NCBI RefSeq assembly: GCF_904846235.1 | Contig: NZ_CAJGZN010000002.1 | Span: 124,001-188,000 of the forward strand | DNA: 64,000 bases | Direction: 5' to 3' | Source: Psychrobacter immobilis | GTDB lineage: Bacteria > Pseudomonadota > Gammaproteobacteria > Pseudomonadales > Moraxellaceae | Shown here: piece after piece, positions 1 to 64,000 of the stretch | How the letters are laid out: each line of letters begins with the position of its first letter | How positions within the stretch are numbered: position 1 is the first letter of the stretch | Translations under genes and position numbers: made by a program | The notes under the pieces: model-generated | What the model saw: only the letters and a program-made list of their open reading frames with translations | Told to the model about the DNA's origin: nothing | Database searches by the model: none

Positions 1-305
1 TCAAGCGCAGGCTTAAATAATCCATCAACGCCCATTACCAGTGACAGCAACGCAGCAATCCACACGGCTGATACGCCCAGACGCTGCAATAGCGCAGGCT
101 CACTACCCACTGCCAACGGAAACAAAGTAATAATCACTAAGAATAGTACTAATGGATACAACCATTGTACCGCTCCTTGCTGCTTGACTTGCCATTCGCG
201 TCGCCACAGCTGCATAAACCCAATACTGCGAGGTGCTACGACAATAGCATTTGGACTTTTATTCATGGCTGCTACTGATCCTACTTGTATTGGGCTGTCT
301 GTCAT
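1..305 (-). CDS. ccmB: Heme exporter protein CcmB (5' part, runs off window)
   Basis: Membrane subunit of the CcmAB ABC transporter used in cytochrome c maturation at the inner membrane. Only the N-terminal ~100 residues are in the window. They show a short cytoplasmic stretch with WRREW, then hydrophobic segments, with the family-typical order LVLFLVIITLFPLAVG, then VWIAALLSLVMGVDGLF. I chose the ATG at 305 over the in-frame ATG at 266 because AAGGA lies six bases before it. It lies 45 bp downstream of ccmA on the same strand, the usual ccmAB order. The rest of the ccm operon would lie to the left of the window. Family assignment is firm; the exact start is an inference. Confidence 0.88.
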   Translation of the reverse strand, partial: MTDSPIQVGSVAAMNKSPNAIVVAPRSIGFMQLWRREWQVKQQGAVQWLYPLVLFLVIITLFPLAVGSEPALLQRLGVSAVWIAALLSLVMGVDGLFKPAL

Positions 306-350
306 TATTTGTCCTTGCACATATACTGATGGTACTGATAGCAATCAAAC

Positions 351-980
351 TTATACCATATAATCTGACAAATCGAGCACCTGATTGGCGACACCGACTG
401 CCTGATGGCTGGTCATTAGTATCGACCCGCCAGCCTGTGCAAATTCGCATAACCGCTCTTCCATACGTGCCACCATATCGACATCCAGCGCCGTGAAAGG
501 CTCATCAAGTAACCAGAGCGGTGTCACGTCAGGAGTTAACAAGTACAATCGTGCCAGCGTGATGCGCCGCGTTTGCCCAGCGGACAAATGACTTGAGCTG
601 ATCGTTTCAAACCCTTGTAGCCCAACCCATGTGAGTGCATCGTCAATATCAGCAGCGCTTGGAGTAATACCATATAAGTTCAGTAGAAACGTCAGGTTTT
701 GTGCCACTGTCAGATTCGGATGAATGCCTAACTGGTGCGAGACATATAAAGGCTGAACTGGCAGACTCGACTGTCCTTGATAAGTAACTTGACCTGACAA
801 AACAGGTAACAATCCAGCTAACTGCATGAGTAACGTGGTCTTTCCCGTCCCATTTGCCCCGATTAGATGGCAAATACTACCCGTAGATAGCTGCAACGCA
901 ACTCCTTCGCACAGCGGTATCTCACCGCGCTGAACCGTCAGCTCATCAAGTGCAAGTAAAGGCGTACCCAAAAACGTCAT
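351..980 (-). CDS. ccmA: Heme exporter ATP-binding protein CcmA
   Basis: ABC ATPase that powers CcmB/CcmC-dependent release of holo-CcmE during c-type cytochrome assembly. In the 209-residue protein, Walker A is GANGTGKT (residues 41-48), the ABC signature region reads LSAGQTRRITLARL, and Walker B is LWLLDEPFTALD, followed by a switch histidine in MTSHQ. Length matches the family (about 200-215 residues). An in-frame TTG at 983 would add one residue; I prefer ATG at 980, with AGAGG just upstream. It is first in the operon and is followed by ccmB. The 146 bp before the next gene, which is on the opposite strand, must hold its promoter, but I see no clear consensus there. Confidence 0.93.
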   Translation of the reverse strand: MTFLGTPLLALDELTVQRGEIPLCEGVALQLSTGSICHLIGANGTGKTTLLMQLAGLLPVLSGQVTYQGQSSLPVQPLYVSHQLGIHPNLTVAQNLTFLLNLYGITPSAADIDDALTWVGLQGFETISSSHLSAGQTRRITLARLYLLTPDVTPLWLLDEPFTALDVDMVARMEERLCEFAQAGGSILMTSHQAVGVANQVLDLSDYMV

Positions 981-1126
981 CAAAACCTCTGGTTATTTAT
1001 CAAGCAGCAGTCAATATTCATCACAAATAAAGGCAATGTTCGTGGCATAATACCCTATGCTCGCTACAAACACACAGTATAACAAATTGTCGATTACTCT
1101 GACTTCAAAAAATACGACCTCAAAAT

Positions 1127-2236
1127 ATGACTTCAAAATCTATGCCGACTTCACAAGATAGCCAAAAGCCTAATACTGCTGCAGAAACTAACAATGACAA
1201 CGCAGACACCAAATTGTCAAAAGAGCCAACAGCCAGCCATTTAACAGTAGATAGTTTGATCGATGCTCAAGTCAACTTTATGCAGCAGTGGTTGCACAAT
1301 CAAGCTGAGCCACTAGCGATGGAAGCTTGGCAATGGTTTGGTGCGCAGCCTTTAAACAAATATATCACCTGTGATCATTTACAGCAGCTGATGAAAGACT
1401 GGCTGTTAAATCAGCCGATGACTGAGGTGATGCGTACCGATATCCGTGATATTTTGCATACCATTATTTATCATCCAGTCAATGACAACGTGCCTTTGTC
1501 TGAGCTGGTCGATGATACCCAAGTTGAAACGCTGGCCAACTATATCGGTAGCCATGAGCAGCAGCGCAACATATTGATTCATACGCTGGTCGGTAACGAA
1601 ACCTTTGCAGATTTATTGACCCAAACACTCTATCACGCTATCAACGACTTTATGGAAAGCACACTCGATAAAGCAGGTGGCGTTGGTAAATTGATGAAGC
1701 TTGGACGCAGCTCTTTTGAAAAGGCGACCAACAGAAACCTCGATGAAAAACTGCAAACGTACCTGCATCGCAATATCAAAGATTTGACGCGCAAAGCCGA
1801 AGCCAATGCACAAGAACACTTATCAAACGAAGAAGTGGCGCGTCTGATGGTCATGGGCTGGGATCGCATCAAGGACCAACCGATCAGCGAGATACAAACC
1901 TACTTAAGCGATGAACCCGGTAATAGTAGCATTGACCATATCGAAGCCAGCATCCAACAAAGCTATGACCGCCTGCGACTGTCACCGTATCTGCACAGCT
2001 TAGTCTCGGCAAGCATTGACACTTGGTATGCCAATCATCAGTCTGACACGATGGCGACCATCGCGGCAAGTTTGCACATTGATGAAGCGGCCATGAAGCA
2101 ATGTAGCACTACCCTACTGCCTATCGTGTACGATGCTCTTGAGACGCCTTGGTTGACGGCTCATATTCGTGAAATGCTAGCAGCGTTCTATGCACAGCCT
2201 GCTATCAAAGAAGGTTTGGCGCACGGTCACGATTAA
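1127..2236 (+). CDS. Conserved hypothetical protein, helical, soluble
   Basis: A 369-residue protein I cannot assign to a named family. The first ~40 residues are polar and low in complexity (rich in N, T, K, D). The rest is predominantly alpha-helical with many Trp, Gln and His residues, and I see no signal peptide, membrane segment or catalytic motif. A basic amphipathic stretch lies near residues 180-225 (KLMKLGRSSFEKATNR and following). It is probably co-transcribed with the YbjN-like gene 30 bp downstream. No good Shine-Dalgarno precedes ATG 1127; ATG 1142 in the same frame is an alternative start. Codon use looks like its neighbours, so it is probably a native lineage gene. Confidence 0.7.
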   Translation: MTSKSMPTSQDSQKPNTAAETNNDNADTKLSKEPTASHLTVDSLIDAQVNFMQQWLHNQAEPLAMEAWQWFGAQPLNKYITCDHLQQLMKDWLLNQPMTEVMRTDIRDILHTIIYHPVNDNVPLSELVDDTQVETLANYIGSHEQQRNILIHTLVGNETFADLLTQTLYHAINDFMESTLDKAGGVGKLMKLGRSSFEKATNRNLDEKLQTYLHRNIKDLTRKAEANAQEHLSNEEVARLMVMGWDRIKDQPISEIQTYLSDEPGNSSIDHIEASIQQSYDRLRLSPYLHSLVSASIDTWYANHQSDTMATIAASLHIDEAAMKQCSTTLLPIVYDALETPWLTAHIREMLAAFYAQPAIKEGLAHGHD

Positions 2237-2266
2237 TTTATAACCCTTACTTGTCAACATACTATT

Positions 2267-3085
2267 ATGAGTCAATGCAATAAACTCAGCTTGTGGCAAA
2301 AAATAAAACGGTTACTGACTGCTTCCGCACCGCAGTCAGTCGTCGATGCTGCAAGCGAGCAAAGGCCTGCATCACTTGCTGACAGCGAGGTTAATAATAC
2401 AAAAAATATATCAGCTGATATTCCTGATATCTCTCATGAGTTAGAGACGAATCAGGGCAGCGAACAGGATAGCAATCAAGCGCAAGCAAATACATCTCAA
2501 CTTAAAACCGATAACTTAAAAACCGAGAGCGCAAATGCAGAATCTCAAAACCAAAGTGACACGCCTATCGTCGACTGCTTAAAACAATACTTCAATGACA
2601 AGCAGTGGCACTACACGCACTATCGACCCAAAACCAACGACAGCCAAAAATCACATCATTTATCCTTAAGAATGCGTCATAAGCAAATAAACTGTGGCTA
2701 TCTGTTTCGGGTGCAAGAAAAAAATAAGCTGCTGGCAGTTTATGGCATTCTGCCATTTCTGATACCAGAAAGTCATCAAAGTGCCGCGATGCTACTTATT
2801 ACCCAAATCAACTATGACATGCTAATCGGCAATCTAGAGATGGATGTCAACGATGGCGAAATACGCTACAAAAACGCTATCGATGTCGAAGCAGTTGGGA
2901 TCGACAATGAGATCATTGAGCATTTATTGCAAAGTGTGGTTGCGATGACTACGGTCGCCAACGAGCTTTTTGGCAACTTGGTTAATAATCAAGACCCTGC
3001 TGAAGACATGCAAACGCTACTTGTCGAGCTACGTCAACAGTCAAACGCGCGCACGTTCTTTTTACCAACTCAGTTTGTTCAATAG
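2267..3085 (+). CDS. YbjN domain-containing protein
   Basis: 272 residues. The first ~95 are a polar, low-complexity linker rich in S, N, Q and E. From about residue 100 there is a domain resembling the YbjN family, which has a type III secretion chaperone-like fold. It shows a hydrophobic sheet stretch (LLAVYGILPFLIP), then NYDMLIGNLEMDVNDGEIRY, then a C-terminal helix with VVAMTTVANELFGNLV. YbjN proteins are cytoplasmic, regulatory or chaperone-like, with no settled biochemical role. The gene follows the preceding hypothetical by 30 bp, suggesting an operon. Family assignment comes from motif order read by eye and could be confused with other CesT-like folds. Confidence 0.65.
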   Translation: MSQCNKLSLWQKIKRLLTASAPQSVVDAASEQRPASLADSEVNNTKNISADIPDISHELETNQGSEQDSNQAQANTSQLKTDNLKTESANAESQNQSDTPIVDCLKQYFNDKQWHYTHYRPKTNDSQKSHHLSLRMRHKQINCGYLFRVQEKNKLLAVYGILPFLIPESHQSAAMLLITQINYDMLIGNLEMDVNDGEIRYKNAIDVEAVGIDNEIIEHLLQSVVAMTTVANELFGNLVNNQDPAEDMQTLLVELRQQSNARTFFLPTQFVQ

Positions 3086-3212
3086 TTCAATCCGTTCGAT
3101 AATTAAGTTCATTCGATAAACTGGTTTTTCAGTCAAGCCATAATCTACGATAGCGGATACTTATCTCTTTATTTTTCTATCTAAAAACCATCAATATTAA
3201 GCTAGAAATCTT

Positions 3213-4127
3213 ATGCTAAAAATTGCCTACTCTGACGTCTTTCGATATTCCGTGCCAGAAAAGCACCGCTTCCCCATGCAAAAGTACATTATGATTCCTG
3301 AGCGTTTGCTGGCAGAAGGAACGATCAGCCAAGATAACTTCTTTGCCCCTGCTCGCTTGAGCGAAGATGAGATTTTGACCACGCATACTGCAGAATACTG
3401 GTATCAGCTTAAAAATCAAACACTGCCGCGCAAGGCTGCTCGCGCTATCGGATTTGAGATGACCCCGCAGTTGGTCGAGCGCGGTCGTTATATTGCCCAT
3501 GCAACGTATGAGTGCGCGCTATATGCTCAGCAATATGGCGTGGCTATGAATGTTGCAGGCGGCACCCATCACTCTTTTGCTAGTCATGGAGAAGGGTTTT
3601 GTGTCTTCAATGATGTTTGTATCGCTAGCAACTTACTACTAAATCGTGGACAGGCAAAGAAGATTTTAGTTATCGATTTGGACGTTCATCAAGGCAATGG
3701 CAACGCCAGTATCATGGCAGATGAGCCACGCGTTTTTGTCTTTAGCATGCACGGTGCAAAGAACTATCCGTTTCGTAAGCAAGTATCAGACTTAGATATT
3801 GAGCTAGACAATGATACCGGCGATGCTGAGTATTTACAGATATTAGAAGACACGCTACCACGCTTAATCGCTGAGGTTGCGCCAGATATGATTTTTTATC
3901 AGTCTGCTGTCGACGTGCTCGCTACTGATAAGCTCGGCAAACTTGGCTTAACACAAGCAGGATGCAAGGCGCGTGATGAATATGTTCTGCAGCAAGCAAA
4001 AGCCGCCAATATCCCTGTCGCTATCGTGATGGGTGGCGGCTATTCAGAAGATATCGAAGATGTGATCGAAGCGCATTGTAATACCTTTCGTTTAGCACAG
4101 CAGATATTTTTTGAAGAATTGGTCTAA
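3213..4127 (+). CDS. Histone deacetylase family protein (acetoin utilisation/HDAC fold)
   Basis: 304-residue zinc hydrolase of the arginase/deacetylase superfamily, expected to deacetylate acetyl-lysine or small acetylated amines in the cytoplasm. Visible family motifs are the tandem active-site histidines in GGTHHSF, the zinc-binding DLDVHQGNGNA (Asp and His ligands), the second Asp ligand region YQSAVDVLATD, and the C-terminal GGGYS with the transition-state Tyr. Length is normal for single-domain bacterial members, and the N-terminus (YSDVF..VPEKHRFPMQKY) resembles the HDAC11-like class. It stands alone, convergent with the TSUP permease downstream. The natural substrate cannot be read from sequence. 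Confidence 0.9.
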   Translation: MLKIAYSDVFRYSVPEKHRFPMQKYIMIPERLLAEGTISQDNFFAPARLSEDEILTTHTAEYWYQLKNQTLPRKAARAIGFEMTPQLVERGRYIAHATYECALYAQQYGVAMNVAGGTHHSFASHGEGFCVFNDVCIASNLLLNRGQAKKILVIDLDVHQGNGNASIMADEPRVFVFSMHGAKNYPFRKQVSDLDIELDNDTGDAEYLQILEDTLPRLIAEVAPDMIFYQSAVDVLATDKLGKLGLTQAGCKARDEYVLQQAKAANIPVAIVMGGGYSEDIEDVIEAHCNTFRLAQQIFFEELV

Positions 4128-4185
4128 TAACATATCGCTGAAAGGTGAAGACGATTCCAGAGTTGGAATGGCTCATATGCTCTAG

Positions 4186-4968
4186 TTATAACAATGCCGT
4201 AATGCCTTGCCAACCAACGCGTATTCCAAGCACGATTAAAATCAATAAAATAAGCTGACGAAAACGCGCTTGCGGTAAATAGCGACGCAAACGGATTCCA
4301 ACCAAAAGAGTCACTATAGATAACACACTCAAAAAAGTAATCAGCTGCCACTCACCACTGCTCAGTGCCATGATAGGCTCACGCAACACGATAATTTGGG
4401 CAATCTTTCCTAAGAAATAGCACATGTTACCGACTTTGGCGATGGTATTTTTATCGTCACTGGCAGACAACAAATACATCATCAGGATGGTCGACATTGC
4501 ATTGGTCGAGCCGCCAATCACGCCTGCACCAAAACCAACGGCAATTAACATAGGCTTGGTGTTTGGTAGACGGATTTGCTTACCAAGTAAACTACTCACA
4601 ACGTAGAAGGCAATGACCGCGGCCAACAATAAGAGAATATAAGCGCTATCGACCCATAGCAAGAGTTTCGCACCTAAAATACTACCTAGTAAGCTGGTAA
4701 GCGCAAGCAACCAATAGCGTCTACCGTAGTAGATAAAGTTTTGCCAAATGGTGCGCTCACCACCTACTAGCCAGGTCATCACATTAACGACTAGCGAGGG
4801 GAAAATCACTAACACAATGGCGTGTTGCAATGGGTACATACTAGCAAGCGCAGTGGTCGTCACTAGCGTTGCGCCAAGTCCGCTAATACCATGCAGCAGT
4901 GAAGCAAGCGCAAAAATGATCGTCAGCACTAGCATTTGAGTGCTATCGTTACCAGCTATATTCATCAT
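4186..4968 (-). CDS. TSUP (TauE/SafE) family membrane permease
   Basis: About 260 residues with seven to eight hydrophobic segments and the two-fold repeat typical of TSUP transporters. The first repeat begins LLHGISGLGATLVTTTAL, and the second contains FGAGVIGGSTNAMSTILMMYLL. Members export or import sulfite, sulfonates or other organosulfur anions across the inner membrane; the substrate here is unknown. The longest frame starts with GTG at 4977; I prefer ATG 4968 (or the adjacent ATG at 4965), though no strong ribosome site marks any of them. It is convergent with the deacetylase gene and lies upstream of coaBC on the same strand. It is not closely similar to the second TSUP gene near 12.6 kb. 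Confidence 0.85.
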   Translation of the reverse strand: MMNIAGNDSTQMLVLTIIFALASLLHGISGLGATLVTTTALASMYPLQHAIVLVIFPSLVVNVMTWLVGGERTIWQNFIYYGRRYWLLALTSLLGSILGAKLLLWVDSAYILLLLAAVIAFYVVSSLLGKQIRLPNTKPMLIAVGFGAGVIGGSTNAMSTILMMYLLSASDDKNTIAKVGNMCYFLGKIAQIIVLREPIMALSSGEWQLITFLSVLSIVTLLVGIRLRRYLPQARFRQLILLILIVLGIRVGWQGITALL

Positions 4969-5048
4969 ATCGGTCACACCATTTTAGGCTCAGCGTCTGT
5001 ATCTACACACTATCTACATGCTAGCTATCAGATTTAGCGCCTGTAGCT

Positions 5049-6458
5049 CTAACTATCTTTACGTTGACCGATTGCTTGACCGATGATGCTAGCCAGTTGC
5101 TCAGCAATTTTATCCTTACTGGTCTTCTCAAGTGTTACCGCGTCACGCTCATAGCGCTCAGAGAAAAACACCTGCATCGCATTGTCATCACTAGCAAAAC
5201 CGATATCTGCGCGTGAGACATCATTGCAAGCAATCATATCCAAATCTTTTGCGACCAACTTACCACGGGCATAACGCTCGACATCTTGCGTCTCTGCGGC
5301 AAAGCCGACGACAAATAGCTCTGGATGCGCAAGAGAAATCGTCGCTAGAATATCAGGGTTTTTAACCAGACTGAGCGTCATGGCATCTTGTGTCTTTTTA
5401 ATTTTTTGCGGTGCAGCTTCTTCCGTACGATAATCTGCCACTGCTGCGGTCGCGATAAAAATATCTGCTTTTACAAATTGGTTGTCATCATCAGACTGTA
5501 ACGAGTCGTGATTGTCATTATGGTTATGGTCGCTTACATCGTCATCACCGCAACCACAGTCGCCATGATGATGCTCGTGAGAATGGTTGTGAGAGTGATC
5601 GTGCTCATGAGAATGGTCATGCTCATCTTCAAAGACTAATTGAAGCTCGCTATGCGTACCTTCCACACATTGCTGTGCGGCTACCAGCATATCTTCGGCA
5701 GACAGTACATCGATTCGTGTGACATTGAGCGGCGTGGGCAATGCCACTTTACCACCAGCGATTAAGACAACGTCTGCGCCAGCAGCCACACAGGCACGGG
5801 CCAATGCAAAGCCCATTTTTCCTGAAGAGTGATTAGACAAATAACGCACAGGGTCGATCGCTTCTACTGTTGGACCTGCAGTAATAACTACTCTTTTACC
5901 CGCCAGTAATTGTGGCGTCGTATTCATCGCTATGAACAGCAACACCTCATCCAATAACTGTTCAGGCTCAGGCAATCGCCCTGCTCCGACATCACCGCAC
6001 GCTTGCTCACCGCTAGCTGGCTGGATAATTTGATAATTCATATCGCGCAATGTTTGCACATTTAGGTTGACTGCTGGATGTGCCCACATCTGCTGATTCA
6101 TTGCAGGCGCAATAATGACAGGCGCAGTAGTGGCAAGACACACTGTGGTCAATAAATCATCAGCCATACCCATGGCCAGACGTGCAAGCGTGTTGGCTGA
6201 AGCAGGTGCAATCACGATTAAGTCGGCCCACTTGGCCAGCTCAATATGTCCCATGCCTGCCTCGGCTTGCTCATCGAGCAACGAGACATGCACCTCGTTA
6301 CCCGTCAACGCTTGTAGCGTCAGCGGTGTGATAAATGCTTGTGCACCCGTCGTCATGATAACGCGCACATCAAAGCCTGCCTTGACTAACAAGCGGGCAA
6401 ATATAGCAGATTTATAAGCGGCGATACCGCCAGTAATAGCAAGCACAATATTGGACAT
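5049..6458 (-). CDS. coaBC: Bifunctional phosphopantothenoylcysteine decarboxylase/synthase with His-rich insertion
   Basis: CoaBC (Dfp) makes 4'-phosphopantetheine for coenzyme A in two steps. The N-terminal CoaC flavoprotein domain shows GGIAAYK, APASANT, APAMNQQMW and ACGDVGAGRL (catalytic Cys). The CoaB domain begins with TAGPTVEAIDPVRYLSNHSS and ends near VGFAAET and KDLDMIACND. At 469 residues it is about 60 longer than usual. The excess is an insertion at about residues 272-327 carrying 14 histidines mixed with Asp, Glu and Ser and a CGCG pair, placed between the CoaB nucleotide region and ATAAVADYR. It faces radC across a 128-bp divergent gap. Enzyme identity is firm; the insertion's metal-binding role is inference. 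Confidence 0.94.
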   Translation of the reverse strand: MSNIVLAITGGIAAYKSAIFARLLVKAGFDVRVIMTTGAQAFITPLTLQALTGNEVHVSLLDEQAEAGMGHIELAKWADLIVIAPASANTLARLAMGMADDLLTTVCLATTAPVIIAPAMNQQMWAHPAVNLNVQTLRDMNYQIIQPASGEQACGDVGAGRLPEPEQLLDEVLLFIAMNTTPQLLAGKRVVITAGPTVEAIDPVRYLSNHSSGKMGFALARACVAAGADVVLIAGGKVALPTPLNVTRIDVLSAEDMLVAAQQCVEGTHSELQLVFEDEHDHSHEHDHSHNHSHEHHHGDCGCGDDDVSDHNHNDNHDSLQSDDDNQFVKADIFIATAAVADYRTEEAAPQKIKKTQDAMTLSLVKNPDILATISLAHPELFVVGFAAETQDVERYARGKLVAKDLDMIACNDVSRADIGFASDDNAMQVFFSERYERDAVTLEKTSKDKIAEQLASIIGQAIGQRKDS

Positions 6459-6586
6459 AAGCGTGGCATCAACAAAAAAGTGAAAAGATAAAATTGCGCT
6501 TATAGTAACAATTATGAGATAAATTGGGTAAGATTTTCCGTATCTATCTCAGATAACGAGTATCCACCCATTTTCAAGGAGTGACA

Positions 6587-7270
6587 ATGGCGATCAAAGA
6601 CTGGCATGAGGATGACAGGCCACGCGAAAAACTTTTAAAATTTGGTGCAGCTCATTTGTCTGATGCCGAGATACTGGCCATATTTTTGCGCACGGGTACT
6701 CAGTCTCAATCAGCGATTGAATTAGCACGACATTTGATTGATCAGTTTGGTAGCTTAGCCGAACTATTAGCCGCCCCTCAGAAGACGGTTCTTGCCTGCC
6801 ATGGTATTGGCCCTGCAAAATACGCCCAAATATTAGCCTCACTTGAGATGGGTACGCGCTATCTGGACAGCCAACTCAAAACCGGGCAAGCACTCGGCCG
6901 CTCCCAAGCAGTCAAAGACTATATCAGCACTCAGTTGCGCGGTGAGCATCGTGAAGTATTTGCGGTACTCTGTCTGGATAATGCCCTCAACCTTTTAGAC
7001 TTTGAGATATTATTTACTGGTGGTATCTCATCATGTTCTGTCTGTATCAAGCACGTACTGCGGCATGCGCTAAGCCACGCTGCTAGCCAACTTATCATCG
7101 CGCATAATCATCCTCATACCGATGCCAAGCCATCAACGGCAGATAACTTACTGACCTATGAGCTAAAAAAAGCCTGTGACCTGTTAGATATCTCGCTTGT
7201 CGATCACATTATCGTCGGACGTAACGACACTTTGTCTTATGCCGAAAGCTGCCTTTCCCCTTTTGGTTAG
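6587..7270 (+). CDS. radC: RadC family protein (JAB/MPN domain)
   Basis: 227-residue RadC protein. The N-terminal half has helix-hairpin-helix-like segments (ILAIFLRTGTQS and CHGIGPAKYAQI). The C-terminal half is a JAB/MPN metalloprotease-like fold with the metal motif HNHPHTDAKPSTAD, where the usual HNHPSG reads HNHPHT. Its role in DNA repair is doubtful in the literature and no enzymatic activity is settled. The frame extends to a GTG at 6581, but the AAGGA at 6576-6580 spaces correctly for ATG 6587. It is divergent from coaBC, an arrangement seen widely in gammaproteobacteria. Confidence 0.93.
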   Translation: MAIKDWHEDDRPREKLLKFGAAHLSDAEILAIFLRTGTQSQSAIELARHLIDQFGSLAELLAAPQKTVLACHGIGPAKYAQILASLEMGTRYLDSQLKTGQALGRSQAVKDYISTQLRGEHREVFAVLCLDNALNLLDFEILFTGGISSCSVCIKHVLRHALSHAASQLIIAHNHPHTDAKPSTADNLLTYELKKACDLLDISLVDHIIVGRNDTLSYAESCLSPFG

Positions 7271-7629
7271 CTCTTTGGCTAGTTTTCGATAATGGCTAGC
7301 TACGTGTTCCAACTAGACATATGATGAACCTGCAAACAATTATGTTTGATACATATCATCGACAGAGCGTAGCATTTTGGCTCTTGATAGTTATCGACAA
7401 CTGTTTCATATTAGTAGCCATTCTTGTCATTTATTTGTCAATTACTTACTAGACCATTAATACTAGTATTTAAAAGCTGTAGAACGTCGTAGAACCGAGC
7501 ATTTAAAGATTAACAAATCATTCAATATATTTATAAGACAGTGAGTGGCAAGACGAAAAATAATTATAGTTAGCTTATTCACTTACGTACTTTTCGCATT
7601 TCTTATTCAGCGCTTTAAAGGAGATAGTC
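7271..7629. other. Intergenic region before fadE, no gene found
   Basis: 359 bp between radC and fadE. It is AT-rich with stops in all frames. The only clear signal is the AAAGGAG ribosome site just before fadE. The fadE promoter and any fatty-acid regulator site must lie here, but I found no operator I would defend. Confidence 0.5.
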
Positions 7630-10560
7630 ATGGCAATTGGCTTGTTTATTTTGGCAGTCATCATTCAGTTAGCCGTGGTCTTGGCCATCTTTTTGTTGTC
7701 CTTATCACGGGTCACCGGTAGCATCGTCGCCCTGATTACGGTTATCGTTACCGCAATTATCAGCCCATGGTCGCTCATTTTGGGTATACCAATGGCATTA
7801 CTGTGCTTGGTCTTACTCATTGCACCGCTTCGCCAATCGTTAATCACTAAACCTGTTTATAAGGCGCTGGGCGGTGCGATGCCGAGTATGAGTGATACGG
7901 AGCGTGAAGCACTTGATGCGGGTACTAGTTGGTGGGAAAAAGAGCTGTTTATGGGTGCGCCGAATTGGGATACCTTTGCCAATTATCCTTATCCGCAGCT
8001 CTCAGAAGAAGAGCAGAGTTTCATCGATAATGAAGTAGAAACCTTATGTGCCATGCTTGATGAATGGCAAATTCAGCATAAAGATAAAGACCTATCACCT
8101 GAAGCATGGCAATTTATCAAAAGTAATGGTTTCTTAGGTTTAATCATTCCAAAAGAATTTGGCGGCTTAGAATTTAGCTCTTATGCGCAAAGTCGTGTAA
8201 TGAGTAAAATCGCTTCGCGCTCGCCGACTGCCGCTGTGACCTGTATGGTTCCCAACTCGCTCGGCCCTGGTGAGCTACTGATGCATTATGGTACGGACGA
8301 GCAAAAGCAGCGCTGGTTGCCAGGTCTTGCGAAAGGTGATGAAGTGCCTTGCTTTGGTTTGACTGGCCCTGAAGCCGGCTCTGATGCAGGCGCGATTCCT
8401 GATACAGGTGTAGTTTGCTACGGTATGCACGAAGGCGAGCAAGTGCTTGGCCTACGTATGAACTTCTCTAAGCGCTGGATTACCCTAGCACCTGTCGCTA
8501 CTGTCGTTGGCTTAGCATTTAAAATGCACGATCCTGAAGGTCTACTTGGCAATCCTGAAAAGACCGATTACGGTATTACTTGTGCCCTCGTTCCAGCCAA
8601 CCACGAAGGTGTCGTAACAGGGCCACGTCATAATCCAATCGGCTCACCATTTATGAATGGTACAGTCGATGGTAAAGACGTCTTTATTCCATTAGATTAC
8701 ATCATCGGTGGTGTCGAAAACGCTGGTCGCGGCTGGCGTATGCTGATGGAATGCTTGGGCGTTGGACGTGGTATTTCTCTACCAGCTCTATCGACATCAG
8801 CCAGTGAAATGACCTATCTATCTGTCGGCGCATTCGCCAAAGTTCGCGAACAGTTCAAGATATCCGTAGGTAAGTTTGAAGGTGTACAGGACGCTACTAG
8901 CCGTATGGCGAGTAACACTTATATGTTAGAAGCGTTCCGTCATTTGGTCACTTGCGGATTAAACCAAGGTGGCACGCCATCTGTTATGACGGCCATGGCA
9001 AAATACTATGCGACTGAAACCATGCGTAGCGTCGTCAACGACGGTATGGATGTGGTCGGTGGTCGTGCTGTGCAAATGGGTCCGCGTAATTTCTTAGCGA
9101 CACCTTATCAGGCGATTCCTGTCTCTATCACTGTCGAAGGCGCCAACATTTTGACCCGCTCACTCATGATCTTTGGCCAAGGTGCGATGCGTTGTCATCC
9201 TTATTTATTCGACGAGCTTCAGTTACTACAAAGCGAAGACAAAGCGGCGGCCACTGAAAAATTTGATACCCTTTTCTTCAAACATTTGGGCTACACGTTT
9301 AACCGCGGTGCAAAAGCCTTTGTCGCAGGTTACATCGGTGGTAGCGATAAGGCCCCGAGTTTCGCAGACGCCTTTACCCGTCCCTACTACAAACATGTCA
9401 ACCGTTTAAGTGCGAGCTTTGCCCTAACTGCTGACATGGCCTTAGGACTACTAGCAGGGGACTTAAAGCGTAAAGAGATGCTCTCTGGTCGCTTAGCAGA
9501 TATTCATAGTCATCTATTTATTGCGACTGCTATTTTGCAATTCTATGAGCATGGTAGTAAATCAGAGTCTGAGCGCTTACATGCTGAAGTTGCGCTACAA
9601 AACAGCTTGTACACGATTCAAGAAGCCTTTGTGTCATTCTTTGCCAACCTCCCGAATCGTATGGCAGCCAATGTGGTCAGCTTTGTGACCTTCCCAAGTG
9701 GACGTATCTTCACCCCAGCAAGCGATGAGCTAAAACGCCAATTGGGTGATACTTTCATGGATGATTTTGCAGCCAATCCATTCCGCGATTATCTTAAAAC
9801 CATGGTTTATTACAACACCGATGCAGACGATGTAACTGGTCGTATGGAGCATGCTTATCAGACCTTGGTCGAAATCGAACCATTGTGGCAGAAGTTCAAA
9901 AAGGCAGAGCATCAAGACAGCTTTGAAGGTCTAACCTTTGAAGACCATGTGGTACACGCCAGTCAAAATGGCGGCATTACTGAAGAAGAAGCAGAAGTTC
10001 TGATTCAATATAATGCCATGCGTTTTGATTCATTATTGACCGATACGTTTGACGAGTATCTATCGGAAGCGCTAGAACGTGACAATCCGCATGCGCTTGA
10101 AAATGCAGTTCATCAACTGACTGATTACGCACAGCTAAAAAGACAAGCGCAGAGTAAAAATGGTATCGCTGTGGATACCGATGCAGCTGCCGTTGATGAG
10201 CTAGCCACTAACGAACCAACTATTAATGATCTAGACAGACCTGCAAACACAGACGACCATACTGGCGATGCCAATCCTAATCATGGTTATGAAAGTGATG
10301 GCGATGTAGAGTTAGTCAGTGAGCAAGATACTGTCAAAGAAGTAAATTCGCAGACAGATTTTGAAGAGTCAGAGCCTGAGAGAGAGGCACTCGATCATCG
10401 ACATCGTGATGCTGAGTCACATCTTAACGAGCGTATGGGCAATAACCACAATCGTCATATTGCACCACCTGATGAGATAAATACGGAAGCAAGTGATAAT
10501 GATATCAAACCTTTAGAGCGCCAATCACCTTTGTCCCGCGAAGAAGACGATAAGGTTTAA
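7630..10560 (+). CDS. fadE: Acyl-CoA dehydrogenase FadE with long acidic C-terminal tail
   Basis: Membrane-associated acyl-CoA dehydrogenase performing the first oxidation step of beta-oxidation. Two hydrophobic segments occupy residues ~1-70, as in E. coli FadE. The flavoprotein core follows, with FGLTGPEAGSDAG near residue 245, RITLAPVATVVGLAFK-type and GGRAVQMGPRNFLA segments, and SITVEGANILTRSLMIFGQGA near 505. E. coli FadE has about 814 residues; this one has 976. The extra ~135 residues (from about 840) are a polar tail dominated by D, E, N and H, with no recognisable fold. It has an AAAGGAG ribosome site and a terminator at 10637. It works with the two FadD ligases at 49.9-54 kb. Confidence 0.95.
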   Translation: MAIGLFILAVIIQLAVVLAIFLLSLSRVTGSIVALITVIVTAIISPWSLILGIPMALLCLVLLIAPLRQSLITKPVYKALGGAMPSMSDTEREALDAGTSWWEKELFMGAPNWDTFANYPYPQLSEEEQSFIDNEVETLCAMLDEWQIQHKDKDLSPEAWQFIKSNGFLGLIIPKEFGGLEFSSYAQSRVMSKIASRSPTAAVTCMVPNSLGPGELLMHYGTDEQKQRWLPGLAKGDEVPCFGLTGPEAGSDAGAIPDTGVVCYGMHEGEQVLGLRMNFSKRWITLAPVATVVGLAFKMHDPEGLLGNPEKTDYGITCALVPANHEGVVTGPRHNPIGSPFMNGTVDGKDVFIPLDYIIGGVENAGRGWRMLMECLGVGRGISLPALSTSASEMTYLSVGAFAKVREQFKISVGKFEGVQDATSRMASNTYMLEAFRHLVTCGLNQGGTPSVMTAMAKYYATETMRSVVNDGMDVVGGRAVQMGPRNFLATPYQAIPVSITVEGANILTRSLMIFGQGAMRCHPYLFDELQLLQSEDKAAATEKFDTLFFKHLGYTFNRGAKAFVAGYIGGSDKAPSFADAFTRPYYKHVNRLSASFALTADMALGLLAGDLKRKEMLSGRLADIHSHLFIATAILQFYEHGSKSESERLHAEVALQNSLYTIQEAFVSFFANLPNRMAANVVSFVTFPSGRIFTPASDELKRQLGDTFMDDFAANPFRDYLKTMVYYNTDADDVTGRMEHAYQTLVEIEPLWQKFKKAEHQDSFEGLTFEDHVVHASQNGGITEEEAEVLIQYNAMRFDSLLTDTFDEYLSEALERDNPHALENAVHQLTDYAQLKRQAQSKNGIAVDTDAAAVDELATNEPTINDLDRPANTDDHTGDANPNHGYESDGDVELVSEQDTVKEVNSQTDFEESEPEREALDHRHRDAESHLNERMGNNHNRHIAPPDEINTEASDNDIKPLERQSPLSREEDDKV

Positions 10561-10636
10561 TAATCTATTCTGTTTTTAATATTGCTATTAGAAACTGAGT
10601 ATTATTAGATTTATAGTAAGAGTTTCATTTTTTATT

Positions 10637-10672
10637 AGCCAGACTATCTATAAACGATAGTCTGGCTTTTTT
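10637..10672 (+). terminator. Rho-independent terminator after fadE
   Basis: Perfect 12-bp inverted repeat (AGCCAGACTATC / GATAGTCTGGCT) with a 7-base loop, followed by six T. It lies 77 bp after the fadE stop. Confidence 0.92.
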
Positions 10673-10808
10673 AGGTCTATTGGAAATTCTAAGCTTAATT
10701 AATCATATGAGTCTTATTCTTTTCTTTGCATTTCGATAACTTGAAATCAATGGTTCAATATCAATAGTTTGACATATTTGCTTACCCTAAAAACTCTTTC
10801 ATGAATAT

Positions 10809-10830
10809 TTTGTTTCATATGGGAAACAAA
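10809..10830. promoter_or_regulatory. Palindromic operator-like site upstream of the DAACS symporter
   Basis: Perfect 8-bp inverted repeat TTTGTTTC-N6-GAAACAAA with no T tract, in the 411-bp AT-rich gap (10673-11083) ahead of the symporter gene. A TTGACT hexamer at 10847-10852 could be a -35 element, but its -10 partner is weak. The rest of the gap holds only short implausible frames. The binding protein is unknown. Confidence 0.4.
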
Positions 10831-11083
10831 CCGTTTAGAATAAATATTGACTATATTATGGGCACATAGTTGTAACGAGAAATATACATTTAGAATAAAA
10901 TCAGAAAAAAATCTTGCAGTGCCCTTAGCTATTCTTTTATATTGTCCACGAAAATGTGACATCGAGCGACAATCACAGGAACTTAATAGTCATAACAAGC
11001 TTTGTAGTAAGGCTGATAAGTACAATCATGTTGGCTAATGAACACTTACTATAAAGCTGTTATGCACACAAAGGATATGAATT

Positions 11084-12460
11084 ATGTGGAAGAATTTAGG
11101 ACTGACGGGCAAGATCATTGTTGCCATGGTGCTCGGTATTGGACTGGGCCTATTTCTAAACTACTCAGGATTGAACGGCGAAGGTGGCTTTGTTAACACT
11201 TACATCACCAATGGCTTCCTTGCCATTGTTGGTAAACTATTTGTCAACTCGCTAAAAATGTTGGTCGTACCTTTGGTGCTTATCTCACTGATTTGCGGTG
11301 TATGCGGTATTGGTGATATTCGCCTACTTGGACGTATTGGTACCAAAACGTTCATTATTTATATGATAACCACTGCACTCGCTATTGCGACTGCGATTGG
11401 ACTTGGCTCGCTATTCGGTATCGGTAAAGGCATGAATATCGGAACGGAAGCCGAGTTTGAAGCTGCGTCAGCGCCGCCTCTACTTGATGTATTCTCTAAC
11501 ATTATCCCATCGAACCCCATCAGCGCGATGGCAAATGGCGATATGTTATCGATCATCTTCTTTGCTATTTTGATCGGCGTCAGTATCTTGATGGTCGGTA
11601 AACCTGCCAAAGGCTTAGTGCAGAGCCTAGAGCTAATCAACGAAGTCATCTTAAAGATGGTCACGATCATCATGAACCTTGCACCATATGGTGTATTTGC
11701 GCTATTGACCAAAGCAATGGCAGAGCTAGGTTTAGACTTGATTTGGTCACTACTGGGTTATGTCGCGGTATTGGTCGGTTCATTGGCCTTCCACTTCTTT
11801 GTCACCATGATGATTGTACTTAAAGTATCTTCAGGCCTGTCTATCAAGACGTTCTTGGCAAAAATGCGTGAAGTACAGATCTTTGCTTTTAGTACCTCAA
11901 GCTCAAACGCGACGATTCCTATTACCTTGCGTACGGTTACCAAGCGTATGGGTGTAAACAACTCAGTTGCCTCGTTCACTGTTCCTTTTGGTGCTACCAT
12001 CAATATGGATGGTACGGCTATCATGCAGGGTACTGCGACCATCTTTATTGCCAACATTTACGGCATTGATTTGGGTGTAACCGAATACTTAACCGTCATC
12101 TTGATGTCAGTACTGGCGTCTGTTGGTACGGCTGGTGTACCTGGTGTTGGTCTAATCATGCTGTCTATGGTATTTGCTCAAGTGGGTCTGCCAATCGAAG
12201 GTATCGGTCTAATCTTGGGTGTGGATCGTATCCTTGATATGTTACGTACTGCTGTAAACGTTGGTGGTGATGCTGCTGTTACTACTATCGTAGCAAAATC
12301 AGAAGGCAAAATGGATCTGGCTATTTACAACGATCCTAATGCTGGTGCAAAAGACGTATTTGATGGTCATATCGATGAAGACAATGAGCGTGAGTTCTCT
12401 GAAGTCTTTAGTGATGGCATCATGGGTAGTGAATACGATGATGTCGATCGTCGCCGCTAA
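11084..12460 (+). CDS. Dicarboxylate/amino acid:cation symporter (DAACS, GltP/DctA type)
   Basis: 458-residue secondary transporter that takes up glutamate/aspartate or C4-dicarboxylates with H+ or Na+. It has about eight membrane segments plus the two hairpin loops of the GltPh fold. The serine-rich HP1 tip reads FSTSSSNATIP, TM7 carries the NMDGT motif within PFGATINMDGTAI, and HP2 reads ASVGTAGVPGVG. The next TM carries DRILDMLRTAVNVGGD, the substrate-carboxylate/amine region. The polar C-terminal tail is acidic. The ribosome site AAAGGAT precedes the ATG. It stands alone between two terminators, so it is probably monocistronic. Substrate choice between glutamate and dicarboxylates cannot be fixed by eye. 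Confidence 0.92.
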   Translation: MWKNLGLTGKIIVAMVLGIGLGLFLNYSGLNGEGGFVNTYITNGFLAIVGKLFVNSLKMLVVPLVLISLICGVCGIGDIRLLGRIGTKTFIIYMITTALAIATAIGLGSLFGIGKGMNIGTEAEFEAASAPPLLDVFSNIIPSNPISAMANGDMLSIIFFAILIGVSILMVGKPAKGLVQSLELINEVILKMVTIIMNLAPYGVFALLTKAMAELGLDLIWSLLGYVAVLVGSLAFHFFVTMMIVLKVSSGLSIKTFLAKMREVQIFAFSTSSSNATIPITLRTVTKRMGVNNSVASFTVPFGATINMDGTAIMQGTATIFIANIYGIDLGVTEYLTVILMSVLASVGTAGVPGVGLIMLSMVFAQVGLPIEGIGLILGVDRILDMLRTAVNVGGDAAVTTIVAKSEGKMDLAIYNDPNAGAKDVFDGHIDEDNEREFSEVFSDGIMGSEYDDVDRRR

Positions 12461-12491
12461 CCCACTCCTGCTAGATAGAAGTGCATAAAAT

Positions 12492-12525
12492 AAAAAACCT
12501 CAGTCAAGTTGGCTGAGGTTTTTTT
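12492..12525. terminator. Terminator between the symporter and a convergent TSUP gene
   Basis: CCTCAG / CTGAGG stem extended by CAA/TTG pairs, flanked by six A on the left and seven T on the right. It can therefore act on both converging genes. Confidence 0.88.
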
Positions 12526-12578
12526 ATGATCAATAACCAGTAAATAATAATGGTTGATACGGTTCTATCAACAACTAA

Positions 12579-13334
12579 TTAGCCAAACACGTACTTGGTC
12601 AACATCGCCAGACAGACCAGTACAATCACTGGACGAATCAATTTGCTACCGCCTTTGACCACCATATGCGAGCCAAAATAGGCGCCGATGGTTTGTCCAA
12701 CCATCATCGCTAGCCCCACTTTCCACAGTACGTTACCACCCAAAATAAAGAAAATTAACGAGCCAATATTGGTCGATAAATTCAACACTTTAGCCGCGCC
12801 TGTTGCTTCGATAATTTGACGACCACGTAATGCCACATTGCCAAGCGCAAAAAACATACCAGTACCTGGACCAATATAACCATCATAAAAACCAATCAAC
12901 GGTGCCACAACTTTTTGCCACTTACTCTCTGAGATACGCGGTGCAGCCTCTACTTCACCTAATCTAGGGGCAAATAATGTATAGATACCGATAGCCGCGA
13001 TTAAAAACGGAATCACCTTTTCAAGCAAGTCAGGTGGCGACATCTGTACAGCGATGGTACCGATAACGGAACCAATAAAAGCGGCAATGATAGCTACTTT
13101 GATTCGTTGCGGTTTGACGACTCCTTTTCTAATCATAGTAATAGACGCCGCTAGTGCGCCTGATGCCGCTTGCAGTTTATTCGTACCAAGCGTCAATACT
13201 GGTGGGATGTTGGCCAGTAGCATGGCAGGGATGGTCAACAACCCGCCGCCGCCAGCGATAGCATCAATAAATCCTGCCAATGCGGCCACCGCAGTAAGCA
13301 TTAAAATAATCTCTAACGAGAAAGTTAAGTCCAT
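12579..13334 (-). CDS. TSUP family permease (YfcA-like)
   Basis: 251 residues with about eight hydrophobic segments. The diagnostic YfcA-type opening is AGFIDAIAGGGGLLTIP near residue 20, then LGTNKLQAASGALAAS. The second repeat has GFYDGYIGPGTGMFF and TGAAKVLNLSTNIGSLIFF. These are hallmarks of the TauE/SafE superfamily, which moves anions such as sulfite or organosulfonates across the inner membrane; the substrate is unknown. The open frame extends to 13448, but I start at ATG 13334: the family normally begins just before this point, and AGG lies about eight bases upstream. The extra upstream stretch would be a poor signal peptide. Confidence 0.88.
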   Translation of the reverse strand: MDLTFSLEIILMLTAVAALAGFIDAIAGGGGLLTIPAMLLANIPPVLTLGTNKLQAASGALAASITMIRKGVVKPQRIKVAIIAAFIGSVIGTIAVQMSPPDLLEKVIPFLIAAIGIYTLFAPRLGEVEAAPRISESKWQKVVAPLIGFYDGYIGPGTGMFFALGNVALRGRQIIEATGAAKVLNLSTNIGSLIFFILGGNVLWKVGLAMMVGQTIGAYFGSHMVVKGGSKLIRPVIVLVCLAMLTKYVFG

Positions 13335-13590
13335 GACACTGACCTGCAAAATATGATAAGAAGAGAAAAAGGAGTTATGAGATAAGGCTAAAATATCATT
13401 ATCGATAAGCTGACAGCTTACCAGTGCTAGCAAAAGAAATAATGACACGTCGCACAGCGCTGCTCATTATAAAGATAAAACCATAAAAAAAGCCAAAAAC
13501 GTAACAAAGTCTGCTAAATTTGTCTAATAACGTTCCGAATCTGCTCAGCCGAATAGCGACTGATTAAAAAGATGTAACGACTTACAACTA

Positions 13591-13617
13591 TTGTGCTCGC
13601 CAAATCCTCTTTATAAT
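13591..13617 (+). promoter_or_regulatory. nhaA: Possible sigma70 promoter for nhaA
   Basis: TATAAT at 13612-13617 is a perfect -10. The upstream TTGTGC at 13591-13596 would be the -35, with a short 15-base spacer. It lies about 180 bp before the nhaA start in the 465-bp divergent gap (13335-13799), which otherwise shows nothing I can name. Confidence 0.35.
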
Positions 13618-13799
13618 ATTGCTATTGTGAATATAAAAAAGTAGACCGTTGGCACTGGCTCAACGTATTTTGTTGTCTATATTGATAAGAGTATGAGAAA
13701 CTGTTTCTGTCTATTTGCTACCCCCATATTATAGGTAGCGCAGACATTGATGGATATTTGAGGTTATTTAGTAAATTGTATTTAGCGAATGAGGATGAT

Positions 13800-15002
13800 A
13801 TGGCAATACGAAGGATTAAGGCATTTTTTGAATTTGAGGCAGCAGGCGGTATCGTCTTAGCATTGGCTGCCATTGCTGCAATGATCATTGCCAACTCCCC
13901 TCTTAATGTTTGGTATGAAGGCTTTATTCATGCACCAGTCGCCATTCAGATTGGTGAGTTTGCGATTGCCAAAGACGCTCATCACTGGATTAACGATGGT
14001 CTGATGGCGGTTTTCTTTTTCTTGGTTGGATTAGAGCTTAAGCGTGAAGTACTCATTGGCGAGCTGTCCAACGTCAAACAGATAATACTGCCAGCAGGGG
14101 CTGCACTTGGCGGTATGATTATGCCAGCGATTGTCTATCTGCTCTTTAACTATAATGAGCCTGAGTTTTGGAAAGGTTGGGCCATTCCTGCGGCTACAGA
14201 TATTGCGTTTGCACTCGGTATTTTGAGTCTTTTAGGTAACCGTGTACCTAACTCTTTAAAGGTATTTTTGGTCTCTATTGCTATCTTCGATGACATCGGT
14301 GCGATTCTGATTATTGCTTTGTTTTACACCAGTGAGTTGTCGCTAGAATCATTAGCAGTAGCTGGTCTATGTTTGCCGTTCTTATATGTTCTTAATCGCC
14401 GTAACGTTACCAACATCACGCCCTATCTACTCATTGGTCTGATCATGTGGATTGCCGTACTCAAGTCTGGTATCCATGCAACATTGGCAGGTGTGGTACT
14501 AGCACTGTTTATTCCGATGTTCGACCGCACTGATCCTGAGCACTCTCCGCTTGAAGAGCTAGAGCATGATCTGCACAATACCGTCGCCTTTGGTATTTTA
14601 CCAATCTTTGCTTTTGCCAACTCGGGTATCTCGCTCGAAGGCGCAGGTTTTGCTGAGTTATTCCACTCAGTGCCGCTAGGTATTGCCGCTGGTTTATTTA
14701 TTGGTAAGCAGTTAGGCGTCATGTTCATGTGCTGGTTAATCTTTAAGCTTGGTATCTCAACCATGCCAAAAGGTATGGACTATAAGCAAATCTACGGTGC
14801 AGCTCTATTGTGTGGTGTTGGTTTTACCATGAGTTTGTTCATTGGTGGCTTAGCGTTCGCTGGCGACACCACTATGTTTGATGAGCGCTTGGGTATTATC
14901 ATGGGTTCAATCGTCTCTGGTATTGCTGGTTACATCATGCTAAAAATGAGCTTGAAAGACAATGCTAGCGGTACATCGGTCGATTTGACTCGTCCACATT
15001 AA
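13800..15002 (+). CDS. nhaA: Na+/H+ antiporter NhaA
   Basis: 400-residue inner-membrane antiporter that exports Na+ (or Li+) for H+. The ion-site aspartates are present as D134 ([10 protein letters not shown]) and the tandem D164-D165 ([10 protein letters not shown]), matching D133, D163 and D164 of E. coli NhaA. About twelve membrane segments are seen, including [18 protein letters not shown] and [15 protein letters not shown]. The frame could begin at a TTG at 13758. I chose ATG 13800 because GAGGATGAT precedes it and the resulting N-terminus ([15 protein letters not shown]) aligns with the family start. No nhaR is adjacent. Sodium tolerance fits a marine or cold saline lifestyle. Confidence 0.95.
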
Positions 15003-15202
15003 TGAAACGTAGAGTAGCTTATAATGGTACTGCTTAATGTTGATGCCACTTATAAGCTGCTCTATTTTGTTTATATATGCGTTAACGAGATATCTGTAAG
15101 TGTCCTAACAATCAATGACAAAGCTGCATAATGTGATTAATTGCTAGCATCATTTATTTGTGTTCATAGTTATTATCGTTATCACAGCTATCGGAGCTAA
15201 CC

Positions 15203-15805
15203 ATGTACCGACCTATACACCGCGTTGTACGTCAACTGGCATTAGGGTTATCTGTTTTCGGTAGTATCTATCTGCTAGCAGGCTGTGCAACACTTTCTAA
15301 GCAAGAATGTCTCGTCGGTGACTGGCAAGCTATCGGCTATAACGATGGCGTGGCAGGTTACCATTCAGACCGCTTAGCATCTCATACAAAAGCCTGTGCC
15401 AAAGCTAGCGTCGCGCCTGACTATCAGGCATGGGAGCGAGGTCGTAAACTTGGTCTGCAACAATACTGCACCATTAATAATGCCTATAACATTGGCAGAC
15501 GTGGTCGTCAGTTGAACAATGTTTGCCCGATCACTATGGCCAATACATTGCAAGCGGCTAATCAAAAAGGGCTAGATTATTACGCCTTAGACAGTCAGTT
15601 GGACAAAGACAATCGCCTCCTAGATACTTACCAATCAGAATTCGATAAGCTAGAAAATGGTGACATGCTAGATTTTGCTAATGAAAAAGAAGCCCGTGCA
15701 CGGCTGCTATCTCTATCTGATGAGATTCGTGATACCAAACGCCGTATCCGAATAACACAGCATCAATTAGATTCATTGAACCAATCCAGTAATTTTTACG
15801 AATGA
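15203..15805 (+). CDS. DUF2799 lipoprotein
   Basis: 200 residues. A lipoprotein signal occupies the first ~28 residues and ends in LLAGC, predicting lipidation and outer-membrane or periplasmic placement. The mature part matches the DUF2799 pattern: GDWQAIGYNDGVAGY, repeated conserved cysteines, WERGRKLGLQQYC, NIGRRGRQLNNVCP. The C-terminal third is a predicted coiled coil (QSEFDKLENG to TQHQLDSLNQ). Function is unknown. A TCGGAG ribosome site precedes the ATG. It lies 77 bp upstream of the Lcp-like gene on the same strand, so co-transcription is possible. Confidence 0.85.
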   Translation: MYRPIHRVVRQLALGLSVFGSIYLLAGCATLSKQECLVGDWQAIGYNDGVAGYHSDRLASHTKACAKASVAPDYQAWERGRKLGLQQYCTINNAYNIGRRGRQLNNVCPITMANTLQAANQKGLDYYALDSQLDKDNRLLDTYQSEFDKLENGDMLDFANEKEARARLLSLSDEIRDTKRRIRITQHQLDSLNQSSNFYE

Positions 15806-15882
15806 TTGTGATGCGAAGCTATTGCAATGCAAGTTTTATGCTCTAAGGCATGTCCTCACTCTGAAAATGGTACTTGATAACT

Positions 15883-17286
15883 ATGGATAAGAAAATCATC
15901 AATACGGCAAGTACTCCAACTGACAAACCTGACTTTCAGTCATCGAATGCTCAATCATCGAATGCTCAATCATCGAACGCTCAATCATCGAACGCTTATC
16001 AGCGTCATGGACGTACCACTGCTATCGATGACCATAGCGATTTGCAGGTTCTAAAACGCATTAAACGTTATTTATTACCAAAAGACTTTACGATCTCGCC
16101 TGCTCTACTTGATGAGATAGTAGCAGGTTATGATATTGGTGATCCGCTTGCAGACGCGTTAGCTGCACAGAGCATAAAATTTGCAAAGCCCTTACAGCAT
16201 ACTATTCTTAGCGATAGTTCAAACAATAATCCTGCAAGCAATTATCTTGTAAACAATCCATTATTTAGCGCACTCACTGAGCAATTTAGCAGCCATCCTG
16301 ACTGGTTCGACCCAAAGCTTGCTCAGATAGGTGCGATTGCCTATCGGCGATATCCGTTGATGCTCATTTGGCTATTGCGTAACGTTGCTCTAATGGCAGG
16401 CTATAGCATTCCTGCCCTCTCGTTACCGCTCATTCAGACGGGCGCACTGATGCACGATGCGCTACCGCGATTGATGCGTACTTACGCTTATATCTTGGCC
16501 GTGTCTGAACACCCCTCATCTAATATGAGCACACGCAATCAAAACAAACCTATCGAGCAAGTATTGGCTATTGGCTCTGAAGGCTGGCGACAATCGATCC
16601 AAGTACGTCAGATACATACCTTGGTACGGCAAAATTTACTCAAAGGGAAACGCAGTGCTGCTACAGGTGTGATACCAAACGCCGAGCAACATCATAACCC
16701 TGACGGCAGTTGGAATACTGACTATTGGGGCATCCCTATCAATCAAACCGATATGATTGCCACCCACTTACAGTTCTCATTACTTATTATGCGCGGTCTA
16801 CGATTACTGGGCGCACGTATTAGTACAGAAGAAGCTGAAGGTATCCTGCATCTATGGAATCTTGCCAGTTATTGGATGGGGGTTGATCTAGATCGTCTGC
16901 CAAAAGATGAGGCCGCGTGTTGGGAATGGCTCTATACCTATCTATCGATACAGCAGCTAGATTTTAAGATGGGACAGCCATTGGCAAAAGCATTGCACGA
17001 TTTACCGCGTCAGCTGATGGGTGAAGACAATCGCCGTGGACGTTTTGTCGAAATGGTCAACGCCAGTGTCACCCGCACCTTAGTTGGTGATGACATTGGT
17101 GACGGCTTAAACTTACCAAAATCGAAGATACGCTTTGGCGTGTTGTCTTCAGTGCCGATTCTTTTTGCGCTCGATACTGCACGGCAGCATAATGCGTCCG
17201 TAGCCCATAAGCTAGAAGCATTCCGTGCCAAGCGCCAAGACAATATGAACTGGTGGCTTAAAAAGAACGATGATTATTATAAATAG
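15883..17286 (+). CDS. Lcp/MpaB-like (DUF2236) putative heme oxygenase
   Basis: 467 residues. It resembles the family that includes the rubber oxygenase Lcp and ER-bound oxygenase MpaB, which use a b-type heme. Corresponding segments are VRQIHTLVRQ around residue 245 (family proximal-His region), WGIPINQTDMIATHLQFS (Lcp has IPISQADM at the matching place), and STEEAEGILHLWNLASYWMGV (Lcp: AESEGFLHSW..). No signal peptide is visible, unlike secreted Lcp, so a cytoplasmic or unknown substrate is likely. Near the N-terminus lies a fourfold pentapeptide repeat (QSSNA). The frame has a TTG at 15874; I use ATG 15883, with a weak ribosome site. Family is likely; substrate is unknown. Confidence 0.78.
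   Translation: MDKKIINTASTPTDKPDFQSSNAQSSNAQSSNAQSSNAYQRHGRTTAIDDHSDLQVLKRIKRYLLPKDFTISPALLDEIVAGYDIGDPLADALAAQSIKFAKPLQHTILSDSSNNNPASNYLVNNPLFSALTEQFSSHPDWFDPKLAQIGAIAYRRYPLMLIWLLRNVALMAGYSIPALSLPLIQTGALMHDALPRLMRTYAYILAVSEHPSSNMSTRNQNKPIEQVLAIGSEGWRQSIQVRQIHTLVRQNLLKGKRSAATGVIPNAEQHHNPDGSWNTDYWGIPINQTDMIATHLQFSLLIMRGLRLLGARISTEEAEGILHLWNLASYWMGVDLDRLPKDEAACWEWLYTYLSIQQLDFKMGQPLAKALHDLPRQLMGEDNRRGRFVEMVNASVTRTLVGDDIGDGLNLPKSKIRFGVLSSVPILFALDTARQHNASVAHKLEAFRAKRQDNMNWWLKKNDDYYK
15937..15996 (+). repeat. Four 15-bp in-frame tandem repeats
   Basis: Four consecutive 15-bp units, consensus CAATCATCGAAYGCT, encode (QSSNA)x4 near the N-terminus of the Lcp-like protein. Copies differ at one or two bases, and the last two are identical, which suggests recent slippage or unequal exchange. 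Confidence 0.95.
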
Positions 17287-17418
17287 ATGACCATAGTCAT
17301 CCCACTATAAAAGCATTACTGTGTTAACCTCGTTTGAAGTATCACATATACATCTACACTCGGTTGCCTTGTACTACTTTTAAATTGCATCGACTATATT
17401 ATAAGTAGATGACATTTC

Positions 17419-18153
17419 TCAGCGTTTGTTTTCTACGCGGTAATACCATTCGAGCTGTCGATCAAACCCTGTTTCTAATAGATTAGCAATTACCCGTCCT
17501 GTTAGTCCCCACACTGTCTCGCCATCGACCTGCCAGCTCGGCGTCAGTATGGTAGCCATTTGCTCCTGCATCTTATACTCAATTTCATACTCTACCGTTG
17601 GTTGAGTGACTAACGACTCTAAGTCTGCCCAAAAAATACGTGATATTTCTCCCGCTTCAGGTACGAGTACTAGACCTGGGGCGATAAGCGCGACGATTGG
17701 ACGTACGCTCATACCACTTTTTGAAGTTTGGATAGGTAGCTGACCAAGCAACTGGACTTTATTGGGTGGCAGTGCTGTTTCTTCACAAGCTTCACGCAAT
17801 GCGGTAACGACATTATTGCCATCGCCTCGATCATGTTTACCACCCACACAGGAGACCTCACCCGCATGACTGTTCATATGGGCGGCGCGGCGTGTTAGTA
17901 GTAGTTTAGGTCTGCGCTCATGCGTAATAGCGACCAGTATTGATGCATCGGCAATCGGTGTCTGATATAGGCTATCTAAAACGCGGCTACTATGAGAGGC
18001 GTTATTTGCCTCGTACATTGCTGGACTTGTCAGCGCATTTAAGGTCTCGTGCTGCACTCGCTCGGCTAATTGACGAAGCGTCGGATGACGAATAAAACTT
18101 GGGACAGCAACTGACAGGTTATCGAAGCTCACAGCCTCCGGTGGGAATAACAT
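17419..18153 (-). CDS. CoA pyrophosphatase-type Nudix hydrolase (NudL-like)
   Basis: 244 residues. Nudix hydrolases cleave X-linked nucleoside diphosphates; this subfamily typically hydrolyses CoA or acyl-CoA to 3',5'-ADP and phosphopantetheine. The Nudix box reads GGKHDRGDGNNVVTALREAC followed by EETAL, preserving the REACEE metal-binding core, and is preceded by LLTRRAAHMNSHAGEVSCVGG, typical of NudL proteins. The first ~60 residues are a family-atypical but plausible extension. The RVIANLL element near the C-terminus also fits. It is convergent with the Lcp-like gene. The substrate is inferred from the subfamily, not visible directly. Confidence 0.86.
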   Translation of the reverse strand: MLFPPEAVSFDNLSVAVPSFIRHPTLRQLAERVQHETLNALTSPAMYEANNASHSSRVLDSLYQTPIADASILVAITHERRPKLLLTRRAAHMNSHAGEVSCVGGKHDRGDGNNVVTALREACEETALPPNKVQLLGQLPIQTSKSGMSVRPIVALIAPGLVLVPEAGEISRIFWADLESLVTQPTVEYEIEYKMQEQMATILTPSWQVDGETVWGLTGRVIANLLETGFDRQLEWYYRVENKR

Positions 18154-18695
18154 TATAATTGCCCTATATTTTTATGGTTATTAAGCGGTATCAACAGCAT
18201 CTTTCTTATTTTCTATTATTAAAATCGCGACTAGTAAATAAAACCAACAATCTATTTATTGTTCTCGGCCACGCGACTTGTCAGCGGCTTTAGTATCAAT
18301 AATTACTGAACACTCACTAGACTAGCGCAATATAATAGTGGCTGCATGCTATTTATGTGACTGATTCATTGCTTATCAATGCTCAATAACGGCCCTATTA
18401 ACTAATAATAGTCAGCCTATCTGTGAAATGATGCGTTACTGTTATCGTGATTCTGTCCGTCGATAATATGTGCTATCTTAAGACGATAGCTGCTCTTTAG
18501 AATAATATCTTATATAAGTCAGGTACGTTTAAGTTAGGGTTATTTCAGGTCTACACAGTCTACGGATCGTAGTACTTGTCTCATCATCCTTATGTCTAAC
18601 TTATCTCGAAACGATGACAGCAGCACTTCAGAATGTAGGTCTTATAACCTATAAAAAACATCATACACAATAACTTTTATAACAAGGTAGTTGAT
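18154..18695. other. Intergenic region with one hairpin
   Basis: 542 bp between two divergent Nudix genes. All frames are closed. The only structure noted is a 6-bp inverted repeat GCTATC-N7-GATAGC at 18472-18490, without a T run; it may be a regulatory dyad. Promoters for both Nudix genes must lie here but are not evident. Confidence 0.45.
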
Positions 18696-19259
18696 ATGCG
18701 CTATTGCCTCCAATGCGGTCATGAAGCAGAACGAAAAATCCCACCTACGGACAATATGCCGCGTTTGGTATGCCCCAATTGCCACTATATCCACTACGAA
18801 AACCCAAAGGTTATCTGTGGCTCGCTAGTCGTACACGAAGACAGAGTGCTACTCTGCCGCCGTGCCATTGAGCCACAATATGGGCTATGGACGATACCTG
18901 CAGGTTTTATGGAAAATGGCGAGACCATGGCTGAAGGCGCAGCACGCGAGAGCTACGAAGAAGCTGATGCCATCGTACTGAATCCGCATCTATACTGCAT
19001 TTATGACTTACCAGATATTGGACAGATCTACTCTATCTATCTGGCCGATCTAAAAGATGGCGCGTATGGTATTGGCTCAGAAAGCCTAGACTGTGCACTG
19101 TTTAGCGAAGAAGATATCCCATGGGATACACTGGCGTTTGAAGCCATTCGCCGTACTCTAAAAAGTTACTTTGCTGATCGTAAGCAGTATAACGAGTTGT
19201 CAGAATTTCCGATTCATCAAGACAAAATTGGCAAAGATTTGAGTATCAAGCGATATTAA
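18696..19259 (+). CDS. Zinc-ribbon Nudix hydrolase
   Basis: 187-residue Nudix hydrolase with an N-terminal zinc ribbon formed by C4, C7, C26 and C29 (CLQC and CPNC), then HYENPKVICGSLVVHEDRVLL and the Nudix box GFMENGETMAEGAARES followed by YEEADA. This architecture resembles the C-terminal half of NADH pyrophosphatase NudC and small ADP-sugar pyrophosphatases. The likely activity is hydrolysis of a dinucleotide or nucleotide sugar in the cytoplasm. An AAGG ribosome site precedes the ATG, and a strong terminator follows. It faces the other Nudix gene across a 542-bp gap; the two are not close paralogues. Confidence 0.9.
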   Translation: MRYCLQCGHEAERKIPPTDNMPRLVCPNCHYIHYENPKVICGSLVVHEDRVLLCRRAIEPQYGLWTIPAGFMENGETMAEGAARESYEEADAIVLNPHLYCIYDLPDIGQIYSIYLADLKDGAYGIGSESLDCALFSEEDIPWDTLAFEAIRRTLKSYFADRKQYNELSEFPIHQDKIGKDLSIKRY

Positions 19260-19275
19260 TCAATTACCTAACCAC

Positions 19276-19305
19276 AAAAAGCCAAGCATGATGCTTGGCT
19301 TTTTT
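19276..19305. terminator. Bidirectional terminator
   Basis: AAAAAGCCAAGCAT / ATGCTTGGCTTTTT stem around a single central base, with A and T runs on both sides. It is shared by the convergent Nudix and M16C peptidase genes. Confidence 0.92.
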
Positions 19306-19341
19306 GTGCTTAACTTTTAATCAAGAACAAACCTAATCGTC

Positions 19342-22300
19342 TTAGCTCTTAATTCTACAAACCTCAAAGCCAAGACCTTTTACTGCCTCTTCTTTGTCGT
19401 AAGGCGCTAGCACTGCACGCACATGCTTTTGCCCTTGCAGATATTGCTTGGCAACGCGCTGTAAATCAGCAACTGTCACGGCCAATATTGACGCACGCAT
19501 TTTACGCTGCCAGTCGACACCGCGATGATGTAGATTTGCAAAACACGCTTTGATTGCTTCGCCTGCAGGAGAGCCCGGCTTATCCATACCTGAGATAATA
19601 CCTAAGATAGCTTCTTCCAATTGCTCATCGGTTTGTGGCTCGTTTAAGATCCATTCGATACTGGCGTCAAAGTGAGCAAAGGTCTCAGCGCATTGCGGAT
19701 CACGATAGCTAAAGAACTTAAAGGCACAAGCATTGGCATCATAGCCCGCACCGCCGCCATAGGCACCGCCGCGCTCACGAATCGCACTGTGCAAATAGCC
19801 GTTACGTAAGTAAGGCGCTAATACCATTAGTGCAGCGGTATCAGGATGGTCAGCAGCAGGTACAGTATAAGCACTAGCGTTATGATAGACATTGGTTGGT
19901 ACTAACCATGCTAGATCTGCAACATCAAGCACGTCATTTTTAACATCGTCGCCATTTTCTAATGCTTTGACTGTATCAGTCGCACCATTCAACGCAGTAT
20001 CTAATTGCAGGTTTGCAAACTCGCTTGGGATATTTGCTGCCACGTTCGTTATATCGTTAGAAGCCGTCGTCGCTTGGCTGTCTTTCCAGCTATCAACGAT
20101 TAAGCTACTTAAACGTTCGGTTTGCTCTGCTTCACAGATGATAACGGCATGCTTAGGCAAGCTGATCAGACGTTGATGTAAGTCCATCAAGCTCGTAGCC
20201 AGTTGATCCCACTGGGCATCATCTGTACTAGCATGTGCCAAGAAATCCTTAAGCGCGTTCAATGCTGGTAAACCGCTGCGCACATACTCTAGCTGCGCTT
20301 GGCGACTCATGCCGCGACTGGCTGTTTGCATCGCATATGAATGCCCTGAGCCCGCTAGGTTTGACTGCCAACCTGCTTGACGCTGTTGCAAGATTTCTTT
20401 GATACGGTCATGCTCAGAGAAGATACTGTGCTCCATGACTTCTTTGAGCAAATCAATTGCTTCAGGTTTGCGATTTAGCGCACGCGTTGCCACGACAAAG
20501 TAGCTGCTAATCGCTTGGCTGTCATCGACGTTGGTACGTTGACTAATACGAGCGGTCACACCAGAAGAATGCGCGGCCTGCTTAGCTTGCATCTCATGAG
20601 CGCTAAGTGAGTCAGTACCTAGCTCAGATAATAGACTTAAATAAATAGGCAACAATGGATGATTAATCACTTCATTAACCGGTAGCTCGCTGGTGTTCTG
20701 ATTACCAATCGCATCGGTCAACGGCACAATCACTTGATAATAATAAATGCCATTGGTGCCAGCTTCATACTCAAATAGCGTGCTGTCTTGCCCGCTCAAA
20801 CGCACCTGCTTTTGCGCGCCTTCTTTAAAGCTGATATCCGTTGGTACGTCTTCTAGACCTACTTTTGGTAATAAGCTTAAATCATCTGGCGCGGCTTGAC
20901 GTGCAGCCAGATCTAAGGCTTGTTGCTTCAAGATAGCTTTGTCATCAGCAGTCAAATTCATCGCGATAGTATCCAAACGAGTCTGCTCAGCTGCTGCCAA
21001 ACGGGCTGTTTTTTCGCTATCAGGCGTCATCGTTACGCGTACGCGATGCTGATTGTCCAATAGATGCGTCTTAATCAAGTTCGGTAGCCACTGTGGATCG
21101 ACGACTTGCTCGCGTAGCCACTGTAGATGCTCGTCTACTTCCCAAACGTCGATAGGGTTGCCATCATGAATGGCGGTACTAAAGCCCTCTAACATCAGGT
21201 TTAGACCATAAGGAATGCTATCGCCGCCGATGTGACGCTGATCAATCTCAATCTGATGCAGAATGGTTTCGATTGTCTCATCATCAACTGGTGAATTGGC
21301 CACTTCGGTCAGCAAATCAATAATGCCCTGCTCGACCGCTTCGGCATGTTCAGGGTTAGAACCGCGCAGTCCCGTATAAAAGACCATCTCATAATGACTG
21401 TCATCAAGTCCCAATAGCGGACTTGGCGCTTTACCCAGTGGATGGCTGTCAAGATAAGCACGCAATGGCGAGCCTGCATGCTCAATCAATACGCCTTCTA
21501 GCAGACGTAACGCTAAGCGCTGCTTAGGATCGGTAATCGATGGCAATAACCAAGCAACCACATGATGCGTCTGATCTGGGCCCGCTTCATCAGCAGTATA
21601 AGTATCGACTGCGCTGATTGGTGCAGACAAACGCTGCTCTGGACGCGATACATGCTTCTTGCCTGCCTCAAATTGAATCAAAGCATCTTCGTGTATTTTC
21701 GCTTGCGTCTCGGCAACAGGAATATTACCGAAGCTCATGATGACACTGTTTGACGGATGATAATGGCTCTGGTGAAACTCGGTCAACTCAGTGTGCGTCA
21801 AGTCAGGAATATCGGCAGGATCGCCGCCTGAATTATAATGATAGGTCGTCGTTGGGAACAGATGATGAGCAACGGTATGATATAGCTGATCAATCTCGCC
21901 ACTCATCGCGCCTTTCATTTCATTAAAAACGATACCCTTAAACTGCGGCTTATCATTTTCATCAAGCTCCACGCGAATGCCTTCTTGAGCAAAATCGAGC
22001 GGATGGATATTTGGGAAAAACGACGCATCAAGATATACAGCAAGCAAGTTAAAGTAGTCATTTTTGTTTTGCGTTGCATACGGATAGGCTGTCCAATCAG
22101 CTGCAGTCATCGCATTCATAAATGTGTTTAATGAACGTTTAATCATTGAGAAAAATGGATCACGTACTGGGAACTTGTTCGAGCCACATAATGCCACGTG
22201 CTCTAAGATATGCGCCTCGCCTTTTGAATCCATCGGCTGGGTGCGAAAACCGACCAAAAACGCATTCTCATCACTTGGGTGTGCCAGATGATAATGCATC

Positions 22301-22422
22301 GCTCCTGTTTTCACATGCTGACCGATCAGCACATCCATCGATAGCGCCTCAATATGGCGATGCTCAATCAGCTCAAATGCTGGATGCAAGGTTAAATCAG
22401 CAGTAAATGGCGTGTCCGTCAT
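19342..22422 (-). CDS. M16C insulinase-family metallopeptidase (presequence protease-like)
   Basis: 1026-residue zinc peptidase of the PreP/M16C group. The inverted zinc motif HxxEH is present as HILEH at residues 71-75. It is followed by the family block CGSNKFPVRDPFFSMIKRSL, NAMTAADWTAYPYATQNKND and the distal Glu segment FAQEGIRVEL. The C-terminal half contains the substrate-side RERGGAYGGGAGYDANA motif. Two M16 halves joined by a hinge form a closed chamber that degrades short unstructured peptides. I see no signal peptide, so it is probably cytoplasmic. An AAGGAT ribosome site precedes the ATG. Length is normal for PreP-type proteins. Confidence 0.94.
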   Translation of the reverse strand: MTDTPFTADLTLHPAFELIEHRHIEALSMDVLIGQHVKTGAMHYHLAHPSDENAFLVGFRTQPMDSKGEAHILEHVALCGSNKFPVRDPFFSMIKRSLNTFMNAMTAADWTAYPYATQNKNDYFNLLAVYLDASFFPNIHPLDFAQEGIRVELDENDKPQFKGIVFNEMKGAMSGEIDQLYHTVAHHLFPTTTYHYNSGGDPADIPDLTHTELTEFHQSHYHPSNSVIMSFGNIPVAETQAKIHEDALIQFEAGKKHVSRPEQRLSAPISAVDTYTADEAGPDQTHHVVAWLLPSITDPKQRLALRLLEGVLIEHAGSPLRAYLDSHPLGKAPSPLLGLDDSHYEMVFYTGLRGSNPEHAEAVEQGIIDLLTEVANSPVDDETIETILHQIEIDQRHIGGDSIPYGLNLMLEGFSTAIHDGNPIDVWEVDEHLQWLREQVVDPQWLPNLIKTHLLDNQHRVRVTMTPDSEKTARLAAAEQTRLDTIAMNLTADDKAILKQQALDLAARQAAPDDLSLLPKVGLEDVPTDISFKEGAQKQVRLSGQDSTLFEYEAGTNGIYYYQVIVPLTDAIGNQNTSELPVNEVINHPLLPIYLSLLSELGTDSLSAHEMQAKQAAHSSGVTARISQRTNVDDSQAISSYFVVATRALNRKPEAIDLLKEVMEHSIFSEHDRIKEILQQRQAGWQSNLAGSGHSYAMQTASRGMSRQAQLEYVRSGLPALNALKDFLAHASTDDAQWDQLATSLMDLHQRLISLPKHAVIICEAEQTERLSSLIVDSWKDSQATTASNDITNVAANIPSEFANLQLDTALNGATDTVKALENGDDVKNDVLDVADLAWLVPTNVYHNASAYTVPAADHPDTAALMVLAPYLRNGYLHSAIRERGGAYGGGAGYDANACAFKFFSYRDPQCAETFAHFDASIEWILNEPQTDEQLEEAILGIISGMDKPGSPAGEAIKACFANLHHRGVDWQRKMRASILAVTVADLQRVAKQYLQGQKHVRAVLAPYDKEEAVKGLGFEVCRIKS

Positions 22423-22718
22423 AGTTATCCTTATCGCTTATTATGCGTATAGTGCCCTGACTGTCAGGGAAAATAGAGTAATAAATTGGCTAAAAAAGAG
22501 TTGGCTTAGCGCTATTAGTGGGGCTACGACATGGATAAGTCAAGGCAATAGCCATGCAATAATCCACCACATAATCTACGCGGCTATCAACTTTAACTAT
22601 TAATGCGTTATAGTTACAAATTTATAAATATCCACAATTTTATTATGGATTTATCGCTTAACAAAGACGGCCTGCACTGCTACTATAAAGTTAACTATTA
22701 ATACGAGTGGAGTACCTT
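22423..22718. other. Intergenic region between peptidase and usp genes
   Basis: 296 bp of divergent intergenic DNA. It holds the ribosome site for the first usp gene (GGAG) and an AT-rich stretch near 22620-22650. No convincing promoter pair or regulatory dyad was identified. Confidence 0.4.
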
Positions 22719-23180
22719 ATGAGCTACCAACACGTTTTACTGGTTACTGACTTACTATCCGATGCGGACAAAGTGGCGCTAAAAGCCAAACGTATTCTCG
22801 CAGGCTCTCCTGAAGCCAGACTGTCTGTCTTGCATATAGTCAAAGATGACATGGTGCGCTTTGGTTATGAGCTCGTGCCTGCCTCTAGCCTCTCGGGTGA
22901 TGTCGATAATGAAAAGTGGCAAGAAGCACGGGCGAAATTAGCGCAATTTTTGGCACGTAATGAGCTGGAAGCAATCAACTCTGAGATCACCGCTGCCATC
23001 TCTAATAGTAAAGGTATCATTAAGTATTGCCGTGAAAAAGATGTCGATTTACTTATCATTGGACGCCATGAACGCCATGGTATTGCCGCTTGGTTGGTAG
23101 GAGCTACTGCCGATAGTATCTTGCCAAATGTCCCTTGCGACAGTTTAGTGGTGAAGCTTGATCAGCCTGTCTTGGAATAA
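22719..23180 (+). CDS. Universal stress protein, copy 1
   Basis: 153-residue UspA-fold protein. It opens with YQHVLLVTDLLSDADKVALKA and ends with the ATP-binding-type loop IIGRHERHGIAAWLVGATAD then VPCDSLVV, matching the G-x2-G-x9-G pattern approximately. Such proteins are cytoplasmic, bind ATP or AMP and rise during stress; the precise role is unknown. The frame reaches a GTG at 22707, but GGAG just before ATG 22719 selects the latter. It is paired with a close paralogue 99 bp downstream, with highly similar sequence throughout (FGYELVPASSL shared), a tandem duplication. Confidence 0.92.
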   Translation: MSYQHVLLVTDLLSDADKVALKAKRILAGSPEARLSVLHIVKDDMVRFGYELVPASSLSGDVDNEKWQEARAKLAQFLARNELEAINSEITAAISNSKGIIKYCREKDVDLLIIGRHERHGIAAWLVGATADSILPNVPCDSLVVKLDQPVLE

Positions 23181-23279
23181 TTGGCATTACTCTAATCCGC
23201 TGCTAAAGACGACAAGCTTTACTTAACAGCGCCCTAGAGTAGTGCTATAGTAAATACTATCTGACACGAGGAAGACGCT

Positions 23280-23741
23280 ATGAGTTACGAACATATTTTA
23301 CTGGTTACCGACTTACTCTCTGATGCAGATATAGTCGCACAAAAGGCCAAGCGCATCGTCGAAAACCGTCCAGGCTCTAAGCTATCAGTTCTGCATATTG
23401 TCAAAGACACCATGGTTGGCTTTGGCTACGAGCTGGTACCTGCCTCTAGCCTATACGATGAGATTGATGATGAACGTTGCCAAGAAGCACGCGCAAAGCT
23501 GGCGCAATTCCTTGAACGCAATCAGCTAAATGCAGCAACATCAGAAGTCACAACTGCCATCTCTAGCAGTGAAGGTATCGTCAGCTACTGTCATAAACAC
23601 GATGTCGATCTATTGGTCATCGGTCGTCATAAGCGTACTGGTATCGCTGCATGGATAAGTGGCGCGACAGCAGATAATATCTTGCCCAATGTACCTTGCG
23701 ATAGCTTTGTAGTAAGACTGGACAAACCTGTTTCAGCATAA
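23280..23741 (+). CDS. Universal stress protein, copy 2
   Basis: 153 residues, the same length as copy 1 and aligning without gaps. Shared blocks include LLVTDLLSDAD, LSVLHIVKD, GFGYELVPASSL and QEARAKLAQFL. The nucleotide loop reads VIGRHKRTGIAAWISGATAD. It has its own GAGGAAGA ribosome site. Because 99 bp separate the copies, they could be one transcript or separately initiated; a single strong terminator follows copy 2, which supports one operon. Divergence lies mainly in the middle (residues ~60-100), so the paralogues may differ in partner or ligand. Confidence 0.92.
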   Translation: MSYEHILLVTDLLSDADIVAQKAKRIVENRPGSKLSVLHIVKDTMVGFGYELVPASSLYDEIDDERCQEARAKLAQFLERNQLNAATSEVTTAISSSEGIVSYCHKHDVDLLVIGRHKRTGIAAWISGATADNILPNVPCDSFVVRLDKPVSA

Positions 23742-23785
23742 AATATGCTTGGATTGTCTTATGTGATATAAAGCATGTCTTAAAC

Positions 23786-23823
23786 AAAAAAGCGCAGCGT
23801 AAGTTTTAACGCTGCGCTTTTTT
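23786..23823. terminator. Bidirectional terminator after usp pair
   Basis: Perfect 10-bp stem AGCGCAGCGT / ACGCTGCGCT with an 8-base loop, A run on the left and T run on the right. It serves the usp operon and the convergent LysR gene. Confidence 0.93.
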
Positions 23824-23860
23824 ATGGCTGATAAATTTTAGGTTCATCCAAACTCATCAT

Positions 23861-24796
23861 TTAACTCTGTTGAATAATATCTATAAAGGTTTGCCAAATG
23901 GGGCTTTGGTGACGGGCTTTATGCCAGACTAGCCACCATGTACGCGATAGATCAATTCCCGCCACGTTCACTTGTACCAGCTCACCTGTTGCCAGTTCTG
24001 TCTCAATCACATGCTGCGATAGACAACCAAGACCAATATCTGCACTCACCATATGTTTAATGGCCTCAGACTGATGTATCGCCTTTACCACTTCTGCATT
24101 GGGTAGATACTTTAGCAGTTGCTCGTCGATAATTTGCCGTGTGCCTGACCCTGCCTCACGTACCAGTAGCGGCAACTGCGCCAACTGATTAATGGTCAGC
24201 TGATAGCAGTCCTCGTCTTCGCTATAGGTAGCTATACCCTGTAACCACTTGCTATCACGCTTGGCGAATATCACTAGCGTATCGGTACGCCATTTGTGCT
24301 GCTCAATAACTTTCATATCTACCGGACGCGGCATTCCTTCTACCAGTGCGATGTCTATATTCAATTGCTCAACCTCGCTAACTACCTCTTGCGTATTGGC
24401 AATATACATATCGACATTGGCATCGGGTAGCGCCTCATATAGCTTGCCAAGCAAAGATGGCAACACGTAATTACCGATAGTGGTGCTGGCACCGATATGA
24501 ATCTGTCCTGCTTGATACTGATGATAATGCTCAAGCGTGAGCGACTGACCCAAGATAGCCTGTGCCTGTATATAAATCGGATGGGCATTGGGGTGTTGAT
24601 TGAGCCGACGACCGACGCGCTCAAACAGTGGCATCTGTAGTCTAGACTCTAACTCTGTCAACGCGCTACTGACTGCTGATTGCGATAAGTGCAGCTCCTC
24701 ACTGGCTCGACTGGTGCTACCTGTCTGATAAATACTGACAAAAACAGCAAGCTGCTTAAGCGTAATCTTTGGCACTGTCTGCACAGATTTTTTCAT
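23861..24796 (-). CDS. LysR-family transcriptional regulator (YeiE-like)
   Basis: 311 residues. The N-terminal winged helix-turn-helix spans about residues 10-70 (LKQLAVFVSIYQTGSTSRAS, then LHLSQSAVSSALTELE). A linker helix and a two-lobed effector domain follow, beginning QIHIGASTTIGNYVLPSLLG, a segment characteristic of the YeiE group. It is divergently transcribed from a YeiH-type permease across 231 bp, the same pairing as yeiE-yeiH in enterobacteria. The simplest reading is that it controls that permease. In enterobacteria YeiE has been linked to sulfite sensing; whether this ligand applies here is inference. Confidence 0.88.
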   Translation of the reverse strand: MKKSVQTVPKITLKQLAVFVSIYQTGSTSRASEELHLSQSAVSSALTELESRLQMPLFERVGRRLNQHPNAHPIYIQAQAILGQSLTLEHYHQYQAGQIHIGASTTIGNYVLPSLLGKLYEALPDANVDMYIANTQEVVSEVEQLNIDIALVEGMPRPVDMKVIEQHKWRTDTLVIFAKRDSKWLQGIATYSEDEDCYQLTINQLAQLPLLVREAGSGTRQIIDEQLLKYLPNAEVVKAIHQSEAIKHMVSADIGLGCLSQHVIETELATGELVQVNVAGIDLSRTWWLVWHKARHQSPIWQTFIDIIQQS

Positions 24797-24982
24797 AATA
24801 TTGATAATGCCCTATGTTGCTTTATGTCAGTTTTTAGCCTGTCTTATTCACTATGCGTATCTTTCTTCGCTACTCATGTGCGGTATATCTATTTCTATAA
24901 TAGATACTAACCTAAAAAATCGATAGTTTATATCTTATTAATCTGTTTTTATTATAAATGTAGCGGGCATATACTGTCTATT

Positions 24983-25010
24983 CATAAGCTTATGCTTATC
25001 TTAATATAAG
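24983..25010. promoter_or_regulatory. Adjacent dyads, candidate LysR-type binding region
   Basis: A perfect 12-bp palindrome CATAAGCTTATG (24983-24994) is followed directly by CTTAT-N6-ATAAG (24995-25010). Both end 18 bp before the permease start, in the divergent gap with the LysR gene. Such spaced dyads fit LysR-type regulator sites; binding is not shown. Confidence 0.4.
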
Positions 25011-25027
25011 TAATAGGATGCCGCGTT

Positions 25028-26152
25028 ATGCACACATTCGTCCAATCAGTCAGCAACTCCGTTCACAACTATACCCCTAATCACCGTCACTTGGCGGGAT
25101 TGGTAGTCGTTCTGATTGGTAGTTTGTTTTGCTTATGGTTGGACAGCAGTTTGGATATCTGGTCAAACGGGCATATCGTTGGACTATCCTCTTTAACGCT
25201 AGCAATTTTGCTAGGTATGATCTTAGGTAATACTATCTATCCCAAATTCACTGAACGTTTAAACAGCGGCGTTTGCTTTTCCAAAGGTCAGATACTGCGA
25301 CTTGCAATTATGTTTTATGGGTTTAAGCTAACCATGACGCAAGTTGCGAGCATCGGTATGCCAGCGATTATGACGGATGCACTGGTACTGACATCAACTT
25401 TTTTGCTGACCTATTGGTTAGGTACTAGGTGGTTAAAAGTCGATAAAGAAACGGTTATTTTAATTGGCTCAGGGGCAAGTATTTGCGGTGCTGCTGCTGT
25501 CATTGCTGCAGAGCCAGTCGTCAACGCGCAAGCTCATAAAGTCACTATCGCCGTTGCAACTGTGGTGGTTTTTGGCACTATCGCAATGCTACTTTATCCT
25601 TTTTTATATCATCTTGGTTGGTTACAGCCTTGGCTAAGCGCCCAGCAGTACGGCATGTACACTGGCTCAACCGTTCATGAAGTGGCGCAAGTCGTGGTCG
25701 CAGGTAATGCAATCAATACTGAGATTGGCGATACCGCTGTCGTGACCAAAATGATACGCGTCATGATGCTCGCGCCTTTCCTGCTTGTGTTATCGTTTGC
25801 GCTAACCAAAGATCGTACCGTAAATAATACCGCTATAGAAGATAAGAGCAGTAAAAATGAGACAGCGTCATTTATGACTCGTGTCAAACAAGTCAAAGTA
25901 CCATGGTTCGCATTTATCTTTATCGGCATTGTATTGATACATACATGGGTGCCAATGTCTGAGAGTATCGTACGCAGTATGGTGATGCTAGATGATGTGT
26001 TACTGACGATGGCCATGTTTGCATTAGGTCTGACCACTCATCTGAGCGCGATCAAGCAAGCTGGCGTTAGACCGCTTATCTTGGGTGCTATTATGTTTGG
26101 TTGGTTGATACTGGGCGGTGGTCTGATCAATATCGGCATTAGCTTTATGTAA
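25028..26152 (+). CDS. YeiH family (UPF0324) putative anion exporter
   Basis: 374-residue polytopic protein with about ten hydrophobic segments. Family-typical blocks include LAILLGMILGNTIYP, LRLAIMFYGFKLT, GSGASICGAAAVIAAEPVV, YTGSTVHEVAQVVVAGNA and the C-terminal MFALGLTTHLSAIK. UPF0324 proteins are described as putative sulfate or sulfite-type exporters, without firm transport data that I can cite. A polar cytoplasmic loop at about residues 260-285 is rich in N, K and S. The gene is divergent from a LysR regulator, and a strong terminator follows it. Confidence 0.9.
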   Translation: MHTFVQSVSNSVHNYTPNHRHLAGLVVVLIGSLFCLWLDSSLDIWSNGHIVGLSSLTLAILLGMILGNTIYPKFTERLNSGVCFSKGQILRLAIMFYGFKLTMTQVASIGMPAIMTDALVLTSTFLLTYWLGTRWLKVDKETVILIGSGASICGAAAVIAAEPVVNAQAHKVTIAVATVVVFGTIAMLLYPFLYHLGWLQPWLSAQQYGMYTGSTVHEVAQVVVAGNAINTEIGDTAVVTKMIRVMMLAPFLLVLSFALTKDRTVNNTAIEDKSSKNETASFMTRVKQVKVPWFAFIFIGIVLIHTWVPMSESIVRSMVMLDDVLLTMAMFALGLTTHLSAIKQAGVRPLILGAIMFGWLILGGGLINIGISFM

Positions 26153-26197
26153 TAAGCTAAATGTCCATTCTTAACTGCTGATGTCATTGCACAATAT

Positions 26198-26235
26198 AAA
26201 AGGCCTCCAACTATCTATAGTCGGAGGCCTTTTTG
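26198..26235 (+). terminator. Terminator after the YeiH-type gene
   Basis: AAAAGGCCTCC / GGAGGCCTTTTT stem extended inward by ACTAT/ATAGT with single mismatches. It lies 46 bp after the stop. Confidence 0.92.
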
Positions 26236-26292
26236 CATCTATCATTTGGTCTAATATGATTAGTTAAAACTTTAATCTTGGACTAGTACTGA

Positions 26293-26370
26293 CTTTAATA
26301 CCATTGTCTTAAATACCATTGTCTTAAATACCAATCTCTTAAGTACTAATGCTCTAAATACCAAGTCTCT
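26293..26370. repeat. Degenerate 15-16 bp tandem repeat
   Basis: Five to six head-to-tail units of consensus TTAAATACCAWTSTC fill the gap between the yeiH-type terminator and the csp terminator. Units differ at two to five bases. It is noncoding and has no spacer structure, so it is not a CRISPR. Confidence 0.8.
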
Positions 26371-26389
26371 AAATGCTAAAACATAGACG

Positions 26390-26418
26390 AAAAAAAACGA
26401 ACCCGAAGGTTCGCTTTT
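26390..26418 (-). terminator. Terminator of the cold-shock gene
   Basis: CGAACC / GGTTCG stem with a tetraloop, followed on the minus strand by seven or more T. It lies about 40 bp after the csp stop. Confidence 0.85.
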
Positions 26419-26453
26419 CTACATCTATTCATCTATCTGTCTATAAAGACAAA

Positions 26454-26663
26454 TTAGATAGCAACGATGTTATGTGCTTGTGGGCCTTTTTGGCCTTGAG
26501 TTACAGTGAACTCAACTTCTTGGCCTTCAGCCAAAGTTTTGAAACCTGAACCAGTGATTTCGCTGTAATGAGCAAAAACGTCTGCGCCAGTTTCTGGAGC
26601 GATAAAACCAAAGCCTTTAGCTTCGTTGAACCACTTAACTGTACCTTTTTGAACGTCTGACAT
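26454..26663 (-). CDS. cspA: Cold-shock protein (CspA family)
   Basis: 69-residue single cold-shock domain that binds single-stranded RNA/DNA and melts RNA structure. It begins [16 protein letters not shown], with RNP1 (KGFGFI, residues 16-21) and RNP2 as DVFAHY (28-33; VFVHF in E. coli CspA). It closes with the usual [17 protein letters not shown] ribosome site precedes the ATG. A strong promoter at 26811-26839 would give a leader of about 140 nt, as in cold-induced csp genes, so cold induction through the leader is likely. Symbol given by family; the exact paralogue cannot be fixed. Confidence 0.94.
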
Positions 26664-26804
26664 AGTATAATCCTACTTTTAAATTTATTAATGGTCTAGT
26701 GACCGGTAACGCTTGCAAATAGCTACTGAACGATAAATATTAAAACGAAGGATTATAACTAATACTACGAGGTAATGATTTGGTGCAGAACTGCTCTTAA
26801 GCTT
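26664..26804 (-). other. Predicted long 5' leader of the cold-shock mRNA
   Basis: The region between the predicted start site and the csp ATG is AT-rich and untranslated. Its length is similar to cspA leaders that act as cold thermosensors. I did not identify a definite cold-box by eye. Confidence 0.5.
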
Positions 26805-26810
26805 GGGCGT

Positions 26811-26839
26811 ATTATAAGGGGTACATCCCAGTATCGCAA
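26811..26839 (-). promoter_or_regulatory. Sigma70 promoter of the cold-shock gene
   Basis: On the minus strand, -35 TTGCGA (26839-26834), a 17-base spacer and a perfect -10 TATAAT (26816-26811). Transcription would start near 26804, leaving about 140 nt of untranslated leader before the csp ATG. Confidence 0.8.
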
Positions 26840-26906
26840 GTCTTATCTCATGTTTCGTGTAACCAGAACCGTTTATTGGCTGATTTTGGCGCAAATTGCA
26901 ACGGAT

Positions 26907-27329
26907 TTAGGCATTTGGTAAACGGAACAAATATATCGCTACCCCACTACAGACAGCGGCTACCGCCCATGCCATCCACATCATATCGGCAGGTAAACGA
27001 TAAAATAACATAATTGTTGATGCTGCCATCATAACCGTCGCTAAACACTTGGCATAAAGCGGAACAGCATGATTTTCTTCCCAATCACGGACGAATTTAC
27101 CAAAGTATTTATGATTAATCAGCCAAAAATGAAAGCGTCGAGAACTGCGTGCCCAGCAGCCTGCTGCTAGCAGAATAAAAGGCGCTGTGGGCATCACTGG
27201 CAGCAATATACCGATAATACCTAAGATAAAAAACAGCCAACCAAGCGTCACAAAGGTCCAACGCAGCATTGGGCTGTTGGATTGATCAGTCTTGGGTCGG
27301 TAATAGAACGCTTTTTTATTATCGGTCAT
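26907..27329 (-). CDS. DUF454 (YbaN) family inner-membrane protein
   Basis: 140 residues with three to four hydrophobic segments. It matches the YbaN/DUF454 pattern: LGWLFFILGIIGILLPVMPTAP is the signature first segment, then RSSRRFHFWLINHKYFGKFV and a cytoplasmic DWEENHAVPLYAK before the last two membrane segments. Function is unknown. It sits upstream of the csp gene on the same strand, but the csp promoter lies between them. The downstream side (27330-28050) carries the TPP riboswitch unit on the other strand. Confidence 0.87.
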   Translation of the reverse strand: MTDNKKAFYYRPKTDQSNSPMLRWTFVTLGWLFFILGIIGILLPVMPTAPFILLAAGCWARSSRRFHFWLINHKYFGKFVRDWEENHAVPLYAKCLATVMMAASTIMLFYRLPADMMWMAWAVAAVCSGVAIYLFRLPNA

Positions 27330-27768
27330 ATAAGTTGTCGGTTGTGTAAGTTGTCAGTTATGCCAAATGTCGATTGTTTAGAGTAGCACCTATTATATAA
27401 GCGGTGGCATAGAAGGCTAATATAGAAGGCTAATCATGCAATATCGCCCGTCTGCGCTCAAGACTATTTATATAAGGTTTTTGCTATTGATAGGTATGTT
27501 TGGTTAGTAATTGGGTAAGTACCAATAATAAATGCTGCACTCTTTTATTAATACATTGATTGAAAGCGCTTATAACAAGCCGTGATAAACAACAGCTATC
27601 ATAAAAAGCGGTTAACGAACACCTGTCATCACCTGTCATCGTCTTTCCCGATACGCTTGCATCCCATCTTGTAAGTCGTCTATGATGACGCAGTAGCTAT
27701 CGATAATAGCCATTCGCAGTACGGATTCATTAGCGGTACTGATCGAAAATAATGTAATACCAATCAAT
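27330..27768. other. Intergenic region upstream of the TPP riboswitch
   Basis: 439 bp with no plausible gene. It contains a short direct repeat (ACCTGTCATC twice near 27620-27640). The promoter for the riboswitch transcript should lie in the last ~100 bp, but no clear hexamer pair was seen. Confidence 0.4.
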
Positions 27769-27868
27769 CTTGTCGGGGTGCTTTGATTTAACGCTGTAGA
27801 CACAGCTCACATCATCGCTGAGATACACCCGTGAACCTGAAGCAGTTAGCACTGACGTAGGAAACAAG
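27769..27868 (+). ncRNA. TPP riboswitch (THI element)
   Basis: The conserved thi-box pieces appear in order: TCGGGGTGC at 27773-27781, CTGAGATACACCC around 27828-27840, GTGAACCTGA at 27831-27860's start, and GACGTAGGAAACAAG at the 3' end. The outer P1 stem pairs CTTGT (27769-27773) with ACAAG (27864-27868). It binds thiamine pyrophosphate and represses downstream expression. The P3 arm is longer than minimal examples. It lies about 180 bp before the THI5-like gene; the expression platform (27869-28050) shows no strong terminator, so control of translation initiation is possible. Confidence 0.93.
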
Positions 27869-28050
27869 CGTGACACGCCCTCAGAGGTCTATAAATAAGA
27901 GCAGTCTATAGATGATGTACTCGTGATACCTATATCAAACGCCGAGCATCTGACAGTTAGCATTGCGACCTCACTTTTCTTATTTAGCCTTTCTTGTTTT
28001 ACTTAATCGTATCAGTCTGATTGTTTTCCATACCTAAAAAGGAAACAACC

Positions 28051-28947
28051 ATGCAACCGACCACCAAACTTACTCTGACCCTCGAATGGTTTTTAAACCC
28101 TGATCACCTGCCCTTTATCGCTGGTGTGACCACGGGCGCATATGAGCAAGCAGGGCTTGATATCACTATTATCGAGCCAGATGATCACTATGATGGCTTT
28201 GCCGAACTACAGAACCAGAGCATCGATCTGCACGTCAATGAGCCTATCCATCTGTTTGAACATTACGTGCCTAATCTACGCGCACTAGGCTGCTTTTTTG
28301 AGACCGATGGCGGCATATTGATGCAGCAGTCTAGTATGGATAAGCTCAAAAACAATCAACCTATCCTCATTTGCACCCCTGCCGCTGAAGAAAAGACCAA
28401 TCGTATTGGCTTTGAGATATTGGCTCGCTATGCCAAGAAAAATGGCTTTAGTATCAGCCGTGATAATGTGACCTTTGTACAAAAAGACTTTTATCACATC
28501 AAAAACCTGCAAGAAGACCCAAGCCTAGATGGTGCATGGCTATGCTTTTATAACTTTGAAGGCGTTGAAGCGACTCATGAAGGGTTGGAGTTTACGTTTA
28601 TCGATCAGCATCTGTCACCTTATCCGAACTTTTCAGCGTTAGAGATTCTAACGACGGATGAGATCTATAGTGCGAAAAAGGACGCGATAGATACCTTTAT
28701 CCAAGTGACCAATCAAATGACGGAACTGTGTAAAAACGAGCCAGCCACAGCCCACCGTATGTATTACGACTATAGTAAAACCGAAGCAGATACACTGATG
28801 GATGCGATTATTGATAATACGTTAGGTAGATTAATCACGCCGATTAAGCCAAGTGCAAGTAAGTGGGAAGAACTGCGTGAGATGTTAGCCGAGATCGATA
28901 TCGTGACCTTGACTCATGAGCAATATCAGTCGCTTTGGGCGCTATAG
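28051..28947 (+). CDS. THI5/NMT1-like protein under TPP riboswitch control
   Basis: 298 residues, homologous to the THI5/NMT1 family that includes the fungal HMP-phosphate synthase and bacterial HMP-binding proteins (ThiY). The family N-terminus LTLEWFLNPDHLPF is followed by GAYEQAGLDITIIEP and SIDLHVNEPIHLFEHY. No signal peptide or lipobox is present and no ABC permease or ATPase is adjacent, so it looks cytoplasmic. The Cys-rich CCCFC motif of fungal Thi5 is absent. The frame reaches TTG 28021, but AAAGGA before ATG 28051 sets the start. The riboswitch places it in thiamin pyrimidine metabolism or salvage; synthase versus binding protein is open. Confidence 0.8.
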   Translation: MQPTTKLTLTLEWFLNPDHLPFIAGVTTGAYEQAGLDITIIEPDDHYDGFAELQNQSIDLHVNEPIHLFEHYVPNLRALGCFFETDGGILMQQSSMDKLKNNQPILICTPAAEEKTNRIGFEILARYAKKNGFSISRDNVTFVQKDFYHIKNLQEDPSLDGAWLCFYNFEGVEATHEGLEFTFIDQHLSPYPNFSALEILTTDEIYSAKKDAIDTFIQVTNQMTELCKNEPATAHRMYYDYSKTEADTLMDAIIDNTLGRLITPIKPSASKWEELREMLAEIDIVTLTHEQYQSLWAL

Positions 28948-28978
28948 AGATTTTAGAAGTTACAATATTTTGAATAGT

Positions 28979-29014
28979 AAAAAACCGCCATAGCATTTGC
29001 TGTGGCGGTTTTTT
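28979..29014. terminator. Bidirectional terminator after the THI5-like gene
   Basis: AAAAACCGCCATAGCA / TGCTGTGGCGGTTTTTT stem with one G-T type mismatch, A and T runs on both sides. It is also suitable for the convergent TerD-vWA gene. Confidence 0.9.
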
Positions 29015-29056
29015 ATTTAGCTGTAATCGAATAGTGAGGTTAACACAGTAATATTT

Positions 29057-30354
29057 TTATAGTGAAGTGACTATACCAAGTTGCTTGGCTTCTTTAAGCC
29101 ACATTGGGAACTCTTCTAGCATGTTTTCATACAACGCTTCTTCGCTAATGTCATCCAAGTCATCGAGTTCAAAAAAGTCGCAATTATCAATCACGCGCCC
29201 TGTCATGTCGTCTAGTTTTTTAGGATGCCATAACCACGACCACCCAAGCCCACAAATTGCCAAAATATCGGCAGTTTCGCCGCTTCCGTCATGACTCTCG
29301 TGATACCGCGATTGTCATTTACCCCGCCATCACTGATAAATAGCACGTAGACAGGCACATCCAAGCCGTCCTTTTGATAAAACTCTGTCACGGCTTTCAT
29401 GACCTCTGCTTCATTATTAATGCGTGGGCCAAGTGCCCATTTGCGCCAGCCGCCATGAGCGTTGTTAATGAAACCGTCATAATTGCTCAGTCCAATCTCG
29501 CCCAAATACTGCGGATCTCGGGCAAATGCCCAGCAGTCTAGCGCTTGGTCGTCATCGAAGTTCACTGCCAATGGTAATATGCGATTGACTACTTCTTGCA
29601 CACGGCCTTTTTTGTACTGCCTATTCATTGAGCCTGAGGCATCTAACACCAACGCTACCTTTGCGGTTAATTGTTGTAATTGGCGTTTCTCAAGCGATAT
29701 CGTGGCTTTTTTAGCCAGATTGACCAGTTTTGGGGCTTTGTCTAGCATGACCTTTTCTAGCGATGGTTTTGCTTGCATTGGCGTGGCGGTCGTCTCTGCT
29801 GCTTGTGGACTACTCTCTTCTACATCACCACCAAAATGCTGCACGATGGCAGCAAGTCCACCATTAAAGCCTTGCGCGACGTTAGATACCCGCCACACAC
29901 CACTTTTACGATAAAGCTGCATCAGCATACTGGCCTGCTGTTGGGCAAAATCTACTGCTTGATACTCTGCCTGTGCTTTTTGTGATTGCTGCCAAATGCC
30001 AATCTCTAACGATTGAATTTGATTGAGCGGTGTGTCGGCTGATAATACAAAAAACAAGCTGTCTATATTAGTAGCCAGTTTGGATAAACTCACTTCAAAC
30101 TCGGCTTGGATGCCTTTATTTGCCGTTGGTTGCGACTCGTAATGGGTGAGCTTGATTTGCTCGCATGGAGAGGTTGGCTGATTATAAAACACCATGTAAT
30201 CATCATTGATCAGTTTGCCCGCTGCGTCTAAGGCAAAGCAGCTGATATCCATCTCTATTGGGCTTTGACGAGTGAACTTAAGCGTGATAGGTGCGGTATC
30301 GTCAATAGCAAGATTGCTTAAAGGCGCGCGTTGTCCGACGGTGAGATGGTTCAT
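29057..30354 (-). CDS. TerD-vWA protein, reading frame split by a -1 frameshift
   Basis: The first frame (380 codons to TAG at 29214-29212) has an N-terminal TerD-like domain and a vWA domain with MIDAS motif LDASGSMNRQYKKG, ending QFVGLGGRGYGILKN. The family normally continues, and the missing C-terminus (LDDMTGRVIDNCDFFELDDL.. to KEAKQLGIV) lies in the -1 frame ending at 29057, so the whole would be about 432 residues. The switch falls at A-AAA-AAC directly before the stop (29221-29215), which is either programmed slippage or a one-base loss in an A run. Related proteins accompany tellurite/stress ter systems, but no other ter gene is near. An AAGGA ribosome site precedes the ATG. Confidence 0.8.
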
Positions 30355-30412
30355 GGTGTTCCTTACGTTAGCTTGTTATTCCTTTAAAGATAATAGACTA
30401 ATTACTAACATT

Positions 30413-30449
30413 AAAAAACCGCTAACAGCACAAGCTGGAGCGGTTTTTT
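30413..30449 (-). terminator. Terminator after the unknown AT-rich gene
   Basis: AAAAAACCGCT...AGCGGTTTTTT with an internal AGC/GCT pairing. It lies 80 bp downstream of the minus-strand gene ending at 30530 and 59 bp before the TerD-vWA start. Confidence 0.85.
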
Positions 30450-30529
30450 GGTTTTTAGTCAATAGGTTGATACTATTTTATGAACAATAAGCAATCGGAA
30501 TACTTTCTAAGTGAATTACGGTAAATATT

Positions 30530-31216
30530 CTATAGAAGATACTCATTACGTTCTTCTATATATTTGTTAGCGAGTTCTTTAGCTTTTTTAGCAAGTATAG
30601 TCTTATCTTTCTTATCTAAAATTGCATTCATTTTGTCAAGATAAGCTTCTCTTAGCGCCTTTAGTTTCTGTAAGACTTCGTCTTGCTCATTAATAGAAAT
30701 TTTATCTGAATCTGTTATTTCTATTATGAAATCAGTTGCTACACTATTTGCTCTAGTCGCCCAATCTCTCTCGTCTTCATCAGCAGACCCTGAAAAATCA
30801 AAATATTGATGAAATACTAAATTAGATGCAAGTCCGTGGAGTCCACCTTTCAATTTACTACCAAGAGCTTTCTTAAGTTCGAACTGAATATTGGAATCTA
30901 ATAAATCTAGCGTAGGGTTAGTTAAATAAATATTACCTAGCCTTTTTAGCCTTAATTTTTGAAGACTAACTATTGACTCTATTCTATGTAGTTCTGCTTT
31001 TAACTCAGGCAAAGACAAACCTGATAAATCTACCTTATCCTTGTTGCGAACAATCAATAATAGCTCTTCTGCAGAATAGATTAAATCACCTAGAATAAAA
31101 TAGCTTTCGAGTAGCTCAACGATTTTTTCCTCTTGCTGATTGTCTCTATATAATTCATATAGTTTTGGGATGGCATCAGCCAAAGCTCTAAAAAAATTAA
31201 GAAACAAATCCAACAT
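30530..31216 (-). CDS. Unknown AT-rich protein, mostly helical
   Basis: 228 residues I do not recognise. The first ~20 residues are amphipathic and hydrophobic (LDLFLNFFRALADAIPKLYE). The rest is helical, rich in Leu, Lys and Glu, with coiled-coil character in the middle (LKAELHRIESIVSLQKLRLK) and at the basic/acidic C-terminus. A central segment reads GSKLKGGLHGLASNLVFHQYFDF. No catalytic motif or clear membrane span is seen. Base composition is visibly more AT-rich than valS next door, which suggests acquisition from elsewhere. It has a good TAAGGA ribosome site and its own terminator, so it is very likely expressed. Confidence 0.72.
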   Translation of the reverse strand: MLDLFLNFFRALADAIPKLYELYRDNQQEEKIVELLESYFILGDLIYSAEELLLIVRNKDKVDLSGLSLPELKAELHRIESIVSLQKLRLKRLGNIYLTNPTLDLLDSNIQFELKKALGSKLKGGLHGLASNLVFHQYFDFSGSADEDERDWATRANSVATDFIIEITDSDKISINEQDEVLQKLKALREAYLDKMNAILDKKDKTILAKKAKELANKYIEERNEYLL

Positions 31217-31363
31217 TTTCTGTCCTTATAATACGTCACCTATTTTGCGCGAGGGACGAGCGCCGAGTTAAGCTATTAAAGAACACCGCCTCATGCATCG
31301 CATATTAGCCTATTATTAAAGGACTCCGATGCTGAGGCCATGCTCTTTAAGCTTTTGCTTTAT

Positions 31364-34333
31364 TTACAACGCTTTTAACTGCTCCATCTGCGCTGTCATC
31401 GCGGTCAACTGCCCTTCTAGCTCAGCCAGTTTCGCTTTTTCCGCATCGACCACTTCCACAGGTGCTTTACTGACAAAGCCTTCATTCCCTAGCTTACGCG
31501 CGATGCCTTCGGCTTGACCTTTCAACTTATCATATGACTTACCCAAACGAGCTAGCTCAGCCGTTGGATCGATTAGACCTTTCATCGGTACGAGTACGCG
31601 CAGCTGACCGACCATGCTTGATGACGATAGTGGCACTTCATCGCCTTCTTTGACGATCTCTAAGCTCTCGACTTTGGCAAGCGCTTTGAACTGGTTTTTG
31701 ATACGTGATAGACGCGCATCTTCATCAGCAGAGATATTTTGTAGTAGCACTGGCAGACGTACCGCGTTACCCAGTTTCATCTCACCACGGATATTACGGA
31801 CGCTCGCGATTAGCTCTTGTAGCCATGCCATATCCGCTTCGGTCTGCTCACTAATTTGGCTGGCATCGGTCTGTGGATAGTCAGCGACCACGATGCTGTC
31901 GGTGTTTTTGCGACCCAGTAGCGGCGCGATGGTCTGCCAGATTTGCTCAGTCAGATACGGCATGATTGGATGAGTAAAGCGTAGCGCCGTCTCTAGCACG
32001 TGCAGTAGCACATATCGAATTTGCGCTTTGCGCTCATCCGATACCGAGTCATCATTGAGGCTGGCTTTGGCAAGCTCAACGTACCAATCACAGTACTCAT
32101 TCCAGATAAACTCATAGATATCTTGGCTGACCATATCGAGACGGTACTGAGCGAAATGCTGATGGATATCGGCAACGGTAGAGTTCAAACGACTCATGAT
32201 CCATTTTTCTGGTAATTCCCACACATCAGGGTTTGCCGTTTGGTCGATAGGCTTGGCATTGCTGTCACCATCGACACAGTTCATCAGGACAAAACGGCTG
32301 GCGTTCCAGATTTTATTACAGAAGTTACGATAGCCTTCGACACGCTTGAGATCAAAGTTAATATCGCGACCCGTACTGGCCAATGAGGTAAAGGTAAAGC
32401 GCAGTGCATCCGTACCATAAGCTGGGATGCCTTCTGGGAACTCTTTACGCGTTTGCTTTTCAATCTTAGCCGCGTCTTTCGGGTTCATCATATTGCTGGT
32501 ACGTTTTTCTACCAGCGCTTCTAGCTCAATACCGTCGATTAGATCGATCGGATCTAAGACATTACCTTTTGATTTTGACATTTTTTGACCATTGCCATCA
32601 CGTACCAGACCATGCACATAGACGGTCTTAAACGGTACTTGCGGCGTGCCGTCTTCGTTTTTCACGAAGTGCATGGTCATCATGATCATGCGCGCAACCC
32701 AAAAGAAGATAATGTCAAAACCTGTCACGAGCACGCTGGTCGGATGGAAAGTGTCCATCACGCGTGGATCAGCGTTGACGTCTGCCCAGTCAAGCGTACT
32801 GAACGTCCATAGACCAGAGCTAAACCACGTATCGAGCACATCATCATCTTGGCGCAGTTTTACATCATCGCTTAGGTTGTATTTAGTGCGTACTTCCGCT
32901 TCATCACGGGCGACATAGATTTCACCTGTCGCATCGTCATACCATGCAGGGATACGATGACCCCACCACAACTGACGACTGATACACCAGTCTTGCAGAT
33001 CCGTCATCCACGCCATATACATGTTTTTGTACTGAGCAGGGACGAACTCGATGCTGCCGTCTTCTACTGCGTCAATCGCAGGCTTGGCAAGCTCTTTGAC
33101 CGCGACATACCACTGATCGGTCAACCACGGCTCAACGATCGTACCGCCACGCTCAGCACGCGGGGCTTTTAGTGCGTAGTCTTCGATATCTTCTAGCCAG
33201 CCCTGCTCGCCTGCTTGCTCTACAAGAAATTTACGAGCAGCAAAACGCTCAAGTCCTGCGTACTCGCTCGGTGTAGTCTCTAGCTCTGGCTCACGTGTTT
33301 GCAAGTCAGGATAAACTTCCATCGCTGGCAAGATATTAGCGCGCTCATCTAGGATATTAATCAATGGCAAGCTATGGCGACGACCCAATTCATAATCGTT
33401 AAAATCATGCGCTGGAGTAATTTTGACACAACCTGTACCGAAGTCTTTTTCGACATAATCATCAGCGACGATAGGCACGACTCGACCCGTAATTGGCAAG
33501 GTAATGGTTTTGCCGACCAAGTGTGCATAACGCTCATCGCTAGGATTGACCGCAACAGCCGTATCACCGAGTAATGTTTCAGGACGTGTGGTTGCTACCA
33601 CTAGATAGTTTTTACCATCTTGAGTTAGTAGCTCTGTATCGGTGAAATGATAACGGAAATGCCACAAGCTGCCTTTTTCGTCGTGGTTCTCAACTTCGAG
33701 ATCAGACAGCGCGGTTTGGAACTTTGGATCCCAGTTGACCAAACGCTTACCACGATAAATCAAACCATCGTCGAACAGACGAACGAACACTTCTTTTACC
33801 GCATTAGACAGACCATCATCCATGGTAAAGCGCTCACGCGACCAATCAACCGAGCTACCCAAACGGCGAATCTGGCTAGTGATATTGCCGCCCGACTCTT
33901 CTTTCCATTCCCATACTTTATCGATGAAATCTGCACGTGTCATATCACGGCGTTTAATACCTTGCGCTTCTAAACGACGCTCAACAACCATTTGGGTTGC
34001 GATACCGGCATGATCCGTACCTGGTTGCCACAGCGTATTGTCACCGTCCATGCGGTGATAACGGGTAAGCGCATCCATAATAGCGTTGTTAAAACCGTGA
34101 CCCATGTGTAGTGAGCCCGTGACGTTTGGCGGTGGCAGCGCAATAGAAAACGACTCGTCTTTGTCAAAAGTCGGCTGAAAATAGCCGCTTTCTTCCCAGC
34201 CTTGATACATACCTGCTTCGACTTCCGCAGGATTATAGGCGCTCTCTAATTGGCTTAGCGCCGCTTGGATCGACTGGGTCAGATTGGTTTTCGCATTGCT
34301 ATCAATGCTGGTATCGGTATTAGGATTGCTCAT
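31364..34333 (-). CDS. valS: Valyl-tRNA synthetase
   Basis: 989-residue class I synthetase that charges tRNA-Val and edits threonyl-tRNA. The HIGH motif appears as HMGH (76-79) within [15 protein letters not shown], and KMSKS near residue 583 ([12 protein letters not shown]). The CP1 editing domain contains [17 protein letters not shown] and the family-typical [10 protein letters not shown]. The anticodon-binding domain and the C-terminal coiled-coil arm ([15 protein letters not shown] to the end) are complete. An N-terminal extension of about 30 residues precedes the conserved core. It is divergent from the FNT gene. No T-box or attenuator is evident upstream. Confidence 0.97.
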
Positions 34334-34593
34334 AATAGGGTGATCTTATTGTTGATAATGAATGTGGTCAAAATGAGATAGCGTAAAACGCTATAAAAAC
34401 AGGAAAAATAGTTGATAGTGTGATTTTAACGCAGATAGGCAGATTTTGTTAGATGGTAAGGCAATTTATAAAGCCTGAAGGCGATTTATTACTCAAATTG
34501 TTAATCAATTAACAACAGCAATCAGAAGAATGGGAAATATAATAGAGATTACTTATGCAGCAAAATCATTAGCCTATAACCAGCGAGCCGACC

Positions 34594-35688
34594 GTGTCCC
34601 AAGATACCGAGCATGACCATGATTCTCAGGCTAATCGACCAAACGATGAGCGTACAAATGCGAGTACCACTACTCCTGTGCCTGAAGGTGACGATACGCT
34701 AGAAGAAAACAGTGATTCTTCTAAAGACATTGAGGTAGACAAGGAAGCAGACGAACCTATTAAAGCCACTGAAGACTTAGAAAACGATGACCTGCCAGAA
34801 GAAATCAGCGACGAAGACAAAGAGACCATTAAAAAGGTCGCTAGTGACGACAATCTAAGCCAAGCGAAAAGCTACGCCAGCATCTTAGTCGAGCAAGTTA
34901 TCCACGCAAAAGAAACCTTTGAGCGTTCACTTGGCTCGCTATTTACCAGTGCCTTTACGGCTGGGCTAGAGATTGGCATCAGCTTTTTTATGATTCTATC
35001 AGCGTTTGCCCTACTTAATGATGTGATACCAAGTCGCTATGCCATGGTGCTGTCGTCACTGCTGTATCCAATCGGCTTTATTATCGTGGTGATTGGTCAG
35101 TCGTTATTATTTACTGAGCAGACGTCTCTCTTGAGCTTACCTGTCTTAAATAAAATTGAACCGCTACATAAACTCCTGCGGCTATGGGGTATCGTCATCG
35201 CTGGTAATATCGTTGGCGGCTGTATCTTTGCAGCATTAATGATTGGTCTGGGGCTACATATGCATCTGTTTACAGACCATGCCATCGATGTTTATGCCGA
35301 GCATATCTTAGGTTTTGAATGGTGGGTCATCTTTGGCAGCGCAGTGTTGGCAGGCTGGATGATGGGCGTGGCTGCATGGCTAGTAACCTCTGCACGAGAT
35401 ACGCTTAGCCGTATCGTACTGGTGACGATTATCACTGGTAGTATTGGGTTTTTAGGTTTGCATCATAGTATTGTGGGTAATATTGAGGTATTTTCAGCAT
35501 TACTATATGGCAATACCGTCAGTCTCTGGCGCTACTTGGTATTTTTAGTCGTGGTACTGGTGGGTAATACGGTGGGCGGTGTGGTATTCGTCGCGGTACT
35601 CAAAAACCGTACATTCTTGTTTGAAATTGAAAAAGTCAAAGAGCAAGCTGCCGAGGCAAGAGCGAAAATGGACAGACGAAGATTCTAG
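34594..35688 (+). CDS. Formate/nitrite transporter family (FNT) protein with acidic N-terminus
   Basis: 364 residues. The first ~95 are strongly acidic and unstructured (many D, E, S and T). Six membrane segments follow in FNT order: TSAFTAGLEIGISFFMILSA, YPIGFIIVVIGQSLLFTEQT, WGIVIAGNIVGGCIFAALM, FGSAVLAGWMMGVAAWLV, a further segment with GLHHSIVGNIEVFSALLYG, and YLVFLVVVLVGNTVGGVVFV. The pattern resembles YfdC-like members more than FocA, so the substrate (formate, nitrite or another small anion) is uncertain. The frame begins at GTG 34594 with a poor ribosome site; ATG 34612 is an alternative. It is divergent from valS. Confidence 0.86.
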   Translation: MSQDTEHDHDSQANRPNDERTNASTTTPVPEGDDTLEENSDSSKDIEVDKEADEPIKATEDLENDDLPEEISDEDKETIKKVASDDNLSQAKSYASILVEQVIHAKETFERSLGSLFTSAFTAGLEIGISFFMILSAFALLNDVIPSRYAMVLSSLLYPIGFIIVVIGQSLLFTEQTSLLSLPVLNKIEPLHKLLRLWGIVIAGNIVGGCIFAALMIGLGLHMHLFTDHAIDVYAEHILGFEWWVIFGSAVLAGWMMGVAAWLVTSARDTLSRIVLVTIITGSIGFLGLHHSIVGNIEVFSALLYGNTVSLWRYLVFLVVVLVGNTVGGVVFVAVLKNRTFLFEIEKVKEQAAEARAKMDRRRF

Positions 35689-35689
35689 A

Positions 35690-35734
35690 CTTGAGCTAAA
35701 CTGGTTTGAGTTAAACTGATTTGAGTTAAAACGA
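35690..35734. repeat. Three 15-bp tandem repeats just after the FNT gene
   Basis: Three head-to-tail 15-bp units, consensus YTTGAGYTAAACTGR, begin one base after the FNT stop codon. Units two and three are nearly identical. Noncoding. Confidence 0.88.
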
Positions 35735-35745
35735 GCATTAAACGC

Positions 35746-35790
35746 AAAAGCCCATAACCTGCTTCATTATACAAAGCGGATTATGGGCTT
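35746..35790. terminator. Long-loop hairpin, possible terminator
   Basis: AAGCCCATAA / TTATGGGCTT perfect 10-bp stem with a 23-base loop that contains a nested GCTT/AAGC. The flanking T/A runs are short, so strength is uncertain. It lies between convergent FNT and BASS genes. Confidence 0.6.
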
Positions 35791-35876
35791 AATTTATTGC
35801 ACCATACATTGTTGATTTTTGCCAAGTATTGTCTCAACTGGCGCAACAGTGCGTTACTACGGTTATTTTAAACCTC

Positions 35877-36800
35877 TTACATTCTACGTGCTGCCAATAC
35901 ACTGTTTTCTATCTCGGTTCTTTTGGCTTTATTATGCTGAGTAGTAAATACTCTGACCATGATACCAGCGGTCAAGAACATGATTAGCGTATAAATGGCT
36001 GGCGTCATCGACATCTTATAGTTAGCCAATAGCGTCAGTGCCATAAACATTGAAAGCGTACTGTTTTGTAGGCCGACTTCCATAGTAATCGAGCGTCTTT
36101 GTGCAGGATTTAGACCGAACCATTTACTGGTGTAATAACCAAGCGCCATCGTCGATACGTTCAATATCAATGCCACAGGGCCAGTAGCGATTAACGCTTC
36201 AACGATAATGTCTCGTTGCACATAACTTAAGAAAAGTACCAAGAAGCTCAAAAATATCACGCCAAAACGAGACACCATCACCTGTCCCTTATCTGCAGCA
36301 TTAGGGGCGTAGCGTTTGATCAACATACCAATACTGACGGGTAAGATAGTCAGAGCAATTAGGCTGATCATGGTCTTGACCACTGGTAACTGAAACTCAC
36401 TACCCGCACCCATGAAATATACGAGCGAAAAACTAAGGACGATAGGAATGGTAAATACGGTAATGACACTGGCAATAGCGGTCATGGTGACCGAAAGTGC
36501 GACGTCACCTTTGGCTAAATAGGTAAATAGATTCGATGTCGTGCCACCAGGACACAGTACTAGCAACATAACCCCAACGGCATACTCTGGCTCGAGAGAC
36601 ATGGTGGTTGCCAAAGCAAAACCTACGAGCGGTAAAAATATTAGCTGATTGGTCAAGCCTATGGCGACTGCTTTAGGGTATTTGACGACTCTCTTAAAAT
36701 CATTGGTAACTAAGGACAATCCCATCCCCATCATAATCAAAAAGATACTAATGGGAATGACTTTTGCATTTATAAACGTGACTAACTCAACACCTTCCAT
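35877..36800 (-). CDS. Bile acid:sodium symporter (BASS/SBF) family transporter
   Basis: 307 residues with about nine to ten hydrophobic segments, typical of SBF proteins that import organic anions with Na+. Family blocks are FLIMMGMGLSLVTNDFKRV, LVLCPGGTTSNLFTYLAKGD (the sodium-site crossing helix), SVTMTAIASVITVFTIP, and EVGLQNSTLSMFMAL in the second repeat. Bacterial members may take up pantoate, pyruvate-like or sterol-like acids; the ligand here is unknown. An AAGGAT ribosome site precedes the ATG. It is isolated, with 306 bp of featureless AT-rich DNA upstream. Confidence 0.9.
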   Translation of the reverse strand: MEGVELVTFINAKVIPISIFLIMMGMGLSLVTNDFKRVVKYPKAVAIGLTNQLIFLPLVGFALATTMSLEPEYAVGVMLLVLCPGGTTSNLFTYLAKGDVALSVTMTAIASVITVFTIPIVLSFSLVYFMGAGSEFQLPVVKTMISLIALTILPVSIGMLIKRYAPNAADKGQVMVSRFGVIFLSFLVLFLSYVQRDIIVEALIATGPVALILNVSTMALGYYTSKWFGLNPAQRRSITMEVGLQNSTLSMFMALTLLANYKMSMTPAIYTLIMFLTAGIMVRVFTTQHNKAKRTEIENSVLAARRM

Positions 36801-37106
36801 AACTACATCCTTGTAGATAGAGCCCTTACACGGGCAGGTTTATGACAACCTCGTCATGCTCAATCAGCCAATCCTGCTGATATCTTGGGTAAAAGCCACC
36901 GACGTTGTCAGCTCTTTATATGACACTTTTCCATACAGTCGTGTTCTTTAAACCGACAATTTTTGATAAAACTGGTTACTACGAACCGAAATAATAACGG
37001 AACGACAAAATTCAGTATATCGTTGTAAAAGTGTATGGTTTTGATTTTTCTGACTACTCGTCAGTCAATTATAGGTTTTTACACTTGAAAATAAACTAGA
37101 AATGAT
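36801..37106. other. Intergenic region, nothing recognised
   Basis: 306 bp between the BASS gene and the end of the first YbjQ gene. It must hold the BASS promoter (minus strand). No repeat, hairpin with T run or frame worth reporting was seen. Confidence 0.4.
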
Positions 37107-37613
37107 TTAAGCGGAGGTTTTGTGATTTATAGCAGATGTAGAGTGAATATGGTCGATACTGATAACAGCTGTACCGTAGGCAATGGCTTCGACCATACTG
37201 CCTAATTGGTTGACATTGGTTACCTCAAGACGTAATCCGTAGATATGCGTGTAGCCTTTGGCTTTTGCCTCAGTCCGCATACGAACGATGGCTTCGCGGC
37301 GTGCACGATCTAACAAAGTCTCATAGGTGGTTAAGTTTTTGCCGAAGACACTTAATACGCGAGCGATGATCATTTTGAAGTAATCTTGAGCGATGACGAC
37401 ACTACCAAGCACAAGCTCGCCTTCACTACCCGCTGCTAACTTGGGACGGTATAAGCGTTCGCTTGAGACAGTGATATCGCCCAATGCTTGCTCTGCTACG
37501 CTTAGCTGTGCCAAATGCTGACGCTCATGGCGCGATCCAAAGAACCAGCCAGCCGCGAATAAGAAGACAAACGGCCCATAGTTGATGAGCACTTGCGTGA
37601 GTGAATCATTCAT
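37107..37613 (-). CDS. YbjQ-family protein with N-terminal membrane anchor
   Basis: 168 residues. A single hydrophobic segment (YGPFVFLFAAGWFFGS, ~12-27) is followed by a YbjQ/DUF74 (heavy-metal-binding-like) domain from about residue 45. The domain shows LGSVVIAQDYFKMIIARVLSVFG, the helix YETLLDRARREAIVRMRTEAKAKG and a final sheet YGLRLEV..EAIAYGTAV. YbjQ proteins form pentamers with a conserved inner surface; their function is not established. It lies 93 bp downstream of a second YbjQ gene on the same strand. The intergenic DNA there is a tandem repeat. Confidence 0.82.
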   Translation of the reverse strand: MNDSLTQVLINYGPFVFLFAAGWFFGSRHERQHLAQLSVAEQALGDITVSSERLYRPKLAAGSEGELVLGSVVIAQDYFKMIIARVLSVFGKNLTTYETLLDRARREAIVRMRTEAKAKGYTHIYGLRLEVTNVNQLGSMVEAIAYGTAVISIDHIHSTSAINHKTSA

Positions 37614-37645
37614 AGCACGTTTCTCATCATAAAAAGCATCGGTGC

Positions 37646-37706
37646 TTTTAGCATTATAGGATTTGGTATTGTAGTTTTTAGTATTTTAGCTTTTAGTATT
37701 ATAGAA
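37646..37706. repeat. Four degenerate 14-16 bp tandem repeats between ybjQ-like genes
   Basis: Four units of approximate consensus TTTTAGTATTATAG fill the gap between the two YbjQ-family genes and end directly before the upper gene's stop codon. No T-run terminator is present, so read-through between the genes is possible. Confidence 0.75.
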
Positions 37707-38147
37707 TCAACCAAAAGGGTTGAAGCGCGGTAAATCATCGGGTGCGACTTGGGTCTGAGTACTCACATTTTGACTAGAATGGTTGTGTCCATCACTTGGT
37801 GGGGTTTGATACTGCTGCTGTGATATCGGCGCAATCTTGACCGCTGTACCATAGACAAACAGCTCTGACGCACCTTGGGCGATGCTAGAAGTTGAAAAAC
37901 GCAGACCGACCACCGCATCAGCACCTAATGCCTCTGCTTTGACAATCATGCGATCGATTGCTTCTTGGCGTGACTCTTCTAATAGCTCGGTATAAGCCGT
38001 CAGCTCGCCGCCAACGATGTTTTTTAACCCAGCGAACAGATCCTTACCGACGTGCTTTGAACGCACGGTACTACCGTACACCACGTCTAGGCGTTCGGTA
38101 ATTTGATAGTTAGGTAAGTGTTCAAGGTTAGAGAGTTGCACAGTCAT
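37707..38147 (-). CDS. YbjQ-family protein, soluble
   Basis: 146 residues. The YbjQ/DUF74 domain fills residues ~10-110: YQITERLDVVYGSTVRSKHV, GGELTAYTELLEESRQEAID, then LGADAVVGLRFSTSSIAQGASELFVYGTAV. The C-terminal ~35 residues are polar and disordered (Q, S, N, H). Unlike its neighbour it has no membrane anchor. The paired soluble and anchored copies suggest a mixed or membrane-tethered oligomer, which is inference. An AAGGTC ribosome site precedes the ATG. The function of the family is not known. Confidence 0.88.
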   Translation of the reverse strand: MTVQLSNLEHLPNYQITERLDVVYGSTVRSKHVGKDLFAGLKNIVGGELTAYTELLEESRQEAIDRMIVKAEALGADAVVGLRFSTSSIAQGASELFVYGTAVKIAPISQQQYQTPPSDGHNHSSQNVSTQTQVAPDDLPRFNPFG

Positions 38148-38217
38148 AGGATGACCTTATCGGTGACTTATAAAATACGTGGTAAACCAAAGCACTGTAA
38201 TACAGCATAGGCAAAAT

Positions 38218-38247
38218 AGAAACAGCACTGCTAATAGCGCTGTTTCT
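38218..38247 (-). terminator. Hairpin after the YecA-like gene
   Basis: AGAAACAGC / GCTGTTTCT 9-bp stem with a 12-base loop, nine bases after the stop on the minus strand, followed by ATTTT. A modest terminator. Confidence 0.5.
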
Positions 38248-38255
38248 TAGCATCA

Positions 38256-38813
38256 TTAATCGTTGGTATGAAACAACAAAAACAATTCAGTCAAATTGCC
38301 TTCGATGCTATTGGCCATCTGTACCATTTTGTCTTCGTCTTTACGCATCTCAGACAGCTCTGGATCTTCATCATCAATACCGCTAAGTACGATCATTGGC
38401 AAGGTCAATACTGCTACGTCTTCTGCCGTTTCTTGATCTTCAAACCAATCGCTTGCTTCATCACCATACATGGCATCAACGAAACCAATTGACCAAGCAA
38501 CGATGTCTGACTCGTCAGAAAAATCAACCGCCACTTCTTCGTTACCAGCATCTTCACCAAACGGTAATTCGATCGGCGTCTCGTTTTTTAACTCAGCCAT
38601 GATCGAATCGCGCCAGCGTTTGATACCGTCGATGACGTTGGCTGGAATCTCACTTACGTGACCTTCGAACAGGGCATCCATCCAGTTAGGCAATGGACGA
38701 CCGATAACCGTCGCTGTCAAAAAACCATGCGCTGCGACACTATCTAGCACGAACTGGCTTTCTTGATTGTCCAAATAGTCTAGTAATTCATCAAAACTTA
38801 GTTGGTTACTCAT
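38256..38813 (-). CDS. UPF0149 (YecA/YgfB) family protein
   Basis: 185 residues, acidic and helical. It matches UPF0149: the N-terminal LLDYLDNQESQFVLDSVAAHGFLTA corresponds to the family's small-domain opening, IGRPLPNWMDALFEGH follows, and the second half carries DIVAWSIGFVDAMYGDEASD, as in YecA-like proteins. The C-terminal SEC-C zinc motif of longer YecA proteins is absent. Function is uncertain. A TAAGGA ribosome site precedes the ATG. It lies upstream of the YbjQ pair on the same strand, with a hairpin between them. Confidence 0.85.
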   Translation of the reverse strand: MSNQLSFDELLDYLDNQESQFVLDSVAAHGFLTATVIGRPLPNWMDALFEGHVSEIPANVIDGIKRWRDSIMAELKNETPIELPFGEDAGNEEVAVDFSDESDIVAWSIGFVDAMYGDEASDWFEDQETAEDVAVLTLPMIVLSGIDDEDPELSEMRKDEDKMVQMANSIEGNLTELFLLFHTND

Positions 38814-39111
38814 AATTTGGTTTTCCTTATCAGATAGATGTCATCAATCGCAGTGGGCGATCGGTTAAATAAAAGAGGACGAGTACTTATTTTAAGACTA
38901 AAGGCTGCTTAGTTAATCAAACTCAAGCAACCTCCATCAGGTAGGTATTATCGAGATGAACTGGTTACGAGCAACCCTAGAAAATTAGAAAAGTAACAAA
39001 TAGCAGGCAACCAATTCGACTGGCTAAATAATTTTAGTCATTAAAATAGCCACTGCTGTCAAAGTAGCCACTAAAGCACTTTAGTCCACTGAAACGACTG
39101 ATGCTGACAAA
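38814..39111. other. Intergenic region, nothing recognised
   Basis: 298 bp of AT-rich DNA between the YecA-like gene and the small acidic gene, both on the minus strand. No gene, strong hairpin or promoter consensus was identified. Confidence 0.4.
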
Positions 39112-39348
39112 TTAAAAATCGTCATCATCCCAATCGTCACCGTCTTCATCGAAGTTGTCTATGTCGTCTAGATCGTCTTTTAACTCTTTAGCCAAACGCT
39201 TTTCTTCTAGCAAATTATCGATTAGCCGACGTTTTTCAAGACTACTTAAACGTGTGCGTACGCTCGTCTCAGCTTCTTCAACCATCTTTGCATCATCATC
39301 GTCGACAAAATCATCATCAAAATCGTCGTCAATATCAGCGTCACTCAT
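39112..39348 (-). CDS. Small acidic protein, PA3496-like
   Basis: 78 residues with acidic ends (ADIDDDFDDDFVDDDDAK and DNFDEDGDDWDDDDF) around a basic helical core (RLSSLEKRRLIDNLLEEKRL). This design resembles the small PA3496 family named as putative envelope integrity proteins in pseudomonads and relatives. Evidence is size, charge pattern and the RRLIDNLLEEK-like core, not a database hit. A TAGGAG ribosome site nine bases before the ATG supports translation. No membrane segment or signal is seen. Confidence 0.65.
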   Translation of the reverse strand: MSDADIDDDFDDDFVDDDDAKMVEEAETSVRTRLSSLEKRRLIDNLLEEKRLAKELKDDLDDIDNFDEDGDDWDDDDF

Positions 39349-39534
39349 GACAAACTCCTATCATTTTTAGGCAAGGGTATTAAGAATACATCAATATATA
39401 TATGCCTTATAAAGTCTCTATTGAATGTTGTCAATCCTTTTTCGCAATATGGTACATTTCAACTCTACGATTAAGATAGTCCAGTAGGCTATATAACAGA
39501 CAATTGTAATATAAATGACCAAATACAGTCGGCA

Positions 39535-40980
39535 TTAAATGTGTAGCTCATCCTCATCTTCAATCATAAGAACTGCGTTGCGCACATCGGCCAAACGCTG
39601 AATCAATGAGTCGTTAGCCCCATCAAATATCGCACACTCGCGCTCATAGACAGTGGTTGGACGCATGATGTTATGTACTTGTACATGATTGCTGATTTGC
39701 TTGAGGCCGGCATTTGGCAATAGTATTAATAGCTGCTCTTTTTTGCCGATACTCTGGAGCAGGTGAGTCATTGGCTCTGACTGCACGTCATCACTCACGC
39801 CTGCTTTCGCTGGCAAAGCAAAACGCGACAGCTCAATATGCTTATCATGGATAATTTTGTTGAGCATTAAATATAGCTTGGCAAGCATTACGCCTGCGAG
39901 TGCCACTTTTGCATGGCTATTATCAGCCTTTAGTACCACACTTGCGCCATTATCTTCGAAGTGCGCTTCATTCATCGCACTCACACCCAACAGCAATGGC
40001 TGTCTTAGTAGCTCAGTCACGGCTTGATTAAGCAGCTGAGTGCAGAGTGCTAAATACGGAAGACGCTGCGCAGGTGCAAGGCGTTCAAGCATATTGAACT
40101 CATCATGGAATACGACTTGGACTTTGACGCTATCAACAGACCGTGTGGCAGACAGTTTAGACGTATGACTGGTAACTTGAGAAGCAACACTATCTGTATC
40201 CGCTATCTCGCTTTCGCTACCTTCACTCGCACTCGCTAGATTGTCAGTATCGCTACCTGTCTCTTGGTTTTGCTGATTTCTAAGATATTCGTTGACTTCG
40301 TTGTGTACATTGAATGTGCGCGCGTTCGTTACTTTATTCTCTGTAACGCTTTCAGAAGCACCACCAGATAGTTGGCCATCAGCTGGATTACCAACTGTGC
40401 CGCGCTCAAGGTCACGGCTGTAGCCGCGCTGATCGCCTTGATTGTATTGCTCACGATACAAATCCTGAATATTACGGCTCAGTGCACTGATTTGCTCTTT
40501 GGTCGGACGAGCAAGATAACCGTAGATTAGCCAAAGCAACAAATGCAGCAACATAGTGCCAATCACAAACGGCCACTGCATCGCGATGATTTCACCTTTA
40601 CTAACGTCTTTCAACGTCAGGGCAACGCTACCAATCACCGCATCGCCATTGGTGGCGATTTGACGAATGGTGTCACCTTGTTGCATCGGCGCATTGCCTA
40701 CTGGCACCAAGATATCATCGTTGTTGTCCTTAATCAGTATCCGTGTGACGTCTTGCTCGCTGGTATAGCGATTGGCAATAACGCTTAAACTCACACGGTC
40801 TTTATTTTCTAAAGACAACCTTGCTTCATCAATCAGCTGGGCGACCATCTGCTCGCCTTTTAACGCACGACTATTGCTGAGCTGTTGGTCAGTACTAATG
40901 ACCAATAACAGCGTCTGCAAACAAAAACTAACCAGAAGAATAATGGCAAACAACCCTTGCCGCGGCGCTAAATACGTCAT
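39535..40980 (-). CDS. Membrane protein with AhpA/YtjB (Smp)-like N-terminus
   Basis: 481 residues. One membrane segment near 10-28, a periplasmic domain of ~105 residues (TRILIKDNNDDILVPVGNAP), and a second segment near 135-157 give the topology of E. coli Smp/YtjB, which lies beside serB. The cytoplasmic part is much longer: a polar linker (~160-275, rich in S, E and N) and a C-terminal domain of ~200 residues with PAQRLPYLALCTQLLNQAV and LAGVMLAKLYLMLNK that I cannot assign. It is divergent from serB across 417 bp, supporting the Smp comparison. Function is unknown. Confidence 0.65.
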   Translation of the reverse strand: MTYLAPRQGLFAIILLVSFCLQTLLLVISTDQQLSNSRALKGEQMVAQLIDEARLSLENKDRVSLSVIANRYTSEQDVTRILIKDNNDDILVPVGNAPMQQGDTIRQIATNGDAVIGSVALTLKDVSKGEIIAMQWPFVIGTMLLHLLLWLIYGYLARPTKEQISALSRNIQDLYREQYNQGDQRGYSRDLERGTVGNPADGQLSGGASESVTENKVTNARTFNVHNEVNEYLRNQQNQETGSDTDNLASASEGSESEIADTDSVASQVTSHTSKLSATRSVDSVKVQVVFHDEFNMLERLAPAQRLPYLALCTQLLNQAVTELLRQPLLLGVSAMNEAHFEDNGASVVLKADNSHAKVALAGVMLAKLYLMLNKIIHDKHIELSRFALPAKAGVSDDVQSEPMTHLLQSIGKKEQLLILLPNAGLKQISNHVQVHNIMRPTTVYERECAIFDGANDSLIQRLADVRNAVLMIEDEDELHI

Positions 40981-41397
40981 GATATGTTAAACTTTTTTGG
41001 AGAGAAGAAATTAAAAAACGAGGCTACTGCTCATTTTTTGGCTAATTTTTAAACAATTGTAATATGTGCCAACTATGATGCGCACGTAGTAATAAAGCGG
41101 TACTGATTATTAACGACTATCAACACCATCAATATTGTTGCTAGCTTCGCAACCTTTTGCGAATGCACTGTCGGTAAACAGCCAGCTTATCTCATCTACT
41201 ATATCACCATAATAAGCCTTATAGCGTGAGCGCTTTATAAATTTATCATAATAATTTTATTGCATTTTCTATGGCTTCTTACGCCATAAAATCTGTTTTT
41301 TAGCATCATTGTTACTTTGCGCGTCATCTATAGGCGCTGCCCAGTAAAACTGTTATTATTCCTAATCTTATATGAGCATACAAGGGACAATTGAGCC
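40981..41397. other. Divergent intergenic region upstream of serB
   Basis: 417 bp, AT-rich, with no plausible gene. It holds the AAGGGA ribosome site of serB near its right end. No defensible promoter pair or riboswitch was found. Confidence 0.4.
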
Positions 41398-42588
41398 ATG
41401 CCAAAAAATACATCTTATTCGTTACCAAAAGACAGCAAAGCATGGCAACAAGCCGTTGATTCTATTGCGGCATTATTACCCGAAGATACCAATTTGCAAG
41501 ACTTTGATGCGCTACAGTCGCTACCTGTTTTTGCGCTCATCGTAGTACTGCCGACTCAGGTATCTGCGTTAGATATTCATCAGTACGTTCAGTCGTGGGT
41601 CGATGAACAGCCAAGCTGGCATCTAGTAACGGTTGCCGAAGATACTGACGCTAGCTTCGTCAATATCACGGTATCTGATACAGAACCTACAGCGGCAGAC
41701 GCACAGCGCCTACCCTTTACCCATACTCAGGTCTACCGTTATCTACTAGTACCAGTCACTGACACGCTGATGCACCCTGGCAAAAAAACCGCAGCCGCTC
41801 ACATTATTGATGATCAGCTGACCGCTCGCCTGCGTCGTGACCTAACTGAAGAATATAACAATACACGCAGTGCAGATAGCACAGGCAACATAAACGTCGT
41901 AGACTGTCATATCTTGTCTGTCGGTCATATGCTACGGACGCACAAACTTGCCTGCTTTGACATGGATTCAACCTTGATCGAGCAAGAAGTCATCGTAGAG
42001 CTGGCGAAAACTGCTGGGATTGGCGAAGAAGTCGAAGCCATCACTGAAGCCGCAATGCGCGGTGAAATTGATTTTGATGAATCATTTGCTCAGCGTGTGG
42101 CCTTGCTAAAAGGCACTTCTACTGATGTGCTGGATGATATCTGTAGTCGCTTAACGTTATCGACTGGTGCGCGCACGACGATCAGCGCGTTGAAAGCATT
42201 GGGTTATCATACGGTGCTGGTCTCGGGCGGCTTTACTTATTTTGCCCGTTATATCGCTGAGCAGCTAGGTATCGATGAAGTACATGCCAATGCTCTAGAT
42301 ATCGAGGAAGGTGAAGTCACTGGTCATGTACAGTGGCCTATTGTCAATGGTGCCAAAAAAGCCGCTATCGTTGAGCATACTGCCGAGCGCTTAGGCATTG
42401 AGATGTCACAAGTGGTCTGTGTCGGTGACGGTGCTAATGACTTACCAATGATGGCGCTGGCCGATCTGGGTGTGGCCTATCATGCCAAACCAATCGTTCA
42501 AGCACGTGCTGATGCCGCTATCAACGTGACAGGGCTTGAAGGTACTCTGTACGCTCTTGGCTATCCTGCACTGGCGCCTACTGAGTAA
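41398..42588 (+). CDS. serB: Phosphoserine phosphatase SerB
   Basis: 396-residue HAD-superfamily enzyme that hydrolyses O-phosphoserine in the last step of serine synthesis. HAD motif I is DMDSTLIEQE with nucleophile D188 and acid/base D190. Motif II is in HTVLVSGGFTYFA, and the lysine and motif III region appears as NGAKKAAIVEHTA then VGDGANDLPMM. The N-terminal ~180 residues are an ACT-like regulatory region, as in gammaproteobacterial SerB, and are longer than in E. coli (322 residues). An AAGGGA ribosome site precedes the ATG. It stands divergent from the Smp-like gene. Confidence 0.94.
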   Translation: MPKNTSYSLPKDSKAWQQAVDSIAALLPEDTNLQDFDALQSLPVFALIVVLPTQVSALDIHQYVQSWVDEQPSWHLVTVAEDTDASFVNITVSDTEPTAADAQRLPFTHTQVYRYLLVPVTDTLMHPGKKTAAAHIIDDQLTARLRRDLTEEYNNTRSADSTGNINVVDCHILSVGHMLRTHKLACFDMDSTLIEQEVIVELAKTAGIGEEVEAITEAAMRGEIDFDESFAQRVALLKGTSTDVLDDICSRLTLSTGARTTISALKALGYHTVLVSGGFTYFARYIAEQLGIDEVHANALDIEEGEVTGHVQWPIVNGAKKAAIVEHTAERLGIEMSQVVCVGDGANDLPMMALADLGVAYHAKPIVQARADAAINVTGLEGTLYALGYPALAPTE

Positions 42589-42659
42589 TTGCAGAACGCT
42601 TTATGCCATTTCATAAGCTAGGTTAATGTTTTGTCATTAATCTGGCTTTTATGCTTTAG

Positions 42660-42787
42660 AGCGTGGCTTAAACAAGAAAAGTAGCGCAGATAATACCGGT
42701 ATATTAACTAACTATCTGATGATGTCTGACAAGATTTATCCATTTTTAGTCCAGTTAAATGACTATCAAATGCATTAAAGACATGCC
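42660..42787. mobile_element. MITE-like element, copy A (degenerate, 128 bp)
   Basis: Lies 72 bp after the serB stop. It is bounded by TTAG on both sides (42656-42659 and 42788-42791), with imperfect terminal inverted repeats (AGCGTGGCTTAAA; right end read inward GGCATGTCTTTAA). Its last ~118 bp align without gaps, at high similarity, with copy B near 44.0 kb. It lacks about 40 bp present just inside the left end of copy B. No transposase frame. Confidence 0.7.
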
Positions 42788-42888
42788 TTAGTACATGATG
42801 ATAATTAATACAATCTGCTATGCACACTGATGTTTAGCTAATGCTTACTTTCAGATGACACTTATTTTTAAATGATAAAGGAATGCCC

Positions 42889-43884
42889 ATGACGGCACCA
42901 CAATCTCCACGGCCAACTCAGCCGTCAGCGCCAACGCCACTAGAACAAGATACGGCACCTGTACGTACCGATAGCCCTAAGCAGCTGGTAGGTATCTATG
43001 TCAGAGGTATGGCCATGGGAGCAGCTGATATCGTACCTGGTGTCTCTGGCGGCACCATTGCGCTGATTGCAGGGATTTACGAGCGCTTGATTAACGCACT
43101 TGGTAGTATCGGCCCCAATCTTTGGACGATATTCCGTCAGGAAGGTGGCGTCAAAGGATTCGCGGCAATTTGGCGACAAGTAGACGCGACATTCCTATTG
43201 TGTTTGCTACTGGGTATTGCCACTAGCTTTGCGACGTTGGCCGGTATCATTAAGCATTTATTGGACAACCAACCATTGCTTATTTGGTCATTCTTTTTTG
43301 GACTGGTCATTGCAACGGTGTTTATCTTACTTAGTGAAATTAAGCGCTGGAATATAGGACGTGTCGCACTGTTTGCGACTGGGCTTATTGCCGCCGTAGT
43401 TATCAGTAGTATGCCGTTACTCACGACCACGCCTAGCTTACCGTATCTATTTTTTGCAGGGGCAATTGCTATTTGTGCCATGATCCTACCAGGGATATCA
43501 GGGTCTTTTATTTTACTATTGCTAGGCGCTTACGATGCGGTATTAGAAGCAGTCGATACGATGAATCTAAGTGCTATTTTCACAGTCATTGCGGGCATGG
43601 CGACTGGGCTACTGCTATTCACGCGCGCACTTAAGTGGCTACTCTCACATTATTATCAGGCTACCTTGGCATTGCTGACAGGCTTTATCGCAGGCTCTCT
43701 AATAAAAGTCTGGCCATGGAAAGTAGATGCGCTAGGCTCGCTCAACACTGAAGCTGTCCATAACGTAATGCCGTGGCAATACCCTACTGGCGCACAGTGG
43801 TCAACGACAGTAGGACTTATGCTACTCGGTGCTATTCTAGTTTCGCTATTATCTTGGTGGGGTAACCGTACCAATCGAGGCTAA
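42889..43884 (+). CDS. DUF368 family membrane protein (PopT-type undecaprenyl phosphate translocase)
   Basis: 331 residues. After a polar Pro-rich N-terminus (~40 residues) come eight to nine hydrophobic segments. The DUF368 signature is GMAMGAADIVPGVSGGTIAL followed by IAGIYERLI, with a second copy-like block ICAMILPGISGSFILLLLGAYDAVL. DUF368 proteins (PopT) are reported as flippases recycling undecaprenyl phosphate for cell wall synthesis; this function is transferred by family. The frame offers ATG 42883 and 42889; AAAGGA at 42877-42882 spaces properly for 42889. The gene is bracketed by two related MITE-like elements in the same orientation. Confidence 0.9.
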   Translation: MTAPQSPRPTQPSAPTPLEQDTAPVRTDSPKQLVGIYVRGMAMGAADIVPGVSGGTIALIAGIYERLINALGSIGPNLWTIFRQEGGVKGFAAIWRQVDATFLLCLLLGIATSFATLAGIIKHLLDNQPLLIWSFFFGLVIATVFILLSEIKRWNIGRVALFATGLIAAVVISSMPLLTTTPSLPYLFFAGAIAICAMILPGISGSFILLLLGAYDAVLEAVDTMNLSAIFTVIAGMATGLLLFTRALKWLLSHYYQATLALLTGFIAGSLIKVWPWKVDALGSLNTEAVHNVMPWQYPTGAQWSTTVGLMLLGAILVSLLSWWGNRTNRG

Positions 43885-43958
43885 ATATTTAGCAAACTAT
43901 CAGTCCTGCTTGCTAGTTTGGCTTGGTCTGCTAGCTAACAAACGCCTTCCTAGACTAG

Positions 43959-44126
43959 GGCGTGTCTTCATTTCAAAAATGGCGATAAAAATGAGATAAA
44001 TTGCCGTCAAACAAGAAAAATAGCGCAGATAATATCGGGATATTAGCCAGCTATTTGACGATGTTTGGCAAGATTTAGCCATTTTTAGCCCATTTAGATG
44101 ACTATCGAGTGAATTGAAGACACGCC
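43959..44126. mobile_element. MITE-like element, copy B (168 bp, intact ends)
   Basis: Perfect 12-bp terminal inverted repeats GGCGTGTCTTCA / TGAAGACACGCC, flanked on both sides by CTAG (43955-43958, 44127-44130) as target duplication. A YTAR-type 4-bp target fits the IS5 family. It contains no transposase. Its right ~118 bp match copy A in the same orientation. It lies 74 bp after the DUF368 stop. Confidence 0.85.
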
Positions 44127-44156
44127 CTAGCAAAACCATTTACGTACTCCTCAAAA

Positions 44157-44181
44157 TAAGCGCCACTCATCACGGCGCTTA
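44157..44181. other. Hairpin, TAAGCGCC / GGCGCTTA
   Basis: Perfect 8-bp stem with a 9-base loop in the gap after copy B. On the minus strand it is followed by TTTTG and could stop antisense transcription; on the plus strand there is no T run. The rest of 44182-44329 shows nothing. Confidence 0.4.
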
Positions 44182-44329
44182 GCCTAACATCTAGCCATCA
44201 AATATCAAAAAACAAGCCAAAAAACCAAACGTCAACGGTTGTCGCAAAGTCGCCTGTACCCTCTTCAGCTTTACTCAATAACCTCTCATAATAGTCTTAT
44301 TGGAATTCACCTTATGAATAGCGAGATGA

Positions 44330-44731
44330 ATGATGTTAATGACTATATTTTCTTTTATCGGTGTAGAGGCATGGAGCGGCGCGGTATGGCTTGGTTATGG
44401 ACTGCTAGCCAGTTTAGTAGTGGTGCTCGCCTTGTCGTCATATCGTTGGCTACTGCTCTATCTGTTTGGCGGGATGGCCTATTGGTTCACCGTTGAGTTG
44501 ATTCAAAATATATTAGCCGGTCGTCCTATGTTGATGGAGCTATCATCATGGCATCGCTATATCATCGCTATGAGCATCAGTTGGTTACCGTTGGCAGCTT
44601 GGGTACTGTATCGGGCATTGCGCTATGATGACGTAAGTCAGTCAGTTAGCCAGCAACGTGAGCTAGAAGCCGCACGCTATATCGAACACACTCCCGTCTA
44701 TGATGATAACTATCAGCCACGTTTCCGTTAA
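44330..44731 (+). CDS. Small inner-membrane protein, unknown
   Basis: 133 residues with three hydrophobic segments (IFSFIGVEAWSGAVWLGYG, VVVLALSSYRWLLLYLFGG, SWLPLAAWVLYRAL) and a polar C-terminal tail of ~35 residues. I do not recognise a family. The start is uncertain: ATG 44330, 44333 and 44339 are all in frame, with GCGAG as a weak ribosome site. The open frame and strong hydrophobic periodicity support a real gene. It has no close operon partner; the next gene starts about 200 bp away. Confidence 0.6.
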   Translation: MMLMTIFSFIGVEAWSGAVWLGYGLLASLVVVLALSSYRWLLLYLFGGMAYWFTVELIQNILAGRPMLMELSSWHRYIIAMSISWLPLAAWVLYRALRYDDVSQSVSQQRELEAARYIEHTPVYDDNYQPRFR

Positions 44732-44936
44732 AACCGTCCTATTTATACCTCTGTTTTTTATATCAACACCTTACTTACGTCAGTGACATCGAATGTTACA
44801 AGATACTTAACGCTCTCTACTTAACTCCTAAAGAGTTGACGCCCTGTGATAGTTTATAATCCAGTTATATATTTGTCATAAAAACTGGTATAAAGTACGC
44901 TTTATTTTTATGCCTCATTTCTTTAGGAGTTCTGCT

Positions 44937-45443
44937 ATGTTTACTGTTCCTGTATTAGATATCAAATCTGATCCATTAGATGCTTTATTGGCTGTCGTTG
45001 GCTATCGTTTGTCTATGTTAGCTGATAGCGATAACGAAGATGTCAAAGCGTTATTCGCTGATCGTCAAGTTACGATTGAGTTTGCTAGTACTGAGTCTGA
45101 TATCGCCCGTTCTTTTAGCTTTGACAATGGACAGTTTAGTCAACAAAGCGGTCATGCAAAAGAAGCCGATTTGACCATCACTTTTAAAGACTCTATGACT
45201 GGCGTTAGACTGCTAACCAAAGGTAGCTTGCCTGCCTTTATGACTGCTGTACAAGAAGGTAACTTGAGCATCGAAGGCGACTATAGCCTAATGATGTGGT
45301 TCAATAAACTTGCTAAGTATATCGTTCCAGCTATCCCAGAAGAGTGCAAACCATATATCCAAAAAGCCAAACCTTACGCTTATAAAGCACAGAAACTTGC
45401 TGAGCATTGGGTTGGTATCGCCAAGCACAAACTTGGTAAATAA
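44937..45443 (+). CDS. SCP2 sterol-binding domain protein
   Basis: 168 residues. The SCP2-like fold appears as DRQVTIEFA..IARSFSFDNGQF, then KEADLTITFKDSMTGVRLLTKG and LPAFMTAVQEGNLSIEGDYSLMMWF, the typical 'weak ligand pocket' pattern seen in UbiJ/UbiT-like and acyl-binding proteins. A Lys/Tyr/Ala-rich C-terminal helix follows (YIQKAKPYAYKAQKLAEHW). It may bind lipid or acyl ligands; the partner is unknown. The frame extends upstream to 44910, but TAGGAG before ATG 44937 sets the start. It is monocistronic with a terminator at 45576. Confidence 0.82.
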   Translation: MFTVPVLDIKSDPLDALLAVVGYRLSMLADSDNEDVKALFADRQVTIEFASTESDIARSFSFDNGQFSQQSGHAKEADLTITFKDSMTGVRLLTKGSLPAFMTAVQEGNLSIEGDYSLMMWFNKLAKYIVPAIPEECKPYIQKAKPYAYKAQKLAEHWVGIAKHKLGK

Positions 45444-45575
45444 AAAGAATGGTGCACTGAGCGGTAGTCATTGGTAGAATGGATGATATAGAACTAGATA
45501 GCCAAACGTATAGTTACTATTTATGTGCGCTACTGTGACAATTATACATACTGTCTAGCAGTGTTCTGATTTTCT

Positions 45576-45611
45576 AAAAAGGTTGCGGTATAATATACGG
45601 CAACCTTTTTT
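45576..45611 (+). terminator. Terminator after the SCP2 gene
   Basis: AAAAAGGTTGC / GCAACCTTTTTT stem with a ~12-base loop, about 130 bp after the stop. It separates the SCP2 gene from bioB. Confidence 0.88.
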
Positions 45612-45688
45612 GTTACCTTATAAATGACAATAGATAAAAACATTGGTTTTATTTAATACCCTCTAATTCTTATAAAAGGACTTACCTT

Positions 45689-46852
45689 ATGGCAGGATTG
45701 CTTAGCATCTCCGAACCTGACGCCACCCAGCCAACTGATGTAGCCACTCAGCCAGATACGACCAATAGTGATTTTTTGGCTAATCTAGCCACAGACGCGA
45801 CTCAAACTGATAGTAAAGTAGCTACGACGTATAGCCGTGAAGAAATCGCGCAACTGTTTGATTTACCTCTAATGGACTTGCTGTTACAAGCACAAACCAT
45901 CCATAGAAAGCATTTTACTGCTAATGAAGTACAGATCAGCACGCTACTCTCTATCAAAACGGGCAACTGCCCTGAAGATTGCGGCTACTGCTCACAGTCA
46001 GGCCATCATCGCGACACCACCAAACTACAAGCAGAAAAACGCATAGAAGTTGACAAAGTCATCGCAGCGGCCAAGCGTGCCAAAAACAGTGGCTCATCGC
46101 GCTTCTGCATGGGTGCCGCGTGGAAACATCCAAGTGCCAAAGACATGCCTTATGTGGTTGAGCTAATCAAAGAAGTAAAAGCACTGGGACTTGAAACTTG
46201 CATGACGCTGGGTATGCTCGATACCAATCAGGCAACACAGTTGGCCGATGCAGGATTGGATTATTATAACCATAACCTAGATACTTCGCGCAGCTACTAT
46301 GAACAAGTCGTCAGCACGCGCAGCTATGATGAGCGTTTAGATACGATAGAAAACGTGCGTAACTCTGGCATCAACGTCTGTAGTGGTAATATCGTTGGTA
46401 TGGGTGAGAGCCGTGATGACCGCATCGATTGGGTACTCGAGCTGCTAAAAATGCCAAAAGCGCCTGAGTCAATTCCAGTCAACTTACTGGTGCCTATTGC
46501 AGGTACACCGATTGGTGATAAAGTATTGGCCGAAGGACAGCTGTCTGTACTTGAATGGATTCGTACTATTGCGGTCGCCCGTATTTGCTGCCCGACTAGC
46601 TACGTGCGTCTATCTGCTGGCCGCGAAAGTCTGTCAGACTCTGAGCAGGCATTAGCCTTTATGGCAGGGGCTAACTCATTCTTTTATGGTGACAAGCTTC
46701 TTACCACTGGTAACGCGAGCCAATCAGGCGATGATAGACTCATGCGTGAGCTTGGCCTCACCAAACAGTTTGCCGCACCAAGAGCGCCTAAAGTACTGCC
46801 TGTAATGGATGCGATGAATGGTCATCAAACACAAGTAGTATTGGCAGATTAA
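45689..46852 (+). CDS. bioB: Biotin synthase
   Basis: 387-residue radical-SAM enzyme inserting sulfur into dethiobiotin. The 4Fe-4S cysteines are C94, C98 and C101 in [10 protein letters not shown]. Other BioB blocks follow: [53 protein letters not shown], and the [2Fe-2S] side with [17 protein letters not shown]. The N-terminus is about 45 residues longer than E. coli BioB and is polar (T, D, Q, N). An AAAAGGA ribosome site precedes the ATG. No other bio gene is nearby, and I saw no BirA-type operator upstream. Confidence 0.96.
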
Positions 46853-46895
46853 GTTAAAGCCCTCGCTAAAAAATACAAGCTAAGCAAGAGAAACT

Positions 46896-47333
46896 ATGAT
46901 GGCAGATTATTTTAACTGGATTAAAGCGGCACACATTATCTCGATGGTCTGCTGGTTTGCGGCGATATTTTATTTGCCGCGCTTGTTTGTCTATCATGCG
47001 ATGAGCGACGATAGCATCAGTCATGAGCGCTTTGCCATTATGGAGCGCAAGCTGTATCGCGGTATCATGACCCCATCGATGATAGCGACATGGATCTTTG
47101 GTCTATGGATGTTAGGACTGGGCTGGGATGTCTATAAAACCCAAGGCTGGCTCCACGTCAAATTACTATTAGTAGTGCTACTGTCAGGCTATCATGGTGC
47201 TTGCGGCTTTTATCGTAAAAAGCTGATCGATAATCCACATTATAAAACGCATAAATTCTGGCGCTGGTTTAATGAAATACCAGTGTTTGCATTGATATTT
47301 ATCGTGATTCTAGTCGTGGTAAAACCGTTTTAG
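46896..47333 (+). CDS. hemJ: Protoporphyrinogen IX oxidase HemJ
   Basis: 145 residues with four membrane segments. HemJ oxidises protoporphyrinogen IX to protoporphyrin IX in heme synthesis at the inner membrane. The family pattern is clear: WIKAAHIISMVCWFAAIFYLPRLFVYHA (conserved His in the first segment), ERKLYRGIMTPSMIATWIFG, WLHVKLLLVVLLSGYHG, and NEIPVFALIFIVILVVVKPF. ATG 46896 and 46899 are both possible. It begins 44 bp after bioB with no terminator between, so the two may share a transcript; a strong terminator follows. Confidence 0.93.
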   Translation: MMADYFNWIKAAHIISMVCWFAAIFYLPRLFVYHAMSDDSISHERFAIMERKLYRGIMTPSMIATWIFGLWMLGLGWDVYKTQGWLHVKLLLVVLLSGYHGACGFYRKKLIDNPHYKTHKFWRWFNEIPVFALIFIVILVVVKPF

Positions 47334-47360
47334 GTTCAGAAAAATCATCTAACCTGCAAA

Positions 47361-47401
47361 AAAACGTCCGTCACTTTAACCAGTGACGGACGCTTTTTTT
47401 T
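47361..47401. terminator. Terminator after hemJ
   Basis: Perfect 11-bp stem CGTCCGTCACT / AGTGACGGACG, 6-base loop, then C and a long T run. A run of A on the left makes it usable from the minus strand too. Confidence 0.93.
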
Positions 47402-47511
47402 GAATTTAATATAGCTTGTAGATTAGATAGAATTAATACCGTTAGCTGTATATTTTGAACGTGCTATTCAATTGTAACTGCTGCTAAATCTTAAATCCTG
47501 CACACTGAGTA

Positions 47512-48150
47512 TCAGACGCTAGGGCGCATAATTTGATAAACATTGCTTAAGTCATAAACGCGATAACGAGCTGGCTCACGGCGATTTTCACCAGCATAGC
47601 TCAGTATCAAAGCCTGCTTGGCACGCTCATCGACCCAACCGACAAACAGTCCACTATGCTCAACGCCATTGTAACCATGATTGATATAATAGAGCCAGTC
47701 GCCTGCTTCAATCTCGCTGCTACTAGCATAGGGCCCTTGCGCATAAGTGCCTTTGTGTATGGTATTACGCGATACCCCTGCCCGATTAAATACAGCATTT
47801 AAATAATCCCAGCAGCCACCTTGAATAATCGTGCGCTCGTTAAGTGCCATTTTGCGTGCGGTACTGACCACCTCACGTGCTGCCATACTACTCTGCGTCT
47901 CGGCATTGCTTAATAGCGGTAGATACTCGCTATCGACATTGTCATAGTTGCCTGACAAAAACGCCGGTAAAACCGTAGGTGCTGAACGCTGTACCTCAGG
48001 ATAACGATAGGACGTATTCGTCGTTGGTTGAATAGATTTTTGGGCGATAAGCATGCTCATACTATCTGCATGGACTTGCCCTACCATGCCGCAGGTAAAT
48101 AGTAAAAAACCGCACGACGCGGCGACTGACGGTATAGACAAACGCGACAT
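47512..48150 (-). CDS. Secreted NlpC/P60- or CHAP-like putative cysteine hydrolase
   Basis: 212 residues. A Sec signal peptide is likely (SVAASCGFLLFTCGMVGQVHA, cleavage after residue ~29). The C-terminal half has a candidate papain-like core: C113 in GGCWDYLNAVFNRAG at a helix start, and GDWLYYINH then H165 in GVEHSGLFVGW, the usual order of the catalytic Cys and His in NlpC/P60 or CHAP amidases. A third polar residue is not certain. Members usually cut peptidoglycan peptides; that is inference here. A CAAGGAG ribosome site precedes the ATG. No operon partner. Confidence 0.65.
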   Translation of the reverse strand: MSRLSIPSVAASCGFLLFTCGMVGQVHADSMSMLIAQKSIQPTTNTSYRYPEVQRSAPTVLPAFLSGNYDNVDSEYLPLLSNAETQSSMAAREVVSTARKMALNERTIIQGGCWDYLNAVFNRAGVSRNTIHKGTYAQGPYASSSEIEAGDWLYYINHGYNGVEHSGLFVGWVDERAKQALILSYAGENRREPARYRVYDLSNVYQIMRPSV

Positions 48151-48415
48151 GACTAACTCCTTGTCAACTAAATCTCAATGACAGTATCAATAATAAGAAG
48201 GATAAATTTTATAATCCTACTTATAAACCATTTGCGCACAAATCTGCAAGCACTATTCGCCTGCGATAGGTGATAGACGGTATAAATATACTGATGGATG
48301 ACGATACTGGGAAAACGCGCGTCGAGTGAAATTTAAAGTGATATTTGAGTTTGAAGTTTAGATAATACGAAGACAATAGCTATGCTTTGGTAAAGTAACA
48401 AATGGAGAAAAGATA

Positions 48416-48907
48416 CTAATTACTCTTCATTTTAATATTTACATGGCGTTTCGTTAGCGCTTGCCCTTCTAAGATAGCTTTCGCAGCTTTTGCTTCTTGA
48501 GCACTCTCAAAACCGGTAATATGATATTTGCGGACGTCACTGCTATCGACAATCTGCAATTGCTCGCCAATCAGCGTTATCTTATCGCCATCCGTTAAAT
48601 GAATATGCTCACGCTTACCTAGATTGTCATGGACCAACTCGCCAGCCCTTACCCACAATATGCCGTTACTAATCATACCGCTCATGGCTTTCTTATGCTG
48701 TTGACGCTTTTTATTGAAAATAAAGCTACCAATGATAAGCAGGGCAAGTGCACCGATGGCTAGACGCTCAGGCAATAAGCTCATCGCCATGGCGACTGCG
48801 ACGGCCCCTACCAATAAGGCAGAACCAAACCAAAACATGCCATTATCAGCAGCATTTGATTGCCCTTGTAAGGTGATTTTGGCGCCATCATCAGTTAGCT
48901 TTAGCAT
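48416..48907 (-). CDS. Unknown membrane protein with two adjacent membrane segments
   Basis: 163 residues. A short N-terminal stretch (LTDDGAKITLQGQ) precedes two close hydrophobic segments (FWFGSALLVGAVAVAMAMSL and LAIGALALLIIGSFIF). A basic turn (NKKRQQHKKA) and a beta-rich domain of ~85 residues follow (LWVRAGELVHD, GDKITLIGEQLQIVDSSD, VRKYHITGFESAQEA). This resembles membrane-anchored PH-like or bacterial photosystem-assembly-like small domains, but I cannot name a family. It lies downstream of rph on the same strand, past a terminator. Confidence 0.65.
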   Translation of the reverse strand: MLKLTDDGAKITLQGQSNAADNGMFWFGSALLVGAVAVAMAMSLLPERLAIGALALLIIGSFIFNKKRQQHKKAMSGMISNGILWVRAGELVHDNLGKREHIHLTDGDKITLIGEQLQIVDSSDVRKYHITGFESAQEAKAAKAILEGQALTKRHVNIKMKSN

Positions 48908-48947
48908 GTGTTGTTACCTATTACGTAATGTACGAATATTTTCTATT

Positions 48948-48980
48948 AAAAAACTGCCTATTAGCAGCTAACAGGCAGTT
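48948..48980 (-). terminator. Terminator after rph
   Basis: AACTGCCT / AGGCAGTT stem with a 13-base loop. On the minus strand the stem is followed by six T. It lies 46 bp after the rph stop. Confidence 0.82.
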
Positions 48981-49025
48981 ATTGACACTAAAAATAAAGA
49001 CAGTGTGTTATATCTAAGCGTTAGT

Positions 49026-49742
49026 CTACCAACCAAGTGCCGTCTGTTGCATTTTAATCAATTCGGCAATGCCTTTTTCAGCTAATGACAGCATAGCATC
49101 TGCTTGAGCACGAGTGAACGGCTTTTCTTCAGCAGTACCTTGCAGCTCAATGTACTCGCCTTTTTGGGTCATCACGACGTTCAAGTCGGTATCACAGCTA
49201 GAGTCTTCTTCGTAGTTCAGATCAAGATACGCTTCGCCATCTTTCATACCAACAGAAACCGCAGCAACCAGTCCGATTAGCGGATCTGCTTTGAGTTTTT
49301 TGGCCTTTTGGATACTCTCTAGCGCATCGATAAGCGCAATCGCAGCACCAGTGATACTAGCCGTACGAGTACCACCATCCGCTTGCAACACATCGCAATC
49401 AAGATAGATGGTGTTTTCACCAAGTTTACTCAGATCAATCATGGCACGTAAGCTACGACCAATCAAACGTTGAATCTCTTGCGTACGACCTGACTGCTTA
49501 CCGCGAGCCGCTTCACGCTGATTGCGCGTGTTGGTCGCACGTGGCAACATACCATACTCAGCTGTGATCCAACCTTTGCCTTTACCTTTGAGCCAGCGCG
49601 GCACACCAGATTCTACACTGGCAGTACATAATACCTTGGTATCGCCAAAACTTACCAGTACTGACCCTTCAGCATGCTTCGTATAATGGCGCTCAAAGCT
49701 GATCGAGCGAAGTTGGTCAAGCTCACGATTGTCAATACGCAT
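49026..49742 (-). CDS. rph: Ribonuclease PH
   Basis: 238-residue phosphorolytic 3'-exoribonuclease that trims tRNA precursors and rRNA. Typical blocks: [60 protein letters not shown] (RNA/phosphate-binding Arg cluster), [20 protein letters not shown] with the catalytic Asp, and [19 protein letters not shown] near the C-terminus. Length equals the E. coli enzyme (238 in functional strains) and no frameshift is seen. It is monocistronic with its own terminator. Confidence 0.97.
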
Positions 49743-49923
49743 AAAAATTCCTAGTACAATGTTATAAAAGCAGTGTCATAAAAATACCTATCAGTCGTTA
49801 GTAAACACATTGATAGATATGTAGTCGACTAAAATCTTAAGATATCCTAACGTGACAACGGCGCAATAGCAAGATTCGCACCTGCCATTACGCCAGCGTT
49901 ATCAACAGAATGTCAGATATAAA

Positions 49924-51723
49924 CTATTCTAACCCTTCCATCTTACGCAATTCCTTACGTAGGATTTTGCCAACGTTCGACTTTGGTAATTCGTCAACGA
50001 ACTGTATATGACGTGGGCGCTTATAGCCAGTCAGTTGTTTTTTGCCATATTCTAGTAGCTCTTTTTCAGTCACATCGCCTTTTTTGACCACAAACAGCTT
50101 TGGCTCTTCGCCGCGATCATCATTTGGAACACCAATAGCACCGCATTCTACGACTGCTGGATGCTCACTCATCGCTTCTTCGATTTCGTTTGGATAGACG
50201 TTAAAACCAGAGACTAAAATCATGTCTTTTTTGCGATCAACAATTTTGATAAAGCCTTTTTCGTCCATGATGCCGATATCGCCAGTTTTTAAGTAGCCAC
50301 TAGCTGTAAAGGATTCAGCAGTTTCTTTCAGACGATTCTGATAACCAATCATGACCTGTGGGCCTTTTACGCAGATTTCACCACGATCACCCATGGCTAC
50401 TATATTTTCGTCATCATCAATGAGTACGATATCGGTGCTAGGCGCAGGAATACCGATTTTTCCGGTAAATTCCGCAATAGTCATCGGATTAAATGCTACG
50501 ACGGGTGAGGTCTCAGATAGGCCGTAACCTTCAACGATAGGCAGTCCAGTGATTTTATGCCATTCTTTGGCTACGCTAGGCAATACTGACATACCGCCGC
50601 CGATAGACGCTTTTAGGTTAGAAAAGTCTAAATCAGCAAAGTTATCTTTGTGTACTAAGCCGTTAAACAAAGTATTCACGGCAGGGATAAACGCTGGCTT
50701 GTACTTGGCCATCTCTTTGATAAGTCCATCAAGATCACGCGGATTCGGAATGAGTAGCGAGGCATAACCTTGATACATACTACACATACCGCAGACCATA
50801 AATGAAAATACGTGATATAGCGGCAGTGCGGTCAAAATCACATCTCTACCATCTATATCGTCATCAAATGCACTGTTCATCAGCGCACTGACCTGTAGCA
50901 TGTTGGCGACTAGATTACCATGAGACAGCATTGCCCCTTTCGCTACTCCTGTCGTACCACCGGTATATTGCAGTAGGGCCACATCGCTTAAGTTCAACTC
51001 AGGGCGCTGGTACTTACTGGCTGACTCAGCATTTAAGGCATGCTTAAAACTCACGCTATTCGGTATGCTATAAGCAGGAATCATCTTTTTGACATGGCGA
51101 GCCACAAGATTAACCACAGCTCCTTTAATCGTACCTAGCATATCACCAATGGTACACACGACTACATGCTCTACCTGACCTTTGTCCTCGGCATCTTGAT
51201 ACGTCTTGGCAAAGTTTTCAACGATAAATAGCGCTTTCGCACCACTGTCATGCAACTGATGTGATAGCTCACGGCTAGTGTATAGAGGATTTACATTGAC
51301 CAACACCATCCCTGCACGAATGATACCCAAAGCAACCACTGGATACTGCAAGACGTTGGGCATCATTACCCCAACTTTATCGCCTGCGACCAGTCCTATT
51401 GACTGCAAATAGCTAGCAATCTGTCGGCTATATAGATCTAATTGCTTAAAAGTAATCGATGAGCCCATGCAGATATAGGCAGGTTTTTGACCATAACGGC
51501 TAAAATTACGCTCGAACACATCAAGTAGAGAGGTATTGTCTTCTGGCATCTCGATAGTAGCATCGATGCTATAGCGCTCATAAGCGCTCAGCCACGGACT
51601 ATCACTGTCGATGGTCGGCATAGTAGGAAACGCATTGCTTTGATAAACGTCGTTAGTAGTATTGGCTTTATCGTCAGTTGCAGCGCTATTATCTGTCGTT
51701 TTTTTATTAATATTATCCGTCAT
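49924..51723 (-). CDS. fadD: Long-chain fatty acid-CoA ligase, paralogue 1
   Basis: 599-residue ANL-superfamily enzyme that activates fatty acids to acyl-CoA through an acyl-AMP. The AMP-binding signature is LQYTGGTTGVAKGAMLSHGN; other motifs are VEGYGLSETSP, YLKTGDIGIMDEKGFIKIVD (adenylation hinge) and DRKKDMILVSGFNVYPNEIE (FadD-specific linker). The first ~45 residues are a polar N-terminal extension (T, N, D, K). It is tandem with a second paralogue ~510 bp upstream; a terminator at 52084-52124 separates them, so the two are probably transcribed independently. It supplies substrate for FadE. Confidence 0.95.
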   Translation of the reverse strand: MTDNINKKTTDNSAATDDKANTTNDVYQSNAFPTMPTIDSDSPWLSAYERYSIDATIEMPEDNTSLLDVFERNFSRYGQKPAYICMGSSITFKQLDLYSRQIASYLQSIGLVAGDKVGVMMPNVLQYPVVALGIIRAGMVLVNVNPLYTSRELSHQLHDSGAKALFIVENFAKTYQDAEDKGQVEHVVVCTIGDMLGTIKGAVVNLVARHVKKMIPAYSIPNSVSFKHALNAESASKYQRPELNLSDVALLQYTGGTTGVAKGAMLSHGNLVANMLQVSALMNSAFDDDIDGRDVILTALPLYHVFSFMVCGMCSMYQGYASLLIPNPRDLDGLIKEMAKYKPAFIPAVNTLFNGLVHKDNFADLDFSNLKASIGGGMSVLPSVAKEWHKITGLPIVEGYGLSETSPVVAFNPMTIAEFTGKIGIPAPSTDIVLIDDDENIVAMGDRGEICVKGPQVMIGYQNRLKETAESFTASGYLKTGDIGIMDEKGFIKIVDRKKDMILVSGFNVYPNEIEEAMSEHPAVVECGAIGVPNDDRGEEPKLFVVKKGDVTEKELLEYGKKQLTGYKRPRHIQFVDELPKSNVGKILRKELRKMEGLE

Positions 51724-52232
51724 AATTTTCCCTAAATGTTACTGTTAAAAACATTGAATATGTTAATGGAAACACCATTTTTTATGATTATTGCTGACAG
51801 CAGAAGCTTATGAATAAGAAATAGATAAGTATGATCGGGTTTGTCATTCATAAGCTTTGCAAATTAAAGTGTGTTACTGGGTCTATGATAAATAATACTA
51901 CCACTCAGCACGACCAAGTCGAAAACGATATTTACTACCATGATTTCACTAGTTGTCTTAAGCAAAACCAGTACGGTTTTTTGGACAAAAACAAAAATAC
52001 GTCGATGGGCACTATAGCAGTTTTAATAGATATTCTCTATTAATAGTAGCTGTGATCCGCAAATGTCAAAAGCGATAAAGACAAAAAAATGATAAGACAG
52101 CATGGTTGCAGCCTTATCATTTTTGGTTACTATTTTAGTTACTACAGCATCTAATCAAGCGACACTTTCACATGTATCTTTGGTTGATACACGCACCTAT
52201 CAAACAACTATCTAGATGCGTGTATCAGCAAA
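51724..52232. other. Intergenic region between the two fadD genes
   Basis: 509 bp with the upper gene's terminator at 52084-52124 and the lower gene's promoter zone. A 70-codon plus-strand frame at 51831-52043 has no support and is not called. No fatty-acid regulator palindrome was recognised. Confidence 0.45.
52084..52124 (-). terminator. Terminator after fadD paralogue 2
   Basis: AAAAATGATAAG / CTTATCATTTTT 12-bp perfect stem with a ~16-base loop; on the minus strand seven T follow. It lies about 110 bp after the stop. Confidence 0.85.
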
Positions 52233-53960
52233 TTAACCGTGGTTCTTTTCTTCAAGGACGCGTAGATCTTTACGCAAAATCTTACCAACATTCGATTTTG
52301 GTAGCTCATCAATAAATTCAACACGACGAGGACGTTTATAACCTGTTAGGTTCTCTTTACCGTACTCAAGAACTTCGTCAGTGGTCAGACTTGGGTCGTT
52401 ACGGACAACATAGATCTTAGGAATCTCACCGCTCTTCTCATCTTCGATACCGATGACGCCACATTCTAAAATCTTAGGATGGCCAGCCATAACTTCTTCG
52501 ACTTCATTCGGATAAACGTTAAAACCAGACACCAAAATCATGTCTTTTTTGCGGTCAACGATGGTCACATATCCGTTGTCAGCCATGATACCGATATCAC
52601 CAGTACGGAAGAATCCATCTGCTGTCATGACTTCGGCAGTAGCATCTTCGCGGTTCCAGTAACCTTTCATGACCTGTGGACCACGAACACTAATCTCACC
52701 GCGCTCACCAAGTGCCACTTCATTACCAGCATCATCTAAGATCGCCACATCGGTTGCTGGCATAGGGACACCAATAGTGCCAGTGAATGTCTTGCTGTTA
52801 CTAGGGTTAGCGGTCGCGACTGGTGATGTTTCAGACAAGCCATAACCTTGAATGATAATATTACCAGTGACTTGACGCCATTTTTCTGCCGTTGGACTCA
52901 ATACTGCCATGCCGCCGCCCATCGATTGACGCAGCTTGCTATGATCCATCGCGATAAATTCTTCGTTATTGGCAAGTGCGTTAAACAACGTGTTGACCGC
53001 TGGGAAGAACGCTGGTGGATTGGCTTTATATGCTTTTAACAAGCTATCAAGATCACGTGGGTTTGGTACTAATAGCACCACACAACCGCGATACAGACCG
53101 AACATGCCACATACGGTAAATGAGAAAATATGATACATCGGCAATGCCGTCATAATCACAGGTTGCTCACCTCTTTGATCTAAATCATCAAAAGCGGTGC
53201 CCAAAAAGGTATTAGACTGAATTAAGTTTGCCACCAAGTTTTTGTGCGTTAGCATCGCACCTTTTGCCACACCCGTTGTACCACCGGTATACTGTAGGAC
53301 GGCGATGTCATCAAGTGTGATATTGGTTGGGCGCTTATATTTGCTAGCAGTGACTTGCTTTAGTGCTGTTTTGAAGCTGATGCTATTAGAAATACTATAG
53401 TCTGGCACCATTTTTTTGACATGGCGGACGACCGTATTAACCATAAAGCCTTTGAGCGTACCCATCAAATCGCCCATACCCGTAATCACGACTTTATCGA
53501 CCACATTGCGACCGATGTCTTGATAGGTTTTGGCAAAGTTTTCGACCATGATCAGCACTTTGGCTTCTGAATCAGTCAACTGATGCTCAAGCTCTCTGGT
53601 AGTGTACAGAGGGTTGACGTTAACTAAGGTAAAGCCTGCACGTAGTACAGCGATGACAGAGATTGGTAACTGCAAAATGTTGGGCATCATGACCGCAACT
53701 TTATCGCCTTTGACCAATCCTAATGACTGTAGATAAGCGGCCATTTGACGGCTGTATAAATCTACTTCCTGGAAGCTTAACGATGAACCCATGCAGATAT
53801 AGGCAGTTTTATCAGCATTTTCAGCGAAGCTTTTTTCGAAAATATCGATAAGTGACGTATTGTCGGCTGGCAACTCAATGTCATATTCCAGACCAAGTTC
53901 TTCATACGTTTTTAGCCAAACTTTATCGTCACGACGGGTTAAGTTTCCTTGATTTTCCAT
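52233..53960 (-). CDS. fadD: Long-chain fatty acid-CoA ligase, paralogue 2
   Basis: 575 residues, clearly paralogous to the neighbouring ligase. Shared blocks include AVLQYTGGTTGVAKGAML, QGYGLSETSPVATANP, FFRTGDIGIMADNGYVTIVD and DRKKDMILVSGFNVYPNEVE. It lacks the long polar N-terminal extension of paralogue 1. A TAGGAGAG ribosome site lies ~10 bases before the ATG. Duplicated FadD enzymes often divide chain-length or growth-condition roles; which applies cannot be read from sequence. It acts at the inner membrane face, feeding beta-oxidation and phospholipid remodelling. Confidence 0.95.
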   Translation of the reverse strand: MENQGNLTRRDDKVWLKTYEELGLEYDIELPADNTSLIDIFEKSFAENADKTAYICMGSSLSFQEVDLYSRQMAAYLQSLGLVKGDKVAVMMPNILQLPISVIAVLRAGFTLVNVNPLYTTRELEHQLTDSEAKVLIMVENFAKTYQDIGRNVVDKVVITGMGDLMGTLKGFMVNTVVRHVKKMVPDYSISNSISFKTALKQVTASKYKRPTNITLDDIAVLQYTGGTTGVAKGAMLTHKNLVANLIQSNTFLGTAFDDLDQRGEQPVIMTALPMYHIFSFTVCGMFGLYRGCVVLLVPNPRDLDSLLKAYKANPPAFFPAVNTLFNALANNEEFIAMDHSKLRQSMGGGMAVLSPTAEKWRQVTGNIIIQGYGLSETSPVATANPSNSKTFTGTIGVPMPATDVAILDDAGNEVALGERGEISVRGPQVMKGYWNREDATAEVMTADGFFRTGDIGIMADNGYVTIVDRKKDMILVSGFNVYPNEVEEVMAGHPKILECGVIGIEDEKSGEIPKIYVVRNDPSLTTDEVLEYGKENLTGYKRPRRVEFIDELPKSNVGKILRKDLRVLEEKNHG

Positions 53961-54313
53961 AATCTTTTCTCTCCTAGTAATAATACATTACCGTCAACCC
54001 ACGCCAATCACAGTGTGATAAATATACAAAACGTCAGAGTCTTGCCTATCGTTATGATAAAAAGCAAGGCTGCAACATATTTGTATAGTGCTGAGCGAAC
54101 AATATAGCGGTAAATAGCCCTTTGTTCATTAACATACACACTTTATACATAGTACTCAATACAAAAGATTGCTATACCAGTTCTCAAATAGGCTTGACGC
54201 TAAATATCTCTATAAATATCAATATATTAGACTAAAAATATCAGTCATACCATTAGAAAATATGACCCTTGGCTTCTGCTCCCTAATGACCATCCCGACA
54301 CGATATCTGTTCA
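53961..54313. other. Intergenic region, nothing recognised
   Basis: 353 AT-rich bp between the fadD paralogue and the vWA lipoprotein, both on the minus strand. It should hold the fadD promoter. One plus-strand frame entering the vWA gene is a shadow. No terminator with a clear T run was seen. Confidence 0.4.
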
Positions 54314-56107
54314 CTATCGGCTATTTTTTAGTGCACTCGCCAGCTCAGTCAAGGTTACAAAGTTTCGACGAGTACCATCATTATCGCTACTCGGTCTATC
54401 TGCGATACTACTTTTTGCAAGTTTAGTGCTATCACTGTACTGCCAATTATTAATATAATCGCTTTGAGTCAAGTGTTGGCCAAATCCTGCTACTGCCATC
54501 GCAAACTGAGTATCGATACTGGCTTTGTTTAAAGCGTGGCTAGCTTTATTAATCGGTTGGCTAACGAGTTTAGAGCTACCACCTGTCGGTACTTTATAAC
54601 GAATCTTTAGATAGCCAAGCTCATTAGAGTTTTGTTTGTTATTCGAACTAATACTGGCATTGCTGTCAGCATAACGGCGATCGCTATATAACCCTTTTTG
54701 TCCTTTTGGTGTCACTTCAAACAAAGCGATAACCGCCTTACCTGCCCCAAGCTCACCTGCATCAACTTTGTCATTATTAAAGTCTTCTTCAGCCAGTACG
54801 CGATTTTCATAACCAATCAAGCGCCACTCGCTCACCACATCAGGATTAAACTCAACTTGGACTTTTACGTCTTTAGCGACGGTGTTAAATGTCGCGGCTA
54901 ACTCATCTCCAAAGACTTTTTTGGCTTCAGTTAGACTGTCAATATAGCTGTAATTACCATTGCCGTTGTCCGCCATCTGTTCCATCATGTGATCATTAAG
55001 GTTGCCGCGACCAAAGCCAACGGTAGATAAAGAGATACCGCGATCGCGATTGGCTTTGACCAAATCCAGCATCTCATCGACATCACTAATACCAACGTTA
55101 AAATCGCCATCCGTTAACATCATGATTCGATTGATACCGTTCTTTTTCAGTCCTTGCTCAGCTTGTCTGTAGGCCAATTTCAGAGCGTCTTCCCCATTGG
55201 TTGAGCCTGAGGCATTCAACCCCTCGATCGCAGCCAATATTTTTGCTTTTTGGTCACCATTGGTCGCAGGCAATGCCACACTAGTACTACCTGAATAGGT
55301 CACGATGCTGATACTGTCTTGGGCACGCATTTGCTCTGTCAACAGCTTAAGCGAAGACTGAGCCAATGGCAGCTTATCGCGTGACGACATAGAGCCTGAG
55401 ACATCTACTAAAAATACGAGATTGGCAGGTGGCATAGATTGCTTGTCTGTTTTTTGCGACCAGCTACTATCAACGGCTTTGATACCGACTTTGACGATTT
55501 TATTATCCTGATCTGCTCTATCCCAAGGTGAGTCTACTACCTCAGTTGACACAATAAACGGGGCACTACCTAAGCGTTTGCCATTATCAAATTGATAGTT
55601 AAAATAATTAATCAACTCCTCGACCCGTACGGCATTAACGGGTGGCAACTGACCCTCGTTTAAATAGCGGCGCACATTGGCGTAGCTGCCTGTATCGGTA
55701 TCGATAGACAAAGTGGATACCGCCATGTCCGTAGTTCGATGTACAGGATTGGCTGCGTTTTTTTGATAGTTGTCTTTTGCCTCTGGCGTGACTATGATGC
55801 TCGGTGATGGGCGTACGATACCTGTTTGCTCCGCAGAACGTATCATCATCTGTTGGCTGATGACTGATGGCTTAACACTGGGTGACGCCATGATAGACTC
55901 TGACACCGTTGCTGCATCTTGATTGACTGTGCTGCTTGTCTCAGCTGGTAGCGTTTTGCTCATTTGTGAAGGGCTACAGGCTGTCAATCCTAGACTGGCT
56001 ATAGCAGTAATCAACAGCACATTTCTAGTAGCGTTTTTCCCTAGGTGCTTACTTTCGTTTTTTAGCATTGTAGAGGCAGAAATTTTAGATAAAGGGTCAA
56101 ATGACAT
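54314..56107 (-). CDS. YfbK-like von Willebrand factor A lipoprotein
   Basis: 597 residues. A hydrophobic segment ending in the lipobox LTAC (Cys near 44) predicts a lipoprotein, with an unusually long ~28-residue polar leader; ATG 56068 (MLKNESKH) would give a normal-length signal. A vWA N-terminal domain follows (VSTLSIDTDTGSYANVRRYL, VRVEELINYFNYQF), then a vWA domain with MIDAS LVDVSGSMSSRDK and LTDGDFNVG, and a C-terminal DUF3520-type region. This matches YfbK proteins, whose function is poorly known. An AAGGAA ribosome site supports ATG 56107. It is divergent from parC. Confidence 0.88.
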   Translation of the reverse strand: MSFDPLSKISASTMLKNESKHLGKNATRNVLLITAIASLGLTACSPSQMSKTLPAETSSTVNQDAATVSESIMASPSVKPSVISQQMMIRSAEQTGIVRPSPSIIVTPEAKDNYQKNAANPVHRTTDMAVSTLSIDTDTGSYANVRRYLNEGQLPPVNAVRVEELINYFNYQFDNGKRLGSAPFIVSTEVVDSPWDRADQDNKIVKVGIKAVDSSWSQKTDKQSMPPANLVFLVDVSGSMSSRDKLPLAQSSLKLLTEQMRAQDSISIVTYSGSTSVALPATNGDQKAKILAAIEGLNASGSTNGEDALKLAYRQAEQGLKKNGINRIMMLTDGDFNVGISDVDEMLDLVKANRDRGISLSTVGFGRGNLNDHMMEQMADNGNGNYSYIDSLTEAKKVFGDELAATFNTVAKDVKVQVEFNPDVVSEWRLIGYENRVLAEEDFNNDKVDAGELGAGKAVIALFEVTPKGQKGLYSDRRYADSNASISSNNKQNSNELGYLKIRYKVPTGGSSKLVSQPINKASHALNKASIDTQFAMAVAGFGQHLTQSDYINNWQYSDSTKLAKSSIADRPSSDNDGTRRNFVTLTELASALKNSR

Positions 56108-56564
56108 AACAGAAATTCCTTATTGTAAAATAATTCAGTAGCGACTTGTCCGTGTCAATACATGGTTAATGCTATCTAAATAGGCAAATCAGCTGCCTTA
56201 TTTAGTCTATTAGCTGTCATACTTTCAGTTATTAATTTTGCATTAAAACTATCCTGTACCTACTTTTTATAGACTAATGACAGACAAAATATTCTAAATA
56301 AAAGCGATTAAATATTAAGACACTTATTAATCATATAAAAAACAAATATTAGATTTACTATACTTAATTTAATCTATAAAAGCTATGAATCACCACAGTA
56401 GAAAAAACTCCTATAAGCGCTTGTTTTAAGCACGTCACGAGATGTCGTATATTCTGACATACGTCTTTTTAATTAGTGCAATATCCTTTACGATAGCACT
56501 ATCCTATTTGTATGCTTGAACCAATTATCTATACCTATTAAAACTGATAAGTGAATCCTATTTT
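56108..56564. other. Divergent intergenic region upstream of parC
   Basis: 457 AT-rich bp between the vWA lipoprotein and parC. A weak dyad (ATGTC-N9-GACAT) sits near 56440-56458. No clear promoter pair or terminator was identified. Confidence 0.4.
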
Positions 56565-58871
56565 ATGTCTGATGTTATTGATCATACGATCGCCCCAACT
56601 ATTCCCAATGAGCCGATGGATACTCGTTCAGTCGCAGAGTTCACTGAGCAGGCCTATCTCAACTATGCCATGTACGTCATCATGGATCGGGCGCTACCAA
56701 ATATCGCCGATGGTCTGAAACCTGTCCAGCGTCGCATCGTCTATGCCATGAGCGAGCTTGGGCTAAAGTCCTCTGCCAAGGCGAAGAAATCCGCGCGTAC
56801 GGTCGGTGATGTATTGGGTAAATACCATCCGCATGGTGACAGCGCTTGTTATGAGGCAATGGTACTGATGGCTCAACCGTTCAGCTATCGCTATCCACTC
56901 ATCACTGGTCAAGGTAACTGGGGTAGCCCAGATGATCCGAAATCCTTTGCCGCGATGCGTTATACCGAAGCTAAAATGTCGGCTTATGCCAATACGTTGC
57001 TCGCAGAATTGGGACAAGGCACGGTCGATTGGCAAGATAACTTTGATGGCACTATGCAAGAACCAACGACCCTACCTGCCCGCCTGCCTAATATTTTATT
57101 GAACGGTACGACAGGTATCGCGGTTGGTATGGCAACCGATATTCCACCGCATAATCTTAATGAAGTGGTACGTGCGGCTATTCGATTGCTTAAAAACCCA
57201 GAGCTATCGGTTAAGCAGCTTACCCAATCGATACCTGCACCTGACCTACCGACACCAGCGGAAATCATCACTAGCAAAAAAGATTTGCAAGCGATGTATG
57301 AGACTGGACGCGGCAGTTATAAGATGCGTGCCACCTTTCATGTTGACCCTAAAGAAAAAAACCTCGTCATCATTGATGCGCTTCCTTACCAAGTGTCAGG
57401 CAACAAAATCCAAGAGCAAATAGCTAAGCTTATGACCGATAAAAAGCTGCCTTGGGTGACGGATATTCATGATGAATCAGATCACGAAAATGCCTGCCGT
57501 ATCGTCCTTGAGTTGCGCTCAACGCGAGTCGATGTCGATCGTGTCATGAGTCACCTGTTTGCCAGTACTGACCTAGAAAGCAATTACCGCGTCAATATGA
57601 ATATGATTGGCTTAAATGGTAAGCCGCAGGTGAAAAACTTAAAGGAAGTCTTGGAAGAATGGTTAATCTGTCGCCGCTCGGTGGTCACGCGACGCTTGCA
57701 ATATCGCCTAGATAAAATCGATAAACGCTTACATATCTTGGCGGGCTTACTGATTGCTTATCTGAATATTGATGAAGTGATTCGCACCATTCGTGAAGAG
57801 GATGATCCAAAAGCGACCTTGATGCAGGATTATGACCTGACTGACATTCAAGCCAATGCTATCTTGGATATTCGTTTGCGTCAGTTGGCAAAATTAGAAG
57901 AGATTGAGCTGCGCCGCGAGCAAGATGAACTTGCTGCCGAACGTGCCATCATTCAAGAATACTTAGACAATCCAGACAGTCTAACCAATCTGATGATCGA
58001 TGAGCTTACTGCCGATATGAAAGAACATGGCAATGAGCGTGTATCACCATTAGCAGAGCGTGAAGAAGCGCAAGCATTAAAAGAGTCAGACCTCGTACCA
58101 AGTGAGCCGGTCACTGCCATCTTATCGAAAGCGGGTTGGATTCGCGCAGCTAAAGGCCATGATGTCGATGCCGCTGGTATGAGTTACCGCTCAGGTGACA
58201 GCTATCAAGCGCACGTGCGCGGTAAATCAAACGAAAGGATTTACGTACTCGATAGTACGGGACGCAGCTATAGTATCGATGCGCACAACTTAGCGTCTGC
58301 GCGTGGTCAAGGTGATCCATTGACCAGTGTATTAAAGCCGCCAGCAGGCGCTAGCTTTGAGCAGCTACTAACGGGTGATAACGAGCAACGCATTATCCTT
58401 GCCAGCTCAGCAGGTTATGGTTTTATCAATACCATTGGTAATCTCGATAGCAACCAAAAAGCTGGTAAAAACGTTATTAACTTAGCAACTGATAGTCGCT
58501 TGCTCCCTGTTGCACGTATCGACGTACCAGTAGAGACGGCCGCCAATGCCGAAGGTGAAAATAGCAATATACGCGTGACACCTGATCATGTTGCCGTTGC
58601 AACCAATGCAGGGTATCTACTGATATTTGCCCTCGATGATTTGCCTGAACAAGCTCGCGGTAAAGGGAACAAACTTATTAAACTGAAAGATGGCGAAGAG
58701 GTACTTGCTATCACACCACTTAGTCAGCAAGACAGTCTTGTCATCACTGCTGGCAAACGCCATGTGACACTCAAGCCAAATGATTTGGCTAACTATACGG
58801 GTGTTCGTGGTAATCGTGGTGGGCAGCTGCCAAGAGGCTTTCAGAATGTGACGAGTGTTGAGATTGGGTAG
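56565..58871 (+). CDS. parC: DNA topoisomerase IV subunit A
   Basis: 768-residue type IIA topoisomerase subunit that, with ParE, decatenates daughter chromosomes. The catalytic Tyr is Y133 in [10 protein letters not shown]. The quinolone-determining segment [15 protein letters not shown] keeps Ser93 and Glu97, equivalent to wild-type S80 and E84 of E. coli ParC. The winged-helix, tower and coiled-coil parts are complete. The C-terminal domain keeps several DNA-wrapping blades (GSSYQ/RGQGDPL-like, [23 protein letters not shown]). parE is not in the window. It is probably monocistronic. Confidence 0.97.
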
Positions 58872-58954
58872 TTTTGGTTTAATTATTTGAATTTTGAGGG
58901 CTAGGTCGAAAGCCTAGCATCGCGCTATCCATCACTGTACTGGAGTTTTATAAT

Positions 58955-59467
58955 ATGCAGCTACTCTCAATTATATCTATAATCATTTCAGTAATCAGTG
59001 TATTCATCACCGGGCTCATTTATATGAATGCGAAAGAGTCTGTTAAAAATACTAAGGCTGCACTTAACTATACTAAAGAGACTCTCAAACAGTCACAAGA
59101 CAAGTATCTTTACGAATTAAGACTCAACGCTCTGAAAGCTACTAAAGAAGTAGAAATGATTTGGCAGTCTGCCATTAGTGATGTTTATCATGAGAAAGAA
59201 CGCATCAGGAAATTTGAAGGAGAACTCAATTTAACTATTAAAAAAATGTTTGATGGTTATGAGTTAGGACTGTTAAAACCAAGTCTAGAAAATATCAGTA
59301 AAATGAGGAATAAGCTATCAGAAGAATTTGATTCTACAACAGAAGGTGAAGCAAAATTGGCAATAAGAGAGATGGAAATAGTAAAAATCAGCTTAAGACA
59401 AACCCAAGAAGAATCTGTAAGAAAATTTGAATTGCTTTACAATAAATTGAAAGAAAATCAGCGGTAG
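58955..59467 (+). CDS. Unknown coiled-coil protein with N-terminal membrane anchor
   Basis: 170 residues. One N-terminal hydrophobic segment (LSIISIIISVISVFITGLIY) is followed by a long helical, charged region rich in K, E, N and S with heptad-like spacing (NTKAALNYTKETLKQSQDKY, LKATKEVEMIWQSA, to LRQTQEESVRKFELLYNKL). This predicts a membrane-tethered cytoplasmic or periplasmic coiled coil. No family is recognised. A TGGAG ribosome site precedes the ATG, and a terminator follows at 59611. Composition is more AT-rich than parC. Confidence 0.65.
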   Translation: MQLLSIISIIISVISVFITGLIYMNAKESVKNTKAALNYTKETLKQSQDKYLYELRLNALKATKEVEMIWQSAISDVYHEKERIRKFEGELNLTIKKMFDGYELGLLKPSLENISKMRNKLSEEFDSTTEGEAKLAIREMEIVKISLRQTQEESVRKFELLYNKLKENQR

Positions 59468-59610
59468 GTTGGTCTTTTAGCCCATCGAATTATTGAAATA
59501 CAAAAATCTATTTTGTGATATAGGGCAAGCAACATGCGTTCCATGCATCTATAAGAATGGTAATACTCGAAAAAGTACATAGTCCAATCACTCAGCAAAT
59601 GATACATATC

Positions 59611-59646
59611 AAAAAGCCGCCCATAAACAGTATAGGCGGCTTTTTT
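59611..59646. terminator. Terminator T1 (AAAAAGCCGCC / GGCGGCTTTTTT)
   Basis: Perfect 11-bp stem with A and T runs. It serves the unknown coiled-coil gene and BLUF copy 1. Related hairpins recur downstream of BLUF copy 3 (61000), partially after copy 2, and at 61948. Confidence 0.92.
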
Positions 59647-59671
59647 ACGCTAATCAGAATCAAGAACTTAT

Positions 59672-60151
59672 TTAAGACATATTGGATTCGGTATCTTCAA
59701 AGATCGTTTTTAGGAAGCTTGTAATCTGAGTACTTTTCATTAGATAAGGATTAAAGTCAGCACCTGCTGAGAAACTTTTTAGGGTATATGCTTCGTCTTC
59801 TGCACTTGATGTTAAATATTTTATTAAAAACCCATCCCACCTACGTTCTTCTATTTCCTCAATCTCACTGTGGTGGGGTACTAGGTAAGAGTACTCACTG
59901 ATTAATTTTACTAGTATTTCATTGATAAGAGGTCTTGGACCTTCAATATTTTGAATAAAGTAATTGTCATTCACGACAAGCGCTGAGGTTACACCAATTT
60001 TTTCATTATTCCTTCGCCATTGCTCAAGCAGACGAGCCAACCCTATCCCATTATTACTGTCACTATTTTTGCCAATATACGTTAGGCTGAGAATGATATG
60101 CTCGCCATGTCTTTTTCTATTTTCTAAAGGTTGGCTGGTAGTGATACGCAT
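59672..60151 (-). CDS. BLUF-domain protein, copy 1 (flavin residues present)
   Basis: 159 residues with a BLUF domain at about 15-110 and a C-terminal helix pair (ADFNPYLMKSTQITSFLKTI), similar in layout to Acinetobacter BlsA. BLUF proteins bind FAD and sense blue light, and short ones act through partner proteins. The key residues appear to be conserved: Y25 (LTYIGK), N48-N49 (RRNNEKIGVTSAL) and Q67 (YFIQNIEG). The usual Trp/Met near the end of the domain reads GFLIKYL. An AAGG ribosome site lies before the ATG. It is the last of three tandem paralogues on the minus strand. Family is inferred by motif; light-sensing is not proven. Confidence 0.82.
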   Translation of the reverse strand: MRITTSQPLENRKRHGEHIILSLTYIGKNSDSNNGIGLARLLEQWRRNNEKIGVTSALVVNDNYFIQNIEGPRPLINEILVKLISEYSYLVPHHSEIEEIEERRWDGFLIKYLTSSAEDEAYTLKSFSAGADFNPYLMKSTQITSFLKTIFEDTESNMS

Positions 60152-60191
60152 AAGAAACCTTATTTATAAAAAATTATCTAAATCAAAAGAC

Positions 60192-60197
60192 ACTTTA
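60192..60197 (-). promoter_or_regulatory. Half-site of the BLUF palindrome upstream of copy 1
   Basis: ACTTTA occurs at the same relative place as the full palindromes of copies 2 and 3. The right half is replaced by ACGGCTTTTTT, a remnant of copy 2's terminator. Copies 1 and 2 lie only ~107 bp apart here. Confidence 0.4.
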
Positions 60198-60258
60198 TAG
60201 ACGGCTTTTTTACGCCAATTAAAATAGATGACTCTTATGATATGTAAATGCTACTCAT

Positions 60259-60738
60259 CTAAAACCTATCGGATTCAGTACCTTCAAATATCGCTGTCAG
60301 AAAATTTTCAATCTGAGTACTTTTCATTAGGTAAGGATTGAAGTCAAAACCTGCTGAGAAACTTTTTAAGGCATACTCCTCATCTTCGACACTTTCCGTC
60401 AGGTGTTTGGTTACGAATCCATCCCACCGAAGCGCTTCTATCTCTTCCACCTTGACAACATTAGGAACAATCTTGAAATGCTCATCAATTATCTTCGCTA
60501 GAGCAGCGTTGACCGCCGGTCTTGAGCCTTGAATGTTTTGAACAAAGTAACCGTCATTGATCACAAGTGCTGCAACTAGCCCACTTTCCTCAAAGTATCT
60601 TCGCCACTGTTCAAGAGCACGAGTCAACTCTATACCTGTTTTCATTTCGATGTTTTTACCGATATACGTTAGGCCAATCAGCAGATGCTCGCCATGTCTT
60701 TTCCTATTTTCTGACGTTTGATTGGTCGTTATATACAT
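60259..60738 (-). CDS. BLUF-like protein, copy 2 (asparagine pair lost)
   Basis: 159 residues aligning without gaps to copies 1 and 3. It keeps Y25 (LTYIGK) and Q67 (YFVQNIQG), but the Asn pair that contacts flavin in BLUF domains is Y48-F49 (WRRYFEESGLVAAL). The C-terminal FDFNPYLMKSTQIENFLTAI is shared. An open-frame start exists at 60750; I chose ATG 60738 by alignment with the other copies. It may bind a different flavin state, another ligand or none; this is inference. A full ACTTTA-N3-TAAAGT palindrome lies 42 bp upstream. Confidence 0.78.
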   Translation of the reverse strand: MYITTNQTSENRKRHGEHLLIGLTYIGKNIEMKTGIELTRALEQWRRYFEESGLVAALVINDGYFVQNIQGSRPAVNAALAKIIDEHFKIVPNVVKVEEIEALRWDGFVTKHLTESVEDEEYALKSFSAGFDFNPYLMKSTQIENFLTAIFEGTESDRF

Positions 60739-60779
60739 AAGAAAATCCATTTATATAATAGGTATATAAATTAATATAC

Positions 60780-60794
60780 ACTTTATCATAAAGT
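60780..60794. promoter_or_regulatory. Palindrome ACTTTA-N3-TAAAGT upstream of BLUF copy 2
   Basis: Perfect 6-bp arms with a TCA spacer, flanked by TATA. It is shared with copy 3 and half-preserved at copy 1. Likely operator or promoter core; the regulator is unknown. Confidence 0.6.
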
Positions 60795-60797
60795 ATA

Positions 60798-60999
60798 ATC
60801 AATAAAACTCTTGGGAATTGATCAGCTTCTTATCATCCATACCTTAAAATAACATGACAAAAACAGGTATCACTAAGGCATTTCTAGTAGTTAAATCCTG
60901 CAAGAGTCAGGTATGAATAGTCACCTATGAACATCCGCCAATATTCTGTCCAATTGCTAAGAAAACATCCTGTACCGATACTGCTAACTTGCCTTCAAC
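60798..60999. other. Gap between BLUF copies 2 and 3
   Basis: Part of a 372-bp noncoding gap (60739-61110) with the palindrome at one end and a terminator-like hairpin at 61000-61035 at the other. No gene was recognised between them. Confidence 0.4.
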
Positions 61000-61035
61000 A
61001 AAAAGCCGCCTATACAAACGTATGAACGGCTTTTC
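61000..61035 (-). terminator. Terminator T3 after BLUF copy 3
   Basis: AAAAGCCG / CGGCTTTT stem with an inner ATAC/GTAT pairing. It is a diverged relative of T1, placed 76 bp after copy 3. Confidence 0.75.
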
Positions 61036-61110
61036 TATTCTAGCTAGGGCAAGTCCTACTAACAACTCTAAGAGGCAAATATTTAAGAAATAAATGCTAT
61101 TCATTTAAAA

Positions 61111-61584
61111 TTAATTAGATTCAGCATTTTCAAAAACCGCCTTCAAGAAGCTTTCAATCTGAGAGCTTTTCATTAAATAAGGATTGTAGTCAGAGCCTGC
61201 TGAAAAGTTCTTTAGGGCATGCTCTTCATCTTCAACGCTTGAGGTTAGATGTTTAACTAAAAACCCTTTCCATTGACGCGTTTCGATTTCCTCTATATTC
61301 ACAATATTAGGGACAATAGTTGAATGCTCGTCAAGTATCTTTTCCAAGGCAGTATTGATAGCAGGTCTTGTCCCTTGGAAACTTTGAACGAAATAACCTT
61401 CGCTAATGACTAAAGCTGAAACGATATCGTTTTCTTCAAAATATCTGCGCCAGTACTCAAGTGCGCGAGTCAGCTCAATCCCCGAATCTAGATCGACATT
61501 TTTGGCGATATATGTCATGTGGATAAGAATATGTTCGCCATGCCTTTTTCTATCTTCTGAAGGTTGGCTTGCCGTTATGTTCAT
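61111..61584 (-). CDS. BLUF-like protein, copy 3 (asparagine pair lost)
   Basis: 157 residues, gap-free alignment with copies 1 and 2 through most of the domain. Y25 (MTYIAK) and Q67 (YFVQSFQG) are kept; the Asn pair is again Y48-F49 (WRRYFEENDIVSAL). Copies 2 and 3 therefore share the altered pocket and are more alike to each other than to copy 1. C-terminal helices are preserved (SDYNPYLMKSSQIESFLKAV). AAGG precedes the ATG, and a perfect extended palindrome lies 41 bp upstream. It is the first gene of the triplet in transcription order, with a terminator after it. Confidence 0.78.
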   Translation of the reverse strand: MNITASQPSEDRKRHGEHILIHMTYIAKNVDLDSGIELTRALEYWRRYFEENDIVSALVISEGYFVQSFQGTRPAINTALEKILDEHSTIVPNIVNIEEIETRQWKGFLVKHLTSSVEDEEHALKNFSAGSDYNPYLMKSSQIESFLKAVFENAESN

Positions 61585-61622
61585 AAGAAACCTTATTTAT
61601 AAAAAATTCATTCAAATCAAGG

Positions 61623-61643
61623 TATACTTTAAGATAAAGTATA
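61623..61643. promoter_or_regulatory. Extended palindrome upstream of BLUF copy 3
   Basis: Perfect 9-bp arms TATACTTTA / TAAAGTATA with an AGA spacer. The core is identical to the site ahead of copy 2. Downstream DNA up to the ATG is nearly identical to that before copy 1, so promoter plus gene were duplicated together. Confidence 0.65.
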
Positions 61644-61947
61644 ATTAATAACGTTTTTTACCATTTGCTATGATTTTTTTAGATTTATAACATAGAAGTT
61701 TCAATGATATAGCATACCGATATCCATAGTAGTAAAATTATACTACAAAGTTGTCACGTTCAGTATCTTGGCATTATTCCAATAGTTAACAAGCCTAATC
61801 TATATTTTCCTATAGCCCTACCTTAATGCCCTTATATGACTGAGCCACGTTTACTGATTAACTAAATATTATAAACATCAATCAGATTCTTTAATGTCTA
61901 TTAAGCTAGCCCGTTTATAGGTATATGAAACATAACCTACCCTCAAT
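61644..61947. other. AT-rich intergenic region before the PEBP-like gene
   Basis: Noncoding and very AT-rich, with stops in all frames. It lies upstream of BLUF copy 3 and downstream of the PEBP-like gene. Apart from the hairpin at 61948-61994 nothing was recognised. Confidence 0.4.
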
Positions 61948-61994
61948 AAAAAGCCGTCTATGCTATGTATAAACAGTTTGGTATAGACAGCTTT
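61948..61994 (-). terminator. Diverged terminator T4
   Basis: AAGCCGTCTAT / ATAGACAGCTT stem with one mismatch and a large loop. It resembles T1 and T3 and lies 46 bp after the PEBP-like gene on the minus strand. The A run on the plus side gives T on the minus side. Confidence 0.6.
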
Positions 61995-62039
61995 GTTGTT
62001 GCATACTAATTGTTGTATATTGATTGAATAGCTAACGTA

Positions 62040-62546
62040 TCAATACCGACCCATCTCAACGGTTGTTTCAGCAAGTACCGAATCGCCCTGCCATGCTTGT
62101 ACATCTACCGTATACAGATGGTTTTTGCCGCCAGAGCAAGGTGGCTTATATGCACCGCCGGCCTCGCCTTTGCGATTGCGGTATTCTGCGACCATCTCAA
62201 TACCTACTGGTACTTCGTAAGTATGACCAAATACTCGTGGCACTTCTGCGCTCGTAGCACCCTCTGGTAGTGCGAACTCCACGATACCATGGCCACCATG
62301 CTGCATACGCTTGTTGCTTACATCGTTATAGACGAATACCAAGCTTTCCGCGCCTGTAGGAATGTTTGAGACAGTCATGCTAGGCGTGGCTGGACTTTTG
62401 CCATCATAATTTAGACATTGCTGACCTTCAGGTACTTTTTTGCCATCCCAAGCAGCATCATTAAATTCAACATCCATTGCAAAAGCATTGGCAGATAAAG
62501 CCAAGGTCGCCAAAACTGTAACCGTTTTTAAGATGAAAAAGTTCAT
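62040..62546 (-). CDS. Secreted PEBP-like (YbhB/YbcL-related) protein
   Basis: 168 residues. Signal peptide ~1-23 (ILKTVTVLATLALSANAFA). The mature part has the PEBP order: VEFNDAAWDGKKVPEGQQC, YDGKSPATPSMTVSNIPTGA, SLVFVYNDVSN (the DPDAP ligand motif is not conserved), HGGHGIVEFALPEG, and PPCSGGKNHLYTVDVQAW in place of GPHRYxF. The fold is likely; ligand binding may differ. The frame extends to 62573, but AAAGGA before ATG 62546 marks the start. Placement is periplasmic or secreted. Confidence 0.65.
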   Translation of the reverse strand: MNFFILKTVTVLATLALSANAFAMDVEFNDAAWDGKKVPEGQQCLNYDGKSPATPSMTVSNIPTGAESLVFVYNDVSNKRMQHGGHGIVEFALPEGATSAEVPRVFGHTYEVPVGIEMVAEYRNRKGEAGGAYKPPCSGGKNHLYTVDVQAWQGDSVLAETTVEMGRY

Positions 62547-62845
62547 ACTTGTTCCTTTAGGTAACTGATGCATTAATAACGATAGTCCATCTTATTTCGT
62601 AGATTAGTTTTGATAATTGAATATAACTTTATAATAAATAAACACGGTTAAGTTAATCATATCGTTTAGCATTTTTGTTAATCCTTTGGGCAAGTGATGA
62701 GCGGTTCTACAGGCTACATGTAAATACTGTCTCAATAAGCATGCTTGCAGTATCATAGGTTACTCGATAGGTATTTATCTGATTGGGTATGTTGTAGTAG
62801 TATCTGAATCATTGTATCTACACGACTTAGAATAATAGGATCATC
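62547..62845. other. Divergent intergenic region
   Basis: 299 AT-rich bp between the PEBP-like gene and the HAD gene. Promoters for both should lie here; none is clear. Confidence 0.4.
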
Positions 62846-63676
62846 ATGTTTATCGAAGATAAGATTGCCAAAGAAAGTATGACTACTAAAATCTCGACCC
62901 CCAAAATCATCTTTTTTGACATCGATGATACCTTAAGCCGTAACGGCATTATCGCTGAACACAATAAAGCGACGCTTGAGCAGCTTGCAGATACCGATAT
63001 TAAACTAGTGATTTCGACTGGCCGTTCTAAAGCCATATTGCCTGAAGACATTTTAGCGTTGCTTGATGCAGATATATTGGACGCCATTATTTGTATGAAT
63101 GGACAATATAGTTTTGATAAAAGCGGCCGAATCAGCCACTACCCGCTAACGGCTGAACAGACAGATAAAATCGTACGCCTATGCCAGCAGAGTGATTTGA
63201 TTCATAAGTTTGACTCTGCTACTCATATCGCTTGGTCAGGTGAAAATGAACGTTTACGCGAGTTCAATGCGGTCACGCCCAATTCGATCCTTGACCCTGA
63301 GTACTACAAAACAAATACCGTCTATCAATGCTCGGTATTCTTTAATAATCAGCAAGAAAAGATGCAAGACATCGACTTTGCCCAGTATGATTTAAAGCTG
63401 GTGCATTGGCATCAGATTGGTGCTGATATATTGCCAGCAGATGCGTCAAAAGCCCGCGGTATCAAAGATGTATGCAAATACTATGATGTAGATGCAAGCG
63501 AATGTATGGCATTTGGTGATGGTATGAATGATTTAGAAATGTTCGACTTGGTTGGATTTGCTGTAGCCATGGGCGATGCACAGCCAGCTTTAATAGAACG
63601 CGCTGATTTCGTCACTGGGACGATCGAAGAGTATGGTATTCAAACCGTGCTTAATCAGTTAACAATGAAGTCGTAA
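62846..63676 (+). CDS. HAD-superfamily phosphatase, Cof type
   Basis: 276 residues. HAD motif I is FFDIDDTLSRNG with nucleophile D25 and D27; motif II is VISTGRS; motif III/IV is FGDGMNDLEMF near residue 225. The C2-cap domain lies between. Cof-type proteins dephosphorylate sugar phosphates, FMN or pyridoxal phosphate in the cytoplasm; the substrate here is unknown. An AGGATCATC ribosome region sits before ATG 62846; a second in-frame ATG lies ten codons later. A strong terminator follows at 63728. Confidence 0.92.
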   Translation: MFIEDKIAKESMTTKISTPKIIFFDIDDTLSRNGIIAEHNKATLEQLADTDIKLVISTGRSKAILPEDILALLDADILDAIICMNGQYSFDKSGRISHYPLTAEQTDKIVRLCQQSDLIHKFDSATHIAWSGENERLREFNAVTPNSILDPEYYKTNTVYQCSVFFNNQQEKMQDIDFAQYDLKLVHWHQIGADILPADASKARGIKDVCKYYDVDASECMAFGDGMNDLEMFDLVGFAVAMGDAQPALIERADFVTGTIEEYGIQTVLNQLTMKS

Positions 63677-63727
63677 GACTGTTCAGGCACATAGAGCCAT
63701 TAATGTTTATCTAATTAACGTTCAATT

Positions 63728-63764
63728 AAAAAAGCCCTTACTAACCGACTAGTAAGGGCTTTTT
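63728..63764. terminator. Terminator after the HAD gene
   Basis: AAAAAAGCCCTTACT / AGTAAGGGCTTTTT perfect stem with an 8-base loop and A/T runs both sides. Confidence 0.94.
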
Positions 63765-63870
63765 GTTATGGACTAACTTTATATAAACGTTTCAACTGGA
63801 AACTGTAGCGGTGATAATTCCAATACCTTGTCGAGTATTCATTTCATTCTTTCTACAAATCTAATAGAAC

Positions 63871-63906
63871 GTTAAGGCGTCAGTTAAGGCCTCAATTAAG
63901 GCATGG
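63871..63906. repeat. Three 12-bp tandem repeats at the SDR stop
   Basis: Units GTTAAGGCGTCA, GTTAAGGCCTCA and ATTAAGGCATGG; the third overlaps the SDR stop codon. This suggests duplication of the gene end followed by drift. Confidence 0.75.
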
Positions 63907-64000
63907 TTAAGCCACCATCGACAGCGATAGATTGTCCAGTAATAGCCATGCTCAAATCAGATGCCATGAGCAATACTGAATTGGCAAAGTCAGCTACCGA
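63896..64000 (-). CDS. Short-chain dehydrogenase/reductase, C-terminal end (partial)
   Basis: Last ~34 residues of an SDR enzyme whose rest lies beyond the window. The minus-strand frame reads VADFANSVLLMASDLSMAIT, then GQSIAVDGGLTM, the standard SDR ending (ITGQxLxVDGG). The NAD(P)-binding and catalytic parts are outside, so the substrate cannot be judged. Its stop codon is embedded in a 12-bp tandem repeat. Confidence 0.88.
   Translation of the reverse strand, partial: SVADFANSVLLMASDLSMAITGQSIAVDGGLTMP

Follow-up and report, generated by a model that had tools for sequence, protein, structure and literature searches.

In the 3.2-Mb genome of Psychrobacter immobilis, three short open reading frames encoding BLUF proteins lie in tandem on the minus strand at positions 59672-61584 of the window, the 64,000-nucleotide stretch of DNA analysed here (G000:C2:124001-188000; Table 1). 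Identity to copy 1 is 61% for copy 2 and 58% for copy 3, and the shared part aligns without internal gaps, the N terminus of copy 2 being 4 residues longer; the first-pass annotation had described three gap-free paralogues in tandem on one strand, and the reading frames and the alignment bear this out. The alignment likewise upholds its account of the key residues: copy 1 keeps Tyr25, Asn48, Asn49, and Gln67, and copies 2 and 3 hold Tyr, Tyr-Phe, and Gln at the equivalent places (29, 52-53, and 71 in copy 2 numbering). Membership in the BLUF family, also claimed there, was put to a profile search, in which all three copies exceed the curated 25-bit cut-off of Pfam BLUF (PF04940) with 41.5, 26.0, and 31.7 bits for copies 1, 2, and 3, copy 2 by one bit only; a search of the copies against NCBIfam returned no family over its cut-off. 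Eight BLUF matches are present across the host genome; five are canonical and lie at other sites, a tandem pair on contig C12 among them.

Table 1. Features of the BLUF array and its upstream regions, in window coordinates
Feature	Position	Strand	Basis
Copy 1: PixD-like BLUF protein, Asn48-Asn49 form, 159 aa	59672..60151	-	ORF, Pfam, phmmer
Asn48-Asn49 codons of copy 1 (AAT AAT)	60005..60010	-	Sequence reading, codon table
Copy 2: PixD-like BLUF protein, Tyr-Phe form, 163 aa	60259..60750	-	ORF, Pfam, AlphaFold2, Foldseek
Tyr52-Phe53 codons of copy 2, aligned with copy 1 Asn48-Asn49	60592..60597	-	Sequence reading, alignment
21-base palindrome TATACTTTATNNTAAAGTRTA, upstream of copy 2, between promoter-like hexamers	60777..60797	.	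Pattern scan
Copy 3: PixD-like BLUF protein, Tyr-Phe form, 157 aa	61111..61584	-	ORF, Pfam, AlphaFold2, Foldseek, VIA-align
Tyr48-Phe49 codons of copy 3 (TAT TTT)	61438..61443	-	Sequence reading, codon table
21-base palindrome TATACTTTATNNTAAAGTRTA, upstream of copy 3	61623..61643	.	Pattern scan

The two asparagines differ in how widely they are conserved. Our survey drew BLUF domains from searches of genomes across the class and the phylum (90 loci from among the matches listed, comprising 30 and a further 60 of mostly weaker matches, 15 further loci, and five canonical domains of the host genome; identical rows were merged, from 117 to 110 distinct). The second position of the pair is Asn in 107 of 109 distinct other domains and the first in 33 of 109, the remainder carrying Arg, Phe, Lys, His, or other residues; these are domains that existing profiles recognise, and distant Asn-less domains elsewhere could be missed. 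Residue correspondences come from sequence alignments with solved chains that are gap-free at these places, and copy 1 Asn48-Asn49 aligns in this way with the Asn-Asn of Slr1694 (PixD). Chance or an alignment artefact as the source of the Tyr-Phe pair is ruled out by the absence of gaps across the site, both among the copies and between copy 1 and Slr1694. In OaPAC, whose Lys29, Arg63, and Asp67 we matched to positions 48, 82, and 86 by motif reading, the second-position Asn30 is reported to bond flavin C4=O and N3, the first-position Lys29 to touch the phosphate, and Arg63 to contact flavin C2=O (PMC11533990). PixD Asn32 and Gln50 are described as strictly conserved flavin contacts (PMC5899715). 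In our alignment, Phe32 of BlsA occupies the first position and an Asn the second, and the BlsA F32N variant is reported to have altered spectra and unchanged motility control (PMC6695109). The first-pass annotation had assigned the asparagine pair to the flavin pocket; as a conserved ligand this stands for the second residue and not for the first, which is variable and is Phe in the working photoreceptor BlsA. By the measure of conservation, only the second Asn is the conserved BLUF residue and presumptive ligand.

Substitution of this residue is part of a broader reconstruction of the pocket. Judged at the 17 columns that reach at least 80% conservation in the survey, copies 1, 2, and 3 keep 9, 5, and 6 positions, respectively, whereas the nearest paralogues, a canonical group from the same genus (37 rows: the 176-codon frame on G000 contig C12 and 36 others), keep 16, among them DxRH, Trp, Met, and the second Asn. 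None of the three copies has the YxS Ser, the DxRH motif, or the fifth-strand Trp and Met (in the 17-column comparison the profile match of copy 2 stops short of the Met place, which a separate alignment shows as Thr), and copies 2 and 3 additionally show Asn to Phe, Thr to Val, and EG-motif Glu to Gln replacements. Elsewhere, among distinct surveyed domains, the YxS Ser is found in 107/107, the DxRH His in 106/107, Trp and Met in 87/100 each, and the Glu in 108/108. Copy 1 had been presented as keeping what is expected of a blue-light FAD sensor; with so many of these residues gone, it is itself unusual and not a standard sensor. The losses run through the whole family: none of 98 intact members retains the YxS Ser, the Arg of DxRH, or the fifth-strand Trp and Met, and the DxRH His is left in 12. 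In the Phe-type clade, to which copies 2 and 3 belong, the substitutions are linked, with Asn to Phe, Glu to Gln, and Thr mostly to Val or Ala.

Other positions have been held. Tyr is kept in all 98 intact family members and Gln in 97, and within the Phe-type clade both are invariant (67/67 each). Lys82, at the place of OaPAC Arg63, is present in 62/62 members of the two main Phe-type groups and in 65/67 of the clade, the other two having Arg, and most members of this clade have Glu where OaPAC has Asp67. The joint retention of Tyr and Gln is only mildly unlikely by chance: the probability is 0.11 (6/17) and 0.07 (5/17) for single copies and 0.02 for the family's three best-kept positions, in tests chosen post hoc. 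A reversed pattern was encountered in two distant BLUF domains of the same phylum (L222 and L223; genome G883, contig C46), in which Asn is kept, Gln is replaced by Thr or Ser, and Tyr by Phe.

Structure prediction places copies 2 and 3 close to PixD. The AlphaFold2 model of copy 3, built with 17 family sequences, has a mean pLDDT of 74.2, the other four of five models scoring about 45; that of copy 2 has a pLDDT of 80.8, with all five models at about 80, and was helped toward the BLUF fold by the canonical BLUFs in its 61-sequence alignment. Both predicted folds match PixD best: the top Foldseek hits are Slr1694 entries 2hfn for copy 2 (TM 0.75/0.83) and 2hfo for copy 3 (TM 0.76/0.86), and VIA-align superimposes the copy 3 model on TePixD with Z 18.3 over 136 residues (rmsd 2.2). 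For this model, acylphosphatases come next after BLUFs, at Z about 12; such matches fit the shared ferredoxin-like core. For copy 1, the best solved relative by phmmer is Tll0078 (1x0p, E 1.2e-6), also a PixD. The copies thus resemble PixD (Slr1694 of Synechocystis; Tll0078/TePixD) in length (157-163 aa), in the BLUF fold followed by C-terminal helices in both models with no output domain, and in the retained equivalents of Tyr8 and Gln50, but they share only about 20% identity with it, lack the counterparts of Trp91, Met93, DxRH, and the YxS Ser, and in copies 2 and 3 replace Asn32 with Phe. The C-terminal part is more conserved than the core, with a mean column entropy of 0.73 for residues 127-147 versus 1.13 for residues 20-111, and includes the strongly conserved motif FSAGxDFNPYLM. 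BlsA of Acinetobacter, from the same bacterial family, is likewise a short stand-alone BLUF protein, and its structures score Z 15.7-16.0 against the copy 3 model; its first position is Phe, and unlike the Tyr-Phe copies it has Asn at the second position, and the place of its Trp is Phe in the array copies. BlsA is reported to require Y7, Q51, and W92 (PMC6695109).

Both models and the profile also match chain D9 of PDB 8glv, a light chain of Chlamydomonas axonemal inner-arm dynein f/I1, which is presumably MOT7. For the BLUF domain of MOT7, the published map is described as too coarse to reveal flavin (PMC10266980). The axonemal chain is a possible second structural BLUF case.

All 105 Psychrobacter genomes carry at least one BLUF match over the cut-off, and 75 of them contain hits to a profile built from the three copies (E 1e-4), many of these hits being canonical paralogues. 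Profile scores are 125-151 bits for the canonical group versus 181-316 bits within the array family. Counting a member as intact when its reading frame was open and matched 111 or more model columns, and with assemblies that are partly draft, we found 98 intact family members in 53 genomes (one copy in 22, two in 17, three in 14); two further genomes yielded nothing but broken family pieces, and G017, one of the two, has a score in keeping with the canonical group. The Phe-type clade comprises 67 of these genes (66 Phe, one Leu) in 50/105 genomes. No intact Asn-type copy was seen in 25/53 family-bearing genomes, including G048, which has a broken Asn-type copy, and G083, in which the locus stops at a contig end. 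In the remaining 28, Asn types accompany Phe-clade copies in 25 and Tyr-Leu copies in three, and none has the Asn type alone; these 28 include G042 (with an Asn-type open frame) and G059 (with an Asn-type copy split between contig ends). One member of each of the window's three ortholog groups is present in 12 genomes, split over two contigs in G058, and the copy 3 orthologue is the sole copy seen in many species.

The first-pass annotation had proposed searching Psychrobacter genomes for the array and for conserved Tyr-Phe; this search revealed family arrays, Tyr-Phe forms included, that recur at the same locus, and a conserved clade. Because the same genes recur at the same place in other genomes, the Tyr-Phe arrays are not a matter of chance. 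Every one of 74 loci, with many genomes represented twice, has parC, a HAD hydrolase gene, or both next to the BLUF genes; loci with only one of them run into the end of the stretch or contig close by, or were followed no further. Typically parC flanks the array on one side, and opposite it is the HAD hydrolase gene, frequently accompanied by a PEBP-like gene; these look like general locus neighbours, and no co-transcribed partner gene was seen among them. Outside the genus, searches of Moraxellaceae (348 genomes including Psychrobacter, E 1e-15) and of the order (390 genomes, E 1e-20) gave two hits (E 4e-24 and 3e-22) and one hit (E 6e-21), respectively, all weak in that canonical Psychrobacter BLUFs reach similar E-values. 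A scan with two short peptide patterns gave 51 named loci, all from Psychrobacter. The array represents a branch of short, PixD-type BLUF proteins that is restricted to Psychrobacter and has a rebuilt flavin pocket.

Phylogenetic trees, selection estimates, and site counts were made without 18 partial rows and one row of G093 contig C25. In a 110-row tree, the 67 Phe-type clade rows (66 Phe, one Leu) fall together with an SH-aLRT of 99, and in a more careful 59-row tree from which the trait columns had been removed, the clade is supported at 99/94. A Tyr-Leu group (G003, G025, and G104) falls inside a clade with Asn members (support 99/97), which implies two changes; a single common loss of Asn has a log-likelihood 19.5 lower and a p-AU of 0.071, so that one clade is not rejected. 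On these trees, the small Leu-type group probably lost Asn separately. This second Asn-less form, in which the EG-motif Glu is kept, was observed in three genomes, at L087:3831-4358, L088:3809-4315, and L089:3895-4416. Median Nei-Gojobori dN/dS values, from pairs that are not independent, are 0.145 for copy 3 orthologues (833 pairs), 0.122 for copy 2 orthologues (149 pairs), 0.186 for copy 1 orthologues (66 pairs), and 0.206 for other Asn forms (40 pairs).

The exact palindrome of Table 1 occurs in the 3.2-Mb genome only before copies 2 and 3; no other site lies within 2 mismatches of it, and two sites lie at 3. By eye, only half of the palindrome is left upstream of copy 1. In the orthologue groups of copies 2 and 3, the best palindrome averages 7.8 of 9 pairs versus 6.4-6.6 in shuffled sequences, among rows that are related; it does not rise above shuffles in Asn-type groups or in five deep Phe-clade rows. 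Promoter-like matches in the region are no more frequent than shuffles give. Inverted repeats of the type AAAAAGCCGCC...GGCGGCTTTTT lie between the genes at about 59612-59646, 61000-61034, and 61948-61999; they look terminator-like by eye and were not listed by the scan that gave the promoter-like matches. These repeats may make each copy its own transcription unit.

What might the Phe-type proteins do? In the standard relay, a light signal would pass from flavin C4=O/N3H to Asn and Gln, then to Met, and then to the C-terminal part, and the Phe-type proteins would lack this route. The M93A variant of PixD is reported to lose the light-induced conformational change while the red shift remains (PMC5899715); since the Phe-type proteins have neither the Asn nor the Met, a PixD-type relay is predicted not to work in them as it does in PixD. 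We tentatively posit, as the leading reading though by no means a secure one, that the Phe-type proteins are PixD-like subunits that work through protein contact and are blind, or only weakly sensitive, to light. Contact would be made through the strongly conserved C-terminal part, and the proteins would act both in the many species with no Asn-type copy and in those that have one. The PixD fold matches, the pocket losses, purifying selection, the nearly half of family-bearing genomes in which no intact Asn-type copy was seen, and C-terminal conservation all support this proposal. Against it, C-terminal conservation is a feature of the PixD fold too, and the search around the array gave no partner gene. 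The loss of one residue is not always decisive: BlsA works with Phe at the first position, and for Slr1694 W91A wild-type photochemistry and signalling are reported (PMC6695109). Moreover, Tyr, Gln, and Lys82 are kept and the Asp67 place is mostly Glu, a combination that looks like a pocket still holding a ligand.

Should that ligand be FAD, the Phe-type proteins might still respond to light with a changed photocycle, a reading that we consider possible but rather doubtful. Tyr and Gln would do the chemistry, the Phe beside the ring would shift colour, yield, or recovery, and the signal would leave by a Met-free route. The invariance of Tyr and Gln in the clade and of Lys82 in its two main groups, purifying selection, and a fold that is intact in the predicted structures of copies 2 and 3 are consistent with this scenario. 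A 2015 review also states that functional studies of the equivalent AppA Asn45 were absent (PMC4630285), so that, on the review's statement, the need for this residue was untested at that time. The same pocket, however, has a hydrophobic side chain at a position that is Asn in 107 of 109 other domains, and Glu, the YxS Ser, DxRH, Trp, and Met have been lost as well.

Alternatively, the pocket could now bind another small molecule, making these proteins ligand sensors derived from a light sensor. The linked replacements of Asn, Glu, and Thr, combined with the retention of Tyr, Gln, and Lys, would suit a repurposed site; yet no candidate ligand has emerged, and the array adjoins no enzyme or transporter gene except those that look like usual neighbours of the locus, leaving this option unlikely. 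Less likely still, and indeed highly improbable, is that copies 2 and 3 work obligately in hetero-oligomers with a light-sensing copy 1. PixD is reported to assemble as dimers and decamers (PMC5899715), and every one of the 28 genomes with an Asn-type copy also carries an Asn-less one, but copy 1 itself is short of many sensor residues, and the 25/53 genomes in which no intact Asn-type copy was seen rule out obligate pairing as a general role; the suggestion in the first-pass annotation that copies 2 and 3 serve as dimer partners for copy 1 fails in this general form. The Phe-type proteins may instead partner with canonical BLUF proteins encoded elsewhere in the genome. Finally, that copies 2 and 3 are decaying duplicates is hardly credible: a few broken copies, of both Asn and Phe type, exist in other genomes, but 98 family members are intact, and in the two main Phe-type groups dN/dS is well below 1 (0.12-0.15) and key residues are fixed across species, which vindicates the earlier judgement that these copies are altered and not decaying.

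Taken in order, we favour protein-contact subunits over an altered photocycle, and the latter over another ligand. In evolutionary terms, it is conceivable, if still uncertain, that the clade gave up flavin light sensing and was selected as a light-blind PixD-like assembly protein or as a sensor of another ligand, with Asn replaced by a hydrophobic residue perhaps twice. Psychrobacter BLUF proteins are already known as such, and a 2013 survey places that of Psychrobacter cryohalolentis outside the Acinetobacter group (PMC3554667); the BLUF family itself is known, and the Asn-less Psychrobacter clade, as delineated by sequence comparison, appears to be new. Our search of open-licence literature, covering titles and abstract beginnings, found no report of Asn-less or flavin-free BLUF proteins.

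The proteins of the array are conserved, selected, PixD-like gene products with a rebuilt pocket, and their Phe-type members are unlikely to run the standard relay. In dozens of species, a near-universal Asn at the flavin edge has been replaced naturally, at the same place and often beside a paralogue that keeps it. Copies 1, 2, and 3 thus constitute a natural test of what this Asn does and of whether Tyr and Gln suffice to bind and read a flavin, and the array may yield BLUF proteins with a light-independent job.
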